This document shows, piece by piece, positions 1 through 64,000 of a stretch of 64,000 nucleotides of DNA (within the stretch, counting starts at the first letter, position 1; every line of letters starts with the position of its first letter). The stretch covers positions 1,426,001-1,490,000 of the forward strand of contig NZ_JACBZO010000001.1 in assembly GCF_013409005.1 (NCBI RefSeq), read 5' to 3'. This DNA comes from Demequina lutea. Lineage in GTDB: Bacteria > Actinomycetota > Actinomycetes > Actinomycetales > Demequinaceae. The notes under the pieces are model-generated. The model ran no database searches. It saw only the letters and a list, made by a program, of their open reading frames with translations, and was not told the origin of the DNA. Made by a program: the position numbers and the translations under genes.

Positions 1-1098
1 GAAGCCGCGTTGCGCGACAAGGGGATCCACTTCGTCGGCACCGGTGTCTCGGGAGGCGAAGAGGGAGCACTCCTCGGTCCCTCGATCATGCCTGGCGGTC
101 CGGCCGAGTCGTACGCGGCACTCGGTCCGATGCTCGAGAAGATTTCGGCTCACGTCGACGGCGTGCCGTGCTGCACCCACGTCGGCCCCGATGGCGCGGG
201 ACACTTCGTGAAGATGGTCCACAACGGCATCGAGTATGCCGACATGCAACTCATCGGCGAGGCGTACGCGCTGCTCCGGGCCGGGCTGCACCTGTCGCCC
301 AAGGAAATTGGCGACATTCTCGCCGAGTGGAACAAGGGCGACCTCGAGAGCTACCTGATCGAGATCACGGCCGAGGTTCTCAAGCAGACCGATGCCAAGA
401 CGGGAAAACCGCTCGTCGACGTCATCCTCGATGAGGCAGGCCAAAAGGGCACCGGCCGCTGGACCGTACAGAGTGCCCTCGACCTTGGTGTTCCCGTCAC
501 GGGTATTGCCGAGGCGACCTTTGCGCGGGCCATTTCTTCGCAGACCGCTCAGCGTGAAGCGGGCCGTGACGTGCTCGCTAGCGCGGCGGGCGACTTCCAT
601 ATCGGCAACCGCGAGGGGTTTATCGAAGACGTGCGGGTCGCGCTCTACGCGTCCAAGGTGGTGGCGTACGCGCAAGGATTTGACCAGATTCAGGCCGCTT
701 CCGAGCAATACGGTTGGCACATTGATCGGGGTGCCATGGCGCGCATCTGGAGAGGCGGTTGCATCATCAGGGCTCGCTTCCTCAACCGGATCACCGAGGC
801 ATACGAGCGCAACCCCGAGTTGCCGAGCCTCCTCGTCGACCCGTACTTCACCGATATCGTTGCCGATGGGCTGTCAGGTTGGAGGCGCGTCGTGTCTCAA
901 GCAGCGCTCGCAGGGATTCCGGCACCCGCCTTCTCCTCGTCCCTTGCGTACTACGACTCGTTGCGTTCCGAGCGCCTGCCCGCCGCCCTGATCCAGGGGC
1001 AGCGTGACTTCTTCGGGGCGCACACCTACAAGCGCGTCGATCGTGAAGGCACGTTCCACACGCTGTGGTCGGGGGACCGCACCGAGGTGGAGGCCTAG
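1..1098 (+). CDS. gnd: 6-phosphogluconate dehydrogenase (decarboxylating), 5' end missing
   Basis: Oxidative pentose phosphate pathway enzyme that turns 6-phosphogluconate and NADP into ribulose 5-phosphate, CO2 and NADPH. The reading frame is open from the first base, so roughly the first 120 residues (most of the Rossmann domain) lie outside the window. The visible part has the substrate and catalytic motif GAGHFVKMVHNGIEY with its lysine, the all-helical C-terminal domain, and the C-terminal HTYKRVD stretch that reaches into the partner active site of the dimer. The gene ends 63 bp before the zapE-like start chosen here. The identification rests on clear family motifs. Confidence 0.96.
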   Translation, partial: EAALRDKGIHFVGTGVSGGEEGALLGPSIMPGGPAESYAALGPMLEKISAHVDGVPCCTHVGPDGAGHFVKMVHNGIEYADMQLIGEAYALLRAGLHLSPKEIGDILAEWNKGDLESYLIEITAEVLKQTDAKTGKPLVDVILDEAGQKGTGRWTVQSALDLGVPVTGIAEATFARAISSQTAQREAGRDVLASAAGDFHIGNREGFIEDVRVALYASKVVAYAQGFDQIQAASEQYGWHIDRGAMARIWRGGCIIRARFLNRITEAYERNPELPSLLVDPYFTDIVADGLSGWRRVVSQAALAGIPAPAFSSSLAYYDSLRSERLPAALIQGQRDFFGAHTYKRVDREGTFHTLWSGDRTEVEA

Positions 1099-1161
1099 GA
1101 GCGCTTTCGCGCGATTGTTGTGAAGGGGCCGTGGCGGTCCGCACTAGTGTGGGACAACGTG

Positions 1162-2118
1162 ATGCTCGTGGGACGCCGACCGGTTGTCGAGGCCAAGGAC
1201 TTGGTCGGGCAATTGACCATCCCCCCGCACTTTTTCGACGCAACGTTCGACACGTATCGACCCGATGCGGCGTTTCCCTCGCAGGCGCTCGCGCGAGACA
1301 AGGCGCGAGCATTTGCCGCGGGGGCCGTCGGTAGACGTCGCCGTTCGGCCGGGCGAGGGCTGTATCTGGACGGTGGCTTTGGGGTGGGCAAGACCCACTT
1401 GCTCGCGGCGATCGCCGAGTCCGTAGGGCCCGAATCTGCCTTCGGAACCTTCGTCGAATACACGCACCTGGTCGGGGCTCTCGGCTTCGCGCAAGCGCGC
1501 GCCTCGTTGAGCAAGTTTCGCGTGGTGTGCATCGACGAATTCGAGCTCGATGATCCAGGCGACACGGTCATGATGGCGCGGCTCATGCGTGAACTTGCCG
1601 AGGCGGGGGTCGCGCTCGTCGCGACATCAAATACCCTGCCCGAGTCGCTTGGCCAGGGGCGCTTCGCGGCCGCCGACTTTGCGCGTGAGATTCAGTCGGT
1701 TTCGAAGGTATTTGAGGTTGTCTCGATTGACGGACCCGACTATCGACATCGCGGTGAGCTCTCTTTCGAGATGTCGACGGAGGGGGAGGCTCGGGATGTG
1801 GTCTCCCGATGGGGTGGGGTGCTCGAGTCCTGGCCCGACTTGGTAGCCGACTTGGCCAACGTCCATCCAAGCAGGCTGGGTTCCTACGTCGAGGGAGTCC
1901 GATGGTTGGGACTGACCGACGTCGGTGCAGTCGCCGACCAGTCTCAGGCGCTGCGTGTCGTGAGCCTGGTTGACCGACTCTATGACGCGGATGTCAGGGT
2001 CGTAGCTGCGGGGTCGTCGCTCGGCGAGATCTTCCCGCAGGACATGCTTGCGGGCGGCTACCGCAAGAAGTACTTCCGCGCGTTGTCGCGTCTTGCAGCG
2101 ATGAGCGAGCGCTCCTGA
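1162..2118 (+). CDS. zapE: AFG1/ZapE-family ATPase
   Basis: P-loop ATPase of the AFG1/ZapE family, linked in other bacteria to cell division and in mitochondria to protein quality control. Walker A is visible as GGFGVGKTH and Walker B as VCIDEFELDD. From the chosen ATG the protein is 318 residues, close to family size, and the start puts the family landmark PPHF about 18 residues in, as is usual. A GTG start at 1120 would add 14 residues that do not look conserved. No strong ribosome binding site precedes either start. The exact role in actinobacteria is not settled. Confidence 0.85.
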   Translation: MLVGRRPVVEAKDLVGQLTIPPHFFDATFDTYRPDAAFPSQALARDKARAFAAGAVGRRRRSAGRGLYLDGGFGVGKTHLLAAIAESVGPESAFGTFVEYTHLVGALGFAQARASLSKFRVVCIDEFELDDPGDTVMMARLMRELAEAGVALVATSNTLPESLGQGRFAAADFAREIQSVSKVFEVVSIDGPDYRHRGELSFEMSTEGEARDVVSRWGGVLESWPDLVADLANVHPSRLGSYVEGVRWLGLTDVGAVADQSQALRVVSLVDRLYDADVRVVAAGSSLGEIFPQDMLAGGYRKKYFRALSRLAAMSERS

Positions 2119-2248
2119 CGCGTTTGCGTGGGGTCCCCGTCGGAAACAGAGTGGGATATCTGACACCCCATTTTCGGCGTGGCGTACGCCAACCCGCTAC
2201 AGGGACCCGAACCGTAGCCGATAGTCAAGGTGCGGGCTTCGCTACGTT

Positions 2249-2794
2249 ATGACGCGGCGCCGCGTGAAACGTTCACGAAAGGCGGGGCTTGTGATTAACA
2301 TCTACGGCAGAGCACGTCCCATGGGCATCGGCAGGGCCGAGAGCAGAATCGAAGCCGACCTCGCGGCGCTCGATCCCACCGGCGGCGACCTTCATGCCGC
2401 GCACGGCTCAGGCACAATCGAGGTCGTGTCACCGGCGCCCGCCGATATCGTGCAGGTGGAGGGTGATTCCCGCGCCCATGCCACGGACGGCGTCAATCGG
2501 ATGCGTCGTGCGTCGGACGTTGATACCGATGCGGGGGAGCTTGCGCGACTCGTGATGGATGCCGACGAGGACGTGCGATGGTGGGCAGCCCAAAACCCGT
2601 CAACACCTACGCTCGCGCTCGTCGCTTGCCTCGAGGAGGAAGTGCACCACCTGGTGATCACCGCGCTGCTCAACAATCCCCAGCTTCCGTCGGACAACAT
2701 CGAGCGGTTCGCCAAGCATCCGTCACCCGACGTGAAGCGGGCCGCGAGCCGCAGGCTTAAGGAGATGGTGTCGGAGTCCCCGCAGTCGGGGTAG
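2249..2794 (+). CDS. Leucine-rich-repeat-variant (LRV)-like protein, function unknown
   Basis: A 181-residue protein. The basic N-terminus (several Arg and Lys) is followed by a linker and then, from about residue 105, short helical repeats of the LRV type: DVRWWAAQNPSTP, then VHHLVITALLNNPQLP, then DVKRAASRRL. Such repeats form alpha solenoids and usually mediate protein contacts. No catalytic motif is seen. It stands alone, convergent with the minus-strand ppk2 gene 24 bp away. A later ATG at 2321 is a possible start. Family assignment comes from repeat pattern only. Confidence 0.65.
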   Translation: MTRRRVKRSRKAGLVINIYGRARPMGIGRAESRIEADLAALDPTGGDLHAAHGSGTIEVVSPAPADIVQVEGDSRAHATDGVNRMRRASDVDTDAGELARLVMDADEDVRWWAAQNPSTPTLALVACLEEEVHHLVITALLNNPQLPSDNIERFAKHPSPDVKRAASRRLKEMVSESPQSG

Positions 2795-2818
2795 GAGCAG
2801 TCGCGACGCCCGGTATCG

Positions 2819-3688
2819 CTACTTCGCTGCGCGTAGCGCCGCGACTCGCTGCTTCTCCGTCTGGATATCGAATTCGGCCGCGGGCCAGGTGACGTTCATG
2901 TCCTCGAGAGCTTGAGTGAGAAGTTCCGTCACCGCGAGCCGCGCGAACCACTTGCGGTCGGCGGGAATGGCGTGCCACGGAGCGATGTCCGTCGAACATC
3001 GGTCGAAGGCCGCCTGGTATGCCTCCATGTAGGCGTCCCAATAGCTGCGCTCGTCGAGGTCGTGAGGGTTGTACTTCCAGTACTTGTCGGGCCGATCGAG
3101 CCGCTCCTCGAGTCGGTTGAGCTGCTCCTCCTTCGAAACCATGAGCGCACACTTCACGATGCGGGTTCCCGAGGCGACCACCTTTGCCTCCCACGCATTG
3201 ATTTCGTCGTATCGCTTGCCCCACACGGCTGGCTCGACGTAGTTGTGGACGCGCACCACCAGGACGTCCTCGTAGTGTGATCGATCGAAAACGCCGATGT
3301 GACCAGGCGTGGGAAGGGCGTTGTCGATGCGCCACAAGTAGTCGTGCGACTTCTCCTCCTCGGTGGGGACGCCAAACGAGTGGTGTTGTACCCCCTGAGG
3401 GTCAACCAGGCCGACGACGTGGCGCACGATGCCACCCTTGCCTGCGGTGTCCATGCCTTGGATGACGAGCAGGACTGAGCGATTCCCCTCGGAGCGGCCC
3501 TCCGCGAAGAGTCGCTCCTGGAGGTCGGAGAGTATGCGGCCGCGTTCCTCCATCAGTTGTGAGGAATGGCGCTTGTGGCCGGTGAACCCCGGAGTGGAAG
3601 CGCAGTCGAAGTCTGCGATCGAGAAGCCCGCGTTGACGCGCAACGTGTCCGTTGGCGAGTCCCGCCACTCGTGATTCTTCTTGCCCAT
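2819..3688 (-). CDS. ppk2: PPK2-family polyphosphate kinase
   Basis: Transfers phosphate between inorganic polyphosphate and nucleotides (direction depends on subfamily). Length 289 residues. The Walker A-like motif GMDTAGKGG and Walker B-like FDRSHYEDVLVVRV are both present with the usual spacing, as is the lid region rich in Arg and Lys. The ATG overlaps the TGA of treZ by one base (TGATG), and a strong Shine-Dalgarno GAAGGAGG lies inside the last treZ codons, so the gene is translationally coupled to the trehalose genes. This pairing suggests shared use in starvation or osmotic stress (inference). Confidence 0.92.
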   Translation of the reverse strand: MGKKNHEWRDSPTDTLRVNAGFSIADFDCASTPGFTGHKRHSSQLMEERGRILSDLQERLFAEGRSEGNRSVLLVIQGMDTAGKGGIVRHVVGLVDPQGVQHHSFGVPTEEEKSHDYLWRIDNALPTPGHIGVFDRSHYEDVLVVRVHNYVEPAVWGKRYDEINAWEAKVVASGTRIVKCALMVSKEEQLNRLEERLDRPDKYWKYNPHDLDERSYWDAYMEAYQAAFDRCSTDIAPWHAIPADRKWFARLAVTELLTQALEDMNVTWPAAEFDIQTEKQRVAALRAAK

Positions 3689-5499
3689 CAGTCCTCCTTC
3701 GTTTCGGCACGCGGCGCGTCGCGGAGCGCGGCGTCGACGAGTGCGACCGCATCGGGCTGGAGCACGAAGTGGTCGGCCTCGGCCTCGATGATTCCGAATG
3801 TACCCAGCAATGGCCCGCGTATGGGCATCGGCTTGTCGGAGAGGTTCGCGTGGACCGTGACCGGCCCCGTCATCGTGAGTTGCCTTGGCGAAGCCTCAGA
3901 AACGGAAACGGGGTAGCGTCGCCACGCGTCTGGGCCGAGCGTGAGGGCGCGGGCGGACACCACCCTCTCGCACCACGCTTCTATCGCGGCACGGGCGGGA
4001 AGCAGATCGTCGCCGAAGGCACGCAGTTGTGAATTCGCCAACGTCTCTGGGTCTTGAGGATCGGGAACGACGACATCGCCGCCATACAGGTCTTCCCAGC
4101 CGTGGCCGCCAAACTCGCTCATCCGACCTTCCGACACGGCCGAACCGAGGGGCTCGGCGTGGTCGGTGAAAAACTGGAACGGCCGAGTCTCGCCGTACTC
4201 CTCACCCATGAAGAGCATCGGCGTGAAGGGGCTCAGCAGGATGAGAGCGAGCGACGCCGCCTGCGCGCCGGGCGAGAGCGTCGCTGAGGGCCGGTCGCCC
4301 AATGCGCGGTTCCCCACTTGGTCGTGATTCGAGGCGCATACGACGAACCGGCGCCTGTCGACCGAGGCGGGAACGGGTGCGCCCCAAAGTCTGCCGCGAA
4401 AGGTCGATAGACCGCCGTCGTGCACGAAGACCTCGCGGTAAGCCTTATCGAGCGTTTCAATCGAACCAAAATCGACGTAGTAGCCGTGCCGCTCACCCGT
4501 GAGGTACGTGTGGAGAGCGTGGTGCACGTCATCGGCCCATTGGGCGGTCATGCCGAGCCCGGCTGCTCCGCTGGCAGTGCGCTCGCCGACGGGAGTGATG
4601 GTCGCCGGCTCGTTGAGGTCGGACTCTGCCACGAGGGATAGCGGCCGGCCAAGACGCTCGGCGAGGGCCGCCGTACGCACCGAAACCTCCGCGAGGAGGT
4701 GGACGGGGGAGTCGTCGACAAGAGCGTGCACCGCATCGAGGCGCAGTGCATCGACGTGGAAGTCCGCGAACCAGCGCAAGGCGTTGTCGATCAGAAACTC
4801 GCGCATTCCGCGGGAACCTGGCTGGTCGAGGTTGACGGCCCATCCCCACGGCGTCTCGTGGGCGCTTGTGAAGTACGGCCCGAACTGCGCGAGGTAATTC
4901 CCGTCGGGCCCCAAGTGGTTGTACACGACGTCGAGGCACACGCCGATGCCCTCGCCATGTGCCGAGTCGACGAAGCGTTGCAGGGCGGCGGGGCCCCCAT
5001 AGGCCTCGTGCACCGCGTAGAGCGCGACCCCGTCGTAGCCCCAACCCCTGTTCCCCGGGAAGGCCGCGACGGGCATCAGCTCGATCATCTCGATGCCGCG
5101 ACGCGCCAGGTCGTGCAAACGGTCCCTCGTGATGGCGTCAAGGGTGCCCTCGGGGGTGAATGTTCCGATATGGAGCTCGTAGGTGACTGCTCCACGGGCG
5201 TCGCTCCCCGGCCAGCGACCATCGGTCCAGTCGAAGCCTTTCGCGTCAAAGGTGCGCGAGAAGCCATGGACACCGTGCGGTTGCCACGGACTGCGCGGAT
5301 CGGGAAAGGGGCCGCTTCCGTCGACCTCGAAGGCGTAGTCGGTTCCGTGCGCGAGTGTGGGGCCCTTCCACCAACCGCCGGCGCCCTTCAGCATTGTCGA
5401 TCGACCTGCGGGACCCGTGCTCGCCGCGGCGTCGCGGGACAGGCAGGTGACGGCCGAGGCGTCCGGAGCCCATACGGTGACCGGGGACTCTGCGGCCAT
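3688..5499 (-). CDS. treZ: Malto-oligosyltrehalose trehalohydrolase
   Basis: Second step of the TreY-TreZ route: hydrolyses the alpha-1,4 bond next to the terminal trehalosyl unit to free trehalose. From the ATG at 5499 the protein is 603 residues: an N-terminal beta domain typical of GH13 branching-type enzymes (starting PVTVWAPDA), then the GH13 barrel with VYNHLGPDGNYL, the nucleophile region ALRLDAVHAL, the acid/base region LVAESDLNEP and CASNHDQVGNR. The frame is open for 45 codons upstream, but the ATG that overlaps the treY stop (TGATG) fits the family N-terminus. No treX is seen in the window. Confidence 0.95.
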   Translation of the reverse strand: MAAESPVTVWAPDASAVTCLSRDAAASTGPAGRSTMLKGAGGWWKGPTLAHGTDYAFEVDGSGPFPDPRSPWQPHGVHGFSRTFDAKGFDWTDGRWPGSDARGAVTYELHIGTFTPEGTLDAITRDRLHDLARRGIEMIELMPVAAFPGNRGWGYDGVALYAVHEAYGGPAALQRFVDSAHGEGIGVCLDVVYNHLGPDGNYLAQFGPYFTSAHETPWGWAVNLDQPGSRGMREFLIDNALRWFADFHVDALRLDAVHALVDDSPVHLLAEVSVRTAALAERLGRPLSLVAESDLNEPATITPVGERTASGAAGLGMTAQWADDVHHALHTYLTGERHGYYVDFGSIETLDKAYREVFVHDGGLSTFRGRLWGAPVPASVDRRRFVVCASNHDQVGNRALGDRPSATLSPGAQAASLALILLSPFTPMLFMGEEYGETRPFQFFTDHAEPLGSAVSEGRMSEFGGHGWEDLYGGDVVVPDPQDPETLANSQLRAFGDDLLPARAAIEAWCERVVSARALTLGPDAWRRYPVSVSEASPRQLTMTGPVTVHANLSDKPMPIRGPLLGTFGIIEAEADHFVLQPDAVALVDAALRDAPRAETKED

Positions 5500-8015
5500 C
5501 AGGCGCGTTCCAGCAGCGCCACGGGGAGCGCCTTGAGCAGGAAGGCGAGGGATGTGGGCCCGCCATCTGTCGTGGCGCCGGTGAGCAGGTCGACCCACTC
5601 GCCGTCGGGAAGCGTGACGGTGTGTTCCCCCCAACCGCCCAGCCGTTGGAGTTCCATTCCGTTGCGTGTGGCGACGGTGATGACCTCGGCCGTATCGGCG
5701 TCGGTGCGAGCAAATACGACCGCGTGCCCGGTTGATGACGGCAGCGGCACATAACCCGCGTCCGGGCCGATGAAGGCGCCAGGGTGGTCGCGACGGGCGA
5801 CGAGCGAGCGTGCCACGACGAGATGCTTCTCTTCAGACAGGGTGCGGAGTTTCGTCTTCCCCGTGACGCGGGCGAGCTGCTCGGCGAGGTGATCGAAGTC
5901 GACCGGCCTCCTGTTGTCTGGGTCCACCAGCAGAGCTCGGACCTCCTCGGTGCCTTGGTAGACGTCGGGGATGCCAGGCATGGTGAGCTGAATGAGCTTT
6001 TGCGACAGGATCGCGGTTCTCACGCCCTCTTCCGTGAGGGTCGTCCACTCGCCGACAAGGGCCTGGATGGCGGGATCAGCGTGCGTGGTCTGGGCGAACC
6101 ACAGCACCGCCGTTTCGTACGTTTCGTTAACGTCGGTCCACGTGGTGAGCGACTTTGCCTCTCGCATCGCCTTGATGAGATAGCCCTCGAGGCGGTCCCA
6201 CTCCATGGGTTTGCCGTCTGGCTCGACAGTGCCCACGATCGTCTGCCACCAGAGATTCTCGGTACGTCCGTCGAGTTCGCTAGGCCGCAATTCGGCTGAA
6301 GCGGCTCGGGCCCGGACGAGCCAAGCGTCCCAGGCGTCGGGCGCCTCGCTCAGTACGCCGAGGCGGGCACGAATGTCTTCCGATCGCTTGGTGTCATGGG
6401 TGGTCAGCGTCGTCATGCCGTGCGGGTAGGCGAGTTGCTGCTCGCTTGCCCAGGCATGGAACGCCGCAGGGGGCATCGCGAACCGACCGGCGGGCGAGCC
6501 GACCTCGCACAGCGGCAGGAGGTGCGTCCAGCGGTAGTACGCCGTGTCTTCAACGCCCTTGGCCATGACCGCGCCGCACGCTTGCTGAAACCTGGTCACG
6601 AGTTCCGCGCGGGCCGATTCGAAAGTCTTGCCGGCCGAGCCAACCTCGGCTCCCTTGAGCAGGTCGACCACGACGTCGAGCGTCTCGTGGCGCTCGGGAT
6701 CAAGCCTCGTCTTTGCGCGTGCCGCCGCGGCGTCGATCGCTTCGAGCGACGTCGGCGTCGGAGTGGTGCCTGGCACGATGTATGCGCGGTACCGGCCGAA
6801 GTTCACGAGCATGGATCTCAGGCAGTCGTACAGCGACTGCCACGTGTGGTCGCGAAGCCGCACGTCCGAACGGCAGATGTCGTGAGCGATGGTGGCGAGG
6901 CGGCGAGACTCCGAGGACAAGGAGCCGTGCACAATTTCGCGCTTCGCGGCATCGATGAGGCCCGGCAGGGAGCCCATGGCGTCGCCCGTGAGTTGATAGA
7001 GCGTTCCGGCGAGAGGGGCGGCTCCCGATGGGTCCCGCAAGAGGGCGCCGACGCGCCACGAGGCGTCGTATCCCGTTGTGCCCGCGGTCTTCCACGACGT
7101 CGGGAGGTGCTCGTCGTCTTCGAGGATCTTCTCGACGACCAGCCACGCTCCGTGTGTCGCGTCGGCAAGTTGCGCGATGTAGCCCGCCGGGTCTGCAAGC
7201 CCGTCCGGGTGGTCGATACGAAGTCCCTGCAAAGTGCCGTCGCTGACCAAGTCGACGATGACCCGGTGGGTGGCCTCGAACACGTCGTCGTTCTCCACCT
7301 GGACGGCAACGAGCGAACCCACATCGAAGAAGCGGCGGTAGTTCAGTTCCTCGTTGGCGACGCGCCAGTACGCGAGCCGGTAGGGCTGGTCGACCACGAG
7401 GTCCGCCATCGGCAGGTTTTCGGTGCCCTCACGCACGGGAAACACGTGCTCGTAGTACCGCAGGACGGGAACCTCACCCTGGTCCTCGAAGCCGGGAACG
7501 ATCATGTGTTCGAGAGTCAGTTCCTCGCGGGCGAGGATGGTGCCGATGCGGTCGCCGAGCACGGGCATGAGAACGCCATCGTTGCTGGACCAGTCCACGT
7601 CAAACCAGTGGGAGAAGGGTGAATCCTCGCCGCGAGCGAGAACCGACCACAGGATCTTGTTGTGATAGGCGGGCGTTGGCACCGCCATGTGGTTGGGAAC
7701 GACGTCCGCGATGAGGCCGATGCCACGCTCGCCAGCGGCCCAGGCGAGTTGACGGAGCCCCGCCGCCCCGCCGAGGACCGCCGCTACCCGCGAATGGTCG
7801 ACGACATCGTAAAAGTGCGTCGATCCGGGAGCCGCGGTGAGGATGGGGGAGAGGTAGAGGTGAGTAACCCCGAGCGCGGCAAAGTAGTCGAGCCGCGCCT
7901 GGGCATCGGCAAACGTGAAGTCCGCGGTCAGTTGGAGTCGGTACGTCGAGACCGGCACAGGTGCATCCGCGCGGTGTCCGAGTCTCTTGGTCCGTTCGTG
8001 GGTTGAGTCTGCCAT
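5499..8015 (-). CDS. treY: Malto-oligosyltrehalose synthase
   Basis: First step of trehalose formation from glycogen-derived maltooligosaccharides: an intramolecular transglucosylation turning the reducing-end alpha-1,4 bond into alpha-1,1. The 838-residue protein is in the normal family range and shows GH13 landmarks: STYRLQL near the N-terminus, DVVPNHMA, GLRIDHPDGLADP, EKILEDDEHLP and THDTKRSEDIRARL. It is the first gene of the treY-treZ-ppk2 operon, all three overlapping by one base. The start lies 232 bp from the divergent PAS gene, where promoters for both must sit. Confidence 0.95.
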   Translation of the reverse strand: MADSTHERTKRLGHRADAPVPVSTYRLQLTADFTFADAQARLDYFAALGVTHLYLSPILTAAPGSTHFYDVVDHSRVAAVLGGAAGLRQLAWAAGERGIGLIADVVPNHMAVPTPAYHNKILWSVLARGEDSPFSHWFDVDWSSNDGVLMPVLGDRIGTILAREELTLEHMIVPGFEDQGEVPVLRYYEHVFPVREGTENLPMADLVVDQPYRLAYWRVANEELNYRRFFDVGSLVAVQVENDDVFEATHRVIVDLVSDGTLQGLRIDHPDGLADPAGYIAQLADATHGAWLVVEKILEDDEHLPTSWKTAGTTGYDASWRVGALLRDPSGAAPLAGTLYQLTGDAMGSLPGLIDAAKREIVHGSLSSESRRLATIAHDICRSDVRLRDHTWQSLYDCLRSMLVNFGRYRAYIVPGTTPTPTSLEAIDAAAARAKTRLDPERHETLDVVVDLLKGAEVGSAGKTFESARAELVTRFQQACGAVMAKGVEDTAYYRWTHLLPLCEVGSPAGRFAMPPAAFHAWASEQQLAYPHGMTTLTTHDTKRSEDIRARLGVLSEAPDAWDAWLVRARAASAELRPSELDGRTENLWWQTIVGTVEPDGKPMEWDRLEGYLIKAMREAKSLTTWTDVNETYETAVLWFAQTTHADPAIQALVGEWTTLTEEGVRTAILSQKLIQLTMPGIPDVYQGTEEVRALLVDPDNRRPVDFDHLAEQLARVTGKTKLRTLSEEKHLVVARSLVARRDHPGAFIGPDAGYVPLPSSTGHAVVFARTDADTAEVITVATRNGMELQRLGGWGEHTVTLPDGEWVDLLTGATTDGGPTSLAFLLKALPVALLERA

Positions 8016-8247
8016 GTGCCTTTTCTTCCGGTTGTTCCATCATGTCAGAAGAAGGTCACAGGCTTGTGTCCGGCGTGCGTCCGCGGCCCCGGCGCCAGTG
8101 AAGGGAGGAAGCAACATTCCTGGTCTCACCTCGATCACCGTTGCGACACCGAGAAGGCACGCGAACTGAGCTCCATTTGGGGCTAAGGTGCGATTCGGGA
8201 CCTGAGGCTCTGCCATGGAGCAGGGACCGGAAAGGACAGGCGCCCAT

Positions 8248-9600
8248 ATGGCATCGACCGCCGTTGAACCGACGGGTAAGCGGCGCGACTTCGCCCCGCA
8301 ACAGCTGTTCTTCTCGACGACTGATCGGCGTGGTGTCATCGGTACCGTGAACTCGACTTTTGTTGAGCTATCGCGATACAGCCAGGGTGAATTGGTTGGG
8401 GCACCGCACAACCTCATTCGCCATCCAGACATGCCTGGTGCGGTGTTCCACATTATGTGGGGGCGCCTGCTCGCGGGCGCTTCGATGATGGGCTACGTGA
8501 CGAACCTGGCGAAGGACGGCACGCACTACCTCACCTTCACGACGGTGACTCCCGTCGACGGCGGATTCATCTCGGTGAGGAGCACCATCACGAGACCCGA
8601 CCTGTGGGGGCCGGTTTCGCAGGCCTACGCCGAGACCCGCGCGAGGGAAAACGGATGGCGCGACCAGGGACTATCGAAGACCGAGTCGGCCTCGAAGGGC
8701 GCGACGGACCTCTTGGCCAGGCTTGCCGCATTGGGGTACTCGACCTACGAGGACCTGATCCGTGCGCTGGTTCCCGCAGAGGTGGACGAGCGGCACAGGC
8801 TCGCGCCTCTTCGGCCACCGCACACGGAGCCGGGCGGCACCCTTCACGAGGTGGTGCTGGCGATCACCGCGCTCGACCGCGAGTTGGCTGAACAGCGGGC
8901 GCGATACGACGATGCGACGGCCCTGGCCGCGACGCTCGACGACGCCCAAGCCGAAATCGCCGTCACTCTTGCCGGTTTGGAGGCCACCGCCGCCGCGGCG
9001 GCCAGTGCGTCCACGACCGTTGCTACGGCGGCGCCTGCGGCGGCGACGACCGCTCAAGCGGCGCTCTCGCTGGCAGTGGCGGCGAGCGGCGACCTGAGCC
9101 CTCTTTCCCGGCTCCTCGCGGACGTGCGTGCCAGCGTGCTCGACCTGCGTGCCAGCCTCGCGCTTTCGGTCCTGCACAACGACATGGCGATGGTCTTCGT
9201 GTGCGAAGTGGCGTCCGGTGAGTCCGTCGGCGAGCAGGACTCCACGGTCTGGCTGTTGGGTGCGGCGGTCGCGAACTCGGTGCGCGATGGCGAGAAGCAA
9301 AGTCAGCGTGTGCGGGAGGAACTCGACCAGGTGGTGGCGGCGATCGGTGAGGCCTACGGGGCGCTGCAGGCGTTCCAACGGATGCTGACCAACTGGCGGC
9401 ACATTGTGGTGCGATCCGGGGTTTCGCACCGTCTCGGAGCACTCGTCGATCCGATCGACAGTCGGCTATCCGTCGGTCTGCGGGAAATGCGCGACCTCGA
9501 CGACCTGGCGCGGCGTTGCGCATCCTTGGGTAAGACGCTCAATTCGGATGCGCTGCTCAAAGCCGCAGAGGATCTCGTTGTGGCTGCACAAAGGCTGTAG
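8248..9600 (+). CDS. Aer-like PAS-domain protein without an MCP signalling domain
   Basis: The first 130 residues form a PAS domain of the aerotaxis-receptor type: SRYSQGELVGAPHNLIRHPD is the characteristic Aer stretch, which in Aer binds FAD. The rest (total 450 residues) is Ala-rich and helical with heptad-like spacing, but lacks the highly conserved hairpin tip of chemotaxis receptors and any transmembrane segment. The ATG at 8248 is preceded by GAAAGGA; an in-frame ATG at 8215 lacks a site. Likely a soluble redox or oxygen sensor whose partner is unknown. No chemotaxis genes are nearby. Confidence 0.75.
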   Translation: MASTAVEPTGKRRDFAPQQLFFSTTDRRGVIGTVNSTFVELSRYSQGELVGAPHNLIRHPDMPGAVFHIMWGRLLAGASMMGYVTNLAKDGTHYLTFTTVTPVDGGFISVRSTITRPDLWGPVSQAYAETRARENGWRDQGLSKTESASKGATDLLARLAALGYSTYEDLIRALVPAEVDERHRLAPLRPPHTEPGGTLHEVVLAITALDRELAEQRARYDDATALAATLDDAQAEIAVTLAGLEATAAAAASASTTVATAAPAAATTAQAALSLAVAASGDLSPLSRLLADVRASVLDLRASLALSVLHNDMAMVFVCEVASGESVGEQDSTVWLLGAAVANSVRDGEKQSQRVREELDQVVAAIGEAYGALQAFQRMLTNWRHIVVRSGVSHRLGALVDPIDSRLSVGLREMRDLDDLARRCASLGKTLNSDALLKAAEDLVVAAQRL

Positions 9601-9660
9601 CGAACCATTGCTGACGCGCCCGTTTCGCCTGCATGCGTGCGAGGGTGAGAGTCTGTTCCC

Positions 9661-11235
9661 GTGGCCACTGTCCTTCTCGTCGGCGCTTTGCTCGCCGGCA
9701 TCGTCGTCCTGACGCCTCTCGCCGATCGACTTCGGGTGCCATTGCCGATCCTGCTCACGATCTTTGGCCTGGCCGTTCCGTTGGTGCCCGGCGTCCCTGG
9801 ACTCACGGTCGCGCCCGACCTGATCCTCCCGCTCGTGCTTCCGCCGCTTCTCTTTGCCGCCACCCAAAAGGCGAGTGCGCGCGAGTTCAAGGAGAACGCC
9901 AGACCCATCGTGATCCTGGCGGTGGGTCTGACGGTAGCGAGCGCGGCGGCAGTCGCGGTCGTCGCGCATTGGCTTGGCATGGGGTGGGGACCCGCGTTCG
10001 TGCTCGGTGCGATTGTGGCGCCGCCCGACCCGGTGGCAGCCACCGCGGTGGCCAGGCGGTTGAGGCTTCCGGGTCGCCTCGTCACCGTCCTCGAGGGCGA
10101 GGGCATGTTCAACGACGCCACGGCGCTCGTGATGTACAAGGTGGCCGTCGTCGCCGTCGTGGCGGGTGAGTTCTCCGGTGGAGGCCTGGGGCGCAGCCTG
10201 GTCCTCGCGTTGGTGGTGGGGGTAGGCATTGGTCTCGCGGCGGGCTGGCTGACGAATTTCGCCCTCGCGAAGCTCCATCTAGCGGCGCCCGAGACCACCG
10301 TGACGCTCGCGGTGCCGTTCATCGTGTACGTGGTGACGGACCACCTGGAGGGCTCCGGTGTGCTTGCGGTGCTGGTGCTGGGGTTGTTCCTGCGCAGCCA
10401 CAGCCACAAGGCGATCACGTCCGGCGGTTGGCTCCTGGGTCGCGCGGTGTGGGCGTACGCCGACTACATCATCACCAGCCTCGTGTTTGTCTTCATCGGC
10501 TTCGAACTCACCGATGTGCTCGAATCCGCCCCGTTGGAGGACCGCGCCGTCGGGCTTGCGGCGGCGGTGGTGGGGTTGCTTGTCGTGCTTCGATTTGCAT
10601 GGATATTTCCGTTCGTGTGGCTCAGCCGCGCGCGCCACCGTCGTCACCCTTCGGAGTCCACACCGGTGGGTAACAGGGAGACCGTCGTCACCGCGTGGGC
10701 TGGCATGCGAGGCGTGGTGACGGTCGCGACGGCGCTCGCCTTGCCCGCCGCGGTGTCAGGAGGTGGCGACTTCCCCTCGCGCCACACCATTGTGTTCGTG
10801 GGCCTCGTGACCGTGTTGGCGACGCTCGTGGTTCAAGGGCTCACGCTTGCGCCCCTGGTCCGCAAGCTCAAGGTGGGCGGTGACTCGAACGTCTCCGTCG
10901 AGGCGAGACAACTGAGACGTCGGGCGCTCGAGGCCGCAATCGCCGAGGTGCATGGCGGGGACGCCGAAGTCCCAGAGAGGGTGCGGGGCGCCGTCGTCCT
11001 GCAATACGAGGGCTATCTCGCGTCGCACGACGCCCTCCACGCGGCCCGCCACGGCAGGGACGAGGACGACGACGACGCGGGGGACGCGCGCGCGGTCGCC
11101 GAACTGCTACGCAGGGCGGCCGAGGTCGAACGCGACCTGGTGATCGAGGCCAGGCATACGGGGCGCGTGAGCCAAGAGGCCGCCGACGAGGTCTTGTCCG
11201 AGATCGAGTCGCGAGCAGTGCGGGACTCCGACTAG
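9661..11235 (+). CDS. CPA1-family Na+/H+ (cation/proton) antiporter
   Basis: Integral membrane antiporter of 524 residues, with about 12 hydrophobic segments followed by a roughly 120-residue cytoplasmic tail rich in acidic and Arg residues. The core helix carries PPDPVAATAV and the CPA1 hallmark EGEGMFNDATALV, with the Asn-Asp pair that binds the cation. The start is a GTG at 9661. It follows the PAS gene by 60 bp. Role: pH and sodium homeostasis at the cytoplasmic membrane. The specific cation cannot be decided from sequence. Confidence 0.9.
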   Translation: MATVLLVGALLAGIVVLTPLADRLRVPLPILLTIFGLAVPLVPGVPGLTVAPDLILPLVLPPLLFAATQKASAREFKENARPIVILAVGLTVASAAAVAVVAHWLGMGWGPAFVLGAIVAPPDPVAATAVARRLRLPGRLVTVLEGEGMFNDATALVMYKVAVVAVVAGEFSGGGLGRSLVLALVVGVGIGLAAGWLTNFALAKLHLAAPETTVTLAVPFIVYVVTDHLEGSGVLAVLVLGLFLRSHSHKAITSGGWLLGRAVWAYADYIITSLVFVFIGFELTDVLESAPLEDRAVGLAAAVVGLLVVLRFAWIFPFVWLSRARHRRHPSESTPVGNRETVVTAWAGMRGVVTVATALALPAAVSGGGDFPSRHTIVFVGLVTVLATLVVQGLTLAPLVRKLKVGGDSNVSVEARQLRRRALEAAIAEVHGGDAEVPERVRGAVVLQYEGYLASHDALHAARHGRDEDDDDAGDARAVAELLRRAAEVERDLVIEARHTGRVSQEAADEVLSEIESRAVRDSD

Positions 11236-11283
11236 TTTGACCGCTGTTGCCCCACACGGAACCCGCCACACGAGGAGCGCCAC

Positions 11284-12120
11284 ATGACGAGCGACGACCT
11301 GTTCTGGATCAAGATCGCGTTTGCGGGCGCGGTGGCGGTCGTTGGCCTGGCAAGCACCTACGTGCCGTGGGTGCTCGGGAGGCGAGCATCCAGCGAACGC
11401 ATGCTGGGCCTGAGCAACACGTTTGCCGCCGGTGTACTGGGCGGTGCAGGCGTCATCCACCTCCTGGGTGCGGGCATCGGCGCATTCCACACCGCGCTCC
11501 CGACATTTGCCTACCCGCTCGCCCTTCTCCTGGCCGGAGTGGGCTTCCTGTTCATCTTGCTCATCGAAGACGTGATCGTCCCCGGTCACCCCGGCCATGA
11601 TGCGTCGCCTCCCCAAGAAAACTCAGCTGCGGTTCAGCACGAGATGGATTGGCACCCTGCTGGTCAGGGATCGGCCATCTACCCGGTGATCCTGCTCATC
11701 GTGCTCTCGGTCCACTCGGTCATCCTTGGCCTGGCACTTGGCGCCCAGAGTGCGCTGTCGGGTGCACTCATCGTGTTCCTGGCAATCCTGGCTCACAAGG
11801 GCGCCGCCGGACTTGCCCTCGGCGTCGGCTTCCAGCGTGCGGGCCTCACCCACCGCCAGGCCCTGGGGCGGTTGACCTTCTTCTCGGTCATGACCCCGCT
11901 CGGAATCATCGCCGGCGCGGCCATCGGAGGGATGTTGACCGGACGCGCCGATACGCTATTTGAGGCGGTTTTCGACTCGATAGGTGCAGGAACGTTCATG
12001 TACATCGCCGCGCTCGACATCATCAAGACGGAGTTCGACCACCACAGGGACCACGCACAGAAGTGGCTTGCGGCGGCCGCCGGTTTCGGAATCATGGCGC
12101 TGCTGGCGATCTGGATCTGA
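11284..12120 (+). CDS. ZIP-family metal transporter
   Basis: A 278-residue membrane protein with about eight hydrophobic segments. The metal-site helices are visible: HSVILGLALGAQ and the next helix with LAHKGAAGLALG, the classic paired His motifs of ZIP transporters for divalent metals such as zinc, iron or manganese. A His/Asp-containing loop (PGHPGHD) near residue 100 may be the cytoplasmic metal-binding loop. ATG start at 11284 preceded by GAGGAG. It stands after the antiporter gene at 48 bp and may share its transcript. Metal specificity is unknown. Confidence 0.88.
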   Translation: MTSDDLFWIKIAFAGAVAVVGLASTYVPWVLGRRASSERMLGLSNTFAAGVLGGAGVIHLLGAGIGAFHTALPTFAYPLALLLAGVGFLFILLIEDVIVPGHPGHDASPPQENSAAVQHEMDWHPAGQGSAIYPVILLIVLSVHSVILGLALGAQSALSGALIVFLAILAHKGAAGLALGVGFQRAGLTHRQALGRLTFFSVMTPLGIIAGAAIGGMLTGRADTLFEAVFDSIGAGTFMYIAALDIIKTEFDHHRDHAQKWLAAAAGFGIMALLAIWI

Positions 12121-12165
12121 GCCGCTCGGCGACGGCAACGCGAAAGGACCAGCCTCGACGCCGCT

Positions 12166-12225
12166 GGGTGCGGTGTGATCGGCCGCGGTGTGATGGGGTG
12201 CGGTGTGATGGGGCGCGGTGCTACC
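12166..12225. repeat. 15-bp tandem repeat, four copies
   Basis: Four consecutive 15-bp units of the form GGGTGCGGTGTGATG (variants at a few bases, the last copy diverging to GGGCGCGGTGCTACC) lie between the ZIP gene and the aldo/keto reductase, ending about 50 bp before its start. The period is a multiple of three but no gene covers it. It may be a slippage product or part of the promoter region. Confidence 0.9.
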
Positions 12226-12277
12226 GTGAATTTTCCGTTTCCAACGTCGCACTGCGGGCGTGCCCGCGAGAGGAGCC

Positions 12278-13222
12278 ATGGTGAGAACCCGAGCCTTCGG
12301 CACGACCGGTATCGAGGTCAGCGAGATCGGACTGGGGGCCTGGCAGCTCGTCCGGTCGTCGCAATGGCCGGACGGCCCAGACGAGGACGCTGCAGTCCGC
12401 CTCGTCCATGCGGCCCTCGCGGCTGGCGTGACGTTCATCGACACCGCCCCGGGCTATGCCGACGGTCGCAGCGAGTTGGCGCTTGGCGCAGCCCTGCGGG
12501 GTGGACGTCGAGACGGCGTTGTGCTGTGCACGAAGTTCGGACACCGCGCCGACGGCACCTCCGACTGGGATCCGACCGCCATCGAGGCGTCGGTCCTGGC
12601 GAGCGCCCGGCGCATGGGCACCGACCACCTGGACATCGTCCTGCTGCACTCCCCGCCGCCCGAGGTGCTCGATGGCCGCAGCGAGCACTACGCCGTGCTC
12701 GAGGGGCTCAAGCAGCGCGGGGTCATCCGGGCCTACGGGGCCTCCGTGGACTGGAGCGCCGACATCGATACGGTGCTGCAGACCAGTGGAAGCGAGGCCT
12801 TGGAGGTGCGGATGTCCGCCCTGTTCCAGGAGACGTGGCCCGGCGTCGAGCGCGCAGGTGAGCGGGGTGTCGGCACGATCGTTAAGGTCCCACTCGAGTC
12901 TGGCTGGCTCTCAGGCAGGTACACGGCCGACACGGTGTTCACAGGGGTCCGTTCGCGCTGGTCCCGTGAGGACATCGCGTTGCGGGCCAGCCTTGTCGAC
13001 CAGTTCCGTTCGCTGCTCCCCGAGGGTGTCTCGGTGCCGCAGGGCGCGCTGCGCTTCCTCCTCGCGCACGGCGGCGTCTCGACCGTGATTCCCGGGGCCA
13101 GGACCGTTGAACTCCTGCACGACTCGGTAGCGGCCGCGGCCGAGTCGCTGCCCGCGGAGACCATTGCGGCGATCCGCCGGTTTTCTGAAGACAGACTCAC
13201 GGCTCGCCACCTCGACTGGTGA
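12278..13222 (+). CDS. Aldo/keto reductase
   Basis: NADPH-dependent oxidoreductase of the AKR superfamily, 314 residues from the ATG at 12278, which has the ribosome site GAGAGGAG just upstream; an in-frame GTG at 12260 would add only six residues. Catalytic tetrad candidates are visible: Asp and Tyr in FIDTAPGYADGRSE, Lys in CTKFGHR and His in VLLHSPPPEVL. The C-terminal cofactor loop reads VIPGARTVELL, usual for this family. Substrate cannot be inferred; neighbours are unrelated. Confidence 0.9.
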   Translation: MVRTRAFGTTGIEVSEIGLGAWQLVRSSQWPDGPDEDAAVRLVHAALAAGVTFIDTAPGYADGRSELALGAALRGGRRDGVVLCTKFGHRADGTSDWDPTAIEASVLASARRMGTDHLDIVLLHSPPPEVLDGRSEHYAVLEGLKQRGVIRAYGASVDWSADIDTVLQTSGSEALEVRMSALFQETWPGVERAGERGVGTIVKVPLESGWLSGRYTADTVFTGVRSRWSREDIALRASLVDQFRSLLPEGVSVPQGALRFLLAHGGVSTVIPGARTVELLHDSVAAAAESLPAETIAAIRRFSEDRLTARHLDW

Positions 13223-13357
13223 GCCCGACTGGTGACCGCGGCGCCCGGGCCACTCGGACGACTGGTCGCGTCCGAAATCGTCCCCCTACGAGGGACTCTG
13301 ATGAATCTCTGAGGTGCAGGAGACATACTGATCGTTTCCGTGCCGAAAGGGGCACCC

Positions 13358-14113
13358 ATGACAGTTCACACCCTCAAGAGCATGGGCGTGCAGGCTCCGC
13401 GCCGTGCGCGCGTCGTCGCGCTGTTGGCGATGGTCGCGCTGAGCGCGGTCGCGACCGGGTGGCTCCTCGACGGTGTTCGAGAGGGCGGCGACCTTTCCCT
13501 GTGGGATGGGCCGACGCTCAGCTGGCTGGTCGCGCATCGCGATTCCGTGGCGACGATGACGATGACAACGGTCACTACCATCGCCGGTGAGGTCGTGCTG
13601 ACGGCCATTGCGGCGCTCACGGTGTTGCTGCTCGCCGTGCGCCGCCACCGAGTAGAGGCGTTCCTCCTCGCCGTCGCACTCGGTAGCGCAGAGACAATCT
13701 CATTAGTTCTGAAGCACCTCGTGGGGCGAGTGCGCCCTCCGGCCGGCGACGTCGTTGGCCCCGTTGAACACACGCTGTCGTTCCCCTCGGGTCACACCAT
13801 CGGGATGGCGACGTTCACCCTCGCGCTGGCGTACCTATGGTGGCGCGCTCGACCGGGCCGGAAGCGTGCATGGGCGGGGTGGGGTGTGGCCGTCGTACTG
13901 ACCTCCCTGGTGGCGACGAGCAGGCTGTATCTGGGCGACCACTGGCTCACAGACGTCGTGGCGTCGATCGTGCTGTCTTGGGGAGTGATGGCCGTTGTCG
14001 TGCTCCTGGACATCTGGATTCAGCAACGGACGGGACAAAAGCGTTGGCTCGACGGTGGAGTAAAGGTCTCGGTGGCTCGCCTTCGCCGCAAGGCTGTACC
14101 GCTCGCCGACTGA
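13358..14113 (+). CDS. PAP2-superfamily membrane phosphatase
   Basis: Integral membrane phosphatase of the PAP2 (type 2 phosphatidic acid phosphatase) family, 251 residues with about six hydrophobic segments. The three-part active site is complete: KHLVGRVRPP, then FPSGHT, then SRLYLGDHWLTDV with the catalytic His residues. Such enzymes dephosphorylate lipid phosphates such as undecaprenyl pyrophosphate or phosphatidate. The ATG at 13358 has GAAAGGGG upstream; a GTG at 13340 is an alternative. Single gene. Confidence 0.92.
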   Translation: MTVHTLKSMGVQAPRRARVVALLAMVALSAVATGWLLDGVREGGDLSLWDGPTLSWLVAHRDSVATMTMTTVTTIAGEVVLTAIAALTVLLLAVRRHRVEAFLLAVALGSAETISLVLKHLVGRVRPPAGDVVGPVEHTLSFPSGHTIGMATFTLALAYLWWRARPGRKRAWAGWGVAVVLTSLVATSRLYLGDHWLTDVVASIVLSWGVMAVVVLLDIWIQQRTGQKRWLDGGVKVSVARLRRKAVPLAD

Positions 14114-14352
14114 GTGCCGGGGTCGACCGCGCGGAGGTCGAGCGTCGGCGAATCGAACTCGACACCGCGGTGGCGCTTGGCAGGTGCGGAGGCTGTGGCA
14201 TAGGGCCGGTCGATCGACTACCACCTACACGATGTGTGCCAAGTGCCGGACGTTACTGGCCGTGCCCAGATCGCCGCAGGGCTAGGAGCGGCGACACGGG
14301 TCCCGCCTAATCCTGGGGGGTCACCCTGGGGTGTGCCGGCCGTCCAACCCCC

Positions 14353-15063
14353 ATGCTTTACAGCATGCAAGCCAACGAGATGCAGCAGCACAGGACATCC
14401 GGCAAGAACGCTCGCCGCGGCGGCGCTACCGTCGCGGCCGCGGCCTCACTCGGGTTGCTTATCGTCCTCGGCGGATGTTCGAGCGGCGCGGCCGGACAGG
14501 GCAATGTGCCGAGCACGCAAGCGACGCCCACCGCAACGCCCCAGACCACGACGTCGCCCATCGCGTCCTCGACGCCGTCGGCCGTCCCGAGTCCATCGAC
14601 CCAGGGGCAGGACCCCCAAGCGGACGCCTACTGGTTCACCGTCACCAAAAGGTTCACAGGTGGAGCGCAGTGGACCGTGACCGTGCGTCCCCCGATCGAC
14701 CCGACGGCCTTGGGCCTCGACAGTAAGGGGCAGGCCGAGTTCGATGGGCCGAACCAAGCCGTGATCCTCTTCGATTACCCCATCCCGGCCCAGTACGACA
14801 CGGTGATGGACGAGATCAACGCCGACCTTACTGAGCGACAGATCACGCAGGACAGTGCTCCGCAGTCAATGGGTCTGGGCGGCGTCCCAGCGGCCATCGG
14901 CTCCGGCCTCAACAGCAACGGAATGCACGTCGATCTGATCACGGCGAGGAAGGACAAGAATCACGACTACACCGACGTCACGCTGACATGCGCACCTGCG
15001 GACGTCACCGCCGACCGAGCGGCGTTGCAGGACCTGCTCCACTCGTTCCGCTTCGAGAACTGA
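14353..15063 (+). CDS. Secreted lipoprotein, function unknown
   Basis: A 236-residue protein whose basic N-terminus and hydrophobic stretch end in the lipobox VLGGCSS (Cys about residue 42 from the first ATG), followed by a Thr/Pro/Ser-rich linker of about 50 residues, as in surface lipoproteins of Gram-positive bacteria. The mature domain has no motif that I recognise. In-frame ATGs at 14365 and 14380 would give a more typical signal peptide length and are plausible starts. Upstream 14114-14352 holds nothing recognisable. Confidence 0.75.
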   Translation: MLYSMQANEMQQHRTSGKNARRGGATVAAAASLGLLIVLGGCSSGAAGQGNVPSTQATPTATPQTTTSPIASSTPSAVPSPSTQGQDPQADAYWFTVTKRFTGGAQWTVTVRPPIDPTALGLDSKGQAEFDGPNQAVILFDYPIPAQYDTVMDEINADLTERQITQDSAPQSMGLGGVPAAIGSGLNSNGMHVDLITARKDKNHDYTDVTLTCAPADVTADRAALQDLLHSFRFEN

Positions 15064-15199
15064 AGGCCAGCGATGTCCCAAGAATTTCGACGACCAGCCC
15101 AGCCTCGCCGATTCCGCTCAGTGACCGCCGACTGTGCTCCCGACAAGTAGTACCGCGCCAAGCCCGAAACAACCTTCGACACCCCACGGATGGTGGAAC

Positions 15200-15886
15200 A
15201 TGACAACTCCTACGCTCACGCCTTCGCAGATGACATTCCTCATCGGGTCGAAGTTTCTCCCGCAAGCCGAGATCACGGAGCCTCGGATCGTTGCGGTAGC
15301 GACGTCCCTTAAGGGCGACGGCACGTCGCTCAGGCTCGCCGTGCGCACCATTGCGGGTGCGCTGCTGGGGCTGCGCGAGGAAGGCACGATTTCAATGGAA
15401 TACGTCGAGGCGAAGAAGTTGGGGATCTTCACCACGCGGCACGTCATGATCACGAGTGTGGGAACAACGTCGTTCCCTGCAGAGTCGATCGAGGCGACTC
15501 TCGCCTCGGCGGCTGCTAAGGGCCCAACCACCGTGACGCGTCTGGTCGAACGGTGGTTCGGACCGCAAGTCCCGGACCCGGCGGTCATGGCCTACACGCC
15601 TGTCCTGCAATCGCTCATCGCTTCGGGCCTGATCGTGACCGTCAGCCACGACGTCGACAGGAACAAGGCTGCGGCGGTGCTCACGGGCCACAAGACGAAG
15701 ACCGTGGAAGGCATGGAACCCAATCGAGAGGCGATCGCCGGCGTGCTGGGGTCCCTCGCCGGGTGGGCCGAACGCTGGACGTCCTTCGAAAGCAGCGACT
15801 CCGTCGTGGCAGACAGGCTCATGTCTGAAGCGCGATTGGCACTCAACAACAAGGTCGAACAACGGGATAACGCGATCGACGACTGA
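15200..15886 (+). CDS. Hypothetical protein (228 residues)
   Basis: I do not recognise the family. The ATG at 15200 is preceded by a GGTGGAA stretch; an earlier in-frame start at 15134 would add 22 Pro/Ser-rich residues. The protein looks soluble with alternating helical and beta-like stretches, e.g. TLTPSQMTFLIGSKFLP near the start and an acidic end. The layout (N-terminal half with repeated ALLGLREEGTI- and LIASGLI-type stretches) resembles small winged-helix-like folds, but this is only an impression. Conservation of the frame (no stop, normal GC-rich third positions) supports a real gene. Confidence 0.6.
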   Translation: MTTPTLTPSQMTFLIGSKFLPQAEITEPRIVAVATSLKGDGTSLRLAVRTIAGALLGLREEGTISMEYVEAKKLGIFTTRHVMITSVGTTSFPAESIEATLASAAAKGPTTVTRLVERWFGPQVPDPAVMAYTPVLQSLIASGLIVTVSHDVDRNKAAAVLTGHKTKTVEGMEPNREAIAGVLGSLAGWAERWTSFESSDSVVADRLMSEARLALNNKVEQRDNAIDD

Positions 15887-15989
15887 GCCGGGATCCACCG
15901 TCTCGGTTCGTTAACTCGGCTGATCTGAGGCCGAGAGCCGGAGAATCGTCCCCACGGAGTCCTGGCCGCTCGTGGAGCGAGATTTCGGC

Positions 15990-16454
15990 CTACGCGTGCT
16001 GGTCTTTGGCGGGGTCGGGTTGCACTGACCAGTCGGCTGGCTCGTCGTCGGTGTCGGCATCGGCGATGGCCTTGGTCGTCTGAACATTGCCCGGCTTGTG
16101 GTGTTGCGGCGCGTAGACGGTGTAGACCTGCATCGGCTTGTCGCCGATGTTGGTGACGTTGTGCCAGCTGCCTGCAGGAACGAGGACGCACCAGCCGTCG
16201 GAGACCTCTTGGTCGAAGGTCAGCTCGTCCTTGCTTGGTCCCATTTGGGCTCGACCCCTGCCGCCGTCGAGACGAATGAACTGGTCGGTTTCGGGGTGCT
16301 TTTCCAGTCCGATGTCGCCTCCAACGGGGATCGACATGAGGGTGACTTGCAGGTAGGCGCCGCTCCAGGCAACGGTGCGGTAGTTCGGGTTTTTGAGCGT
16401 CTCCGCCTCGAGGTCGAATGCCTGGGGACGGGGGCCGATGTCTTCGATGTTCAT
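15990..16454 (-). CDS. Cupin-domain protein
   Basis: A 154-residue single-domain cupin. Motif 1 is visible around GLEKHPETDQFIRLDGG (metal-ligand His and Glu/Asp positions) and motif 2 around VPAGSWHNVTN. The tail is acidic. This set resembles small conserved cupins found widely in bacteria, with no settled function. It is transcribed away from the tocopherol-cyclase-like gene; the two starts are about 90 bp apart and may share a control region. Confidence 0.85.
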   Translation of the reverse strand: MNIEDIGPRPQAFDLEAETLKNPNYRTVAWSGAYLQVTLMSIPVGGDIGLEKHPETDQFIRLDGGRGRAQMGPSKDELTFDQEVSDGWCVLVPAGSWHNVTNIGDKPMQVYTVYAPQHHKPGNVQTTKAIADADTDDEPADWSVQPDPAKDQHA

Positions 16455-16543
16455 TCTTCAACCATAGCCCCGCTCGCGTCGGGCCGCGCAGGGGAGCGCC
16501 TTGCTCAGGGCGGCCGCTGCGCGCGACACATAGTCTCGGGAGC

Positions 16544-17542
16544 ATGCGCGTCACATTGCCGTACCGCTCAAGCGGGGCCGATCTGCCCTTCGGATCTCTC
16601 ACCTCCCGCCACGGGGTGGCGATGGAGGGATACTTCTGGCGCTTCACCGACGCCGACGCAGGGCGCGTCGTGACAGCGCTCATAGGAGTGCAGCAATCCA
16701 GCAGGGGTCCGTGGGCACTGGTCGGCTTGGGCGCTCATCCAGGGCGTTTCTGGCGGGAGGCGGTGTTGATGGACGCGAAGTCCCGGCGCCGGGGCCCAGG
16801 TGCCAAGGCGGGGTCGCTGTTCACGGGAGACGACCGCCACGTGATGGTCGATTTGGCTCCCGACGCCCGCCTGGACGTCACGCTTTCCGACCTCAAGCTG
16901 TGGCCCCGGACGCGCCCGTTCGGTGGGTCGAGCCTGTTCCAGATGATCCCCAAGCTGAACCAGTATTGGCACCCGTGGCTGTTGGGAGGCCGGGCAAATG
17001 GCACGGCCACGATCGGCGGCGAAACGTGGCAACTCAGCGACGCCCAGGTGTACGCAGAGAAGAACTGGGGATCCGACGGATTCCCCAAGAGTTGGTGGTG
17101 GGGCCAGGCTCAAGGCTTTGCGGAGCGCGACGCCTGCGTGGCGTTTGCAGGCGGCGAGGTCACGGCAGGTCCCTTCCGCACCAAGGTCACCGCCGTGGTG
17201 GTTCGGCTGCCCGACGGGACCCTGCTGCGCCTCGGGAACCCGGGAACGTCCCCGGTGCACGCGACGATCGGCGAGGAGAGGTGGGTGCTCAGGGGTCGCA
17301 GTCGCTTCTGGGAGGTAGAAGTGGAGGGGTATGCACCAACCGCTGACGCGCTCGTCTTACCGGTGCCGCTGGTAGAGGAACGCAGGGCCGCGCCGGGAGC
17401 GCTCGAGCACCTGGGCGCCACGATAAGCGTCAAGGTTCGCAAGCATGGACGGCTGGTGTGGGAGGGGACGAGCCCGCTCGCCGGCCTCGAGCACGGGGGA
17501 CTGGACCGGGCGGCCGCTGAGGAGCGCAGGCGAAACACCTGA
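16544..17542 (+). CDS. Tocopherol-cyclase-like protein
   Basis: A 332-residue protein resembling the tocopherol cyclase family (plant VTE1 and many bacterial homologues). Landmarks are GYFWRFTDADAGR near the N-terminus, the central WLLGGRANGTATIGG and DAQVYAEKNWGSDGFPKSWW. The ATG at 16544 gives the expected N-terminus; the open frame upstream codes Arg/Cys-rich sequence without conservation. Tocopherol is not expected in actinobacteria, so the true substrate (perhaps another lipid) is unknown. It is divergent from the cupin gene. Confidence 0.75.
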   Translation: MRVTLPYRSSGADLPFGSLTSRHGVAMEGYFWRFTDADAGRVVTALIGVQQSSRGPWALVGLGAHPGRFWREAVLMDAKSRRRGPGAKAGSLFTGDDRHVMVDLAPDARLDVTLSDLKLWPRTRPFGGSSLFQMIPKLNQYWHPWLLGGRANGTATIGGETWQLSDAQVYAEKNWGSDGFPKSWWWGQAQGFAERDACVAFAGGEVTAGPFRTKVTAVVVRLPDGTLLRLGNPGTSPVHATIGEERWVLRGRSRFWEVEVEGYAPTADALVLPVPLVEERRAAPGALEHLGATISVKVRKHGRLVWEGTSPLAGLEHGGLDRAAAEERRRNT

Positions 17543-17580
17543 ACCTTGAGGGGTCACTAGCATGGGGTCAGGCACGACGC

Positions 17581-19209
17581 TTGACGATTGAGGGCTCGGG
17601 CCCAATCGCTCATATGCGCCCACAGATGTCCGATGGGACGGGTGACGATGGGAGACCCGTGAGCTTTCAGGTGACGCTCCTTGCACTCGCGATCGTGGTC
17701 GGCACCACGACGAGTGTCCGCTACGCCATGCGCTCGCGTGAGCTGCGACTGGTCCTGGCAATCCTGGCAGCGTGCGTGGCGATGACCATCTGGGCGGTGA
17801 GTGGGCTGGTCATGGCCCTAACGTCCGACGTCCAGGTGGAGCGACTTGCTTTCATCGCGAGCTTCCCGGTGTCCGGTGCCGCCGCTGCCTCGGTGCTGTG
17901 GTACGGGCTTGCAGTCTCTCAACGCCGGTTGTTCCGGAGCAGATGGGTGTGGGCGCTGATCGCGGCCGAACCCGTCCTCGCGGCAGCCGCCCTCGCAGTA
18001 CCGGCGTGCCGGGCCGGGATGGCGGCGGTGGTCGAAGGCCCCGGCGGGCCCGTTCTCGTCGGGGGCCCGGTCCTGAACGTGCATGCGGTGCTCGCGGGGA
18101 GCTTGACGGTGATCGGCACTCTGCTGCTCATCGGGAGCCGGGAAAGGTCGGCCACCGGGTTCCGTGGACGGCTCGCGTTCGCGGCAATGCTCGTGGGTCT
18201 GCCCACGGTCGCGGTCGTGGCGGCGGTGGTGACTCGTGCGGATCCCCTTTCCATCCAGGTGGCGGCTGCGACGGCCTTCACCTTGGTGTCGTTCTTTGCG
18301 CTTTCACGCCCGGTAGAGGCCATGGAGTTCGGTGCGCCAATCGGGTCGGACGACGTGCTGAGCGCCCTTGAGGACGCGGTGCTGGTGTTCGACGTCAGGG
18401 GAGTCCTGGTCCAGGCGAACGCCGCCGCGCGCGAGTTGTTGGACGCTTGGGGGGTCGCTGCGCTCGACCGTGGGTCTCCGGAACTGCTGGCTAGCGCACT
18501 CCCAGAGCCCCTGCGTTCCACGGGTGTCGTCGGCACCCCCGACGGTCGTCTGCTCGACATCCGGATCAGGGAGCTGCGCCTATCCGACGGTCGGGCGGCG
18601 CAGGTCACCACTGGGCGCGACGTCACCGTGGTGGAGGAGTTGCGCGCCCGGCTCGCCGAGCAGGCCGAGACGGACGGGCTGACCGGCCTGTACAACAGGC
18701 ACCATCTCGAGCTCGTGCTGTCCAGCCTGGTGGCCCGGGCGGCGGTGGGGCTCGTGCCGCTCACGGCCGTGATGATCGACGTGGACCGCTTCAAGCAGGT
18801 GAACGACACGTTCGGCCACGCTGTCGGCGACCGGGTGCTGGTCGCGGTGGCCAAGGCGCTGAGGGAGGGCGTGCGTGCGGGCGACGTTCTGGTGCGTTTC
18901 GGTGGGGAGGAGTTCCTCGCACTTCTACCGGGCGCGCACGCGGCAGACGTCGCTGCGCGTGCCGAGCGGTGGCGCAGCACGCTTGCCGAACTGCGGGTGG
19001 CCAGTGAGCAGGGCCCGGTAGGGGTAACGGTGAGCATCGGTGTGGCCGAGGCGAGCCGCGGCGACAACCCGGACGATCTATTGAGCCGCGCCGACAAGGC
19101 TATGTACGAAGCCAAGGTTGGAGGCCGCGACCGCGTGGTGATCGCCAACGCGATGTTGGCGCCCCAACTTCCGTTCGAGGTGCTGCCGGATATCCCAAGC
19201 CTGCGGTGA
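17581..19209 (+). CDS. Membrane diguanylate cyclase (7TM-PAS-GGDEF)
   Basis: Makes cyclic di-GMP from two GTP. The N-terminal 230 residues hold about seven hydrophobic segments like the histidine-kinase 7TM sensor domain; a PAS-like segment follows (about 260-360), then a GGDEF domain with the intact active motif RFGGEEFLALLPG. The product-inhibition I-site RxxD is present as RAGD, five residues before GGEEF. No EAL domain. The start is uncertain: TTG at 17581, ATG at 17614 or 17629, or GTG at 17659. The downstream neighbour is the IS5-type remnant that begins the island. Confidence 0.9.
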   Translation: MTIEGSGPIAHMRPQMSDGTGDDGRPVSFQVTLLALAIVVGTTTSVRYAMRSRELRLVLAILAACVAMTIWAVSGLVMALTSDVQVERLAFIASFPVSGAAAASVLWYGLAVSQRRLFRSRWVWALIAAEPVLAAAALAVPACRAGMAAVVEGPGGPVLVGGPVLNVHAVLAGSLTVIGTLLLIGSRERSATGFRGRLAFAAMLVGLPTVAVVAAVVTRADPLSIQVAAATAFTLVSFFALSRPVEAMEFGAPIGSDDVLSALEDAVLVFDVRGVLVQANAAARELLDAWGVAALDRGSPELLASALPEPLRSTGVVGTPDGRLLDIRIRELRLSDGRAAQVTTGRDVTVVEELRARLAEQAETDGLTGLYNRHHLELVLSSLVARAAVGLVPLTAVMIDVDRFKQVNDTFGHAVGDRVLVAVAKALREGVRAGDVLVRFGGEEFLALLPGAHAADVAARAERWRSTLAELRVASEQGPVGVTVSIGVAEASRGDNPDDLLSRADKAMYEAKVGGRDRVVIANAMLAPQLPFEVLPDIPSLR

Positions 19210-19275
19210 GACTGGCTCGCGCGGGTCACACCGATGGCGACTTGCTCGGTGGCTGTCCCGGTGTCGGTTGTTTGT

Positions 19276-19923
19276 CTAGTTCAGGGCGGTCTCTTCTGAG
19301 CGCATCGCGATGCCGCGCCACTGCTTGAGCCTGTTGAAGCACCGTTCGACGACGTTGCGACCCCGGTAGCGCTCCTGCTGGAGAGGTCCGAAGTCGATCG
19401 GCCGGCCCGGCTTACGGCGGCGGTGTGCGATCTGGTCGTCGCGCTCGGGGATGGTTGCCGCGATCCCGTGCTGGCGCAGCCAGGCCCGGTTCGCCTTCGA
19501 CGGGTAGCCCTTGTCGGCCAGCACCCGACCCGGTCGAGTTCGCGGTCGACCCTGGGGCCGCGGCACCGAGATGTCATCGAGCACCGTGGCCATCATGATG
19601 GTGTCGTTGATATTGCCGCCGGCGATCACCACCGACAGCGCTCGGCCCCGCCCATCCGCGACGAGGTGGACCTTCGTGATCAAACCCCCGCGCGACCGGC
19701 CAATTCGATAGCGCCCCCTGTGTGGCGCGGAAGCGTGGCGCCGTGCTGGTGGACGCGCGCAATGGTCGAGTCGACCGAGACAACCCAGTCGAGCTCCCCG
19801 CTCTCGTCGGCCAGCGCCTGCACCCGCTCGAGCACCCGCGCCCACACGCCGTCCTTTGCCCACCGGTCGAAGTTCTTATAGATCGTGTTCCACTTCCCGA
19901 ACCGCTCTGGCACGTCCCGAGCG
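19276..19923 (-). mobile_element. IS5-family (IS427-like) element, truncated at its 5' side
   Basis: Remnant of an insertion sequence carrying two overlapping transposase frames. The transposase-start side is missing: homology begins at RDVPERFGKWNTIYKNF and the bases upstream (above about 19,923) no longer encode the expected tryptophan-containing N-terminal part. It abuts the stop codon of the MFS gene within about 12 bp. With one end lost, inverted repeats and target duplication cannot be identified. It marks the left edge of the accessory island. Confidence 0.8.
19276..19923 (-). pseudogene. IS5-family transposase, N-terminus deleted
   Basis: First frame (about 19,923 to 19,680) encodes DRWAKDGVWARVLERVQ and DWVVSVDSTIARVHQHG with the first catalytic Asp; the second frame (to 19,276) encodes IGRSRGGLITKVHLVADG, the second Asp region VLADKGYPSKANRAW and the final Glu region RNVVERCFNRLKQWRGIAMR. 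The switch lies near a run of five G residues on the minus strand (19,718-19,714), which fits the programmed -1 frameshift known in the IS427 group but could be a mutation. The missing N-terminus makes it inactive in any case. Confidence 0.8.
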
Positions 19924-19934
19924 CGCCGGCCGGG

Positions 19935-21401
19935 CTACGCGGCTGGCGCCAGCGCCGTCGGCGGGTCGTCGGGGAACAGGTGCGAGATGCCTGCTCGACT
20001 CCGGTGAGCGGGGCCGGATGTCGAGAGCCAGGCGAGCGCGCCGATGAGGAGCGCGAGACCGACGACGAGCCACCAGTAGGAACGAGCCGCCCCGACGTAG
20101 GCCGTGCCGACCGCGGTGCTCGCGCCAAGGCCGGTGAGGGCCCCGGCGAGTGCGACGCCGAGCGACGTCCCGACCTGGCGTGCGGTCGACGTGGTCGCGG
20201 CGGCGGAACCGGACTGCGATCGCGGCATCCCGCTGACCGACATCGTCGTGACTGGGGCGTTCAGGAACCCCTGGCCGATGCCGTAGAGGAGGAACACTGT
20301 GAGCAGCAGCAGGTCCGATGAGGACGGCGCAAGCCACAGTGCCAGCACCAAGGTCGCGACGAGCACGGCCGACGCGCTGATGAGGAGGGGAGTCCGAGTG
20401 CCGCGGGCTCCGACGAGGTGGCCGGAGATGTTGGAGCAGATGAGCTGGCCGATGGCCATCGGGAGCAGCTTTAGGCCAGCCTCGAACGGCGTGAAGTGCC
20501 GCACCTCCTGCAGGTAGAGCGTCATGAGAAAGATGAAGCCGCTGTAGGCCGCGAATCCCGCGATGGCGGTGGCGAGCGCGGCCGAGAAGGAGATGCTTCG
20601 GAAGAAGCGGACGTCGATGAGCGGCTCAGGGCGGCGCAGCTCGTAGGGGATGAACGCGGCGATCGCCGTGGCCGATGTGGTGAAGAGCGCGATGGTGACC
20701 GGGTTGCCCCACCCGAGGTGTGGACCCTCGATGAGTCCGGCGATGAGGCAGCCGAGCATCGCCATGATGAGCCCCTGGCCGACGAGGTCCACCCGCCGAC
20801 GATGCCTCGAGCGCGATTCGGGGACGAAGAGCGCCGTGAGGAGGATCGCCGCGACGCCGATCGGCACGTTGATCCAGAAGATGCCGCGCCAGCCGACCGT
20901 GTCGGTGAGTAGGCCGCCGACGATCGGTCCGATCGCCATCGAGATTCCGCTCACCGCCGACCAGGCGCCGACAGCGCGGGCTCGCGGTGCGGGGTCGTCG
21001 AAGGTGTGCGTGATGATCGACATCGCGACCGGATTGAGCATCGATCCCCCGATTGCCTGGACGGCGCGGAAGGTGATGAGCCACTCGGTCGTGGTGGCGA
21101 AGCTGCACAGCAGCGATCCGACGGTGAAGACGACGAGGCCGAGCTGGAAGGTCGTCCGCCTCCCGATGCGATCCGCCGTCGAGCCGGAGAGGATGAGCAG
21201 ACAGGCGAGCACCAAGGTGTAGGCGTCGACCGTCCACTGCAGCGCCGAGACCGAGGAGCCGAACTCGGCCCGGATCGAGGGCAGCGCGACGTTGACCGCC
21301 ATCGTGTCCATGGTCACGATGAGCAGGCTCATGCAGCAGATCGCGAGGATGAGGAAGCGGTGCCGGTAGCGAGCAGGTAGCGCGCCGACGTGTGTCGTCA
21401 T
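19935..21401 (-). CDS. MFS drug/metabolite exporter, DHA2 (EmrB/QacA) type
   Basis: A 488-residue protein with about 14 hydrophobic segments, the mark of the DHA2 subfamily of proton-driven exporters. Family motifs are visible: LQWTVDAYTLVLACLLILSG in the first helices, then DRIGRRTTFQLGLVVF (motif A), and GVSxxGPxxGG-like ISMAIGPIVGGLLTDTVGWR (motif C). It starts 34 bp after the stop of the asparaginase-like gene and so is the second gene of that operon. It may export a product or a toxic analogue of the substrate handled by the island. The stop is followed directly by the IS5 remnant. Confidence 0.9.
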   Translation of the reverse strand: MTTHVGALPARYRHRFLILAICCMSLLIVTMDTMAVNVALPSIRAEFGSSVSALQWTVDAYTLVLACLLILSGSTADRIGRRTTFQLGLVVFTVGSLLCSFATTTEWLITFRAVQAIGGSMLNPVAMSIITHTFDDPAPRARAVGAWSAVSGISMAIGPIVGGLLTDTVGWRGIFWINVPIGVAAILLTALFVPESRSRHRRRVDLVGQGLIMAMLGCLIAGLIEGPHLGWGNPVTIALFTTSATAIAAFIPYELRRPEPLIDVRFFRSISFSAALATAIAGFAAYSGFIFLMTLYLQEVRHFTPFEAGLKLLPMAIGQLICSNISGHLVGARGTRTPLLISASAVLVATLVLALWLAPSSSDLLLLTVFLLYGIGQGFLNAPVTTMSVSGMPRSQSGSAAATTSTARQVGTSLGVALAGALTGLGASTAVGTAYVGAARSYWWLVVGLALLIGALAWLSTSGPAHRSRAGISHLFPDDPPTALAPAA

Positions 21402-21434
21402 GGGTTCTATGTCTTTGGCGTCGATGGCCGGGCG

Positions 21435-23138
21435 TCAGTGTGTGAGGAAGATCTTCTGATACGCGGCCACTGTGGCGCTCGTCGCGGCACGCTCCTCCGA
21501 CGTCGGGTGCGCGGGATCCGCCGCGACCGGGAGGGCGCCGAGCTTCATCATGCTGGCCATGAGGAGCAGCCGCGCCTTCACCGCGGTGAGGTTCGATCCC
21601 GCGATCGTGAACGGCGTCGGGTCCGCGAAGCCCTCGGGCGCACCCCGTCCCACGCGTGCGACGGGGATCCCGCTGAAGACCGCGCGCTCGAGCAGGGCTT
21701 CGGAGGCCTTCGAGGGCAGGCGGCCGTACGGGACGAGGCCCTCGACGACGATTCCGCCGAGCCGGCCGAGGCCGAGCTTCTGGTCGAGCACCGCCTGAAG
21801 GATCGGCAGGTCGTCGGGAGCGAGGCCGATCGCCTCGTCGAAGTACCCGCCCTCCTTGACGATCGAGACGGACGGGATGGCGTCCTCGGTGATCCGGCCG
21901 TCCGCATCCTTGACCACGACCTCCACCAGCCGGATCCCCTCTGCGGTCATGGTCGCCGCCTGGACCATCTTCGGCAGCCGGGTGACGTTCACCTCCGACA
22001 GGTGGGTGTGCTTGTAGGCCGGAAGGTAGGTGAGGTGGATCGCGCCGGCATGGGTGGTCTGACCGATGATGCCGCCGTGACCCCCCGTCGCGCGGTAGTT
22101 GCCCGGTCGGGCATCCGACTTATACACCTCGCGGGCCGCGAAGTACTGTTGCTCCTCGATCACCACGACCCCGCAGCGGTTCTTCCCGTCGTCGCCGGCC
22201 CAGCGCCCGGACTGGATGAAGGCGATCGAGTCGACGATGTTCTTCGGCCCGTCGTTGCTGATGAGGCCCTGCGGCCGCTGGGCGGCGTTGCCGCAGATCG
22301 GGATCGCCGTGTCGATCAGGAGGCTGAACCAGTAGGCGGTCTCCTCGACCTGCGGGCTGCCCTGCGTCCAGATGAGGCCGTCGTACCGGCCGCTGCTCGC
22401 GATCGCCTGCGCATCGTTCGTGATCTTCGCGAGCGCGGGCCGGCCGGGGACGGTGCCGAGGTGCACCGGCTTGTACCCGTTGAAGTCCGCGCCGCTCCGC
22501 TCCGGCGGGATGTCGCCCTCGCCCACGTCGGTGCGCTCGGCGGCCGGGAGGCCCTTGCGGTAGCCGCCGGGCGGGGACACGCGGTAGAAGTCGACGGTGG
22601 CGCGCGAGGAGATGGGACTGGCGGTGCCGCCGTCCTCGATGCCGAGTCGATCGATCTCCTCGAAGCTTCGGGAACCGTCGGGGAAGAATCCCTGCCGCGA
22701 CGCCGTCTCCGGCCCGAACGGGACCGCCATCTCCTCCTCCCAGGCGCTGCCGTCGGCCTGGGTCGCCATGTAGGGCAGCGGGTAGAGGCCGTCCTCCGGG
22801 TGGAGTTCGATGGCGTAGACGGGCTTGTCGCCCTCCGAGGCGGGGGTGGGCCGGACGACGCCGTCCGCTCCCAGATAGCCGTCGGGGTCACCATAAAGCT
22901 CCGCCGCGTCGCGTTCGAGCGGATGCGCCGAGAACTGCTCGACGTAGACGGTCGCGGGTGCGGCCAGTCGCTGCGCACGAAGCGCATCGAACCGGAGCGC
23001 GTTCCCGCCCGCATCGGTGAGCAGCGGCAGGCCGTGCTTCGTGCGCGCCTTGTTTGACGTGACGAGCGGCGGCGTGTTCTGGATGGTGGCGGTCGGACCG
23101 CTGAGGTGGGCAATCCGGACCTTGTGCGACTCGGTCAT
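21435..23138 (-). CDS. Asparaginase-like amidohydrolase with large insertion and altered second motif
   Basis: A 567-residue protein of the asparaginase/glutaminase fold. The first motif is near the N-terminus (SGPTATIQ; Thr16 is the likely nucleophile). The second motif, THGTDT in asparaginases, reads TQGSPQVEE (residues 258-266): Ser-Pro stands where the catalytic Thr-Asp is expected. NDGPKNIVDSIA and AAREVYKSDA (Lys340) match the later conserved stretches. The distance from first to second motif is about 245 residues instead of about 80, so roughly 170 residues are inserted. The ATG at 23,138 has GAAGGAG upstream. Substrate unknown; an amide of an unusual kind is likely. Confidence 0.7.
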   Translation of the reverse strand: MTESHKVRIAHLSGPTATIQNTPPLVTSNKARTKHGLPLLTDAGGNALRFDALRAQRLAAPATVYVEQFSAHPLERDAAELYGDPDGYLGADGVVRPTPASEGDKPVYAIELHPEDGLYPLPYMATQADGSAWEEEMAVPFGPETASRQGFFPDGSRSFEEIDRLGIEDGGTASPISSRATVDFYRVSPPGGYRKGLPAAERTDVGEGDIPPERSGADFNGYKPVHLGTVPGRPALAKITNDAQAIASSGRYDGLIWTQGSPQVEETAYWFSLLIDTAIPICGNAAQRPQGLISNDGPKNIVDSIAFIQSGRWAGDDGKNRCGVVVIEEQQYFAAREVYKSDARPGNYRATGGHGGIIGQTTHAGAIHLTYLPAYKHTHLSEVNVTRLPKMVQAATMTAEGIRLVEVVVKDADGRITEDAIPSVSIVKEGGYFDEAIGLAPDDLPILQAVLDQKLGLGRLGGIVVEGLVPYGRLPSKASEALLERAVFSGIPVARVGRGAPEGFADPTPFTIAGSNLTAVKARLLLMASMMKLGALPVAADPAHPTSEERAATSATVAAYQKIFLTH

Positions 23139-23218
23139 GCGGAGCTCCTTCGAGTTCATCGGCCGGATGCGACCACCGCCCACGTTCGTCCGCCTCGATT
23201 TCCGCCCAGTGACGCCGT

Positions 23219-23261
23219 GATTGCCGTCCCGTAACTTGTGTCCACGCCTTTGACGGTTACA
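23219..23261 (-). promoter_or_regulatory. Operator/promoter site B of the island (before the asparaginase-like gene)
   Basis: Read on the minus strand this 43-bp stretch begins TGTAACCGTCAA and continues with CACAAGTTAC and ACGGCAATC. It matches site A (23,925-23,967) at about 34 of 43 positions, in opposite orientation, and each lies about 80 bp before the first structural gene. GTAAC and GTTAC form an interrupted dyad 20 bp apart. The site overlaps the stop codon of the CGNR-type gene. Confidence 0.75.
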
Positions 23262-23925
23262 GCCTCGGCATCCGGTGTGCCTTCTCGGCGGCCGCCACTG
23301 CTTGCCGAAGCCGATAGGCGCGCACGTTCTCCCGCCCGTGGCACTGGATGCTGCAGAACCGCTTGGTGCCGCTGCGCGTGTCGTCGACGAACAGGCGATC
23401 GCACCGCAGTGCCGCGCAGCATCGGATGTACTGCGTCGAGTTCGACGACACCCAGGACGCGAGGGCCGCGCAGCAGGCGACCTGCCATCCCTGCACGGCC
23501 GGGACCGAGTGGTCCTGGTAGTGGAGCGAGTACGGCGGCTTCTCGGACAGGTGCAGGGCCGAGGGGTGCTCGGCGAGCATCGTGTTGACCTTGGGGATCG
23601 CGGTCGGGATGTCGTCGAGCGCGAGATCGAGCAGCACGTCGTGGAGCCGATTCGCCATGACCTTCAGCTCGTCCGCCTGTTCCGGCAGGAACGCCGTCTG
23701 CTTGCGGTAGAAGCGCTCGCAGGTCTCGTTCGCGATGCTTGCGCACTCGGCGGGATCTTCCGGCGCAGTGTAGCGGGCACCGAACGACCAGCCGTCGGCG
23801 AGCCGGTTCGTGAGCGCGATGGCGGCGAACACGAGCTGATCGCGATGCGATCCGCTCGGCCTCGTCATCATGCCCTTGAGCGCGGTGGCCATCGGCCCAG
23901 CGTACGGATCGCGCATTTCCGGCAT
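23257..23925 (-). CDS. CGNR/ABATE-type zinc-finger regulator
   Basis: Up to 222 residues. The C-terminal part matches the CGNR zinc finger: two Cys in IRCCAALRC, then LFVDDTRSGTKRFCS, then QCHGRENVRAYR, where CHGR replaces the usual CGNR. The N-terminal part resembles the ABATE domain of putative stress-response transcription regulators (FAAIALTNRLADGW). The first ATG (23,925) touches operator site A; ATGs at 23,916 or 23,892 are equally plausible starts, with no clear ribosome site. It lies between the two operons of the island and is the obvious candidate to bind sites A and B (inference). Confidence 0.75.
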   Translation of the reverse strand: MPEMRDPYAGPMATALKGMMTRPSGSHRDQLVFAAIALTNRLADGWSFGARYTAPEDPAECASIANETCERFYRKQTAFLPEQADELKVMANRLHDVLLDLALDDIPTAIPKVNTMLAEHPSALHLSEKPPYSLHYQDHSVPAVQGWQVACCAALASWVSSNSTQYIRCCAALRCDRLFVDDTRSGTKRFCSIQCHGRENVRAYRLRQAVAAAEKAHRMPRL

Positions 23926-23967
23926 GTAACCGTCAAGAGCGCCGCGACAAGTTACCGGTCGGCAACC
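23925..23967 (+). promoter_or_regulatory. Operator/promoter site A of the island (before the ABC operon)
   Basis: Plus-strand copy of the same 43-bp element as site B: TGTAACCGTCAA, a variable centre, GACAAGTTAC, then TCGGCAACC. It ends 79 bp before the ATG of the ABC ATPase; site B ends 80 bp before its gene. Equal spacing and orientation relative to the two downstream genes argue for a shared regulator or promoter type. I could not match it to the GlnR box. Confidence 0.75.
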
Positions 23968-24046
23968 CCGCCGAAATCGTCGCGGAACTGCGGGGGTCGA
24001 CAGTGGACCTCATCCTCGCTTTGTCCATCGACCCCAGGAGCAGTTC

Positions 24047-24868
24047 ATGACGATCTCAGCATCCACCGCCCTGAAGAGCGGACGCGCAGAACTGAAGATC
24101 GAGGGCGTCACGCGCGAGTTCGTGACGAAGTCCTCAAAGACGCTCGCGCTCAGCGACAGCTCCATCACCGTCGAGCCCGGTGAGTTCCTGTCGATCATCG
24201 GCCCGTCGGGATGCGGCAAGTCGACGCTGTTCAACATCGTCGCCGGCTTGGACATGCCGACTACGGGCGACATCCGGATCAACGGCGAGAGCATCGTCGG
24301 CGAGCAGGGCCACGTCGGCTACATGCTCCAGAAGGACCTGCTGCTGCCGTGGCGGAGCGTGCTCAACAACATCATCATCGGCATGGAAGTCAGCGGGATG
24401 CCGAAGAAGCGGGCACGCGAGCTGGCGATGCCGTTCCTCGAGGCGTACGGGCTGAAGGAGTTCGCGAAGCACCGCCCGGACCAGCTCTCCGGCGGCATGC
24501 GACAGCGGGCTGCTCTGCTCCGGACCATTCTCTTCAACCGCGACGTCATCCTGCTCGACGAGCCATTCGGCAAGCTGGACGCGCAGACCCGGGCGACGAT
24601 GCAGGAGTGGCTGCTCGACGTCTGGGATGACTTCAAGAAGACGGTCGTCTTCGTCACCCACGACATCGACGAGGCCGTCTACCTCTCGGATCGCGTCGTC
24701 GTGATGGCCCCGCGTCCGGGACGGGTGATCGCGGACATCCCGATCGCCCTGGACCGGCCCAGGAAGCCGGCGATCGTCACGAGCGATGAGTTCATCGCGT
24801 ACAAGAACCGGATCTTCTCCCTTCTGCACACGAGCCTCGTTCCGACCGCCGAAAGGACCGCAGAATGA
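24047..24868 (+). CDS. NitT/TauT-family ABC transporter ATP-binding protein
   Basis: ATPase subunit (273 residues) of an importer of the nitrate/sulfonate/taurine class. Walker A GPSGCGKST, signature LSGGMRQRAAL, Walker B VILLDEPFGKLD and the switch His in VTHDIDEAV are all present. ATG start preceded by CAGGAG. It is the first gene of the island's plus-strand operon and its stop overlaps the permease start (ATGA). The class imports small organic sulfonates, pyrimidine precursors, nitrate and related molecules; the downstream RutB-like enzyme points to a ureido or amide compound. Confidence 0.93.
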   Translation: MTISASTALKSGRAELKIEGVTREFVTKSSKTLALSDSSITVEPGEFLSIIGPSGCGKSTLFNIVAGLDMPTTGDIRINGESIVGEQGHVGYMLQKDLLLPWRSVLNNIIIGMEVSGMPKKRARELAMPFLEAYGLKEFAKHRPDQLSGGMRQRAALLRTILFNRDVILLDEPFGKLDAQTRATMQEWLLDVWDDFKKTVVFVTHDIDEAVYLSDRVVVMAPRPGRVIADIPIALDRPRKPAIVTSDEFIAYKNRIFSLLHTSLVPTAERTAE

Positions 24869-25749
24869 CAGCCCTCCCCGCACTCATCCGCCGCACCGAG
24901 GACGCATCGACGACGGCGGGACGGCTCGAGGCGCTCAACCGAATTCCACGGAGGTCGGCGCAGAGGCGCGGCGGCGCCTTGTTCCCCGCGGAGCCGGCGA
25001 GCTGGAAGATCGCGCTGACGGTCATCGGCATCGTGGTCGCGGTCTTCGTGCTCTGGGAGGTGTTCGCCGACGCCGGCATCATCTCGACCTTCTTCTGGTC
25101 GAAGCCGAGCCTCATCTGGGCCGCCTTCGTCACCCAGATGACTGCCGGCACCATGCTGGCGGACCTCTCCTTCACCGCGCTGTCGACCGTCTACGGCTTC
25201 CTCATCGGGGTCGGCGGCGGCGTGCTCATCGGGCTCTCTTTCTGGTGGTCGAGCTTCTACGCCCGAACGGCCGAGCCGATCTTCATCGCCCTCGAGGCGA
25301 TGCCGAAGCTCGCGCTCGCACCGATCATCGTGCTCGTCCTGGGTCTCGGCATCGGATCGAAGATGGCGATGGCCGCGTCGATCGTCATCGTGATCCAGAT
25401 CCTCAACACCCACGCGGCGGTCCGTCGGGTGGACCGTGATGAGCAGACCCTGCTCTACTCGCTCGGCGCGAGCCGCTTCCAGGTGTTCAGCAAGGTCGTC
25501 GTCCCGTCGACCCTGCCGTCGATCATCAGCAGCCTGCGCGTGTCGATCGGCCTCTCGCTCACCGGCGCGATCGTCGGCGAGTACATCGGCAGCCAGCACG
25601 GTCTCGGCAAGATGATCCAGGTCGCGGGTTCGACCTTCGACATCGCGTCGATCTGGGTCGGCGTCTTCACGCTGGCGATCTTCGCCTTCGTCCTCTATGC
25701 GCTGCTCTCGCTCGTTGAGCGACTGCTGCTGCGCCTCGTCCACGGCTGA
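24865..25749 (+). CDS. NitT/TauT-family ABC transporter permease
   Basis: Membrane subunit of 294 residues with about six hydrophobic segments after a 45-residue N-terminal tail. The ATPase-contact (EAA) loop is visible around TLLYSLGASRFQVFSKVVVP, and the C-terminal GEYIGSQHGLGKMI is typical of SsuC/TauC/RutG-neighbour permeases. It overlaps the ATPase gene by four bases and is followed 51 bp later by the binding-protein gene, forming one transcription unit. Confidence 0.93.
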   Translation: MTALPALIRRTEDASTTAGRLEALNRIPRRSAQRRGGALFPAEPASWKIALTVIGIVVAVFVLWEVFADAGIISTFFWSKPSLIWAAFVTQMTAGTMLADLSFTALSTVYGFLIGVGGGVLIGLSFWWSSFYARTAEPIFIALEAMPKLALAPIIVLVLGLGIGSKMAMAASIVIVIQILNTHAAVRRVDRDEQTLLYSLGASRFQVFSKVVVPSTLPSIISSLRVSIGLSLTGAIVGEYIGSQHGLGKMIQVAGSTFDIASIWVGVFTLAIFAFVLYALLSLVERLLLRLVHG

Positions 25750-25800
25750 GTGCGCAACGTCCCACCCACAGCACCACCCTTCCCACCCCTAGGAGAACAC

Positions 25801-26853
25801 ATGAAGAACAAGCTGATCCCGCTCGCGGCTCTCGCCGCCGCCTTCGCCCTTGCCGGCTGCTCGGCACCAGCCAAGGCGGCGTCCTCGCCCCCAGCCAAGG
25901 CGGCGTCCTCGCCCCCAGCCAGCGGACAGGCCATCGAGCACAACGGGGCGATCGTGATCGCCGAGCCGGTGCACAACCTCGGCTACCTGCCGCTGTACGC
26001 CGCGATCGATCAGGGCTATTTCACGGATGCCGGGCTCGACGTGCAGACCTCGACCCTCGGGGGCGGCGCCCATGTCAACGCTCTGCTCAGCGGCGATGTG
26101 TGGGCCTTCATCGGAGGCCTCGAGTCGGCGGCCATCGCCAACGCGAAGGGCGCCGACCTGATCGGCATCGCCGGCGTCGTCGACCGGGCGAACGTGTACT
26201 GGACGGCCGCCAAGGGCGTGAAGATCGATCCGAACGACCTCGCCGGATCCCTGAAGGGACTCCGCATCGCCGCGAGCCGGCACGCCGGCTCGCCCGAGAT
26301 CGACACCCTCTACGAACTGAAGAAGCTCGGTCTGGACCCCGCCAAGGACGTCACCATCGTCAACAACGACAGCGGCACCGAACTCGCCCTGATCCAATCG
26401 GGTCAGGCTGACATCGCCGTGACGAGCGAGCCGAACATCAGCAAGGGCATCAGCGGGGGTCTGTGGAGCGAGCCGATCATGAACCTCCCGAAGGAGCTGG
26501 GCAAGTTCGCGTACTCCGACATCGTAGTGTCGAAGGCCACCGTCGCCAAGGAGCCCCACACCGTGCAAGCGTTCGTCGACGCCCTGAACAAGGGTATGCA
26601 CGACGTGCTCACCGACCGGAGCCTCGCCACGCGGATCGCCAAGAAGGAGTTCCCGACGATGAGCGATGCCGATATCAAGGCGACCCTCGACCGCAGCTAC
26701 AACGACGGTCTCTGGGACGGCATCGCGATCGACGCGAGCGCGGTGAAGATCGATCTGACCGTCGCTCGTGATGCCGGCCTGCTGCAGGACTCGGCGCATC
26801 CCGCGACCTTCGACTCGATCGTCGACACCGAGTTCTTCACCAACACCAAGTAG
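25801..26853 (+). CDS. ABC transporter substrate-binding lipoprotein (NitT/TauT type)
   Basis: A 350-residue lipoprotein: signal peptide with lipobox LAGCS (Cys about residue 20), a Pro/Ala/Ser linker, then a periplasmic-binding fold of the SsuA/TauA/THI5-like type (GYLPLYAAIDQGYFTDAGLDV is the classic first stretch). The ATG at 25,801 follows AGGAGAAC. The linker holds a 24-bp in-frame tandem duplication. It sits between the permease and the amidohydrolase genes. The ligand is likely a small amide or ureide, since the next gene encodes a hydrolase for such bonds (inference). Confidence 0.92.
   Translation: MKNKLIPLAALAAAFALAGCSAPAKAASSPPAKAASSPPASGQAIEHNGAIVIAEPVHNLGYLPLYAAIDQGYFTDAGLDVQTSTLGGGAHVNALLSGDVWAFIGGLESAAIANAKGADLIGIAGVVDRANVYWTAAKGVKIDPNDLAGSLKGLRIAASRHAGSPEIDTLYELKKLGLDPAKDVTIVNNDSGTELALIQSGQADIAVTSEPNISKGISGGLWSEPIMNLPKELGKFAYSDIVVSKATVAKEPHTVQAFVDALNKGMHDVLTDRSLATRIAKKEFPTMSDADIKATLDRSYNDGLWDGIAIDASAVKIDLTVARDAGLLQDSAHPATFDSIVDTEFFTNTK
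25867..25920 (+). repeat. 24-bp in-frame tandem duplication in the lipoprotein linker
   Basis: Two identical 24-bp units (25,867-25,890 and 25,891-25,914) plus six bases of a third encode PAKAASSP twice. The copies are identical at the DNA level, so the duplication is recent. It lengthens the tether between the lipid anchor and the binding domain. Confidence 0.95.
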
Positions 26854-26872
26854 CCAGCGAAGGAGCACAACC

Positions 26873-27523
26873 ATGTCCGACTTTCCGTACCGCTACGACC
26901 CGGCGCACACGGCGCTGATCATCGTCGACGTGCAGAACGATTTCTGCAGCCCGCAGGGATCGCTCGCAACGCTCGCCGACGCCGACGTCTCGGCGGCCGT
27001 CGAGATGACCCCCCGCCTCGTCCGTCTGATCGAGCACGCCCGCGCGGCGAAGCTGCCGGTCGTCTTCATTCAGACCATCCACGACGAGACGAACGACAGC
27101 CCGCAATGGCTCAACCGCCATACCGGGGAGCCGGACGGCTCGGCGCGGGCCGGCATCACCTGCCGCACCGGTTCGTGGGGCGCCGAGTTCTACGAGGTGG
27201 CGCCGCTGCCCGGCGAGATCGTCGTGAACAAGTACCGCTATTCGGCGTTCGCCGGGACCAACCTCCAGATCGTCCTGACGACGCTCGGGATCCGGTCGCT
27301 GCTCTTCACGGGAGTCGCGACCGAGGTCTGCGTGGAGTCGAGCCTGCGGGACGGGCTGTTCGCGGAGTACTACGTCTCGCTCGTCGAGGACTGCGCGGCG
27401 ACGTACTCGCAGGACGCACACGACGCGTCGGTCCGAGGGATCGCGAAGAACTTCGGCACGGTGGTGACGAGCGACTTCCTCGCCGATCTGTGGGTTGAGG
27501 AGTCGGCGCTGGCGACCGCCTAG
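26873..27523 (+). CDS. RutB-like isochorismatase-superfamily amidohydrolase
   Basis: Cysteine hydrolase of 216 residues. The catalytic triad is visible: Asp19 in IIVDVQNDF, Lys120 in VVNKYRYSAF and Cys153 in GVATEVCVESSLRDG. The stretch after the Cys (ESSLRDGLFAEYYVSLVEDC) is closest to RutB, the ureidoacrylate amidohydrolase, within a superfamily that also holds biuret, triuret and N-carbamoylsarcosine hydrolases and nicotinamidase. The ATG at 26,873 follows GAAGGAG. Last gene of the ABC operon. Likely cleaves a carbamoyl or amide bond of the imported compound, releasing ammonia; the exact substrate is open. Confidence 0.88.
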   Translation: MSDFPYRYDPAHTALIIVDVQNDFCSPQGSLATLADADVSAAVEMTPRLVRLIEHARAAKLPVVFIQTIHDETNDSPQWLNRHTGEPDGSARAGITCRTGSWGAEFYEVAPLPGEIVVNKYRYSAFAGTNLQIVLTTLGIRSLLFTGVATEVCVESSLRDGLFAEYYVSLVEDCAATYSQDAHDASVRGIAKNFGTVVTSDFLADLWVEESALATA

Positions 27524-27552
27524 CGCCGCGTCACCCGCCGCGCACGGCGGAA

Positions 27553-27594
27553 GCCTCCCGACGGCGACGACCGATATCGTCGCTGTCGGGAGGC
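27553..27594 (+). terminator. Strong hairpin after the ABC-amidohydrolase operon
   Basis: Perfectly placed 18-bp arms (one G-U type mismatch) around a six-base loop CCGATA, starting GCCTCCCGAC and ending GTCGGGAGGC, 29 bp after the stop codon. No run of T follows, so it is not a textbook intrinsic terminator. Its 3' arm contains GGGAGG, the likely ribosome site of the next small gene, so it could also mask that start. Confidence 0.7.
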
Positions 27595-27598
27595 CGAA

Positions 27599-27928
27599 TT
27601 GGATGACGCATCGGAGTTGACTCTGGCGCGCGAACGTCTCGACGCGATCGTCGCCGAACGGATCGACGACCCGCGCATCGACCAGGGCCCGATGTTCTCG
27701 ACGACCGGCTGGCGCACCCGAGGCAAGGTCTTCGCGTTCGTGGGGCGCTCTGCCGAGCTCATTCTCAAGCTGCCCGGGCAGCGGATCGTCGAGCTCGTCG
27801 CATCGGGCGATGGCGCACCGATGACGCTCGGCATCCGCACCATCCGGGAGGGGGCCCACATTGCGGCCGACGTCGACTGGGGACCGCTCGTCATCGAGGC
27901 GCACGCTTTCGTCACTGCCGAGTCGTGA
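27599..27928 (+). CDS. Small protein, possibly TfoX/Sxy N-terminal-like
   Basis: A 109-residue protein starting with TTG at 27,599; GGGAGG sits at the right distance upstream, and no ATG or GTG is available earlier in frame. The pattern PMFSTTGWRTRGKVFAF followed by ELILKLPGQRIVELVASG is like small actinobacterial proteins annotated TfoX/Sxy family. No activity is known for these. It may be cotranscribed with the amidohydrolase operon or isolated from it by the preceding hairpin. Assignment is tentative. Confidence 0.55.
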   Translation: MDDASELTLARERLDAIVAERIDDPRIDQGPMFSTTGWRTRGKVFAFVGRSAELILKLPGQRIVELVASGDGAPMTLGIRTIREGAHIAADVDWGPLVIEAHAFVTAES

Positions 27929-27989
27929 CACGAGTCCGCTGGTCGAGGTCACCTTCGACGGCGTCACCGACTGAGGGCGGCGGGCCGGC

Positions 27990-28599
27990 CTAGAACATGT
28001 CGGGCGACGGCGTCGGCGCGTAGCGGATGATGACGTCCGCGTGGCGGTTGAACCGGTATCCGGTGCCGCGCACGGTCCGCACGATGTCCTCGTACACGCC
28101 GAGCTTGGAGCGCAGCCGGCGCACGTGCACGTCGATGGTGCGTTCGTTCGGCGTCTCGTCGTCGTCGGAGTCGCCCCAGAGCGTCGCGATGATCTCGCTG
28201 CGGTCGATCGTGCGCCCCTCGCGGAGCACGAAGAACTGCAGCAGCTCGAACTCCTTTTAGGTCAGCGGCGCGGTCTCGCCGTCGAGCAGGACCCGCTTGC
28301 GCGAGATGTCGATGACGACGCCCCCCGAGGCTCGGGCGCGGTCGCGGTTGGCGCGCTCTGGCGGTGCTTCGCGAGGGCCGCCGGGTCCAGCAGGGCGAGG
28401 CGCACGACGTCGACATCGCGTCCGCCGGCGCCCGCCGGGGCCAGCCGACGGCGACGTAGAGCGCGAATCCGCGGGGCTCCATGCCCTCGGGAACGGCGCG
28501 CAGGCGCCGAGGCCCCTCGGGAGCCGGGGCCAGCGGGGGCGCCGAGGGCGCGACGGTCAGAGAAGTGGAACGAACGGGAGAAAGAGTGGCCAGGGACAT
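27990..28599 (-). pseudogene. Winged-helix (OmpR/PhoB-type DNA-binding) regulator, decayed
   Basis: Starts with MSLATLSPVRSTSL at 28,599 and reads in frame to RGFALYV; sequence then jumps, in another frame, to LAPAGAGGRDVDVVRLAL, so an internal stretch is deleted with a frame change near 28,450. Later it reads RKRVLLDGETAPLT, a TAA stop (28,257-28,259 region), then KEFELLQFFVLREGRT and the winged-helix core TIDVHVRRLRSKLGVYE. The stop probably arose from a Tyr codon. Intact homologues that I recall belong to Microbacteriaceae-type actinobacteria. It carries no receiver domain. Confidence 0.8.
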
Positions 28600-28924
28600 G
28601 GTGTCGAATCCTTGATCGGAGGCGAGATCCGCGGGATCGTCCCGCGCGGATGTCGCGGAGTCATCGAGATTCGGGGTGTCGCCGGGAAGGTCCGGCATGC
28701 GGGAGTTCACGAGAGGAACTCGGACGGGAGATCCGTCAGACACACATTCGACAGCTGGAGACCGCACGCACCGACATCATCATGTCGGCGTGCGCATCGT
28801 GGCGCCAGCGTGCACGGTCCATTCGCTTCGATGTCGCCCCGGCAGCGTTCCGCCCGTGTCACCGCCACGTCCGCGTTCCGGGTTCGCGGTGTCGACTCGA
28901 CGTGTCACGGCCGTGGCGTCATCA

Positions 28925-28969
28925 CGTGGTGGGCGTGGTGGGCGTGGTGGGCGTGGTGGGCGTGGTGGG
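28925..28969. repeat. 9-bp tandem repeat, five copies
   Basis: Five exact copies of CGTGGTGGG followed by a partial copy. Located in the non-coding stretch between the two decayed genes of the island. A multiple of three, but no supported coding frame covers it. Confidence 0.95.
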
Positions 28970-28982
28970 CGTGTCCCGCCGC

Positions 28983-29104
28983 GAAACGCTTCGCCAGCGA
29001 AGCGGTGCGGGTGCGCTTCGGACCCGCCGCGTAACACGTCGATGGCGAAACGGTGGTCACGCTTCGATGACGAAGCGGGTGACGTGGAGAGGACGAAGCG
29101 TTTC
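28983..29104. repeat. Nested inverted repeats with GCTTCG/CGAAGC cores
   Basis: An 11-bp perfect inverted repeat GAAACGCTTCG (28,983) / CGAAGCGTTTC (29,094) encloses further dyads: CGCTTCGC-CA-GCGAAGCG at about 28,987-29,004 and GTCACGCTTCG-ATGA-CGAAGCGGGTGAC at about 29,057-29,084. It could be a fold at the end of the minus-strand gene to its right, or a relic of a mobile element. Confidence 0.7.
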
Positions 29105-29107
29105 TGT

Positions 29108-29908
29108 TCAGGCTGCGGCGGCATCGGCGACGAAAGCAGTCACCTTGTCTACGAGCTCGGCGGGCCAGCTTGCGCGTTCGAGCGCCTCGCGCAGCAGGTG
29201 GCGGAGTGCGTCTGTGGTTGCTTCGTCGGTGCCGTGGCCGTGGCCGCGGACGCCGGCCGCTGTCGCTGACGTCCACGTCTCGACGCGGGGACGGTCGGTG
29301 GCGGGTGGCACGGCACCTGCTGAGTCGATGGCGCGGCGGAGGAGCTTGCCGGCGGAGGAGCGGGCCACGTATTGGGCGTTCCGCTCGGCGCGGTACACGT
29401 CGAGGCGTGCACGGTGCGCTGCTGACTGCAGCCGCATGTCGTGTTCACGGTCCGCTTGCACGTAGACGGCGAGTGTCCGTTCGGCAATGTCGTCGAGTGC
29501 GGCCCGAAGGGCGGAGGGTGCGATGCTGTCGAGGCCCCAGCGGGTCAGCTCGCGGGCTGCTTTGCGTGCCGCAGCGTTGTTGAGTGGTGTCCACGGCTCG
29601 GAGTCGGCGGCCGTTGCGAGGAACTGCAAGTAGGCGCGGCTGCCGAGCGCGCCTTCGGAGAAACCCCACGCACTGTGGCCTGCGGTAGCGAGGGCCGCGG
29701 TCAGTGGATGCTCTTCCGGACGCCCTGCCGCTGCCGCTTCGATGGCGTTGCCGTTCGCCCAGGCGATGCCATTGAGATCGTGTGGCAGGGCGGTCAGGGG
29801 GGTGCTCTCAGGGTGGCGTGGCGACGAGCCGATCGGCGAGCGAGACCCGGGTCAGCGTGGCGCCGTGCGCAACGTTGGATGGTTGAGCGCGCGTGAGAAC
29901 TCAAACAT
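29108..29908 (-). pseudogene. Unidentified gene broken by frameshifts
   Basis: The C-terminal 173 residues are open from 29,629, but the same frame continues upstream without any start codon (reading GIAWANGNAIEAAAAGRPEE and AGHSAWGFSEGALGSRAYLQ). Near 29,820 the coherent sequence shifts frame to VAHGATLTRVSLADRLVATP, and near 29,870 again to MFEFSRALNHPTLR, whose ATG is at 29,908. Stitching the three pieces gives one plausible protein of about 265 residues, so this is a gene with two frameshifts. I do not recognise the family. Confidence 0.7.
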
Positions 29909-29953
29909 AGCCAACAGGGCTCGACCGACGCCGGTAGCGAAAGAACCGCATCG

Positions 29954-30222
29954 ATGTCCTCGATAATGGCCTACATGAGCCAACCACTTTCCGCTGGGCG
30001 AGTGGCTTGGCGTCGGATAATTCGCGTCGTTTGCGGTCCATATGTTGTTCTGCCCGCGCTCGCCATCGCTACCGGCGTCGGTTCCCTTACATCTTCATCC
30101 TGGGCGCCGTGGGCATTTCGGATTTGGGTCGCGGTCACTGCGGTTCTCGCCGGATCGATCTTGGCTTTTACCCCACCACTTCCTCGGCTGCGGGACGGCA
30201 GTCACTTGTTGGGACGGGTGAT
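29954..30222 (+). pseudogene. Membrane-protein gene truncated by the IS30 element
   Basis: From an ATG at 29,954 the frame encodes about 89 residues with two hydrophobic segments (VVLPALAIATGVGSL and FRIWVAVTAVLAGSILAF), then runs into the IS30 end, where it stops after ten more codons. Base use here is less GC-rich than in neighbours, e.g. TTTGCGGTCCATATGTTGTT, which suggests foreign origin. The rest of the gene is not found beyond the IS30 element. Function unknown. Confidence 0.55.
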
Positions 30223-30322
30223 CGGCGGTGTCAAGGCGTGGAGGTAACGAGGAGTCGTTCGAAGGCTTCTTGAATCGCCCCGGGTTTGGTGGAGGGTCTG
30301 ATTCCCCGAAAGGATGGGAGTC

Positions 30323-30649
30323 ATGCCAGCACCGAGGAAGTATCCGCAGGAGCTCAGGGAGCGTTCCGTGCGGCTTGTGAGAGAAGCGATGTCGCAGGAG
30401 ACGTCGCTGTCGATGAACGCGGCCGTGGTCCGTGTCGGTCATCGGGTCGGAGTGAACTCAGACACGCTGCGTGGCTGGGTGAAACAGGCCCGGATCAATG
30501 CCGGAGAGGTTGCCGGTGTCACGACGACGGACGCGGCCACGATCAAGGCGTTGGAGCGAGAAGTGCGAGAACTTAAACGCGCGAACGAGATCTTGCTTGC
30601 CGCGTCTTCTTTCTTCGCGCGGGAGCTCGACCCGCGACTTCCGTTCTAG
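30323..30649 (+). CDS. IS3-family transposase OrfA
   Basis: A 108-residue DNA-binding protein with a helix-turn-helix (ELRERSVRLVREAM; NSDTLRGWVKQARIN) and a C-terminal leucine-zipper-like helix (IKALEREVRELKRANEILL). The ATG at 30,323 is chosen; an in-frame start at 30,314 adds three residues. Its TAG overlaps the first base of OrfB, and the OrfAB fusion needed for transposition would form by -1 frameshifting before the stop. Confidence 0.92.
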   Translation: MPAPRKYPQELRERSVRLVREAMSQETSLSMNAAVVRVGHRVGVNSDTLRGWVKQARINAGEVAGVTTTDAATIKALEREVRELKRANEILLAASSFFARELDPRLPF

Positions 30650-31587
30650 TGGCCTTTATCGATGAGCATCGCTCACGGTTCGGGGTCGAGCCAATCTGCC
30701 GGGTGCTCACCGAGCACGGGTGCCGGATTGCCCCGTCGGGTTACTACGCCGCCAGGAACCGTCCCGACTCGGCGCGTTCAGTGCGTGACCGGGAAGTTGC
30801 CTCCTTGATCGAGGCGGTGTTCTGGGACCGCAACCGCGGCCGAGGCATCAGCGGCCCCCGTAAGGTGTGGCGCTTGCTGCACCGCGACGGGGTCGAGGTC
30901 GCTCGGTGCACTGTGGAACGCCTGATGCGTGTTCAGGGACTGCGGGGAACGCGTCGTGGCAAGCAGTTCATCACCACGAGACCAGATGCTGCGGCGACGC
31001 GTCCGCCGGATCACGTTCAACGTAACTTCCGTGCCGAGCGTCCCAACGAGTTGTGGGTCGTGGACTTCACCTACGTGCCGACCTGGTCGGGTATGGCGTT
31101 CACCGCGTTCGTCACCGACGTGTTCTCGCGCCGGATCGTCGGGTGGCGGACGATGTCGAGAATGCCCACTGACTTGCCCCTTGATGCGCTTGAGATGGCG
31201 TTATGGGTGCGAGAGCGAGCCGGTCAGGACGTCGCCGGCGTCATCCAGCATTCGGACGCGGGAGCTCAATACACCGCGCTGCGCTATTCGGAACGGCTCG
31301 CAGACGTGGGAGCGATCGCGTCGATCGGGACCGTCGGGGACTCCTACGACAACGCCCTCGCAGAGACCGTCGTCGGGCTCTACAAAACCGAGTGCGTGAA
31401 AATCGACGGCCCGTTCCGCACCGCTGACGAGCTTGAATACGCAACCCTGTCCTGGGTGCACTGGTTCAATGAAAACCGGCTGCACTCCTCGATCGGATAC
31501 CTCACCCCGATCGAGATGGAAGACCTGTACTACCGTGAGAACACGACCCAGGAGCAGCCGCTCCTGGGAGAACTCACCCTCCACTAA
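30649..31587 (+). CDS. IS3-family transposase OrfB (DDE catalytic subunit)
   Basis: A 312-residue integrase-type catalytic protein. The D,D(35)E triad is visible: Asp in WVVDFTYVPTW, Asp in IQHSDAGAQYTA and Glu in DSYDNALAETVVGLYK. The N-terminal HTH_21-like segment (GRGISGPRKVWRLLHRDG) is also present. It begins with GTG overlapping the OrfA stop and in vivo is probably made as an OrfAB fusion. No inactivating change is seen, so the element may be active. Confidence 0.94.
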   Translation: MAFIDEHRSRFGVEPICRVLTEHGCRIAPSGYYAARNRPDSARSVRDREVASLIEAVFWDRNRGRGISGPRKVWRLLHRDGVEVARCTVERLMRVQGLRGTRRGKQFITTRPDAAATRPPDHVQRNFRAERPNELWVVDFTYVPTWSGMAFTAFVTDVFSRRIVGWRTMSRMPTDLPLDALEMALWVRERAGQDVAGVIQHSDAGAQYTALRYSERLADVGAIASIGTVGDSYDNALAETVVGLYKTECVKIDGPFRTADELEYATLSWVHWFNENRLHSSIGYLTPIEMEDLYYRENTTQEQPLLGELTLH

Positions 31588-32712
31588 ACCCGGGGCGATT
31601 CATCTCGGGGGGTGAGGAATCCTAGGCTTTTGCGGGGTCTGTGGTTGAGTTCTTCGGCGATGGCGGTCAGGTAGGGCTGGTGGTCGGTGATGGTGTCGCC
31701 CTTGGGTAGGTACTCGCGGATCAGACCGTTCGTGTTTTCGTTGGTGCCTCTGTCCCAGGGTGAGTGGGGGTGGGCGAAGAACACGGGCATCGAGGTTGCC
31801 AGGGTGAACGCGGCGTGCTTGGCCATTTCCGAGCCCTGATCCCACGTCAAGGTATTGCGCATCATTCCTGGCAGTTCGTTCGCGTGGTCGATCAGAACAT
31901 CAGCCAAAGCGGTGGAGTCCTTGCCCTGCGGCAGCGCGAGGATCAACGTGTACCTGGTGGTGCGCTCAACGAGGGTTGCGGCAACGGTCTTGCCCTGGGC
32001 GCCGACGATCAAGTCGCCCTCCCAGTGCCCGGGAACCCTGGGGTCGGTGAGATCCTCGCGGGCATCAATGCTGGCCATTCCCACGATCGGGGCACCACGC
32101 TCACCCAGCGGGCGGGGCCGGCGCCTGCGGGTTCGTTTGGAGCGTAGCAACACCGCGTGCTTGGCAAGCTCGCTCTTGGGTAGGGCGTAGATGAACCGGT
32201 AGATCGCCTCGTACGACACGGTCCTGCCCTTTGCGGGGGGTGAGGCTGTCATCAGACCAACAGTGTCGTCCTCGACCTCCCGACGCAACCGGCCCGCGAC
32301 CTGCCTCGGGGTGCGTGACTGACCCAAATCCGCCAAGACCCGTGCCCGCAACACCTCATCGGATGCGACCTCGCCCACCCGCGGGCGACGACGCCGTCGC
32401 TACGCAGCACAATCCGCATGCACCAGGCGATACCCGCGAGTTTTGAGCCAGTTGCGACGCACCTCCCGCGACACCACCGACGGCGAACGATCAATATGCG
32501 CCGCGATCACCCGAATCGACCACCCCGCCTTCAACCCCTGCGCGATCTCCACCCTGCCCGTCACCGTCAACATCCTGCGCACCAGCAACCTCCGTCGAAA
32601 CCCGCACCGTTGCTACGACGCTATGACACCGCCGTGACGCTTTAGGAGTTTTGGGTAGAATTGACGGGGATCGTCGATAGCGGAGAACCGCCATGATGAT
32701 CCCCGGGTTGCG

Positions 32713-33177
32713 GTGCGCGCGGCGACCGCGGCGGATGTTCGCGCGATCTCCGAGTTTCAGACCGCGTGCTGGCGGGAGGCATACGTCGGCCTGGTTCCGA
32801 ACGAGTATCTTGAGCGCGTCGATGCCGATGCTCGTGAGGCTCGCTGGCTTCAACGAGCTGGCACTGATACCCGCAACGTAGCCGTCGGCCATGTCGCCAC
32901 CACGCTGGCAGGCGTTGTCAGTTGGAGCATCTGCGCCGAGCCTGGAGTCCCGCCGCTGGAGCTCAAGAGCCTGTATGTGGGCTCAGCTTTTTACGGAAGT
33001 GGCGTGGCCGCGGCGTTGCTCACGCATGCACTCGGTGAAGCGCCCGCGCACCTGTGGGTCTTCGAGTCCAATCCGCGAGCCCATGCCTTCTATGCGAAAT
33101 GGGGCTTCACATTCGACGGCAGCCGGAAGGTGGATCCAGATACCGGCGTCTGGGAGCGACGACTCGTGCGCACCTGA
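32713..33177 (+). CDS. GNAT-family N-acetyltransferase
   Basis: A 154-residue acetyltransferase of the GNAT fold. Landmarks are VRAATAADVRAISEFQ at the start, the acetyl-CoA loop region LYVGSAFYGSGVAAALL and the end FESNPRAHAFYAKWGF. The GTG at 32,713 gives the usual family N-terminus; the frame upstream has no other good start. It is the first complete gene to the right of the IS30 element (about 80 bp away) and probably belongs to the original chromosome. Substrate unknown. Confidence 0.9.
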   Translation: MRAATAADVRAISEFQTACWREAYVGLVPNEYLERVDADAREARWLQRAGTDTRNVAVGHVATTLAGVVSWSICAEPGVPPLELKSLYVGSAFYGSGVAAALLTHALGEAPAHLWVFESNPRAHAFYAKWGFTFDGSRKVDPDTGVWERRLVRT

Positions 33178-33263
33178 CCGAGCCACAAGGGACCGCCATC
33201 GACGACGCGCGCTCCTAATGCGTGCGCGACACACGCGATGGGGTCACCGCCTCGGGACACAGA

Positions 33264-33297
33264 AAAGGCGGCTTCCCTTCAATCGGGAAACCGCCTT
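33264..33297 (-). terminator. Intrinsic terminator of the tRNA operon
   Basis: Read on the minus strand, AAGGCGGTTTCCC pairs with GGGAAGCCGCCTT around a seven-base loop (one mismatch in 13 bp) and is followed by a short T run. It lies 19 bp past the 3' end of tRNA-Val. Confidence 0.85.
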
Positions 33298-33315
33298 GAC
33301 CTACCGTCCTGCTAG

Positions 33316-33387
33316 TGGGCGATACTGGGATCGAACCAGTGACCTCTTCCGTGTCAGGGAAGCGCGCTACCGCTGCGCCAATCGCCC
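33316..33387 (-). tRNA. tRNA-Val (anticodon GAC)
   Basis: A 72-nt cloverleaf: acceptor GGGCGAT pairs with ATCGCCC, anticodon arm CTTCC-CTGACAC-GGAAG, T arm with GGTTCGATCCC. CCA is not encoded. It is the last gene of a three-tRNA operon and differs at only a few bases from tRNA-Val (CAC) at 35,728. Confidence 0.97.
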
Positions 33388-33415
33388 AAGACGTGCTTGG
33401 GTAAAACTTGCTGCG

Positions 33416-33486
33416 AGGTGGAGACGGGATTCGAACCCGTGTGGACGGCTTTGCAGGCCGCTGCCTCGCCTCTCGGCCACTCCACC
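33416..33486 (-). tRNA. tRNA-Cys (anticodon GCA)
   Basis: A 71-nt cloverleaf: acceptor GGTGGAG with CTCCACC, anticodon loop CTGCAAA, T arm GGGTTCGAATCCC, discriminator U as in all tRNA-Cys. Middle gene of the Gly-Cys-Val operon, 28 bp before tRNA-Val. Confidence 0.97.
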
Positions 33487-33524
33487 GCTGTGCTCGCCGG
33501 CGCCGAGAAGGTGCCGGCCCACCG

Positions 33525-33597
33525 AGCGGACGACGGGATTCGAACCCGCGACCCTCACCTTGGCAAGGTGATGCTCTACCAACTGAGCCACGTCCGC
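33525..33597 (-). tRNA. tRNA-Gly (anticodon GCC)
   Basis: A 73-nt cloverleaf: acceptor GCGGACG with CGTCCGC, anticodon loop TTGCCAA, T arm GGGTTCGAACCC, discriminator U. First gene of the tRNA operon; its promoter should lie between 33,598 and the divergent pabB start at 33,708. Confidence 0.97.
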
Positions 33598-33707
33598 ATG
33601 GCCCAAACCCTGGGGTTCGGACCGAGTGACAACGTTAGCCGATGGGAGGCTTCAACACCAATTCACCGCGCCCGGCGCGTCGCGGGGCGAACGGCTACCG
33701 TGTGCGC

Positions 33708-34808
33708 ATGAACTGGAGCGATGATCCCCGTCGGCGTGGCAGCGCCGCATTCAGGGGAGTGCGCGCATCCAGGCCGGTCGAGCACGTCGACGCGGTAGAG
33801 CACCCCGAGCGCCTGGCAGCCGGCGGCTTCTGGGTGGTGGTCGCCACATTCGAGGGCCGGATCGACGCATGGCGGTTCGCCGACGTCGAACGCGCCCCGG
33901 ACGTGCGAGAACCACCGGAAGCCGCGCGAGCATGGCTCGGACCCGCTCGCTCCGCGTGGGAGTCGTCTCTCGACGAGAGCCGCTACTTGGCTGGAGTCGA
34001 GGCGATCAGGGCGGACATTCACGAAGGCGATGTGTATCAGGTCAACCTGTGCAGGGTGCTCCGCGCATCGCTGCCCGCGTCCGCGCCTGGGCCCGATGCG
34101 GTGGCGCTGTCCCACGTCCTGTCGCGAGGCAACCCCGCCAGGCACGCGGCGCGCATCGTGATCCCGGAGTCGGCCTCGATGCCGGGCGCCTGGATCGTGT
34201 CGGCGTCTCCCGAGTTGTACCTCAGGGTGGACGGGGGAGCCGTCTCGTCGTCGCCCATCAAGGGGACGGCCGCCCTTGGAGTGCCCATGCTCCACAAGGA
34301 CGAGGCCGAAAACGTCATGATCACGGACCTGATTCGCAACGACCTCTCGCACGTGGCGGAGCCCGGCAGCGTCGCGGTTCCTGAGTTGCTTGGCGTGCAT
34401 GAGCATCCGGGCCTTGCGCACCTTCAATCGACCGTGAGCGCCCGACTCTCGCCCACCTTTGAGTGGACGGGAGCCATGTGGGGAGCCCTTTTTGGCGGGA
34501 CCTTCCCCCCGGGCTCGGTGAGCGGGGCTCCCAAGGCATCGGCGTTGCGGATTATTGCGAGAGAAGAACCCGTGGCGAGGGGCCCGTATTGCGGCGCGAT
34601 CGGCTGGATCGATGCCGATACGCGGACTGCGGAACTCGCCGTCGGCATTCGCACCTTCTGGTGGGAAAACGACGCGGGGGGCACGTTGCGTTTTGGCACC
34701 GGAGCGGGCATCACGTGGGGATCTGAGCCTGCGGCGGAGTGGGAAGAAACGGAACTCAAGGCCCGGCGGTTGATTGGCCTGGCTTCGACAGCCACAATGG
34801 GCACATGA
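33708..34808 (+). CDS. pabB: Aminodeoxychorismate synthase component I
   Basis: Chorismate-binding enzyme (366 residues) that with a glutaminase partner makes 4-amino-4-deoxychorismate for folate. The key stretch reads SSPIKGTAALG: Lys in PIKGT marks PabB, where anthranilate synthase has PIAGT. EAENVMITDLIRNDLS and FPPGSVSGAPK are the other chorismate-site motifs. It lacks a glutaminase domain, and no pabA is nearby. The ATG at 33,708 is chosen; it is followed by pabC with a four-base overlap. Confidence 0.92.
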   Translation: MNWSDDPRRRGSAAFRGVRASRPVEHVDAVEHPERLAAGGFWVVVATFEGRIDAWRFADVERAPDVREPPEAARAWLGPARSAWESSLDESRYLAGVEAIRADIHEGDVYQVNLCRVLRASLPASAPGPDAVALSHVLSRGNPARHAARIVIPESASMPGAWIVSASPELYLRVDGGAVSSSPIKGTAALGVPMLHKDEAENVMITDLIRNDLSHVAEPGSVAVPELLGVHEHPGLAHLQSTVSARLSPTFEWTGAMWGALFGGTFPPGSVSGAPKASALRIIAREEPVARGPYCGAIGWIDADTRTAELAVGIRTFWWENDAGGTLRFGTGAGITWGSEPAAEWEETELKARRLIGLASTATMGT

Positions 34809-35686
34809 GCGGCGTCCTGTGGGTCGATGGAAGTTTCTGCGCGGCCAATGAGCCCGTCATCTTGGCAGGTAATCACGGTTTCACGGTGGGCGACGGAGTC
34901 TTTGAGACCTTGGTGGTCCGCAAGGGCAGAGCCTTCGCGTTGACGCGCCACCTCGTGCGCCTTCAGTTCTCGCTCGACCGCATGGGAATGCGCAGCGTCG
35001 ACATGGCGGCGATCAGGGAAGGCGTGCGGCAAGTGATCGCCGCGAACCCTGCCGACGTGGTGCGGGTGCGCATCACGGTCGTTTCCGGACCGGGACCCAT
35101 GGGCTCCATGCGGGGTACTGCCGCGCCGAACGTGGTCATTTGGGGCGGCCCCGGCGTCGTTCCCACCGCTTGCCGGGCCACGAGGGTGCCATGGAAGCGC
35201 AATGAGCGCTCGGCGATCGCGGGAGTCAAGTCCACGTCGTACGCCGAAAACGTGGTCATGGCTCAATTCGCGGCGGCCAAGGGTGCGGACGAGGCGCTCA
35301 TGTCGAACACCTACGGCTACCTGTGCGAGGGCACGGGGTCGAATATCTTCATCGAGAGGCGCGGTGAAGTGGTGACCCCGCCGCTGTCCTCAGGCTGTCT
35401 CGCCGGCATTACTAGGGGCCTTGTACTCGAATGGGGTGCGGGCACCGGGATGCCTATTCGCGTCGCGGCGCCCGGAGAGTTGCAGATGTCGGTGCTCGAC
35501 GAGGTCATGCGCGGAGAGGCCTTCGCCGCGGTGACATCGTCGACTCGCGGTGTTCAGCCGATCGTGCGGCTCGACGGCGTCGACGTCGCCGAGGGTCCGC
35601 TGCTGAAGAAGTTGGCCGACTTGTACGAACTTCACGCCGATGTGGAAACCGACCCTCCGCCCACGAGGACTAGGGACGCGGTGTAG
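34805..35686 (+). CDS. pabC: Aminodeoxychorismate lyase (class IV PLP enzyme)
   Basis: Class IV aminotransferase fold, 293 residues, expected to release pyruvate and p-aminobenzoate from aminodeoxychorismate. Family landmarks: GDGVFETLVVRKG near the N-terminus, AGVKSTSYAENVVM with the PLP Lys, and the cofactor end LCEGTGSNIFIER followed by SGCLAGITRG. The position directly after pabB (ATGA overlap) argues for lyase rather than branched-chain or D-amino-acid aminotransferase. Confidence 0.9.
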   Translation: MSGVLWVDGSFCAANEPVILAGNHGFTVGDGVFETLVVRKGRAFALTRHLVRLQFSLDRMGMRSVDMAAIREGVRQVIAANPADVVRVRITVVSGPGPMGSMRGTAAPNVVIWGGPGVVPTACRATRVPWKRNERSAIAGVKSTSYAENVVMAQFAAAKGADEALMSNTYGYLCEGTGSNIFIERRGEVVTPPLSSGCLAGITRGLVLEWGAGTGMPIRVAAPGELQMSVLDEVMRGEAFAAVTSSTRGVQPIVRLDGVDVAEGPLLKKLADLYELHADVETDPPPTRTRDAV

Positions 35687-35727
35687 CGCGAGGTGGTCGC
35701 GGACCGGCTACTATGGAGTCCGCTTCG

Positions 35728-35802
35728 GGGCGATTGGCGCAGGGGTAGCGCGCTTCCTTCACACGGAAGAGGTCACTGGTTCGATCCCAGTATCGCCCAC
35801 CA
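35728..35802 (+). tRNA. tRNA-Val (anticodon CAC)
   Basis: Cloverleaf with acceptor GGGCGAT/ATCGCCC, anticodon loop TTCACAC, T arm GGTTCGATCCC. The 3' CCA appears to be encoded (35,800-35,802). It is nearly identical to tRNA-Val (GAC) at 33,316 but in opposite orientation. No integrase or attachment-site duplication is seen beside it. Confidence 0.97.
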
Positions 35803-35889
35803 CGGCTTGAGGCCTTCTAGACCTGGTCAACAGGACGTTCCGTGCCGGCACCGGCGACCTGACGAGCGACTCGGTGTCAGGATGGGCCC

Positions 35890-36645
35890 ATGAGCACTCC
35901 AGTCGACTTGCAGGGCCCCTTGCCGCGTGCTCGCGTCCTGGTGGTGGAGGACGAGGAGCCGCTTGGTCGATTGATCGCGTCGTACTTGTTGCGCGACGGC
36001 TACGACACGGAGGTCGTCGCGGACGGGCGTGGGGCGATAGCGGTCGCACGCGCGAATCCGCCCGACGTCGTGGTCCTAGATCTTGGGTTGCCGGGTGCGG
36101 ACGGGATTGAGGTCTGTAGGACGTTGCGGACGTTCAGCGATTGCTACGTGATCATGCTCACCGCGAGGGTCGAAGAGGTCGATCGCCTCATCGGGTTGTC
36201 CGTCGGCGCCGACGACTACCTGACCAAACCGTTTAGTCCTCGCGAACTTGTGGCACGGGTCGGTGTGATGCTGCGGCGACCACGGGGGTTTGCGGGAGGG
36301 GCCGGCGCGCCCGAGGTGCACGAGGCGGTGGAGGTGCACGAGGTTCTCGCCGTGGGTGAACTCAGCGTGGATCTCACGGCCAGAGAGGTCCATCTGGCCG
36401 GTCGGGTCGTGGAGTTGACACGCACGGAGTTTGACCTGCTCGCGGTGTTGGTGCGGCAGCCGCGCCGGGCCTTCTCTCGCGACCAGCTCACCGAACAGGT
36501 GTGGGGCCCTGGCTGGTTCGGAGACCCCCACCTTGTGGACGTGCACCTCGGCCACGTGCGTCGAAAGCTCGGCGACGACTCCTCCGCCCCCGTGTACGTG
36601 CAAACCGTGCGCGGGTACGGGTACCGGTTGGGGCCAGGCAAATGA
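35890..36645 (+). CDS. OmpR/PhoB-family response regulator
   Basis: A 251-residue two-component regulator. Receiver domain: acidic pair in VVEDEEPLG, phospho-acceptor Asp in VVLDLGLPGADG and Lys in LTKPFSPREL. A Glu/His/Val-rich linker (EVHEAVEVHEV) leads to the winged-helix DNA-binding domain (TRTEFDLLAVLVRQPRR, HLVDVHLGHVRRKLGD, TVRGYGYRLG). Its end overlaps the kinase start (ATGA). With the SHOCT, cupredoxin and DUF3105 genes downstream it likely controls an envelope or metal-stress response (inference). Confidence 0.94.
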   Translation: MSTPVDLQGPLPRARVLVVEDEEPLGRLIASYLLRDGYDTEVVADGRGAIAVARANPPDVVVLDLGLPGADGIEVCRTLRTFSDCYVIMLTARVEEVDRLIGLSVGADDYLTKPFSPRELVARVGVMLRRPRGFAGGAGAPEVHEAVEVHEVLAVGELSVDLTAREVHLAGRVVELTRTEFDLLAVLVRQPRRAFSRDQLTEQVWGPGWFGDPHLVDVHLGHVRRKLGDDSSAPVYVQTVRGYGYRLGPGK

Positions 36646-37787
36646 GGCGGTGGATGGCGTTGGCGGATCGGGCCGACCTAGCAACGCGCCTGCTGATCGC
36701 CATAGCGCTCGTCGTCGGGGTGGGCGCGGCTGCTGCCTGGGCCGTCGGCGCGACCGTCGGCCCCGGCCTCTTCCATGAGCACTTGCTTCGCGCGGTCGAC
36801 ACAGGCGAGAGCCCGACGAGCCATGCCGAGCGGGCGTACGCCGCGGCATCGGCGCTCGCGCTATCGATAGCCCTGCTGACGGCCTTGGTGGCATCGGCAG
36901 GCGTGAGCGTCCTCATCGCCAGGCGGATTCGGCGCTCGCTCGCGCCTTTCGCTCAGGCCGCCCATCGCGTCGCGATAGGCGAACGCAACGTGACCGTCAG
37001 CCCGCCGGGAATCGGGCCAGAATTCGATCGAGTCGCGGCAGCGTTTACCGCAATGGCAACAGATCTGGCGCATGTCGAGGACACGCGCACTCACATGCTC
37101 GCGGACCTGGCTCACGAGATGCGAACACCACTCGCCGTGCTTGCCGCGTATCTCGAGGCGGTCGGAGACGGCGTGGAGCGGCTCGACGAGTCGACCATGC
37201 ACATAATGCAGGCGCAAGTCGAACGGCTCAGCAGGCTCTCCGCGGACGTGGCGCTCGTGACCTCGGCACAGGAGGGGCGCCTGTCCCTGGACCGACACCC
37301 CATCGACGTCGACACGGTGGTGAAGGGGGCAGCCGCCCAGGAGTCCGATCGCCTCGCCGAGTGCGGCCTGACGATCCACGTGCGAAGCGCGCCGGGTCTG
37401 CTCGTGGACGCGGACCCGGACCGGATTGGCCAGGTGCTCACCAATCTGCTTGAGAATGCTCGACAGCACACCCCTCCGGGCGGTGTCGTCGACGTTGAGG
37501 CGACCGCAGAAGTCGACGCGGTCCGCGTGACGGTGCACGACTCGGGCGAGGGCATCGCGCCCCAGGATCTCCCTCGAGTCTTCGACCGCTTCTTCCGTGT
37601 CGATGTGGCGCGTGACCGGGCTCACGGTGGTTCGGGCATCGGACTGTCGATCGCTCGGGCCATTGCCACGGCTCACGGCGGCACCCTCGTCGCTGAAAGC
37701 GAGGGCCTGTCGATGGGCTCGACGTTCAGCCTGAGCTTGCCGCGGCTGCGGACCGAGCTCGACCGGACAGGTGTCGCGGAGAAATAG
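36642..37787 (+). CDS. Sensor histidine kinase
   Basis: A 381-residue membrane kinase with two hydrophobic segments (about residues 15-40 and 70-95) bounding a short extracytoplasmic loop of about 30 residues, then a HAMP region, H-box DLAHEMRTPLAVL, N-box QVLTNLLENARQHT, and G boxes DSGEGIAPQD and GGSGIGLSIA. The ATG at 36,642 overlaps the regulator stop. The sensing loop is too short to hold a known ligand domain. Pairs with the preceding regulator. Confidence 0.94.
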   Translation: MRRWMALADRADLATRLLIAIALVVGVGAAAAWAVGATVGPGLFHEHLLRAVDTGESPTSHAERAYAAASALALSIALLTALVASAGVSVLIARRIRRSLAPFAQAAHRVAIGERNVTVSPPGIGPEFDRVAAAFTAMATDLAHVEDTRTHMLADLAHEMRTPLAVLAAYLEAVGDGVERLDESTMHIMQAQVERLSRLSADVALVTSAQEGRLSLDRHPIDVDTVVKGAAAQESDRLAECGLTIHVRSAPGLLVDADPDRIGQVLTNLLENARQHTPPGGVVDVEATAEVDAVRVTVHDSGEGIAPQDLPRVFDRFFRVDVARDRAHGGSGIGLSIARAIATAHGGTLVAESEGLSMGSTFSLSLPRLRTELDRTGVAEK

Positions 37788-37897
37788 GCGCGCGTCGGAC
37801 ATTCGCGGCGATCTTCATCAAATCTTCGTCAAACGCGTACGAGAATCCCCGAGTCCTGCGTCGATGCTGGAGAGCAACGAGACGAGAGGACAAGATC

Positions 37898-38194
37898 ATG
37901 ATGGGTTCGTATGGCGGGGGAATGACAGGATTCGTGTGGATAGGAATGGGCCTGTTCTGGTTGGCCCTGCTCGGATTCATCGTCTGGCTCGTGATCCGGT
38001 TGTTGCCTGGCAAGTCGCACGGACCCACAACGGCAGCCAATTCGCCCGTGCCGCGCGTAGCGACCCCCGTGGCCCCCGCGGCCGCGCCAGCGCTCGCAAT
38101 TCTCGACGAGCGTCTCGCGAGCGGCGAGATCGATGTAGAGACGTATCGCACTATCCGTGCGGCACTCCTCGAGGGACGCGAGGGCGAAAGGTGA
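37898..38194 (+). CDS. SHOCT-domain small membrane protein
   Basis: A 98-residue protein: a Met/Gly-rich start, one hydrophobic segment (FWLALLGFIVWLVIRLL), a Pro/Ala linker, and a C-terminal SHOCT motif (LAILDERLASGEIDVETY) that is common in small proteins beside metal-resistance and oligomeric membrane systems. Its TGA overlaps the GTG of the cupredoxin gene. Upstream, 37,788-37,897 has no further gene and may hold a promoter. Confidence 0.88.
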   Translation: MMGSYGGGMTGFVWIGMGLFWLALLGFIVWLVIRLLPGKSHGPTTAANSPVPRVATPVAPAAAPALAILDERLASGEIDVETYRTIRAALLEGREGER

Positions 38195-38778
38195 GCGGCC
38201 TCACGCGCGGATGGACTATCGCCGCGCTGGTAGCGGCCATGGCCGTATTGGCGGTGTCGGCCGTCGCCACGTTCAACCTGGCGGGACGTGGGCAAGACTC
38301 GCCCGGCTGGCTCGGAAACGATCGCGCGGTGACGGCCCCACGTGGCCCGTCGGCGCAGAACGCAGGGACCGTCGTCGATGTCGTTGCCATGGACATGGCG
38401 GGCGGTCGGATGATGGGGAGCCAGCGCGGCATGATGGGCGGCGCGATGGCGCTGCGCTCCGACCGCGTCGACGTTCCGGCGGGCACCGTCACGCTCCGGC
38501 TCTACAACGAGGGCACGATCACACACGAGCTTGTGGTCCTGCCGCTTGCAGACGGGCAACAGGTGGGGGAGCGCTCGGTGGGGGCCGACGGAAGGGTGAG
38601 CGAGTCGGGCAGCCTCGGCGAGGCATCAAAGTCCGGTGGCGAGGGCGCCGGCGACGGCATCGAACCCGGCACAACCGGTTGGGTGACACTGAATCTTCCT
38701 GCCGGCCGCTACGAGATCGTGTGCAACATCGAGGGTCACTACGCGGCGGGTATGTACACGCTGCTCGTCGTCAACTAA
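38191..38778 (+). CDS. Membrane-anchored cupredoxin-like protein
   Basis: A 195-residue protein starting with GTG inside the SHOCT stop (GTGA). One N-terminal hydrophobic segment (AALVAAMAVLAVSAVATF) anchors or exports it. The rest is a cupredoxin fold with type I copper ligands in place: His in TITHELVVLPL and Cys, His, Met in CNIEGHYAAGMYTLLVV. A Met-rich stretch (MDMAGGRMMGSQRGMMGG) before it may also bind copper. Likely a periplasmic-side copper carrier or electron carrier. Confidence 0.88.
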   Translation: MSGLTRGWTIAALVAAMAVLAVSAVATFNLAGRGQDSPGWLGNDRAVTAPRGPSAQNAGTVVDVVAMDMAGGRMMGSQRGMMGGAMALRSDRVDVPAGTVTLRLYNEGTITHELVVLPLADGQQVGERSVGADGRVSESGSLGEASKSGGEGAGDGIEPGTTGWVTLNLPAGRYEIVCNIEGHYAAGMYTLLVVN

Positions 38779-38857
38779 CGCGGCGGCCCGAACCCGACCC
38801 TGAGAAACACTCGTCTCAACCAGGCGCCTCAACGCGCCCGAAAGCAGAGGAACCGCC

Positions 38858-39517
38858 ATGGCCCAGACTCCCGCTGTTCAAAACAGTGCAAGCATCACTG
38901 CGCGCTTGCGCGCCGAGCAGCGCGCTCGCGATATGCGTCGGCGCGTGCTCGTCATCGCGGTGAGCGTGATCACAGCGTTGGCCATCATCGGAGGGGTTTG
39001 GGGCCTCCTCGCGGGCGAAAGCCGACGCGTCGCTTCCGAGGCACAAGCGGCGGGTTTGCCAATTGTCGGCGTGAAGGAGATGAAGGGCCTCTCCCGCGAT
39101 CACGTCACTGCGCTCCCGGAGCCGACGCCATCAACGTCTGGTGGCACCATCCTTCCGCCCGCAGGCGGACCGCACGATCCCGTACTGCAAAACTGTGGCG
39201 TGTACAGCGAACCCGTCGCGACGGCAAAGGCCGTGCACTCACTGGAGCACGGCGCGGTGTGGATTGCTTACCGGTCAGGGCTCGACCAGCAGCAGGTGGA
39301 TGTCCTCAAGGCAGCAACACGCGAGCGCACTTACACGCTGCTGAGCCCCATCGACGCGCTGGATGCGTCAGTGGTGCTGACCGCGTGGGGGGTTCAGCTT
39401 GAGCTCAAGGACGCCTCCGATCCCCGCCTCAAGCAATTTCTCAACAAATACGTCCAGGGCGAGCAGACGCCCGAGCCAGGGGCACCTTGCAGTGGCGGCT
39501 TCGGCGCACCTGAGTGA
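38858..39517 (+). CDS. DUF3105-family membrane-anchored protein
   Basis: A 219-residue protein with a charged cytoplasmic start, one hydrophobic segment (VLVIAVSVITALAIIGGVWG) and an exported DUF3105 domain, recognised by PPAGGPHDPVLQNCGVYS and AVHSLEHGAVWIAY. The His and Cys residues of this domain could bind metal. The family has no established function but is frequently found near DUF305 and copper genes in actinobacteria. ATG at 38,858 preceded by AGAGGAA. Follows the cupredoxin gene by 79 bp. Confidence 0.85.
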   Translation: MAQTPAVQNSASITARLRAEQRARDMRRRVLVIAVSVITALAIIGGVWGLLAGESRRVASEAQAAGLPIVGVKEMKGLSRDHVTALPEPTPSTSGGTILPPAGGPHDPVLQNCGVYSEPVATAKAVHSLEHGAVWIAYRSGLDQQQVDVLKAATRERTYTLLSPIDALDASVVLTAWGVQLELKDASDPRLKQFLNKYVQGEQTPEPGAPCSGGFGAPE

Positions 39518-39675
39518 GGGGCGGATCGAGTTCGTCCTGGACTCAAGGCACCACTCAGCTGCGGACCGGATCACTCACGTCACAAGGCGCGTCGGCCACC
39601 GGGGGTCGTCGACATATCGAGCCGCTCACCAGAGCCGACCAGGGCCCGCGCACTGCAGCCAACGTCGGTAGTCCC

Positions 39676-39707
39676 TTGACATTCCAGTGGACCGGAAGGT
39701 CTATGGT
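39676..39707 (+). promoter_or_regulatory. MerR/CueR-type promoter
   Basis: TTGACA (39,676) and TATGGT (39,702) are separated by a 20-bp spacer, the long spacing typical of MerR-family activation. The spacer is a dyad: ACATTCC and GGAAGGT around eight bases, close to the CueR box of copper promoters. The next gene is the YHS gene at 39,943; the 235 bp between hold no gene that I can support, and the rest of 39,518-39,675 also appears empty. No MerR-family gene is in the window. Confidence 0.75.
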
Positions 39708-39942
39708 CAATTTCATACACGCATTGATGTAGAGAGACGGGCGTTGATGACGTGGCAGAGAGGCCTTCGAAAGCCATAAGTGTTCGACGAGAACGGCGAG
39801 ATTGCGTGTCTGGACACTATCCGGCACATGTGAGATGCCGGGATCGAGCGGCACGCGGCAGGGGGCGTCTTGATGAGAACACAGGAGCCTGTAGTTCGCC
39901 GCCCGCCGGGCGACAATCGCGGGCGTGATGAAAGGAAGAATC

Positions 39943-40116
39943 ATGACGGTTACCAATTCGGAGAAGGTTACGGACCCCATTTGCGGAATGAGCATCGATC
40001 CTGCGACGGCGGCCGCGACGGTCGAACACGATGGCAAGACCGACTACTTCTGCTCCCAGGGCTGCGCCGACACGTTCGTCGCAAATGGGTACACGGGAGA
40101 CCATCACTCGAGCTAG
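39943..40116 (+). CDS. Small YHS-domain protein
   Basis: A 57-residue protein made of one YHS domain, a small metal-binding module: DPICGMSIDPATAAATVEH followed by YFCSQGCADTF with the conserved Cys pair. The ATG at 39,943 has GAAAGGAAG upstream, better than the GTG at 39,925. Such free YHS proteins occur in copper and mercury resistance loci and resemble the metal-binding tails of copper ATPases. It is the first gene after the CueR-type promoter. Confidence 0.85.
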   Translation: MTVTNSEKVTDPICGMSIDPATAAATVEHDGKTDYFCSQGCADTFVANGYTGDHHSS

Positions 40117-40243
40117 GTGGGCGTAGTGCTCTGTCCTCGCTCGCGCCGAAGCCGGTGCGGGGACTCGGTGGGACGCAACCATGGCGACGGTCGTGCCTTC
40201 GGAGAAATCCCGAGGGCAATCATCGGTGAGGAGGTGCAGTGGG

Positions 40244-40441
40244 ATGCCAACTGCGCAAGAGTGCAGTCCGGACGACTCTGATGTGCCCGAGTGCCAGACC
40301 GGACCGACTGGACGCATGCGATTCGTTGTTTCTGAACTGCGGGATGTCTGGCGGGAGTTGCTGGCGCACGGTAAGCCCCAGTCGGGAGATGTGACGCCGC
40401 AAAGCGAAGGGCCGGAGTCAGGCGACCAAGAGCGCGAGTAA
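40244..40441 (+). CDS. Small protein between the YHS and permease genes
   Basis: A 65-residue acidic protein with ATG at 40,244 and a strong AGGAGGTG ribosome site eight bases upstream. It has two Cys (ECSPDDSDVPEC) near the start, then a short amphipathic segment (RFVVSELRDVWRELLAHG) and a disordered acidic end. No family is recognised. The location within the YHS-permease operon and the ribosome site argue that it is translated. Confidence 0.6.
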   Translation: MPTAQECSPDDSDVPECQTGPTGRMRFVVSELRDVWRELLAHGKPQSGDVTPQSEGPESGDQERE

Positions 40442-40455
40442 AGGGAGCAAGTGAC

Positions 40456-41952
40456 ATGGGATTTTTCGGAACGATCGTGTCGAGTTTGGCCGAGGGCTTC
40501 TGGATGTTCTATGACACGGTCTGGGCGCTGGTTCTGGGGTTTGCCCTATCGGGGGCCGTGCAAGCATTCGTGTCGAAGAGGGAGATGCAGCGCGTCCTGG
40601 GCGATCACCGACCGAAGACAGTCGTGCGATCCAGCTTCTTCGGGATGGTCAGTTCCTCCTGCTCCTACGCTGCGAGCGCGCTCGCCAAGAGCCTGTTCGT
40701 TCGTGGCGCGGACTTCACGTCGTCGATGGTGTTCATGTTCGCCAGCACGAACCTGGTCATCGAGCTTGGCGCGGTGCTCTGGTTGCTGATCGGCTGGCAG
40801 TTCGCCGTCGCGGAGTTCGTCGGCGGATCCATCATGATCGCGATGCTCGCAGTGGTGCTGCCGCGCGTCATCGACGTCGCCGAACTCGATGCAGCAAGAG
40901 ACCGCCTGCGCACCCGTTCGGCGAGCCGAAGCGAACACGATGAGCACGCCGACGTCCAGGACGCCCCCGCCCCCTTGCCATGGCGTCAGCGAATCCGGTC
41001 CCGTGCGGGCTGGTCGGATGCGTCGGGGTACACGATCAGTGACGTCACCATGCTGCGCAAGGAGCTCGTGATCGGCTTCGTCGTGGCGGGGTTCGCCTCG
41101 GTGGCCGTGCCGACCTCGGTGTGGAGAGCGCTATTCCTCACCGGGCACGGGATCTTCTCCGCACTCGAGAACGTCATCGTCGGCCCGGTGCTGGCGTTTA
41201 TCAGCTTCGTCTGCTCGGTCGGCAACGTACCCCTAGCCGCCGCACTGTGGAAGGGAGGCATTAGCTTCGGGGGCGTCATCGCCTTCGTATTCGCCGACTT
41301 GCTCGCCCTTCCCCTCGTGCTCATTTACCGCAAGTTCTACGGCACCCGGCTTGCGATCAGGCTCTCGCTCGTGTTCTGGGCAACGATGAGCCTCGCCGGG
41401 CTGATCACCGAAGGGATCTTCACTCTCCTGGGGCTGGTCCCTGGAACCCTCACCGGAGGCATCGCCACGGTTCACTTCGGCCTGAACTACACGACCATCC
41501 TCGACGTCATCGCGGTGATCGCGTTCGGGTGCCTGTACTACCTGTACAAGAACGCGTCCAAATTCGGAGGCGGCGGCGGTTACGCCAAGGACCCGGTCTG
41601 CGGCATGCAGGTGCGGACCGCAGACGCGCCGGCGCACAGCACCCACCAGGGTCACGACTTCTACTTCTGCTCCGACAAGTGCCACGACGCCTTCGAGGCC
41701 GAACCCGCAAAGTACACGGGCGGCCAATCCGCCCATGACACGAGCGAGATGACGGGACACGCGGAGACGGGCCCTGAGGCGAGTGCGACGGTGAGGGACC
41801 CGGTATGCGGGATGAACATTGACCCACACACGGCCGCCGGGCATGCGACCCACGATGATGTCGACTACTGGTTCTGCTCGGACGGCTGCCACCAAGACTT
41901 TGTCGCCGACCCTGCCCGCTACCTTTCGTCGAAGAAGGCCGGATCAGCGTAA
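40456..41952 (+). CDS. Permease (ArsP/DUF318-like) fused to two YHS domains
   Basis: A 498-residue protein. Residues 1-375 form a permease with about eight hydrophobic segments in two halves, including the Ser/Cys-rich FFGMVSSSCSYAASALAKS in the first half and a mirrored SFVCSVGNVPLAAALWKGG in the second; a charged Arg/Asp/His loop joins them. Two YHS domains follow: DPVCGMQVRTAD with YFCSDKCHDAF, then DPVCGMNIDPHT with WFCSDGCHQDF. ATG at 40,456 after GGGAGCAAG. Likely a metal or metalloid exporter with its own cytoplasmic metal-binding tail; substrate unproved. Confidence 0.85.
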   Translation: MGFFGTIVSSLAEGFWMFYDTVWALVLGFALSGAVQAFVSKREMQRVLGDHRPKTVVRSSFFGMVSSSCSYAASALAKSLFVRGADFTSSMVFMFASTNLVIELGAVLWLLIGWQFAVAEFVGGSIMIAMLAVVLPRVIDVAELDAARDRLRTRSASRSEHDEHADVQDAPAPLPWRQRIRSRAGWSDASGYTISDVTMLRKELVIGFVVAGFASVAVPTSVWRALFLTGHGIFSALENVIVGPVLAFISFVCSVGNVPLAAALWKGGISFGGVIAFVFADLLALPLVLIYRKFYGTRLAIRLSLVFWATMSLAGLITEGIFTLLGLVPGTLTGGIATVHFGLNYTTILDVIAVIAFGCLYYLYKNASKFGGGGGYAKDPVCGMQVRTADAPAHSTHQGHDFYFCSDKCHDAFEAEPAKYTGGQSAHDTSEMTGHAETGPEASATVRDPVCGMNIDPHTAAGHATHDDVDYWFCSDGCHQDFVADPARYLSSKKAGSA

Positions 41953-42023
41953 ATCCGGCGAAGACTCACGGGTACATCGGCATGCGGAGTCGTCACCGGT
42001 CCGCGTCGAGTTACCGTGTCACC

Positions 42024-42626
42024 ATGGCTCTTGATGCGATGGACGTGCTCGATTGGCGCCGACGCGTCGCCGGCATCTATCGGGACGTGCGCGCCGAGCC
42101 GGATGCAGCGCGAGCGCACCAAAGTTGGGTCGAGGCGCGCTTGGATCTCTTGGCCACTCACGCGGCGTCGCCCGTCCCAGCCGCCGAGCGCGCCATATTC
42201 GCGGGCGGGCGCGTCGCCCCGTACGACGCGGCATTTCGATTCGTGGTGCCCGTCGACACCCACATTGAGCCTGAGCGGCGGGAGGTTCAGACCGGGACGG
42301 ACGGCGTGGTGGCATTTGAGCGGATCGGCAGGGTGCACCTCGATGGCTTTGGCTCCCTCGACGTGTGGTGGCTTGACTCCTACGGAGGTGGCTTGTTCCT
42401 CCCGTTCCGTGACGCCACGAGCGGGGTGTCCACCTACGGGGCGGGCCGCTACCTCTTGGACACGACCAAGGGTGCGGACCTTGGTGGGGACGCGAGCAAC
42501 CTGGTGATTGACCTGAACTTCGGCTATCAGCCTTCGTGTGCCTATGACGAGGATTGGGCATGCCCCCTGCCCGGTGTGGGAAACCGGCTCGAGGCCGAGG
42601 TGCCTGTGGGCGAACTGTTTCGGTAG
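42024..42626 (+). CDS. DUF1684-family protein
   Basis: A 200-residue protein of the DUF1684 family, recognised by WWLDSYGGGLFLPFRDATSG, then TYGAGRYLLDTTKGAD and FGYQPSCAYDEDWACPLP. It has no signal peptide. Function is not established. The ATG at 42,024 follows a TACCGT -10-like element by about seven bases, so the message could be leaderless. It follows the permease by 71 bp but is probably separate from the metal genes. Confidence 0.88.
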   Translation: MALDAMDVLDWRRRVAGIYRDVRAEPDAARAHQSWVEARLDLLATHAASPVPAAERAIFAGGRVAPYDAAFRFVVPVDTHIEPERREVQTGTDGVVAFERIGRVHLDGFGSLDVWWLDSYGGGLFLPFRDATSGVSTYGAGRYLLDTTKGADLGGDASNLVIDLNFGYQPSCAYDEDWACPLPGVGNRLEAEVPVGELFR

Positions 42627-42734
42627 CGCGACGGCGCGACCATGGGCGGCAATCCTCGCCACCGAACGCGCACGTGTCCACACGGCTAGAGTCACTGGTG
42701 AAGGTGCCACTCATCGAAGGAGCGCGAGAAGGTC

Positions 42735-43214
42735 ATGTCCACTGCGAAAAAAACGATGGACGGATTGGCTTTGAAGGTGGAGCGCACGGCGGGTGCGCTT
42801 TCGGAGGCGAAGCAGGCCGCGGTGGCGGCCCGTGATCAAGCCACGACCCTTGGCAAGGACGCGAAGGAGGCGTTGCGCGAGACAGACAAGGCAAAGCGCG
42901 CGGCCAAGAAGGCGAAGGCCGCCGTCAAGAAGGCAAAGTCCTCAGCGAAGAAGGCGGAGTCCAAGCTCAAGGCGGGGGCCGCCCGCGAGGCAAAGAAGTT
43001 GCGTGCCGACGCAAAATCCCGTGCGCGGGACACGAAGGACATCGTCGAGGCGGTAGCGATGCCGCCGGAGAACGTCGAGGAGGTTCAGCCCGAAGTCGAG
43101 CCCGAGCAGTCTGACGACATGGACGTTACGCAGTCGGAACCCGAGCAGGAAGAAGTGGTGGACGACGCGCAGCCAGAACCCGAGCGGGACGAACAGCGCG
43201 GCGACGCTTTCTAG
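42735..43214 (+). CDS. Lys/Ala-rich coiled-coil protein with acidic tail
   Basis: A 159-residue low-complexity protein. The first 105 residues are helical and very rich in Lys and Ala (AKKAKAAVKKAKSSAKKAE), like the tails of histone-H1-type or HupB proteins; the last 50 are rich in Glu, Pro and Asp. ATG at 42,735 after a GAGAAGG site. It could bind nucleic acid through the basic half, but no domain is recognised. Composition, not homology, is the only guide. Confidence 0.7.
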   Translation: MSTAKKTMDGLALKVERTAGALSEAKQAAVAARDQATTLGKDAKEALRETDKAKRAAKKAKAAVKKAKSSAKKAESKLKAGAAREAKKLRADAKSRARDTKDIVEAVAMPPENVEEVQPEVEPEQSDDMDVTQSEPEQEEVVDDAQPEPERDEQRGDAF

Positions 43215-43331
43215 TTCGTCACCGCACCGCGTCCCTCGCGGACGGCGCCGCGTCGGTGTCTCTAGGGCCGTACCCGGGTAGCATCGTGGCGTGCCTCGGG
43301 GTGAGGCGCGTCCGAACGGCAGGAGCACAAC

Positions 43332-45329
43332 GTGTCCAGTTTCACCGCGAATATCGACGGCGTCGAGCGCGAATTGGACGAGGGCACGACGGGTACTGAC
43401 CTGTTTGGAGACAGGCGCGACGTGGTCGTCGTCAGGGTCGACGGAGACCTCCGTGACCTCGCCGCACTCATTCCGGCCGGTTCGGCCGTCGAAGCGGTGC
43501 TGATCTCAGAGCCCGACGGCCTCAACGTCTTGCGCCACTCGGCCACCCACGTGATGGCCCAGGCCGTCCAGCAGCTGTGGCCGGACGCCAAGTTGGGCAT
43601 TGGCCCCTTCATCACCGACGGCTTCTATTACGACTTTGACATGGCGCAGCCGTTCACCCCAGAGGACCTGAAGACCATCGAGAAGACGATGCAACGCATC
43701 GTGAAGGACGGACAGGCGTTCCGCCGCCGCGTGGTGACCGAGGCCGAGGCCCTCGAGGAACTCGCGAACGAGCCGTATAAGTGTCAGCTGCTGAACAGGG
43801 CCGTCGGTGTTGAAGGCGCCGAGGGCGTCACGGTCGAGGTTGGCGCGGGCGAGACCACGATCTACGACAACGTGAACCGTCAGGGCGAGGTGGTGTGGAA
43901 GGACCTGTGCCGCGGCCCTCACGCGCCCACCACCAAGGTGCTCCAGAACGGCTGGAGCCTCATGCGTTCCGCGGCCGCCTATTGGCTAGGCAGCGAGAAG
44001 AACCCGCAGCTGCAGCGCATTTATGGCACCGCCTGGCCCACCAAGGACGAGCTCACGGCGTACAAGGACCGCCTTGCAGAGGCCGAGCGCAGGGACCACC
44101 GCAAGCTCGGCCTCGACATGGACCTGTTCTCGTTCCCCGACGAGATCGGCTCCGGACTCGCCGTCTTCCATCCCAAGGGCGGGATCATCCGCATGGAGAT
44201 GGAGGAGTATTCGCGCAAGCGTCACATCGAGGAGGGCTACGAGTTCGTCTACTCGCCCCACATCACCAAGGCGCAGCTCTTCCAGACCTCCGGACATCTG
44301 GACTGGTATGCCGATGGCATGTACCCCCCGATGCACATGGACGAGGAGCGCGACGCGGCGGGCAACATCACCAAGCAGGGCCAGGACTACTACCTCAAGC
44401 CCATGAATTGCCCGATGCACAACCTGATCTTCCGCTCGCGCGGGCGCTCGTACCGCGAGCTTCCCCTCAGGATGTTCGAGTTCGGCACCGTGTACCGCAA
44501 CGAGAAGTCGGGCGTTGTTCACGGCCTGACTCGTGCGCGCGGCTTCACCCAGGACGACGCCCACATCTACTGCACGCGCGAGCAGATGAAGTCGGAACTC
44601 ACCACCACGTTGAACTTCGTCTTGGGCCTGCTCAAGGACTATGGCCTGACGGACTTCTACTTGGAGTTGTCGACCAAGAACCCAGAGAAGTTCGTGGGTG
44701 AGGACGATGCCTGGGACGAGGCTACGGAGACGCTGCGTCAGGTGGGCATCGAGTCGGGCCTCGAGTTGAGGGACGACCCAGGCGGCGCCGCCTTCTACGG
44801 CCCCAAGATCTCCGTGCAGACGCGCGATGCCATTGGACGCTCGTGGCAGATGTCGACGATTCAGCTGGACTTCAACCTGCCGGAGCGCTTCGAGCTCGAA
44901 TACACCGCCGCGGACAACACCCGCCAGCGCCCCGTCATGATCCACCGCGCGCTTTTCGGTTCGATCGAACGCTTCTTCGCGATCCTCACCGAGCATTACG
45001 CGGGCCAGTTCCCGGCGTGGCTCGCGCCCGTCCAGGTGCTGTGCGTACCTGTGGCCGAGGCGTTCAACGAGTACCTCAACGACGTCGCCGCCCAGCTCAA
45101 GGCCGCCGGCGTCCGCGTTGAGGTCGACACGTCGGACGAACGCTTTCCCAAAAAGATCCGCAACGCGTCCAAGGACAAGGTGCCATTCGTGCTCATCGCG
45201 GGTGGCGAGGACGCCGAAGCGGGCGCGGTCTCGTTCCGTTTCCGCGACGGCAGTCAAGAGAACCAGGTGCCCGTTGCCGATGCAGTGGCGCGCATCCTCG
45301 AAACGATCAAGACGAGGGCGCAAGTCTGA
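43332..45329 (+). CDS. thrS: Threonyl-tRNA synthetase
   Basis: Charges tRNA-Thr. Length 665 residues with the full domain order: short TGS domain, editing domain ([21 protein letters not shown] with the zinc-type His pair), class II catalytic core (motif 2 [20 protein letters not shown]; Cys in [10 protein letters not shown] for the active-site zinc; motif 3 [13 protein letters not shown]) and anticodon-binding domain. GTG start after AGGAGC. The 117 bp upstream hold no T-box. First gene of a long coupled run; its TGA overlaps the HIT gene start. Confidence 0.98.
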
Positions 45330-45874
45330 TGGTCGAATGGGTGGACGCGGACACGATGGGCGGCGAGCCCGACGGCTTCGAGCGCCTGTGGACGCCTCAC
45401 CGCATGGCGTACGTCAAGAACGCCTCGGTGCGCCCAGACAACGAAGGCGGGACCTCCTGCCCCCTGTGCAAGACGCCGGAAGACAACGACCGCGACCACC
45501 TCATCGTGCATCGGGGTGACACCTGCTACGTGGTTCTCAACCTGTATCCGTACAACCCCGGCCACCTCATGGTGTGCCCGTATCGCCACATTGGCTGGTA
45601 CACCGACGTCACGGATGCCGAACGCGCCGAGATGGCGGCGCTCACTCAGACCGGCATGCGCGTGCTGCAGGCCCTGACGGGAACCGAAGGCTTCAACATC
45701 GGGATGAACCAGGGCCGAACCGGCGGAGCGGGAATTCACGAACACCTGCACCAGCACGTCGTGCCAAGGTGGGTGGGTGACTCGAACTTCCTTCCCGTCA
45801 TCGGGCACACGAAGGCCCTTCCCGAGTTGCTCGACGACACCTGGCAGCGCGTAAGCGAGGCGTGGCCCTCTTAA
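45329..45874 (+). CDS. HIT-family nucleotide hydrolase/phosphorylase
   Basis: A 181-residue HIT protein. The catalytic triad motif reads HEHLHQHVVPRW, and CPLCKTPEDNDRDHL near the N-terminus contains a Cys pair that probably binds zinc. The form resembles the actinobacterial diadenosine tetraphosphate phosphorylase-like proteins next to thrS and pgsA. ATG overlaps the thrS stop (TGATG). Confidence 0.93.
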   Translation: MVEWVDADTMGGEPDGFERLWTPHRMAYVKNASVRPDNEGGTSCPLCKTPEDNDRDHLIVHRGDTCYVVLNLYPYNPGHLMVCPYRHIGWYTDVTDAERAEMAALTQTGMRVLQALTGTEGFNIGMNQGRTGGAGIHEHLHQHVVPRWVGDSNFLPVIGHTKALPELLDDTWQRVSEAWPS

Positions 45875-45897
45875 GAGGCCGCGCAACAAGGAGAAAC

Positions 45898-46542
45898 ATG
45901 TTTGGCAAGTTGCGGCCCGTGATGGCCGCCATCTGGAAGGCCCCCGCGCGCGCACTCGTGAACGCCGGTGTGCACCCGAACGCCATGACCATTGCGGGCA
46001 CGGTCGGCGTGATCTTTGGTGCCGTGTTCTTCCTGCCTCAGCGCGGCTCCATGCTCTTCTGGGGTGTGCTTGTCATCACCTTCTTTGTCATGACCGACAT
46101 GCTCGACGGCACGATGGCGCGGATGTCCGGCAAGGAGTCGCGCTTGGGCGCATTCCTGGACTCGACTCTCGATCGTGCGTCGGACGCCGCGATCTTCGGC
46201 GCGCTGGTGTGGGCCTTCCGGGTTGAAGACCCGAACACCGCTCTCGCCGCACTGATGTGCCTCGTCGTCGGCTCGCTCGTGCCTTACGCCCGTGCCAAGG
46301 CGGAAAGCCTGGGAATCGAAGCCAAGATGGGCATCGCCGAACGATCGGATCGGCTCGTGGTTGGCCTGACCGCCACCGGTCTCGTGGGACTGGGCCTTCC
46401 GCTGTGGGTGTTGACATGGACGCTCACTCTGCTGGCCGTAGCGGCCTTGGTCACGGTGGGACAGCGCACGTGGGCGGTCGTCAAGGCCAATCGCGTTGAC
46501 CACACCCTGACCCAAGACGCGGCCACTACCGCGGGCCGCTAG
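45898..46542 (+). CDS. pgsA: CDP-alcohol phosphatidyltransferase (phosphatidylinositol phosphate synthase)
   Basis: A 214-residue membrane enzyme that attaches inositol phosphate to the CDP-diacylglycerol lipid. The family signature is complete: DMLDGTMAR, then GAFLDSTLDRASD, with the metal-binding Asp residues. About six hydrophobic segments. ATG at 45,898 after AAGGAG. The next genes, an acyltransferase and pimA, use the same lipid, which is why the inositol form is preferred over phosphatidylglycerol phosphate synthase. Confidence 0.92.
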   Translation: MFGKLRPVMAAIWKAPARALVNAGVHPNAMTIAGTVGVIFGAVFFLPQRGSMLFWGVLVITFFVMTDMLDGTMARMSGKESRLGAFLDSTLDRASDAAIFGALVWAFRVEDPNTALAALMCLVVGSLVPYARAKAESLGIEAKMGIAERSDRLVVGLTATGLVGLGLPLWVLTWTLTLLAVAALVTVGQRTWAVVKANRVDHTLTQDAATTAGR

Positions 46543-46549
46543 GGCCTCG

Positions 46550-47440
46550 ATGGACGCATTTCTCGTTGCTTGGCGGGCCTCGAAGGTTCTTCCGGTGAGT
46601 GTCATCAGGGGCGCCGCGTGGGCGCTCGCAATGTATGGCTGGGCGACACACGCCAAAGCGGCGACTTACCTTGAGCAGAACCTCGCCAACGTGACGGGAC
46701 TGACGGGGAGGCCGTTGCGCGCGCTCGCAAGGCGCGGCATGGCGTCGACCGCGCGTTACTACGCCGAGACACTGGAGCTTGCGCGAATGAAGCCCGCGGC
46801 GGTCGACGCACGCGTGAGGCTTGAAGGTTATGAGGGTGTCAAGGATGCCATCGCCGCACACACGGGCACGGTCGCGGTGCTCGGTCACAACGGGAACTGG
46901 GATCTGATCGGCGCCTACGCCTGCAGGAACATCATCAAAATCACGGCGGTCGCGGAGGTGCTCAAGCCTCGTGAGGTCTTCAACGAGTTCGTGGCGCTGC
47001 GCGAGCAATGGGGCATGCGCATTCTCGGCCACGAGGGAGGGGCGACCTTCAGGGAGCTCATTCGTCTCACGCGATCGGAACGGACCCTGGTGTGTTTGCT
47101 CAGCGACCGCGACTTGTCCGGCAAGGGCATCCAGGTTCAGATGTGGGGCCACGGCGTACGGGTGGCGCCTGGACCTGCCGCATTGGCGCACGCCGCGCAC
47201 GCAGCCTTGATCCCAGTGGGCGTCTACTACGAACGCCTTCACGGGTCGCGCAGGCGGGCCGCGAAGTCGCGCTGGGGGACGGTGCTTGCGTTTGGCATGC
47301 CCTTGTACCCCGACGACTTTGTGGGCGAAGACAAGGTGAGTGCGATGTCTCAAGCCTGGGCAAACCAATTGGCCGCTGCGGTTTCTCGCCATCCCGAGGA
47401 TTGGCATATGTTGCAGCGTTTCGGTTGGATAGAGGCCTAA
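46550..47440 (+). CDS. Phosphatidylinositol mannoside acyltransferase
   Basis: LpxL/HtrB-type acyltransferase (296 residues) that acylates phosphatidylinositol mannosides, corresponding to mycobacterial PatA. The catalytic HxxxxD motif is seen in VLGHNGNWDLIGAYA and the following SDRDLSGKGIQVQMWG fits the acceptor loop. It begins eight bases after the pgsA stop and its TAA overlaps the pimA start. Confidence 0.9.
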   Translation: MDAFLVAWRASKVLPVSVIRGAAWALAMYGWATHAKAATYLEQNLANVTGLTGRPLRALARRGMASTARYYAETLELARMKPAAVDARVRLEGYEGVKDAIAAHTGTVAVLGHNGNWDLIGAYACRNIIKITAVAEVLKPREVFNEFVALREQWGMRILGHEGGATFRELIRLTRSERTLVCLLSDRDLSGKGIQVQMWGHGVRVAPGPAALAHAAHAALIPVGVYYERLHGSRRRAAKSRWGTVLAFGMPLYPDDFVGEDKVSAMSQAWANQLAAAVSRHPEDWHMLQRFGWIEA

Positions 47441-48591
47441 TGCGCATCGGCATCGTGTGTCCCTATTCGCTTGACCGTCCAGGCGGCGTGCAATTGCACG
47501 TGATCGACCTGGCGGAGGCGCTCATCCGTCGCGGCCACTATGTGTCCGTGCTTGCCCCCGCGGCCAAGGGCACCAAGGTTCCCTCTTATGTCCGTACGGC
47601 GGGCCGGTCGATTCCGGTGCACTACAACGGGTCCACCGCCCGTCTCACGTTTGGGCTTGCGGCGGCGTCGAAGGTGCGAAAGTGGCTCGCCGATGGCGAA
47701 TTCGACGTGGTCCACCTTCATGAGCCAGGCGTGCCCTCGCTCAGCGTGATTGCGATGTGGGCGAGGCTCGGTCCGACGGTGGGTACGTTCCACACCTCGA
47801 CGGAGGACTCCACGATCATGAAGCTCGGCAAGCCGTGGATCAAGCCGGGATATGAGGAACTCGATGCGCGCATCGCCGTGTCTCCCTCCGCGGCGCGCAC
47901 GGTCCAGGAGCATCTGAGGGTGGGCGTGACCCACATCATTCCCAACGGGGTAGACACCGGCGCGTACCTCAATGCGGCGCCGCGCGTGGAGTGGCAGGGG
48001 ACCTCGATCGCGCCCACCGTCGGGATTCTTGGCCGTCTTGATGAACCGCGAAAGGGTCTCGACGACTACCTCCGTTCCATCCCGCCGATTCGTGCCCGCT
48101 ACCCGCGCGCGCGCTTCTTGATCGCCGGGCGCTTCTCTGACCGCGCCGCCGCGAAGGCCGCCCGTGCCGGTGCGGAAGTCGTCGGCGAGCTCGACGAGGC
48201 GGAGAAGGCGTCGTTCATGGCCTCGGTCGACGTGTATTGCGCGCCGAACCTTGGCGGCGAGAGCTTTGGCATCGTCCTCGTCGAGGCGATGGCGGCAGGA
48301 GCCGCCGTCGTGGCGAGCGATCTGACCGCCTTCAAGGACGTCGCCACGTCCGACAGCGGCGAAGAGTGCGTGACGTTCTTCCCCGTCGGAGACCCCGCAG
48401 GCCTAGCGTCGGCGGTGTGCGGGCTGCTCGACGATCCGGTGCGGCGTGCATCAATGGCCGAGAAGGGAAGAGTGCGCGCAGGCACCTTCGACTGGCACCA
48501 GGTGGCGCCCCGCATCGAAGAGACCTACGCCGACGCCATTAGACTTGACGCGAGCTTTTCCCCCCAGCGAGCAAAGGAAACCCCAGCATGA
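47440..48591 (+). CDS. pimA: Phosphatidylinositol alpha-mannosyltransferase
   Basis: GT4-family transferase (383 residues) adding the first mannose of phosphatidylinositol mannosides from GDP-mannose. Start [20 protein letters not shown], the GGV loop of GT4 enzymes, a central [14 protein letters not shown] stretch and the nucleotide-sugar motif [20 protein letters not shown] with its two Glu residues. ATG overlaps the acyltransferase stop (TAATG), and the gene's TGA overlaps pdxS (ATGA). Confidence 0.94.
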
Positions 48592-49496
48592 GCGACACCG
48601 CTGCATCTGCCACCCCCCAGGTCGGCACTGACCTCGTCAAGCGGGGCATGGCCGAGATGCTTAAGGGCGGCGTGATCATGGACGTGGTCACGGCCGAGCA
48701 GGCCAAGATCGCCGAAGATGCGGGAGCGGTGGCCGTCATGGCGCTCGAGCGCGTCCCCGCAGACATCCGCGCCCAGGGCGGCGTGTCTCGCATGAGCGAC
48801 CCCGACATGATTGACGGCATCATCGCCGCCGTGTCGATTCCCGTCATGGCCAAGGCCCGCATCGGCCACTTTGTCGAGGCGCAGGTGCTGCAGAGCCTCG
48901 GCGTGGACTACGTCGACGAGTCCGAGGTGCTGACGCCCGCCGACTACGCGCACCACATCGACAAGTGGAAGTTCACCGTGCCGTTCGTGTGCGGAGCGAC
49001 CAACCTGGGAGAGGCCTTGCGCCGCATCTCCGAGGGTGCCGCCATGATCCGCTCAAAGGGCGAGGCAGGAACGGGAGACGTCTCCAACGCGACGAAGCAC
49101 ATGCGCACCATTCGTGCCGAAATCCTGAGGCTGACCACGCTTCCAAAGGACGAATTGTTCGTGGCCGCCAAGGAACTCCAGGCCCCGCTGCAATTGGTCC
49201 AAGAGATCGCGGCCACCGGAAAGCTCCCCGTCGTGATGTTTACGGCAGGCGGCATCGCGACTCCTGCCGACGCGGCGATGATGATGCAGTTGGGCGCCGA
49301 GGGAGTGTTCGTCGGCTCTGGAATCTTCAAGTCCGGCAATCCTGCGCAGCGCGCCGCCGCCATCGTCAAGGCGACGACCTTCTTCGATGACCCCGACGTG
49401 ATCGCGTCCGTTTCGCGCGGGCTTGGCGAGGCGATGGTGGGAATCAACGTGGCGGACATTCCCGAACCCCACCGGCTCGCAGAGCGTGGCTGGTAG
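48588..49496 (+). CDS. pdxS: Pyridoxal 5'-phosphate synthase, lyase subunit
   Basis: Makes PLP from ribose 5-phosphate, glyceraldehyde 3-phosphate and ammonia supplied by PdxT. A 302-residue TIM barrel with the family stretches [40 protein letters not shown], the active Lys in [15 protein letters not shown] and the phosphate site [15 protein letters not shown]. Overlaps pimA upstream by four bases and the NUDIX gene downstream by eleven. Confidence 0.98.
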
Positions 49497-50070
49497 CGAG
49501 GACGCCCCGCTTGAGGAGGGCGCGCCTGAGGAGCGCGCGCTCGGCGGGCACGCACTCGGAGCCGATGGGCGGTTGCACCGTCGCGGTGCGCGGGTGCTGC
49601 TCGTCGATCGCAGTCACGCTGTTCCGCGCTTGCTGATGATGCTCGGGCACGATCCCGATGTGCCAACGCGCAGCTTCTGGTTCACCCCGGGAGGCGGCAT
49701 TGAGGCGAACGAGTCGTCACGCGAGGCGGCCGTTCGCGAACTGGCGGAGGAGACGGGCTACGCGCTCGAGACGCACGAACTCCGCGGCCCCGTGTGGACC
49801 CGTACGGCGGTGTTCGACTTCGCCTCGCTCCCTTACTCGCAAACCGAGGACATCTTCGTCGCCGATCTCGCCGACGCAGAGGCCCGTCAGCGTCAGAGCG
49901 CGGTCTGGACGGAGCAGGAACTCGAGTCGATTGACGAGGTCTCATGGCTCACTCTTGAGGAACTCCGGGCAGACGCAAGGGAGGTGTTCCCCGCGAGGTT
50001 GCTCGAGTCGTGGGAAGCGTTCCTCGAGTGGGATGGTGTGACGAGAGACTTTGGGGAGGTGGACGAGTGA
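49486..50070 (+). CDS. NUDIX hydrolase
   Basis: A 194-residue NUDIX pyrophosphatase. The box is complete: [20 protein letters not shown] followed by ETGY. GTG start at 49,486 inside the end of pdxS. It lies between the two subunits of PLP synthase and overlaps pdxT by four bases, so all three are translationally coupled. Substrate not predictable; damage repair of a nucleotide or phosphorylated vitamin is possible. Confidence 0.92.
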
Positions 50071-50648
50071 GCACGATCGGCGTGTTGGCCCTGCAGGGCG
50101 ACGTGAGCGAGCATGAGGCCGCACTCGCGCGCCTGGGCGTCGCGTCGATACGCGTGCGACGTGTGGCCGAACTCGAAGCCATTGACGGGATCATCATTCC
50201 CGGAGGCGAGTCGACGACGATCGACAAACTCCTGCGGGCATTCGGCCTCTTCGATCCGCTGCAGGCCCGCATCCGCGATGGGCTTCCCGTGCTGGGCACG
50301 TGCGCGGGGATGATCATGCTCGCGACGGACATCATCGGCGGAATCGACGGCCAGCGCACGCTCGGCGCGATCGACATGACCGTGCGACGCAACGCCTTCG
50401 GCAGGCAGGTGGATTCCTCCGAGGTCGAACTGACCTGGCTTCCCGATGCCTCCACGATGCACGCGACGTTCATTAGGGCGCCGTGGGTCGAATCGTGCGG
50501 ACCTGGGGTCGAGGTGCTCGCGGTCGACGCGGCCCATGGCGGCCAAGTGGTTGCGGTGAGGGAGGGCAACGCGATTGCCACGAGCTTCCACTCCGAGATT
50601 TCGGGCGACGACAGGGTGCACGCCCTGTTGGTGGATTCCTGCCGCTAG
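50067..50648 (+). CDS. pdxT: Pyridoxal 5'-phosphate synthase, glutaminase subunit
   Basis: Glutamine amidotransferase (193 residues) delivering ammonia to PdxS. Class I triad: Cys in [12 protein letters not shown] and His-Glu in [11 protein letters not shown]; the PGGESTT loop is typical. GTG start overlapping the NUDIX stop (GTGA). It ends the coupled run that starts with thrS. Confidence 0.97.
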
Positions 50649-50680
50649 TAGTCGAGTCCCATCGATCATCGGCGCCCGCG

Positions 50681-50770
50681 TCGCAACCCGTCGCAACCCG
50701 TCGCAACCCGTCGCAACCCGTCGCAACCCGTCGCAACCCGTCGCAACCCGTCGCAACCCGTCGCAACCCG
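50681..50770. repeat. 10-bp tandem repeat, nine copies
   Basis: Nine exact copies of TCGCAACCCG in the 304-bp space between pdxT and the YebC gene (50,649-50,952), which holds no gene. The unit is not a multiple of three, so the long open frames crossing it on both strands (Arg-Asn-Pro-Ser-Gln-type and Gly-Cys-Asp-type peptides) are artefacts. A likely variable-number locus. Confidence 0.97.
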
Positions 50771-50952
50771 ACCCCCATCGACGCTACGAACCACAGGCAT
50801 CGGCGACACGCGAGGTCGGGGCGTTGTTCATTCAAGATCCCGGCGTGTCGCGGCTGAGATTGGTTCGGAGCGCGCCGCGGGAGGGGTGGTGGGGGAGCCG
50901 CGCCGCCCGACGCCCTAGACTGGTCTGCGATTCGCAGTCGGTAAGGAGCATC

Positions 50953-51705
50953 GTGTCCGGTCACTCTAAGTGGGCAACCACTAAGCACAAGAAGGCCGTC
51001 ATCGACGGCAAGCGCAGCAAGTTGTTTGCCAAGCTCATCAAGAACATCGAGGTGGCCGCGCGAGTGGGCGGCAACGATATGGCTGGTAATCCCACGCTTT
51101 TCGACGCGGTGTATAAGGCCAAGAAGTCCTCGGTGCCCAACGACAACATCGACCGAGCGCTCAAGCGCGGTTCCGGCCTTGAGGCTGGCGGCGCCGAGTA
51201 CGAGACGATCATGTACGAGGCGTATGGGCCCAACGGCGTGGCCATCATGATCGAGTGCCTCACGGATAACCGCAACCGCGCCGCGATGGAGGTCCGCACG
51301 GCCCTCACGCGCAATAACGGCACCCTGGCAGACCCCGGTTCGGTGGGCTACCTCTTCGGACGCAAGGGTCAGGTCATCGTGACCAAGGATGCCGCCGATG
51401 AGGACGCGATCATGGAGGCCGCGCTTGAGTCCGGCATCGAAGAGATCAACGACCTTGGCGAGGTATGGGAGGTCATCTCCGAGGCCACCGACTTCGTGGC
51501 CGTCCGCACGGCCTTGCAGTCCGCCGGCATCGACTACGAGAGCGCCGAGGCGACCTTCGTGCCGTCGATGAAGGTCGAAATCGACGTCGACACCGCCCGC
51601 AAGGTCCTGCGTCTCATCGACGCGCTCGAGGATTCGGACGACGTCCAGGAGATTTACGCGAACTTCGACGCCTCCGACGAGGTTCTCGAAGAAGCAAGCG
51701 AGTAG
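50953..51705 (+). CDS. YebC/PmpR-family translational/transcriptional regulator
   Basis: A 250-residue protein of the widely conserved YebC family, once named only as transcription regulators and more recently linked to relief of ribosome stalling. Diagnostic start [20 protein letters not shown], then [18 protein letters not shown] and [23 protein letters not shown] start after AAGGAGC; a -10-like TAGACT lies near 50,918. Ten bases separate it from ruvC. Confidence 0.97.
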
Positions 51706-51714
51706 GGCCCAGGG

Positions 51715-52272
51715 GTGCGCGTTCTTGGCGTGGACCCCGGCCTGACGCGGTGCGGGTTGGGCGTCATCGACGCGCCCGCCGCGCGCACGCTGACGCTCAT
51801 CGACGTCTCCGTCGCCACGTCCTCGGCCGATGCCGACGCCCCCGATCGCCTCTTGGCCATCGCCGACGCGATCGACGCCGCGATCCTGAAGCACAGGCCC
51901 GATGCGGTCGCGGTGGAGCGCGTCTTCGCTCAACACAACGTCCGCACCGTCATGGGGACCGGCCAGGTTTCGGGCTTGGTGATGGTCGCCGCCCGCCGCG
52001 CGGGCCTTCCCGTGGTGCTCTATACGCCGTCCGAGGTCAAGGCGGCCGTCACCGGAAGCGGTCGCGCCGACAAGGCCCAGGTGGCCTACATGGTCGCGAA
52101 GCTCCTGGGGCTCGACGAGCCGCCCAAGCCCGCCGATGCCGCGGATGCCCTCGCGATCGCGATCACCCACGCGCTCAAGGGAGGCGGCCGAACGGCGGCC
52201 TCCGGAGCGTCGGCGACACCCGCCCAACAGCGCTGGGTCGAGGCGGAGCGCGCGGCGCGCCGCCGCAACTGA
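51715..52272 (+). CDS. ruvC: Holliday junction resolvase RuvC
   Basis: Endonuclease (185 residues) that cuts Holliday junctions made mobile by RuvAB. Active-site acids are seen in VLGVDPGLTRCGLGVID (Asp), PDAVAVERVFAQHN (Glu) and the C-terminal KPADAADALAIAITH (Asp pair). GTG start. Followed by ruvA and ruvB in the classical order. Confidence 0.98.
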   Translation: MRVLGVDPGLTRCGLGVIDAPAARTLTLIDVSVATSSADADAPDRLLAIADAIDAAILKHRPDAVAVERVFAQHNVRTVMGTGQVSGLVMVAARRAGLPVVLYTPSEVKAAVTGSGRADKAQVAYMVAKLLGLDEPPKPADAADALAIAITHALKGGGRTAASGASATPAQQRWVEAERAARRRN

Positions 52273-52321
52273 CGGTGGCGAGCCGCCTAGTCTGTTCGTA
52301 CACACGTTCGAAGGGCTCGCG

Positions 52322-52918
52322 GTGATCTCGCAACTGACAGGCACTGTTTTGAGCGTCGGGGCGTCCGCCGTCGTGATCGACGTGGCGGGTGTTGGCTACC
52401 GACTGCTCGCCACTCCTGCGACGCTCGCGGGACTTCACTCAGGCCAGAAGGCGAGCCTTGCGACCCACCTCGTCGTCCGCGAGGACTCGCTGACGCTCTT
52501 TGGCTTCGACGACGCCCACGAGCGCGACATGTTTGAGACGCTGCAGTCGGTCCAGGGGGTCGGCCCGCGTCTGGCGCTTGCCCTGTTGTCCGTTCTCGAC
52601 CCACACGCGCTCGCCACGGCAGTCGCCGCGGGGGACCGCAAGGCGCTCGAGCGCGTCCCAGGGGTCGGCGCGAAGGTCGCCGCACGGTTGTTGTTGGAGC
52701 TGGGTGGAAAGCTGTCGCTTCCCGAGGGCGCGTCGCCCGCATCCGCCGGCGCCCCCGATTCCCGCGAGCAGGTTGTAGACGCGTTGGTGTCCCTCGGCTG
52801 GCAGGTCAAGGCAGCCTCGGCCGCCGTCGACGGCGCGTCTTCGGGGCCCATCGCCGCGGCGGATGTGCCCACCGTGCTGCGCGCCGCGCTGCAGTCCCTA
52901 GGCGGCACGCGTGGCTGA
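52322..52918 (+). CDS. ruvA: Holliday junction DNA helicase subunit RuvA
   Basis: DNA-binding subunit (198 residues) of the RuvAB branch-migration motor. N-terminal OB domain ([20 protein letters not shown]), helix-hairpin-helix pair ([40 protein letters not shown]) and a C-terminal domain that touches RuvB. GTG start at 52,322. Overlaps the ruvB start by eight bases. Confidence 0.98.
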
Positions 52919-53996
52919 CGACTTTGGTCAGGACCTGCCACCGCGCGTCACGGGCGCGGATGCCGACGCGATCGAGCGCTCGGTCGAGGCGGCGCTAAGG
53001 CCGCGTTCTCTCGACGAGTTCGTGGGCCAGCAGACGGTGAGGGATCAACTCGCGCTCGTGCTCAGGGCCGCCGTGCGACGTGGGGGATCCGCGGACCACA
53101 TCCTGTTGTCCGGGCCCCCGGGGCTGGGTAAGACGACGCTCGCGATGATCGTCGCGGGGGAGCTCGGCGCGTCCCTGCGGGTGACGTCGGGCCCCGCGAT
53201 TCAGCACGCGGGCGACCTGGCCGCGATCCTCTCCTCCCTCGACGAGGGAGACATCCTCTTTGTGGATGAGATCCACCGTTTGGCGCGCCCCGTCGAGGAG
53301 ATGCTCTACCTCGCGATGGAGGACTTCAGGGTGGACGTCGTGGTCGGCAAGGGGCCGGGCGCCACGTCCATTCCGCTGACCCTTCCCGCGTTCACCGTGG
53401 TCGGCGCGACCACGCGGGCTGGCCTGCTCCCGGCCCCACTGCGGGATCGCTTCGGATTCACAGCACACCTCGACTTCTACGAGGCCGCGGATTTGGCGCG
53501 GATCATCGCGAGATCGGCGGGCCTGCTGGCGCTCGACGTCGATGCCGATGCCGCCTCCGAGATCGCGTCACGCTCGCGAGGCACTCCCCGCATCGCTAAC
53601 CGCTTGCTGCGCCGCGTCAGGGACTGGGCCGAGATTCATGGAAGCGGCAAGGGGGACCTGGCGGCGGCGCGCGCGGCGCTTACCGTGTACGAGGTCGACG
53701 ACCGCGGACTCGACAGGCTCGACCGCGCGGTGCTCGGGGCGCTGTGCACGCGTTTTGGCGGAGGCCCCGTCGGCCTGTCGACGCTTGCGGTGTCCGTGGG
53801 TGAGGAGCCGCAGACGGTCGAGGAGGTCGCGGAGCCGTTTTTGGTGCGCGAGGGCCTCATGACCCGTACCCCGCGCGGGCGCGTGGCGACGCCGGAGGCG
53901 TGGGTTCACATGGGCCTTACGCCACCGGCGAACGGCGCGTCGGGCATGGGGCAACCCGGTGCGAATGACGGCCATTCACGCCTATTCGACGCCTAA
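52911..53996 (+). CDS. ruvB: Holliday junction DNA helicase subunit RuvB
   Basis: AAA+ motor subunit (361 residues). Walker [12 protein letters not shown], Walker [11 protein letters not shown], sensor 1 [10 protein letters not shown], arginine finger region PLRDRFGF, and a C-terminal winged helix. GTG start inside ruvA. In most actinobacteria yajC comes next before secD; here the 113 bp to secD contain no gene. Confidence 0.98.
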
Positions 53997-54109
53997 ACAG
54001 GGCTATCTTCGCTCGCACCTGTTCGACGGGGGCCCTCGAACTCGCCTAGAATCGCGTGGGCCCTCGCACGGCTTGGGAACTTCATCCGCATGGAAAGCGT
54101 AGGAAAAGC

Positions 54110-56005
54110 GTGTCTTCAGCAGTCAAGGGCGCCCGCAGGATACTGCAGGGACTCGTCTGGATCATCGTCATCCTCTTTGCGGTGCTCACCCTGGGGGTGA
54201 CGACGCACACCAAGAACGCGCATTGGCTCCCTGGCCTCGGGCTCGACCTCGCGGGCGGCCACGAGATCACCCTCCAGGCGAAGACGACCGACGGTTCCAC
54301 GGTCACCCAGTCGGACCTGAACCAGGCCGTGGCGATCATCCGCAAGCGCGTCGACGCCTCGGGCACATCCGAGGCATCGATCACGACCCAGGGCAACCTC
54401 AACATCCTCGTGGCGCTCCCCGGCAACCCCGACCAGGCGACGATCGACCTCGTGAAGAAGAGCGCTCAGCTGCAGTTCCGTCCGGTGCTGCAGGAGGCAA
54501 CCTCGACGGGTCCCACGACGGTGACGCCCACCACGAGCCCCGCGCCGACAGGCGACACGGTGAGCCCCACGGTTCTGCCGGCGGTTCCACCATCGGCGGC
54601 CTCCGCGGTGGCCCCTACGCCGTCCGCATCGGCCTCCGGCATCGACACCGGTAGCCCCGTGCACGAAATGGCGTACGTCAAGACGGCCGCCACTCCCACG
54701 CCATCCGCCAGCGCCCAGCCCGCCGCGACTGCAAGCCCCACGCCAAGCCCCACGCCTGCGCCCACGACGACGACGGCGGCGGCGACCGACCCGTCATCCC
54801 TTTCGTGGATCACGCCCGAGGTTCAGGCGGCCTACGACGCGCTCGACTGCACGACTCCCGAGAGCCGTAGTGGCGGCGGTAGTCTGGGCGACCCGAACGC
54901 CGCGTTCGCCACGTGTGACGCGGTCAATCCCGTGAAGTACATCTTGGGGCCGGTCGAGATGGATGGTAAAGACGTGTCCACCGCGACATCCGGCCCACAC
55001 CTGACGCAAGCGGGGACGACGGACGGTACGTACGAGGTGGACCTGAAACTGACGAGTATTGGAGCGAAGAAGTTTGCCGCCACCACCGCAAGGCTGTACA
55101 AGCTCAACCAAGCAGGTGCCTCACCGCGCGACCAGTTCGCGATGGTGCTTGATGGTGTGGTGATCTCGGCACCCGGCGTGCGAGACGGCGCGATCAACGG
55201 AGGCGTCGCGCAAATCTCAGGTTCCTTCACGCAGCTCGACGCCCAGACCTTGGCGAATCAGCTCAAGTTCGGCGCGCTGCCGATGACGCTCGACGTGCAG
55301 TCGGAACAGGCGATCTCGGCCACCTTGGGAAAGAGCCAACTTGAAAACGGGCTGCTTGCAGGTCTCATCGGCCTGATCCTCGTGGTGATCTACACGCTGT
55401 TCCAGTACCGAGCCCTGGCTGCGGTCACCATCGGCTCGCTCGTCGTTGCGGGTGGAACGACATTCGTCATCATCGACTTGCTGTCGTGGGGGATGGGGTA
55501 TCGGCTCTCATTGGCAGGCGTTGCGGGCCTCATCGTGGCCATCGGCATTACCGCGGACTCGTTCATCGTGTACTTCGAGAGGGTCAAGGATGAGCTGCGC
55601 GAGGGAAGATCGCTCGTCGCGGCAGTCGAGCATGGTTGGTCGCGCGCTCGCCGCACGATCCTGGCATCCGACGCCGTGAGCTTCCTCGCCGCGCTCGTGC
55701 TGTACATGCTCGCCGTGGGAAGCGTGCGTGGCTTCGCGTTCACGCTGGGCCTCACCACCCTCGTCGACCTACTGGTTGTCTTCATGTTCACCCACCCGAC
55801 CCTGGGCCTGCTGGCACGCACCAAGTTCTTTGGCGATGGGCACCGCTTCTCGGGCCTCGACCCGAGGCAACTGGGTCGTGACGCGGTCTACAAGGGGCGC
55901 GGACGAGTTTCGGTTCCAGAAGTCACGGGCGAACCCACGCTCACGCTCGCCGAGCGCAAGGCGAAGAAGGCCCGCGCGGCCGCCGACCCCGCCGAGAAGG
56001 AGTAA
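54110..56005 (+). CDS. secD: Protein translocase subunit SecD
   Basis: A 631-residue membrane protein aiding Sec export with proton-motive force. First helix LVWIIVILFAVLTLGV, then GLDLAGGHEITLQ (the usual Arg/Gly-rich start of the P1 region), and the C-terminal five-helix block with GLILVVIYTLFQYRALA and AIGITADSFIVYFERVKDEL. Between about residues 150 and 245 lies a Thr/Pro/Ser/Ala-rich stretch, longer than in most homologues. The GTG at 54,110 after AGGAAAA is chosen; an in-frame GTG at 54,056 is less likely. secF follows after two bases. Confidence 0.95.
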   Translation: MSSAVKGARRILQGLVWIIVILFAVLTLGVTTHTKNAHWLPGLGLDLAGGHEITLQAKTTDGSTVTQSDLNQAVAIIRKRVDASGTSEASITTQGNLNILVALPGNPDQATIDLVKKSAQLQFRPVLQEATSTGPTTVTPTTSPAPTGDTVSPTVLPAVPPSAASAVAPTPSASASGIDTGSPVHEMAYVKTAATPTPSASAQPAATASPTPSPTPAPTTTTAAATDPSSLSWITPEVQAAYDALDCTTPESRSGGGSLGDPNAAFATCDAVNPVKYILGPVEMDGKDVSTATSGPHLTQAGTTDGTYEVDLKLTSIGAKKFAATTARLYKLNQAGASPRDQFAMVLDGVVISAPGVRDGAINGGVAQISGSFTQLDAQTLANQLKFGALPMTLDVQSEQAISATLGKSQLENGLLAGLIGLILVVIYTLFQYRALAAVTIGSLVVAGGTTFVIIDLLSWGMGYRLSLAGVAGLIVAIGITADSFIVYFERVKDELREGRSLVAAVEHGWSRARRTILASDAVSFLAALVLYMLAVGSVRGFAFTLGLTTLVDLLVVFMFTHPTLGLLARTKFFGDGHRFSGLDPRQLGRDAVYKGRGRVSVPEVTGEPTLTLAERKAKKARAAADPAEKE

Positions 56006-56007
56006 TC

Positions 56008-57087
56008 ATGGCCAACCTGTCTAACTGGGGTAACCGCCTCCACTCGGGCGAGACCACGTACCCGATCGTGGCTCAGCGCAAGCGCTGGTTCGCGTTCAGC
56101 TCCACCCTCGTGATTCTCGCCATCCTCGTGCTCGTGTTCAAGGGACTCACCCTCGGCATCGACTTCAAGGGCGGCACGGAGTACACACTCTCGAACGTCC
56201 CCGGCCAGAACACCTCGATCGCCACCGCCGTGGTGGTCAAGCAGTTCCCGAATGAGCAACCGGCTGTGGTCCCCGTGGGTACGTCGAGTGTTCGCGTCCA
56301 GTTGGGCACGATCGACTCGTCTCAGGTCGAGCCGCTCGGCGTGGCCATTGCCGATGCTTACAACATCCCCGTGAAGGACGTGAGCTCCAGCTTCATCGGC
56401 CCCAGCTGGGGCAAGGATGTCTCGAGCAAGGCCATCAAGGGCCTCGTAGTGTTCCTCATCCTCGTCACGATCGTGATGACGATGTACTTCCGGGCGTGGC
56501 GCATGGCCGTCGCGGGACTCGCGGCACTGCTCCACGACCTGATCTTTACATTGGGCATCTATGCGCTGTCGGGCTTCACGGTGACGCCAGCCTCCGTCAT
56601 CGGCTTCCTGACGATCCTTGGGTATTCGTTGTACGACACGGTGGTCGTTTTCGACAAGGTCAAGGAAAATACCCAAGACGTATTCGCCCAGCACCGGTTC
56701 ACGTACGACGAGCTCTCCAACCTGGCCGTCAACCAGACCCTGGTGCGCTCGATCAACACGTCCGTTGTGGCCCTGCTCCCCGTGAGCGCGATCCTGTTCA
56801 TCGGCTCGTTGCTACTCGGCGCGGGCACGCTTTCGGACATCTCGCTCGCGCTCTTCGTCGGCATGGCCGTGGGTACCTACTCGTCGATCTTCGTGGCGAC
56901 GCCTCTCGAGGTGGCGCTGCGTGACCAGGAGACGCGCATCAAGGAGCACACGGCAGACGTGCTGGCACTGAGGGCCTCGGGCGGCAGCGACGTCGTGCGT
57001 CCCGATGGCACGGTGCGGGTTGGCGCGCTGGTCGCGGGGCATCACCAGGGCACCGCAGCGCAACCGAAGCGCAAGCAGCGCAAGTAG
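56008..57087 (+). CDS. secF: Protein translocase subunit SecF
   Basis: A 359-residue partner of SecD. Landmarks: GIDFKGGTEYTL after the first helix, SFIGPSWGKDVSSKAIKG, TILGYSLYDTVVVFDKVKEN and NQTLVRSINTSVVALLPV. Six hydrophobic segments and a basic C-terminal tail (PKRKQRK). ATG two bases after secD. The gene normally seen next, apt, is absent; rel follows after 32 bp. Confidence 0.97.
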   Translation: MANLSNWGNRLHSGETTYPIVAQRKRWFAFSSTLVILAILVLVFKGLTLGIDFKGGTEYTLSNVPGQNTSIATAVVVKQFPNEQPAVVPVGTSSVRVQLGTIDSSQVEPLGVAIADAYNIPVKDVSSSFIGPSWGKDVSSKAIKGLVVFLILVTIVMTMYFRAWRMAVAGLAALLHDLIFTLGIYALSGFTVTPASVIGFLTILGYSLYDTVVVFDKVKENTQDVFAQHRFTYDELSNLAVNQTLVRSINTSVVALLPVSAILFIGSLLLGAGTLSDISLALFVGMAVGTYSSIFVATPLEVALRDQETRIKEHTADVLALRASGGSDVVRPDGTVRVGALVAGHHQGTAAQPKRKQRK

Positions 57088-57119
57088 ACTGATCGGCACC
57101 AAACCGACAGGAGGCAACC

Positions 57120-59375
57120 GTGAATGACACGCGTCCAGCCTCCAACCCGGGCAGGTCCCTTTCCCTGCGTAGGAACGCGAAAGACACGAGCGCGCTCGGG
57201 CCGCTCCTGGACATTTATCACCGCATGTACCCGCGCGCCAAGCCGGCGCTGATCGAGCGGGCGCACGCGGTTGCCGAGCAGGCGCACGAGGGCCAGCAGC
57301 GGAAGAGCGGCGAGGCATATATCTCGCACCCGATCGCGGTCGCGGAGATCATCGCGGGGCTCGGCCTCCCTGCCACCGTGATCGCTGCGGCGCTGCTGCA
57401 CGACGTCGTCGAGGACACCGGCTTCCCGCTCGAGGAGATCCGTGCCGAGTTTGGCGATGAGGTCGCATCGTTCGTCGACGGGGTCACCAAGCTCGACAGG
57501 CTGACCTTCGGCGATGCGGCCGAGGCGGAGACGGTGCGCAAGCTCGTCGTGGCCATGGCCCACGACATGCGCGTCGTGCTCCTCAAGCTCGCAGACCGCC
57601 TGCACAACGCGCGCACATGGGACCACGTGAGCCCCACAACCGCACGTCGCAAGGCCCAGGAGACTCTCGAGATCTACGCGCCCCTGGCGCACCGCATGGG
57701 GCTCAATGCGATCAAGTGGGAACTCGAGGACCTGTCGTTCAGGACGCTGTATCCGAAGATCTATCAAGAGATCGTCGAGGTGGTGGCCGAACGCTCGCCC
57801 GAGCGGGAAAAGCAGCTAGACGAGGTGCGCGCTGCAATCGCGGCGCAACTGAAGGACAAGAAGATCAAGGCCGAAATCACCGGCCGTCCCAAGCACTACT
57901 ACTCGGTGTATCAGAAGATGATCGTGCGAGGCCGCGACCTCAACGACATCTACGACCTGATAGGCGTACGCATACTCGTGGAGTCGGTGCGCGATTGCTA
58001 CGCGGTGCTAGGCGAGATGCACTCCACGTACCAGCCGGTTCCCGGCAGGTTCAAGGACTACATCGCGATGCCAAAGTTCAACCTCTACCAGTCGCTCCAC
58101 ACGACGGTGATTGGCCCCGAGGGCAAGCCCATCGAGCTGCAGATTCGCACGTGGGACATGCACAGGCGGGCCGAGTACGGCTATGCGGCCCACTGGCGCT
58201 ACAAGGAAAATGCCAAGGGCGAGAAGGTCCCAGCGCAGGCGCACGATGCCGGCTGGTTGAGGCAGATCGCGGACTGGCAGCAAGAGACGGCCGACCCGAC
58301 CGAGTTCCTCGACTCTCTGCGTGGCGAAATTTCCCGTGCCGAGGTCTACGTCTTCACCCCACGCGGCAAGCTCCTGCCGCTGACTCAGGGCGCGACGCCC
58401 GTCGACTTCGCCTACGCAGTCCACACCGACGTCGGCCACAAGACGGTGGGCGCCAAGGTCAACGGGCGCCTGGTCCCGCTCGATTCGACTCTCGAAAACG
58501 GCGACACGGTTGAGATCATCACCACGTCCGACGAGAACGCGCATCCTAAGCGCGACTGGCTGGAGTTCGTCCAGTCGACAAGGGCGCGTAACAAGATCAG
58601 GCAATGGTTCACGCGCGAGCGACGCGAGGAGTCGATCGAGACCGGTCGCGACATGCTTGCCAGGGCGATCCGCCGCCAGCACCTGCCAATGCAACGCCTC
58701 ATGAGCAAGACCACTCTGATCGCGCTCGCCAAGGAGATGCGCTACGAGGACGTCGACGGGCTCTATGCCGCGATCGGCGAGCATAAGGAACAACCCTCCG
58801 ACGTCGTGTCGAAGATGGTCGCTGCCGTCGGCGGCCAAGAGGGCGCCGAAGAGGACCTCAGCGAGATCACCAGGCCGGGCACGCGGCACCGGGCCAGACG
58901 CGGCGACCCCGGAGTGTCTGTCGAGGGCATGACTGACGTCATGGTCAAGCTTGCGAAGTGCTGCAGTCCCGTTCCGGGCGACCCCATCAGGGGGTTTGTG
59001 ACGCGCGGAACGGGCGTCAGCGTGCACAGGGCCGACTGCGACAACCTGCGGGCACTCGAAGAGCAGCCCGAGCGGCTCGTCGCCGTGCAATGGACCGGGG
59101 CGTCGGACGCCACATTCCTCGTGCAGATTGAGGTCGAGGCGCTCGACAGGAGCCGGCTACTTTCGGATGTGGTCCAGGTGCTTTCCGACAATCACCTCAA
59201 CATCCTGGGTGCGCACGTGTCGACCACTTCCGACCGGGTCGCGCTCAACACGTTCTCGTTTGAGATGGCGGACCCGTCCCACCTCGGCGAGGTCATCAAC
59301 GCCGTGCGCCGCATTGACGGCGTGTACGACGCGCGCCGCATCACCGGCGTCAAACGCAACCAACGTCTCGGCTAA
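57120..59375 (+). CDS. rel: Bifunctional (p)ppGpp synthetase/hydrolase
   Basis: Stringent-response enzyme of 751 residues. The hydrolase HD domain is intact (HPIAVAEIIAG; ALLHDVVEDTG), the synthetase domain holds RGRDLNDIYDLIGVRI and PKFNLYQSLHTTVIG, followed by TGS (YVFTPRGKLLPL), the zinc-finger-type region with AKCCSPVPGD, and the C-terminal ACT domain. GTG start after GGAGG at 57,120. It ends with a four-base overlap with a convergent minus-strand gene. Confidence 0.98.
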   Translation: MNDTRPASNPGRSLSLRRNAKDTSALGPLLDIYHRMYPRAKPALIERAHAVAEQAHEGQQRKSGEAYISHPIAVAEIIAGLGLPATVIAAALLHDVVEDTGFPLEEIRAEFGDEVASFVDGVTKLDRLTFGDAAEAETVRKLVVAMAHDMRVVLLKLADRLHNARTWDHVSPTTARRKAQETLEIYAPLAHRMGLNAIKWELEDLSFRTLYPKIYQEIVEVVAERSPEREKQLDEVRAAIAAQLKDKKIKAEITGRPKHYYSVYQKMIVRGRDLNDIYDLIGVRILVESVRDCYAVLGEMHSTYQPVPGRFKDYIAMPKFNLYQSLHTTVIGPEGKPIELQIRTWDMHRRAEYGYAAHWRYKENAKGEKVPAQAHDAGWLRQIADWQQETADPTEFLDSLRGEISRAEVYVFTPRGKLLPLTQGATPVDFAYAVHTDVGHKTVGAKVNGRLVPLDSTLENGDTVEIITTSDENAHPKRDWLEFVQSTRARNKIRQWFTRERREESIETGRDMLARAIRRQHLPMQRLMSKTTLIALAKEMRYEDVDGLYAAIGEHKEQPSDVVSKMVAAVGGQEGAEEDLSEITRPGTRHRARRGDPGVSVEGMTDVMVKLAKCCSPVPGDPIRGFVTRGTGVSVHRADCDNLRALEEQPERLVAVQWTGASDATFLVQIEVEALDRSRLLSDVVQVLSDNHLNILGAHVSTTSDRVALNTFSFEMADPSHLGEVINAVRRIDGVYDARRITGVKRNQRLG

Positions 59376-59932
59376 GCGGCTCCTGAGGCCTTACAGACGG
59401 CATTCCAGGCCGCGAGCGCCCTCTGGCGAGGCAGCCCGCGCGTGCCCGTGGCAATGGCGCGGGTACCCGAGGCCTCATCGATCCTGCCTTTCGATAGTGC
59501 CCACCATGCGGCGTCGAGGGCTTCGCCGAGATCCCCCCGCGACAGGAGAGGCCGCAGGGCGCTACCCACGTCGGTCACGGAGACTCCGCCGATCGTGCTC
59601 GCGGCCGCGCACGCGGCGCGGTCCGTCACGAATTGCCACCACGGCGTGAAGAAGCCGGGGGGTGGGTCGGGATGGCAACCCCGGGGGACCGCGACGTCGA
59701 TGCGGCGGGGCGCCGCGCCATCGGCCCTCCAGCCGTGGACCCACAGCGCGGCCGCCCCCGCGAGGGTGGCCCTGCGCGGGACTGCGGCGGCGAGCGAGGC
59801 CGCCCTGAGCGCGGCCGAACGCTCGGCGGTCGATGCATGGCCGACGCCGGGGCGGAGCAACACGACGACCCCGTCGCGAGTCATGCGCTGCCACGCGGAC
59901 TCGCCCACATCCGTCGCGTAGAGCAGGGCCAT
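59372..59932 (-). CDS. AbiEi-like (type IV antitoxin-like) protein, tentative
   Basis: A 186-residue protein. Its first part (SAWQRMTRDGVVVLLRPGVGHA, then a hydrophobic stretch with ATLAGAAALWVHGW) and the later GGVSVTDVGSALRPLL resemble proteins labelled AbiEi N-terminal or DUF559-neighbour families in actinobacteria. It has no partner toxin nearby, so a toxin-antitoxin role is unlikely or lost. ATG at 59,932; the longer open frame upstream is Arg-rich and overlaps the DUF349 gene side. The end overlaps the rel stop. Confidence 0.55.
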   Translation of the reverse strand: MALLYATDVGESAWQRMTRDGVVVLLRPGVGHASTAERSAALRAASLAAAVPRRATLAGAAALWVHGWRADGAAPRRIDVAVPRGCHPDPPPGFFTPWWQFVTDRAACAAASTIGGVSVTDVGSALRPLLSRGDLGEALDAAWWALSKGRIDEASGTRAIATGTRGLPRQRALAAWNAVCKASGAA

Positions 59933-60011
59933 CACCGCAGTCTGCCCACTGGGGGCTCGCCACACGTGCCGCGGGCGAGATCTGTGGACAGAAGTCCCTG
60001 CGATGTACCGC

Positions 60012-61364
60012 CTACTTGGCGACTGCCTCGATCTGCTTGAGCCAGGCCTTGCGAGCGGCGAGCGACTCGGTGAATTCCTTGACCTTGCGCGCGTCCTTGG
60101 CGGCCTTCGCCTTTTCGAGCTTGGCCTCAAGGTCGGCGATCGCCGAGTGGAGCTGCGCGGCCGCACCGGTGGCACGGGCCTCGATCTCGGGGTTCTTGGA
60201 CGTCCAGTGGGCCTGGTCGGCGTCGCGAATGGCCTTTTCGACGGCCGCGATGCGGCGGCTCAGCGATGCGGCGGCGCCACGAGGCACCTCGCCAGCAGAC
60301 TCGAAGCGGTCCTGGATCGCGCGGATCTCCTTCTTGGCGGCACGCACATCCGAGATGGGCAGCAGCGCCTCGGCGGCCTTCACTGCGGCCTCCTTGGCGG
60401 GAACGTTCGCGTTGAGAACCTCTTCTTCGGCCTCGCTCGCGGCGCGCTTGGTGGAGAAGAACGCCTCTTGGGCGCCCTGGAATCGTGCCCAGAGCGCGTC
60501 GTCGGTGCTCTTGCGGCCACGACCGGCCAGGCGCCACTGGTCCATGAGCTGCTTGAACTGGCGAGCAGTCCCGTCCCAATCGGTAGAGGTCGCGAGGGCC
60601 TCCGCACGGTTCGCGAGGTCTTCCTTGGTGCCCGCGACGGAGGCGTTTTCCTTGTCGAGCTGCGCAAAGTGCACCTTGCGCGCCTTCTCGAAGGAGGACC
60701 TGGCCTTGGTGAAGCGGGCCCACATCTCGCGCTCGGCCTCCTTGGCCATGCGCGCGCCGGAGCGCTGGGCTTCCTTCCACTCGTCCAGAAGTTCGCGCAT
60801 GCGCGCGGTGTCGTTTTTCCAATGCACCTGGGCCAGCGGCTTGGCGGCAAGCTTCTCCGCCTCCGCGACGAGGACCTCGCGGGCCTCGGCGGCGACTGCA
60901 CGGGCGGCGGCGCGCTCGGCACGGACCTTGTCGGCGACCTCCTTGGCCTCTGCCTCGACGATGCCGAAGCGGGCGCGAAGGGCCGCCAAGTTGCCGACGA
61001 TGACGGGAGTCTCGAGCGAACTACGCAGGCCCGCCAGGGCGTCGTCAATGTCCTTGGGGCTCAGCTCCGCGCCGACGAGGCGCGCGTGGAACCGCTCGAC
61101 CGATGCGGCAAACTCGATGAAGGCCTTCGCGTACGCCGCGATGGGCTTCTCGCCTTCCGCGGGGCCGACGGGAGTGCGGGTCTCGCCCTCGATAACCACC
61201 ACCTGGTCGCCATCGACCGCACCAAATGCCGAGGCAGAGGCGATCGCCTCCGCGGAAATGTCATCGGCGAGGGGGATGCGCACGGGGTGCGTCGAGTGCG
61301 CCGCGAGAATCGCGGGCGAGGGAGCCTGAGGGCGAGGCATGGGCCGGGGCTTGGCGGGCGTCAT
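60012..61364 (-). CDS. DUF349-repeat protein
   Basis: A 450-residue mostly helical protein with about four to five DUF349 repeats (e.g. RMRELLDEWKEAQRSGARMA, QFKQLMDQWRLAGRGRKSTD and AKKEIRAIQDRFESAGEVPR), each with the conserved Trp and Arg. Pro-rich N-terminus. Function not established; the gene is found between rel and hisS in many actinobacteria. ATG at 61,364. Divergent from hisS; the 199 bp between (61,365-61,563) hold no gene. Confidence 0.9.
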   Translation of the reverse strand: MTPAKPRPMPRPQAPSPAILAAHSTHPVRIPLADDISAEAIASASAFGAVDGDQVVVIEGETRTPVGPAEGEKPIAAYAKAFIEFAASVERFHARLVGAELSPKDIDDALAGLRSSLETPVIVGNLAALRARFGIVEAEAKEVADKVRAERAAARAVAAEAREVLVAEAEKLAAKPLAQVHWKNDTARMRELLDEWKEAQRSGARMAKEAEREMWARFTKARSSFEKARKVHFAQLDKENASVAGTKEDLANRAEALATSTDWDGTARQFKQLMDQWRLAGRGRKSTDDALWARFQGAQEAFFSTKRAASEAEEEVLNANVPAKEAAVKAAEALLPISDVRAAKKEIRAIQDRFESAGEVPRGAAASLSRRIAAVEKAIRDADQAHWTSKNPEIEARATGAAAQLHSAIADLEAKLEKAKAAKDARKVKEFTESLAARKAWLKQIEAVAK

Positions 61365-61563
61365 GATGCGATGACCTTTGTGAGGACGACGAAACGGGCG
61401 TGTACTGCCTTAAGTGGCACCCGTGATCGTACCGCCTCTGGCAATCCCACTCACGATATCGATGCTTGGGGCCGGTTGACGACACGCGATCACGACTGTC
61501 GCCCGTTCGTGACCACGACGCGCCTGGGCGTTGTCGAGTGGCACCCAATGGAACAATGGGCGC

Positions 61564-62910
61564 ATGTCGCGACTTGCGCCCCTTTCAGGCTTCCCCGAGT
61601 GGACCCCCTCCGAGCGTCTGGTTGAGGCGCACGTCATCGATCGACTGCGGGAGGTATTCGAACTCCACGGGTTCGCACAGATCGAGACGCGCGCGGTTGA
61701 GCCGCTCGAGCGCCTTGGCGGAGAGGCGGAGGCCTCCAAGGAGGTCTACGTCCTCACGCGGCGTGGGGGAGAGACCGCCGAGTTCGGCCTCCACTTCGAC
61801 CTGACGGTGCCGTTCGCTCGCTACGTCGAGGAGCGCCAAGGCCACCTCACGTTCCCATTCAGGCGCTACCAGATTCAGAAGGTGTGGAGGGGCGAGCGCC
61901 CCCAAGAGGGCCGCTTCAGGGAGTTCTATCAGGCCGATATCGACGTCGTCGCTCGCGAGACGCTGCCCGCCCACGTCGAGGCCGAGGTTGCCGTCGTGAT
62001 GGCTCGGGCCCTGCAGAGCCTCGACCTGCCGCCGGTGCGCATGCGGATGAACGACAGGAGGCTCGTCGAGGGGTTCTACAGGGGGGTGGGTATCGCCGAT
62101 GTCGCGGGGGCCCTGCGCTCCGTCGACAAGCTTGGCAAGATCGGCCACGACGGCGTGGCAAGGGAACTTGCCGCTCAGGGAGTGCCGGAGACGGCCGCGG
62201 AGGCGATCCTGCACCTCGCCCGCATTCGCTCCTCGGATTCCTCCTTCCACGAGGCGGTCCTGGACTTGTGGGAGACGACGCCGACGCACGCCGACGGTGA
62301 GCCACAGAAGCTCATGGCCGAGGGCATTGCGGCGCTCGGCGCGCTCGTGGAGGCAGTTAACGCCGCGGTACCAGGCACGGCCGAGGCCGATCTCAGCATC
62401 GCCCGCGGCCTCGATTACTACACGGGAGCCGTCTACGAGACGACGCTCGAGGGTCACGAGGACTTGGGCTCGATCTGCTCTGGCGGGCGTTACGACTCGC
62501 TGGTGGCTGGGGGCGGGTTCCCCGGCGTCGGCATGTCTATCGGTGTCAGCAGGCTCGTGTCGCGCCTCGTGTCGCGCCGGATGCTCGTCGCCACGCGGGG
62601 TGTCCCCAGCGCCGTATTGGTGGCCGTGATGGACGAGGAGACGCGCGCCGCCTCCCAGTCCATCGCAGACCGCCTGCGTGCGCGCGGAATCGCATGTGAG
62701 GTCTCGCCAAGCGCGGCCAAGTTCGGGAAGCAGATTCAATATGCCGACCGAAGGGGCATCCCGTTCGTGTGGTTTCCCGGCGCCGACCCGACCGGCGAGG
62801 TTTCTGATGGGGAAGTCAAGGACATTCGCTCCGGCGAGCAGGTTGCCGCAGACGCCGACGCCTGGAACCCGCCCGCCGAGGACCTCAAGCCACGCGTCGT
62901 GCGCGGCTAG
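61564..62910 (+). CDS. hisS: Histidyl-tRNA synthetase
   Basis: Class II synthetase of 448 residues. Motif 2 region RYQIQKVWRGERPQEGRFRE, the His-tRNA synthetase signatures ARGLDYYTGAVYETTL and SICSGGRYDSLVAGGGFPGV, and an anticodon-binding domain at the end are all present. The ATG at 61,564 is chosen. Followed by 90 bp containing three tandem hairpins and then aspS. Confidence 0.97.
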   Translation: MSRLAPLSGFPEWTPSERLVEAHVIDRLREVFELHGFAQIETRAVEPLERLGGEAEASKEVYVLTRRGGETAEFGLHFDLTVPFARYVEERQGHLTFPFRRYQIQKVWRGERPQEGRFREFYQADIDVVARETLPAHVEAEVAVVMARALQSLDLPPVRMRMNDRRLVEGFYRGVGIADVAGALRSVDKLGKIGHDGVARELAAQGVPETAAEAILHLARIRSSDSSFHEAVLDLWETTPTHADGEPQKLMAEGIAALGALVEAVNAAVPGTAEADLSIARGLDYYTGAVYETTLEGHEDLGSICSGGRYDSLVAGGGFPGVGMSIGVSRLVSRLVSRRMLVATRGVPSAVLVAVMDEETRAASQSIADRLRARGIACEVSPSAAKFGKQIQYADRRGIPFVWFPGADPTGEVSDGEVKDIRSGEQVAADADAWNPPAEDLKPRVVRG

Positions 62911-62920
62911 ACTTGACCGA

Positions 62921-62977
62921 GCCCCTGACGGGGCAATGCGCCCCTGACGGGGTCATGTGCCCCTCGTGGGGCCACTC
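62921..62977 (+). repeat. Three tandem 19-bp units, each a GC hairpin
   Basis: Units start at 62,921, 62,940 and 62,959 and each contains GCCCC, a four-base loop and GGGG(C/T). The first two are GCCCCTGACGGGG; the third GCCCCTCGTGGGG. They lie between hisS (stop 62,910) and aspS (63,001). Could slow or end transcription, but no T-run follows. Confidence 0.9.
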
Positions 62978-63000
62978 CAGTCATCACGAAAGGCTTCACC

Positions 63001-64000
63001 GTGCTTCGCACCCACCTCGCCGGAAACCTCCGCGCCGCCGACGCAGGCGCGACCGTCACCCTGTCAGGCTGGGTTGGCCGTCGCCGCGATCACGGCGGCG
63101 TCGCGTTCATCGACCTGCGCGATGCCTCGGGCTTTGCCCAGGTGGTGCTGCGCGAGGACATCGCCCACTCGCTGCGCACCGAGTACGTCATCCAGGTCAC
63201 CGGTGAGGTGCGCCTGCGTCCCGACGGCTCGACAAACCCCAACCTTCCCTCCGGTGAGATCGAGGTCGTCGGCTCCGAGGTCGTCGTCCTCAACGAGTCC
63301 GCGCCCACGCCGTTCCCGATCGACGAGCACGTCACCGTCGGCGAGGAGGCCCGCCTCAAGTACCGCTACCTCGACCTGCGTCGGCCGCGTCAGCGCGAGG
63401 CCATGGTGCTGCGTTCCAAGGCCAACCAGGCCGCGCGCCGCGTGCTCGACCGCCACGACTTCCTCGAGATCGAGACGCCAACGCTGACGCACTCGACGCC
63501 CGAGGGTGCCCGCGACTTCCTGGTGCCCGCTCGCCTCGCGCCCGGCTCCTGGTACGCCCTGCCCCAGTCGCCGCAGCTGTTCAAGCAGTTGCTGATGGTG
63601 GCCGGCATGGAGAAGTACTACCAGATCGCGCGCTGCTACCGCGATGAGGACTTCCGCGCGGACCGCCAGCCCGAGTTCACGCAACTCGACGTTGAGATGT
63701 CGTTCGTTGACCAGGACGACGTCATCGCGCTGGGCGAGGAGATCGTGCGCGAGCTCTGGGCGCTCATCGGCTACGAGGTCCCGCTACCCATCCCGCGCCT
63801 GACCTTCGCCGACGCGATGGCCCGCTTTGGCTCGGACAAGCCCGACCTGCGGTTTGGCCTCGAGCTCACCGAGCTCACCGAATACTTCAGTCAGACGCCG
63901 TTTAGGGTCTTCCAGTCCGAGTACGTCGGCGCCGTCGTCATGCCCGGTGGCGCGTCGCAGCCGCGCAAGACTCTCGACGCGTGGCAAGACTGGGCCAAGC
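63001..64000 (+). CDS. aspS: Aspartyl-tRNA synthetase, 3' end beyond the window
   Basis: Frame open from GTG at 63,001 to the last base (333 codons seen of about 590). N-terminal OB anticodon-binding domain ([20 protein letters not shown]), then the class II core with motif 1 region ([20 protein letters not shown]), the flipping loop and motif 2 ([20 protein letters not shown]). A ribosome site is CGAAAGG 9-10 bases upstream. Whether it is discriminating for Asp cannot be judged from this part. Confidence 0.97.

Follow-up and report, generated by a model that had tools for sequence, protein, structure and literature searches.

The regulator considered here is related to Jann_2411 (PDB 3h0n), an ABATE/CGNR protein described as a dimer that carries a putative DNA-binding site; the dimer has been proposed to bind DNA in a ligand-dependent manner (PMC2954205). 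Among the papers listed in searches of the open-licence literature, none was seen to name an operator for the CGNR family or to describe the DNA target, ligand or mode of action of CGNR proteins. In actinomycetes, the box recognised by GlnR has the form gTnAc-n6-GaAAc-n6-GtnAC-n6-GAAAc (PMC10704036), and boxes of MtrA are reported to be nearly identical to it (PMC6277429). NnaR, whose own palindrome is ctCAC-N16-GTGag, is reported to bind cooperatively with GlnR; it is an orphan response regulator that contains a part resembling uroporphyrinogen-III synthase (PMC6277429, PMC10704036).

The window, i.e. the whole stretch of 64,000 nucleotides of the Demequina lutea genome that was analysed, contains a CGNR gene situated between a minus-strand operon (asparaginase-like, MFS) and a plus-strand operon (ABC, isochorismatase-type), each preceded by one of two matching sites. 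Judged from its sequence, each site is probably (at a probability of about 0.7) a composite operator of this two-operon cluster for uptake and amide hydrolysis, read by both the CGNR protein and GlnR. Like Jann_2411, the window protein has a zf-CGNR domain; unlike the accessible text of the account of Jann_2411 (PMC2954205), which names no DNA target, the present analysis predicts an operator. Like the published GlnR box, the GlnR-type element consists of a-b-a-b half-sites in 11-bp steps (38 bp); it scores 14–16/18 at eight cluster sites, and the host encodes GlnR. It differs from the published box in that its first half-site is also one arm of the predicted CGNR palindrome. The arrangement resembles that of GlnR and NnaR at nitrate/nitrite genes, where a pathway-regulator palindrome lies at similar spacing from a GlnR box, but the regulator here is a CGNR zinc finger and the predicted elements overlap. 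The genes of the cluster are as follows (window coordinates).

19935..21401, minus strand: MFS efflux-type transporter, EmrB subfamily; downstream of the asparaginase-like gene on the same strand.
21435..23138, minus strand: asparaginase-like protein, 567 aa; PF00710 at residues 237–343, E 2.7e-10.
23257..23892, minus strand: CGNR zinc-finger regulator; zf-CGNR PF11706, E 1.2e-10; start MATALKGMM.
24047..24868, plus strand: ABC transporter ATPase (domain match).
24865..25749, plus strand: ABC transporter permease (domain match).
25750..26853, plus strand: NMT1-type substrate-binding protein (domain match).
26867..27523, plus strand: isochorismatase-type hydrolase; the best NCBIfam match is RutB, far below the RutB cut-off.

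The cluster is flanked by an IS5-type transposase (19276–19863, minus strand) and by two integrase-core ORFs (30649–31587, plus strand; 31584–32378, minus strand), a setting fitting a mobile or acquired island. Just past the isochorismatase gene, the segment 28050–28280 (minus strand) matches an OmpR-type Trans_reg_C domain and contains an in-frame TAA, so that a disrupted regulator gene seems to lie here; for the ORF at 27964–28767, no match was obtained in a Pfam scan.

The assignment of the regulator to the CGNR proteins is based on several matches. The window protein scores 41.4 bits against PF11706 versus a cut-off of 24, the four cysteines of its C-terminal zf-CGNR treble clef are conserved, and zf-CGNR is matched by all five members of the CGNR orthologue set (A2). 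The 3h0n profile (E 3.5e-29) covers the C-terminal two thirds of the protein. The N-terminal ABATE domain (PF07336) is below detection in the window protein; it is matched by one of the five orthologues at E 2.8e-4 and, above the cut-off, by the distant relatives L006 and L192. The start at 23892 is likelier than one at 23925, since two close relatives begin MVL[KR]GMMTRPSGSHRD in the orthologue alignment. Structure prediction of the CGNR protein from two sequences reached a pLDDT of 42.7, too poor to use. In a class-wide sample of 394 genomes, 238 contained a match to the window protein at E <= 0.001.

The two 43-mers, 23219–23261 (minus strand) and 23925–23967 (plus strand), had been claimed in the preliminary description to agree at about 34 positions, to point towards the two operons at nearly equal distances from their start codons, and to share a core too rare to be due to chance. 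All of this was borne out. The 43-mers are identical at 34 of 43 positions, face the asparaginase-like/MFS operon and the ABC operon, and end 80 bp (ATG 23138, minus strand) and 79 bp (ATG 24047, plus strand) before the respective start codons. The core reads GTAACCGTCAA-N10-ACAAGTTAC, is 30 bp long with a spacer of exactly 10 in both sites, and was expected 0.00 times in 100 dinucleotide shuffles of the window. The conserved signal runs past the 43-mers, to about 23198 in site 1 and 23988 in site 2, and the stop codon of the CGNR gene falls inside site 1. The following elements were distinguished.

23198..23235, minus strand: GlnR-type box 1, GTTAC-n6-GCAAT-n6-GTCAC-n6-GAAAT, 15/18; shares GTTAC (23231–23235) with operator 1.
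23231..23260, minus strand: CGNR operator 1 (predicted), GTAACCGTCAA-N10-ACAAGTTAC; faces the asparaginase-like/MFS operon; its left arm holds the CGNR stop codon.
23926..23955, plus strand: CGNR operator 2 (predicted); faces the ABC operon; 33 bp upstream of the likely CGNR start.
23951..23988, plus strand: GlnR-type box 2, GTTAC-n6-GCAAC-n6-GAAAT-n6-GGAAC, 14/18; shares GTTAC (23951–23955) with operator 2.
24000..24004, plus strand: A and T columns (composite-site positions 75 and 79), invariant in 8/8 sites.

Both predicted CGNR operators are supported by conservation in related clusters and by the palindrome at other CGNR genes. A -10 region is a faint possibility for the invariant A and T at composite positions 75 and 79; a scan of 23100–24080 revealed no canonical sigma-70 promoter.

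The exact core is present in the host genome (3,104,152 bases) in two copies only, both in this window, and is absent from the other 46 genomes of the family (1/47 counting the host). The slightly looser pattern GTAACCGTCWA-N10-ACAAGTTAC at up to three mismatches also gave only these two copies in the whole host genome. A dispersed repeat unrelated to the adjacent genes, the outcome that the preliminary description had named as speaking against regulatory sites, is therefore ruled out by the two copies in the genome and the lack of an exact copy in the other 46 family genomes, and the copy number, two at up to three mismatches, also speaks against an IS end. More generally, the repeat might be a promoter element or a transposon end, given that its reverse strand reads TTGACGGTTAC and that IS-type genes lie nearby. 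This reading, already disfavoured, is hardly credible: the scan found no promoter match, and a sequence with only two genome copies is conserved in six genomes with differing gene orders.

The search for related clusters started from the asparaginase-like protein as a query, the best 80 of 103 relatives being kept as loci. Many of the relatives among these best 80 of 103 belong to Alphaproteobacteria and have varied neighbours. One locus, L096 from a Microbacteriaceae MAG (genome G440), contains a CGNR gene at 48% identity and the whole ABC operon; in the interval from the CGNR stop to the ABC start it carries GTAACCGTCTA-N10-ACAAGTTAC. In the 79 loci with an asparaginase-like gene and without a CGNR gene, the left element had no exact copy and five one-mismatch hits. 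CGNR matches at E <= 1e-15 were present in 13 of 398 genomes of the family of L096. The four closest of these 13 besides L096's own genome (G563, G640, G723 and G626) also possess the ABC/SBP/isochorismatase operon; contig ends cut the CGNR gene in G723. The left element was absent at up to one mismatch from the short loci of the remaining eight, and no cluster was present within 19 kb of one of them, G490.

A pattern search at up to three mismatches detected the site in G563 (two sites), G440, G640 and G723, and no site in G626, G490 and G131; a 29-bp version was found in G626 by reading its upstream region. The motif search near homologous genes that had been proposed earlier therefore gave the site in all six cluster-bearing genomes found (8 sites). 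A start codon lies 78–92 bp downstream of each of the seven 30-bp sites. The place of the CGNR gene varies: it separates the operons in the window genome (G000) and G563, precedes the ABC genes in G440, and comes last, after the ABC genes, in G640, G723 and G626. The site occurs both where the CGNR gene adjoins it and where this gene stands at the end, about 5 kb away. In a sample of 396 genomes from the order, the host of the window was the only one with such a CGNR gene at E <= 1e-22; the occurrence of the cluster is therefore sporadic. In a related cluster of Salinibacterium (L039), a FadR-type GntR/FCD gene (4369–5034, minus strand) replaces the CGNR gene. The CGNR-cluster site is absent there at up to three mismatches, and a GntR-like palindrome, TATAGATTATAGA (5141), is located upstream of the homologous ABC genes; the best GlnR-box score upstream of these genes is 12, which is not convincing.

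The second element of the composite site matches the GlnR box. Box 1 is the best of 127,926 window positions, and only four positions reach 14/18, two of them being these sites. In the alignment of all eight sites, GTTAC at position 26 is followed by GNAAY at 37, G..AY at 48 and GNAAY at 59. The score for half-sites b1, a2 and b2 is 10–12/14 at each of the eight cluster sites. It sums to 89 in register, to 74, 68, 61 and 52 at shifts of -11, -22, +11 and +22, and to at most 44 at all other shifts between -25 and +30. Among 868 occurrences of GTNAC in the same sequences, ten reach at least 10/14, the eight sites included. The register between the repeat and the GlnR-type box is fixed in seven of the eight sites.

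GlnR is encoded in the host genome, as indicated by matches to PF21695 (GlnR_1st; E 8e-38) together with Trans_reg_C, to 8hih (E 8.1e-81) and to 4o1h ('GlnR'; E 3.6e-25). In 10 of 24 amtB/glnA-family loci, the gene is closely preceded by a box scoring 13–18/18 (15–18 in four of them); the host has one of 15/18 before one amtB and one of 14/18 before glnA. The weaker of these boxes rest on their position, since at window background a 4-kb locus would yield a score of 13/18 about 0.4 times. No convincing box was seen in the other 14 of the 24 loci. The second regulator may be other than GlnR, given the reported near identity of MtrA boxes (PMC6277429).

GlnR, or MtrA, might also read the whole site alone, with the upstream GTAAC as an extra a-type half-site and the CGNR protein uninvolved. 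GTAAC does fit gTnAC, and the amtB promoter of S. coelicolor has three GlnR boxes (PMC5826061). However, the conserved YGTCWA that follows GTAAC is not explained by GlnR, and there is no b-site 11 bp further on. No copy of the left element TGTAACYGTCWA with up to one mismatch occurs in any of the 24 amtB/glnA loci, so this element is not part of the GlnR boxes there; moreover, CGNR genes elsewhere carry the palindrome without a GlnR box. This reading is improbable, and it was rejected as a sufficient explanation because it leaves YGTCWA and the link with CGNR genes unaccounted for.

The palindrome at CGNR genes outside the cluster was surveyed in 42 loci: 29 from a class-wide search, 8 from the family of L096, and 5 plasmid loci, a sixth plasmid record being left out as an apparent duplicate. 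The CGNR match reaches the N-terminal part, at 27–36% identity, in 22 of the 42; the other 20 loci are the rest. A loose scan with GTAAC-N15-24-GTTAC revealed a 30-bp palindrome beside the CGNR gene in 7 of the 29 loci. The refined pattern GTAACYGTC-N12-GACRGTTAC was present at 14/18 or better upstream of 20 of the 22 distant CGNR genes, a count that is not blind for the 29 loci, as the mirrored consensus and the 12-bp spacer were fixed after the loose scan had shown the seven palindromes. The two low scorers, L012 and L014, have 12 and 13/18. Spacers of 4–20 other than 12 gave 0 or 1 of 22; when the arms were permuted 500 times, the mean was 0.05 and the maximum 5 of the 22 loci. When palindromes were counted without the consensus (9-bp arms, at least 8 matches), a spacer of 12 was seen in 10 of 22 loci, 14 in 10, 16 in 8 and 10 in 7. 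That a spacer of 12 is not singled out in this way is probably in part due to the same palindromes being read further in or out. The distant palindromes are mostly located 65–74 bp before the residue-26 codon, about 30 bp before the likely CGNR start.

Among the other 20 CGNR loci, L024 and L196 reach 14, L031 and L127 reach 13, and 16 score only 10–12; the motif thus marks a branch of CGNR proteins. The plasmid loci were fetched after the prediction had been set down: L192 (16), L193 (15) and L194 (14) fit it and L195 (10) does not, while L196, a fourth plasmid locus, reaches its 14/18 with changed letters. In L196, a Streptomyces plasmid locus whose CGNR protein belongs to another branch, the near-perfect palindrome GTAGGCGTC-N12-GACACCTAC is located at 2737–2766, 27 bp before the annotated start; it may be a distinct operator built on the same plan. 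In L004–L022, L192 and L194, the branch palindrome is followed about 48 bp downstream by another 30-mer of its kind (for example GTAACTGGT...GACAGTCAC, scores 13–15). In 19 of the 22 loci this 30-mer extends across the likely CGNR start codon; it was excluded from the counts and is perhaps a tandem operator for autorepression.

None of L004–L032 (2–3.6 kb each) contained a match to the ABC-cluster proteins other than CGNR. A divergent ORF, one that recurs in 15 of the other loci, occurs in at least 14 of the 22 distant loci; the five that were read look alike, and the two that were tested are methyltransferases. The palindrome accompanies CGNR genes in two unrelated settings, the ABC cluster and divergent methyltransferase-like loci. 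The right arm in the cluster (ACAAGTTAC, AGGAGTTAC, GAGCGTTAC) resembles the family palindrome mainly in GTTAC. The CGNR signal therefore resides largely in the left arm, and GTTAC could serve GlnR alone.

The GlnR-type score is at most 7/14 at 21 CGNR-only sites (L012 left out), and the GlnR-type box was seen with the ABC cluster only. These scores bear on the reading that the CGNR protein alone recognises the whole 63-bp site, the 11-bp array being extra CGNR half-sites. The array does accompany all eight cluster copies of the repeat, but it fits the published GlnR consensus, resembles the glnA/amtB boxes of the same genomes and is missing from the 21 CGNR-only sites. We consider this reading very improbable, and the 11-bp array led to its rejection as sufficient.

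The preliminary description had assigned both sites to one shared regulator, probably the CGNR protein. The CGNR part of this proposal is well supported as regards a predicted binder: the site tracks the CGNR gene in six genomes and three gene orders, and the same arm with the same 12-bp inner spacer recurs in the palindrome upstream of 20 of the 22 distant CGNR genes. The notion of a single regulator proved incomplete: the 43-bp site ends, in its 3' third, with the first part of the GlnR-type box, which extends 21 bp beyond it. At least two regulators rather than one are implied by a nitrogen box that begins inside the 43-bp site.

Both elements, their register, their conservation and the tie between palindrome and CGNR gene are read directly from the sequences; from these we infer that the proteins bind, that CGNR dimerises on the DNA and responds to a ligand, and further the sign of its action and its competition with GlnR. 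The 30-bp inverted repeat is predicted, as the most likely case, to bind the CGNR protein. In the mechanism proposed, the ABATE/CGNR protein would bind this repeat (GTAACYGTC-N12-right arm ending GTTAC), probably as a dimer, and the same GTTAC would serve as the first half-site of the 38-bp GlnR box (a1-b1-a2-b2). GlnR would activate both operons through this box when nitrogen is scarce. Without ligand, the CGNR protein would occupy the repeat and hinder GlnR; its N-terminal domain would sense the substrate of the cluster, and substrate binding would release the protein. The outcome would be expression only under nitrogen shortage and with the substrate present. The shared GTTAC suggests competition between the two proteins, and it is this sharing that makes the wiring in which CGNR hinders GlnR the most likely one.

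The main rival to this wiring is that the CGNR protein is a co-activator, binding beside GlnR and helping it as NnaR does at nitrate genes. The predicted CGNR arm is indeed located upstream of the GlnR box at a fixed register in seven of eight sites, and the NnaR palindrome likewise occurs near GlnR boxes (PMC6277429, PMC10704036). The palindrome here, however, shares GTTAC with the GlnR a1 half-site, and the position of the CGNR site at methyltransferase-type loci, about 30 bp before the likely CGNR start, suits a repressor better. A co-activator role thus appears rather unlikely, and competition between CGNR and GlnR is retained as the preferred wiring.

Operators and GlnR boxes as such are elements of known kinds. 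What is new to us is that an operator can be predicted for a CGNR branch and that this operator overlaps a GlnR box. In the wider proposal, which we put forward tentatively, GTNACYGTC-N12-GACRGTNAC would be the operator of a widespread actinobacterial ABATE/CGNR branch and would be fused, via a common GTTAC, with a GlnR box in one nitrogen-scavenging cluster to form a compact AND gate. The overlap would represent a simple, checkable design in which the sensing of a substrate is combined with nitrogen control at the global level. Since CGNR proteins are widespread among actinobacteria, a predicted target sequence is of value: the 30-bp operator makes this CGNR branch testable and opens a way to its targets, for instance the divergent methyltransferase-like genes.
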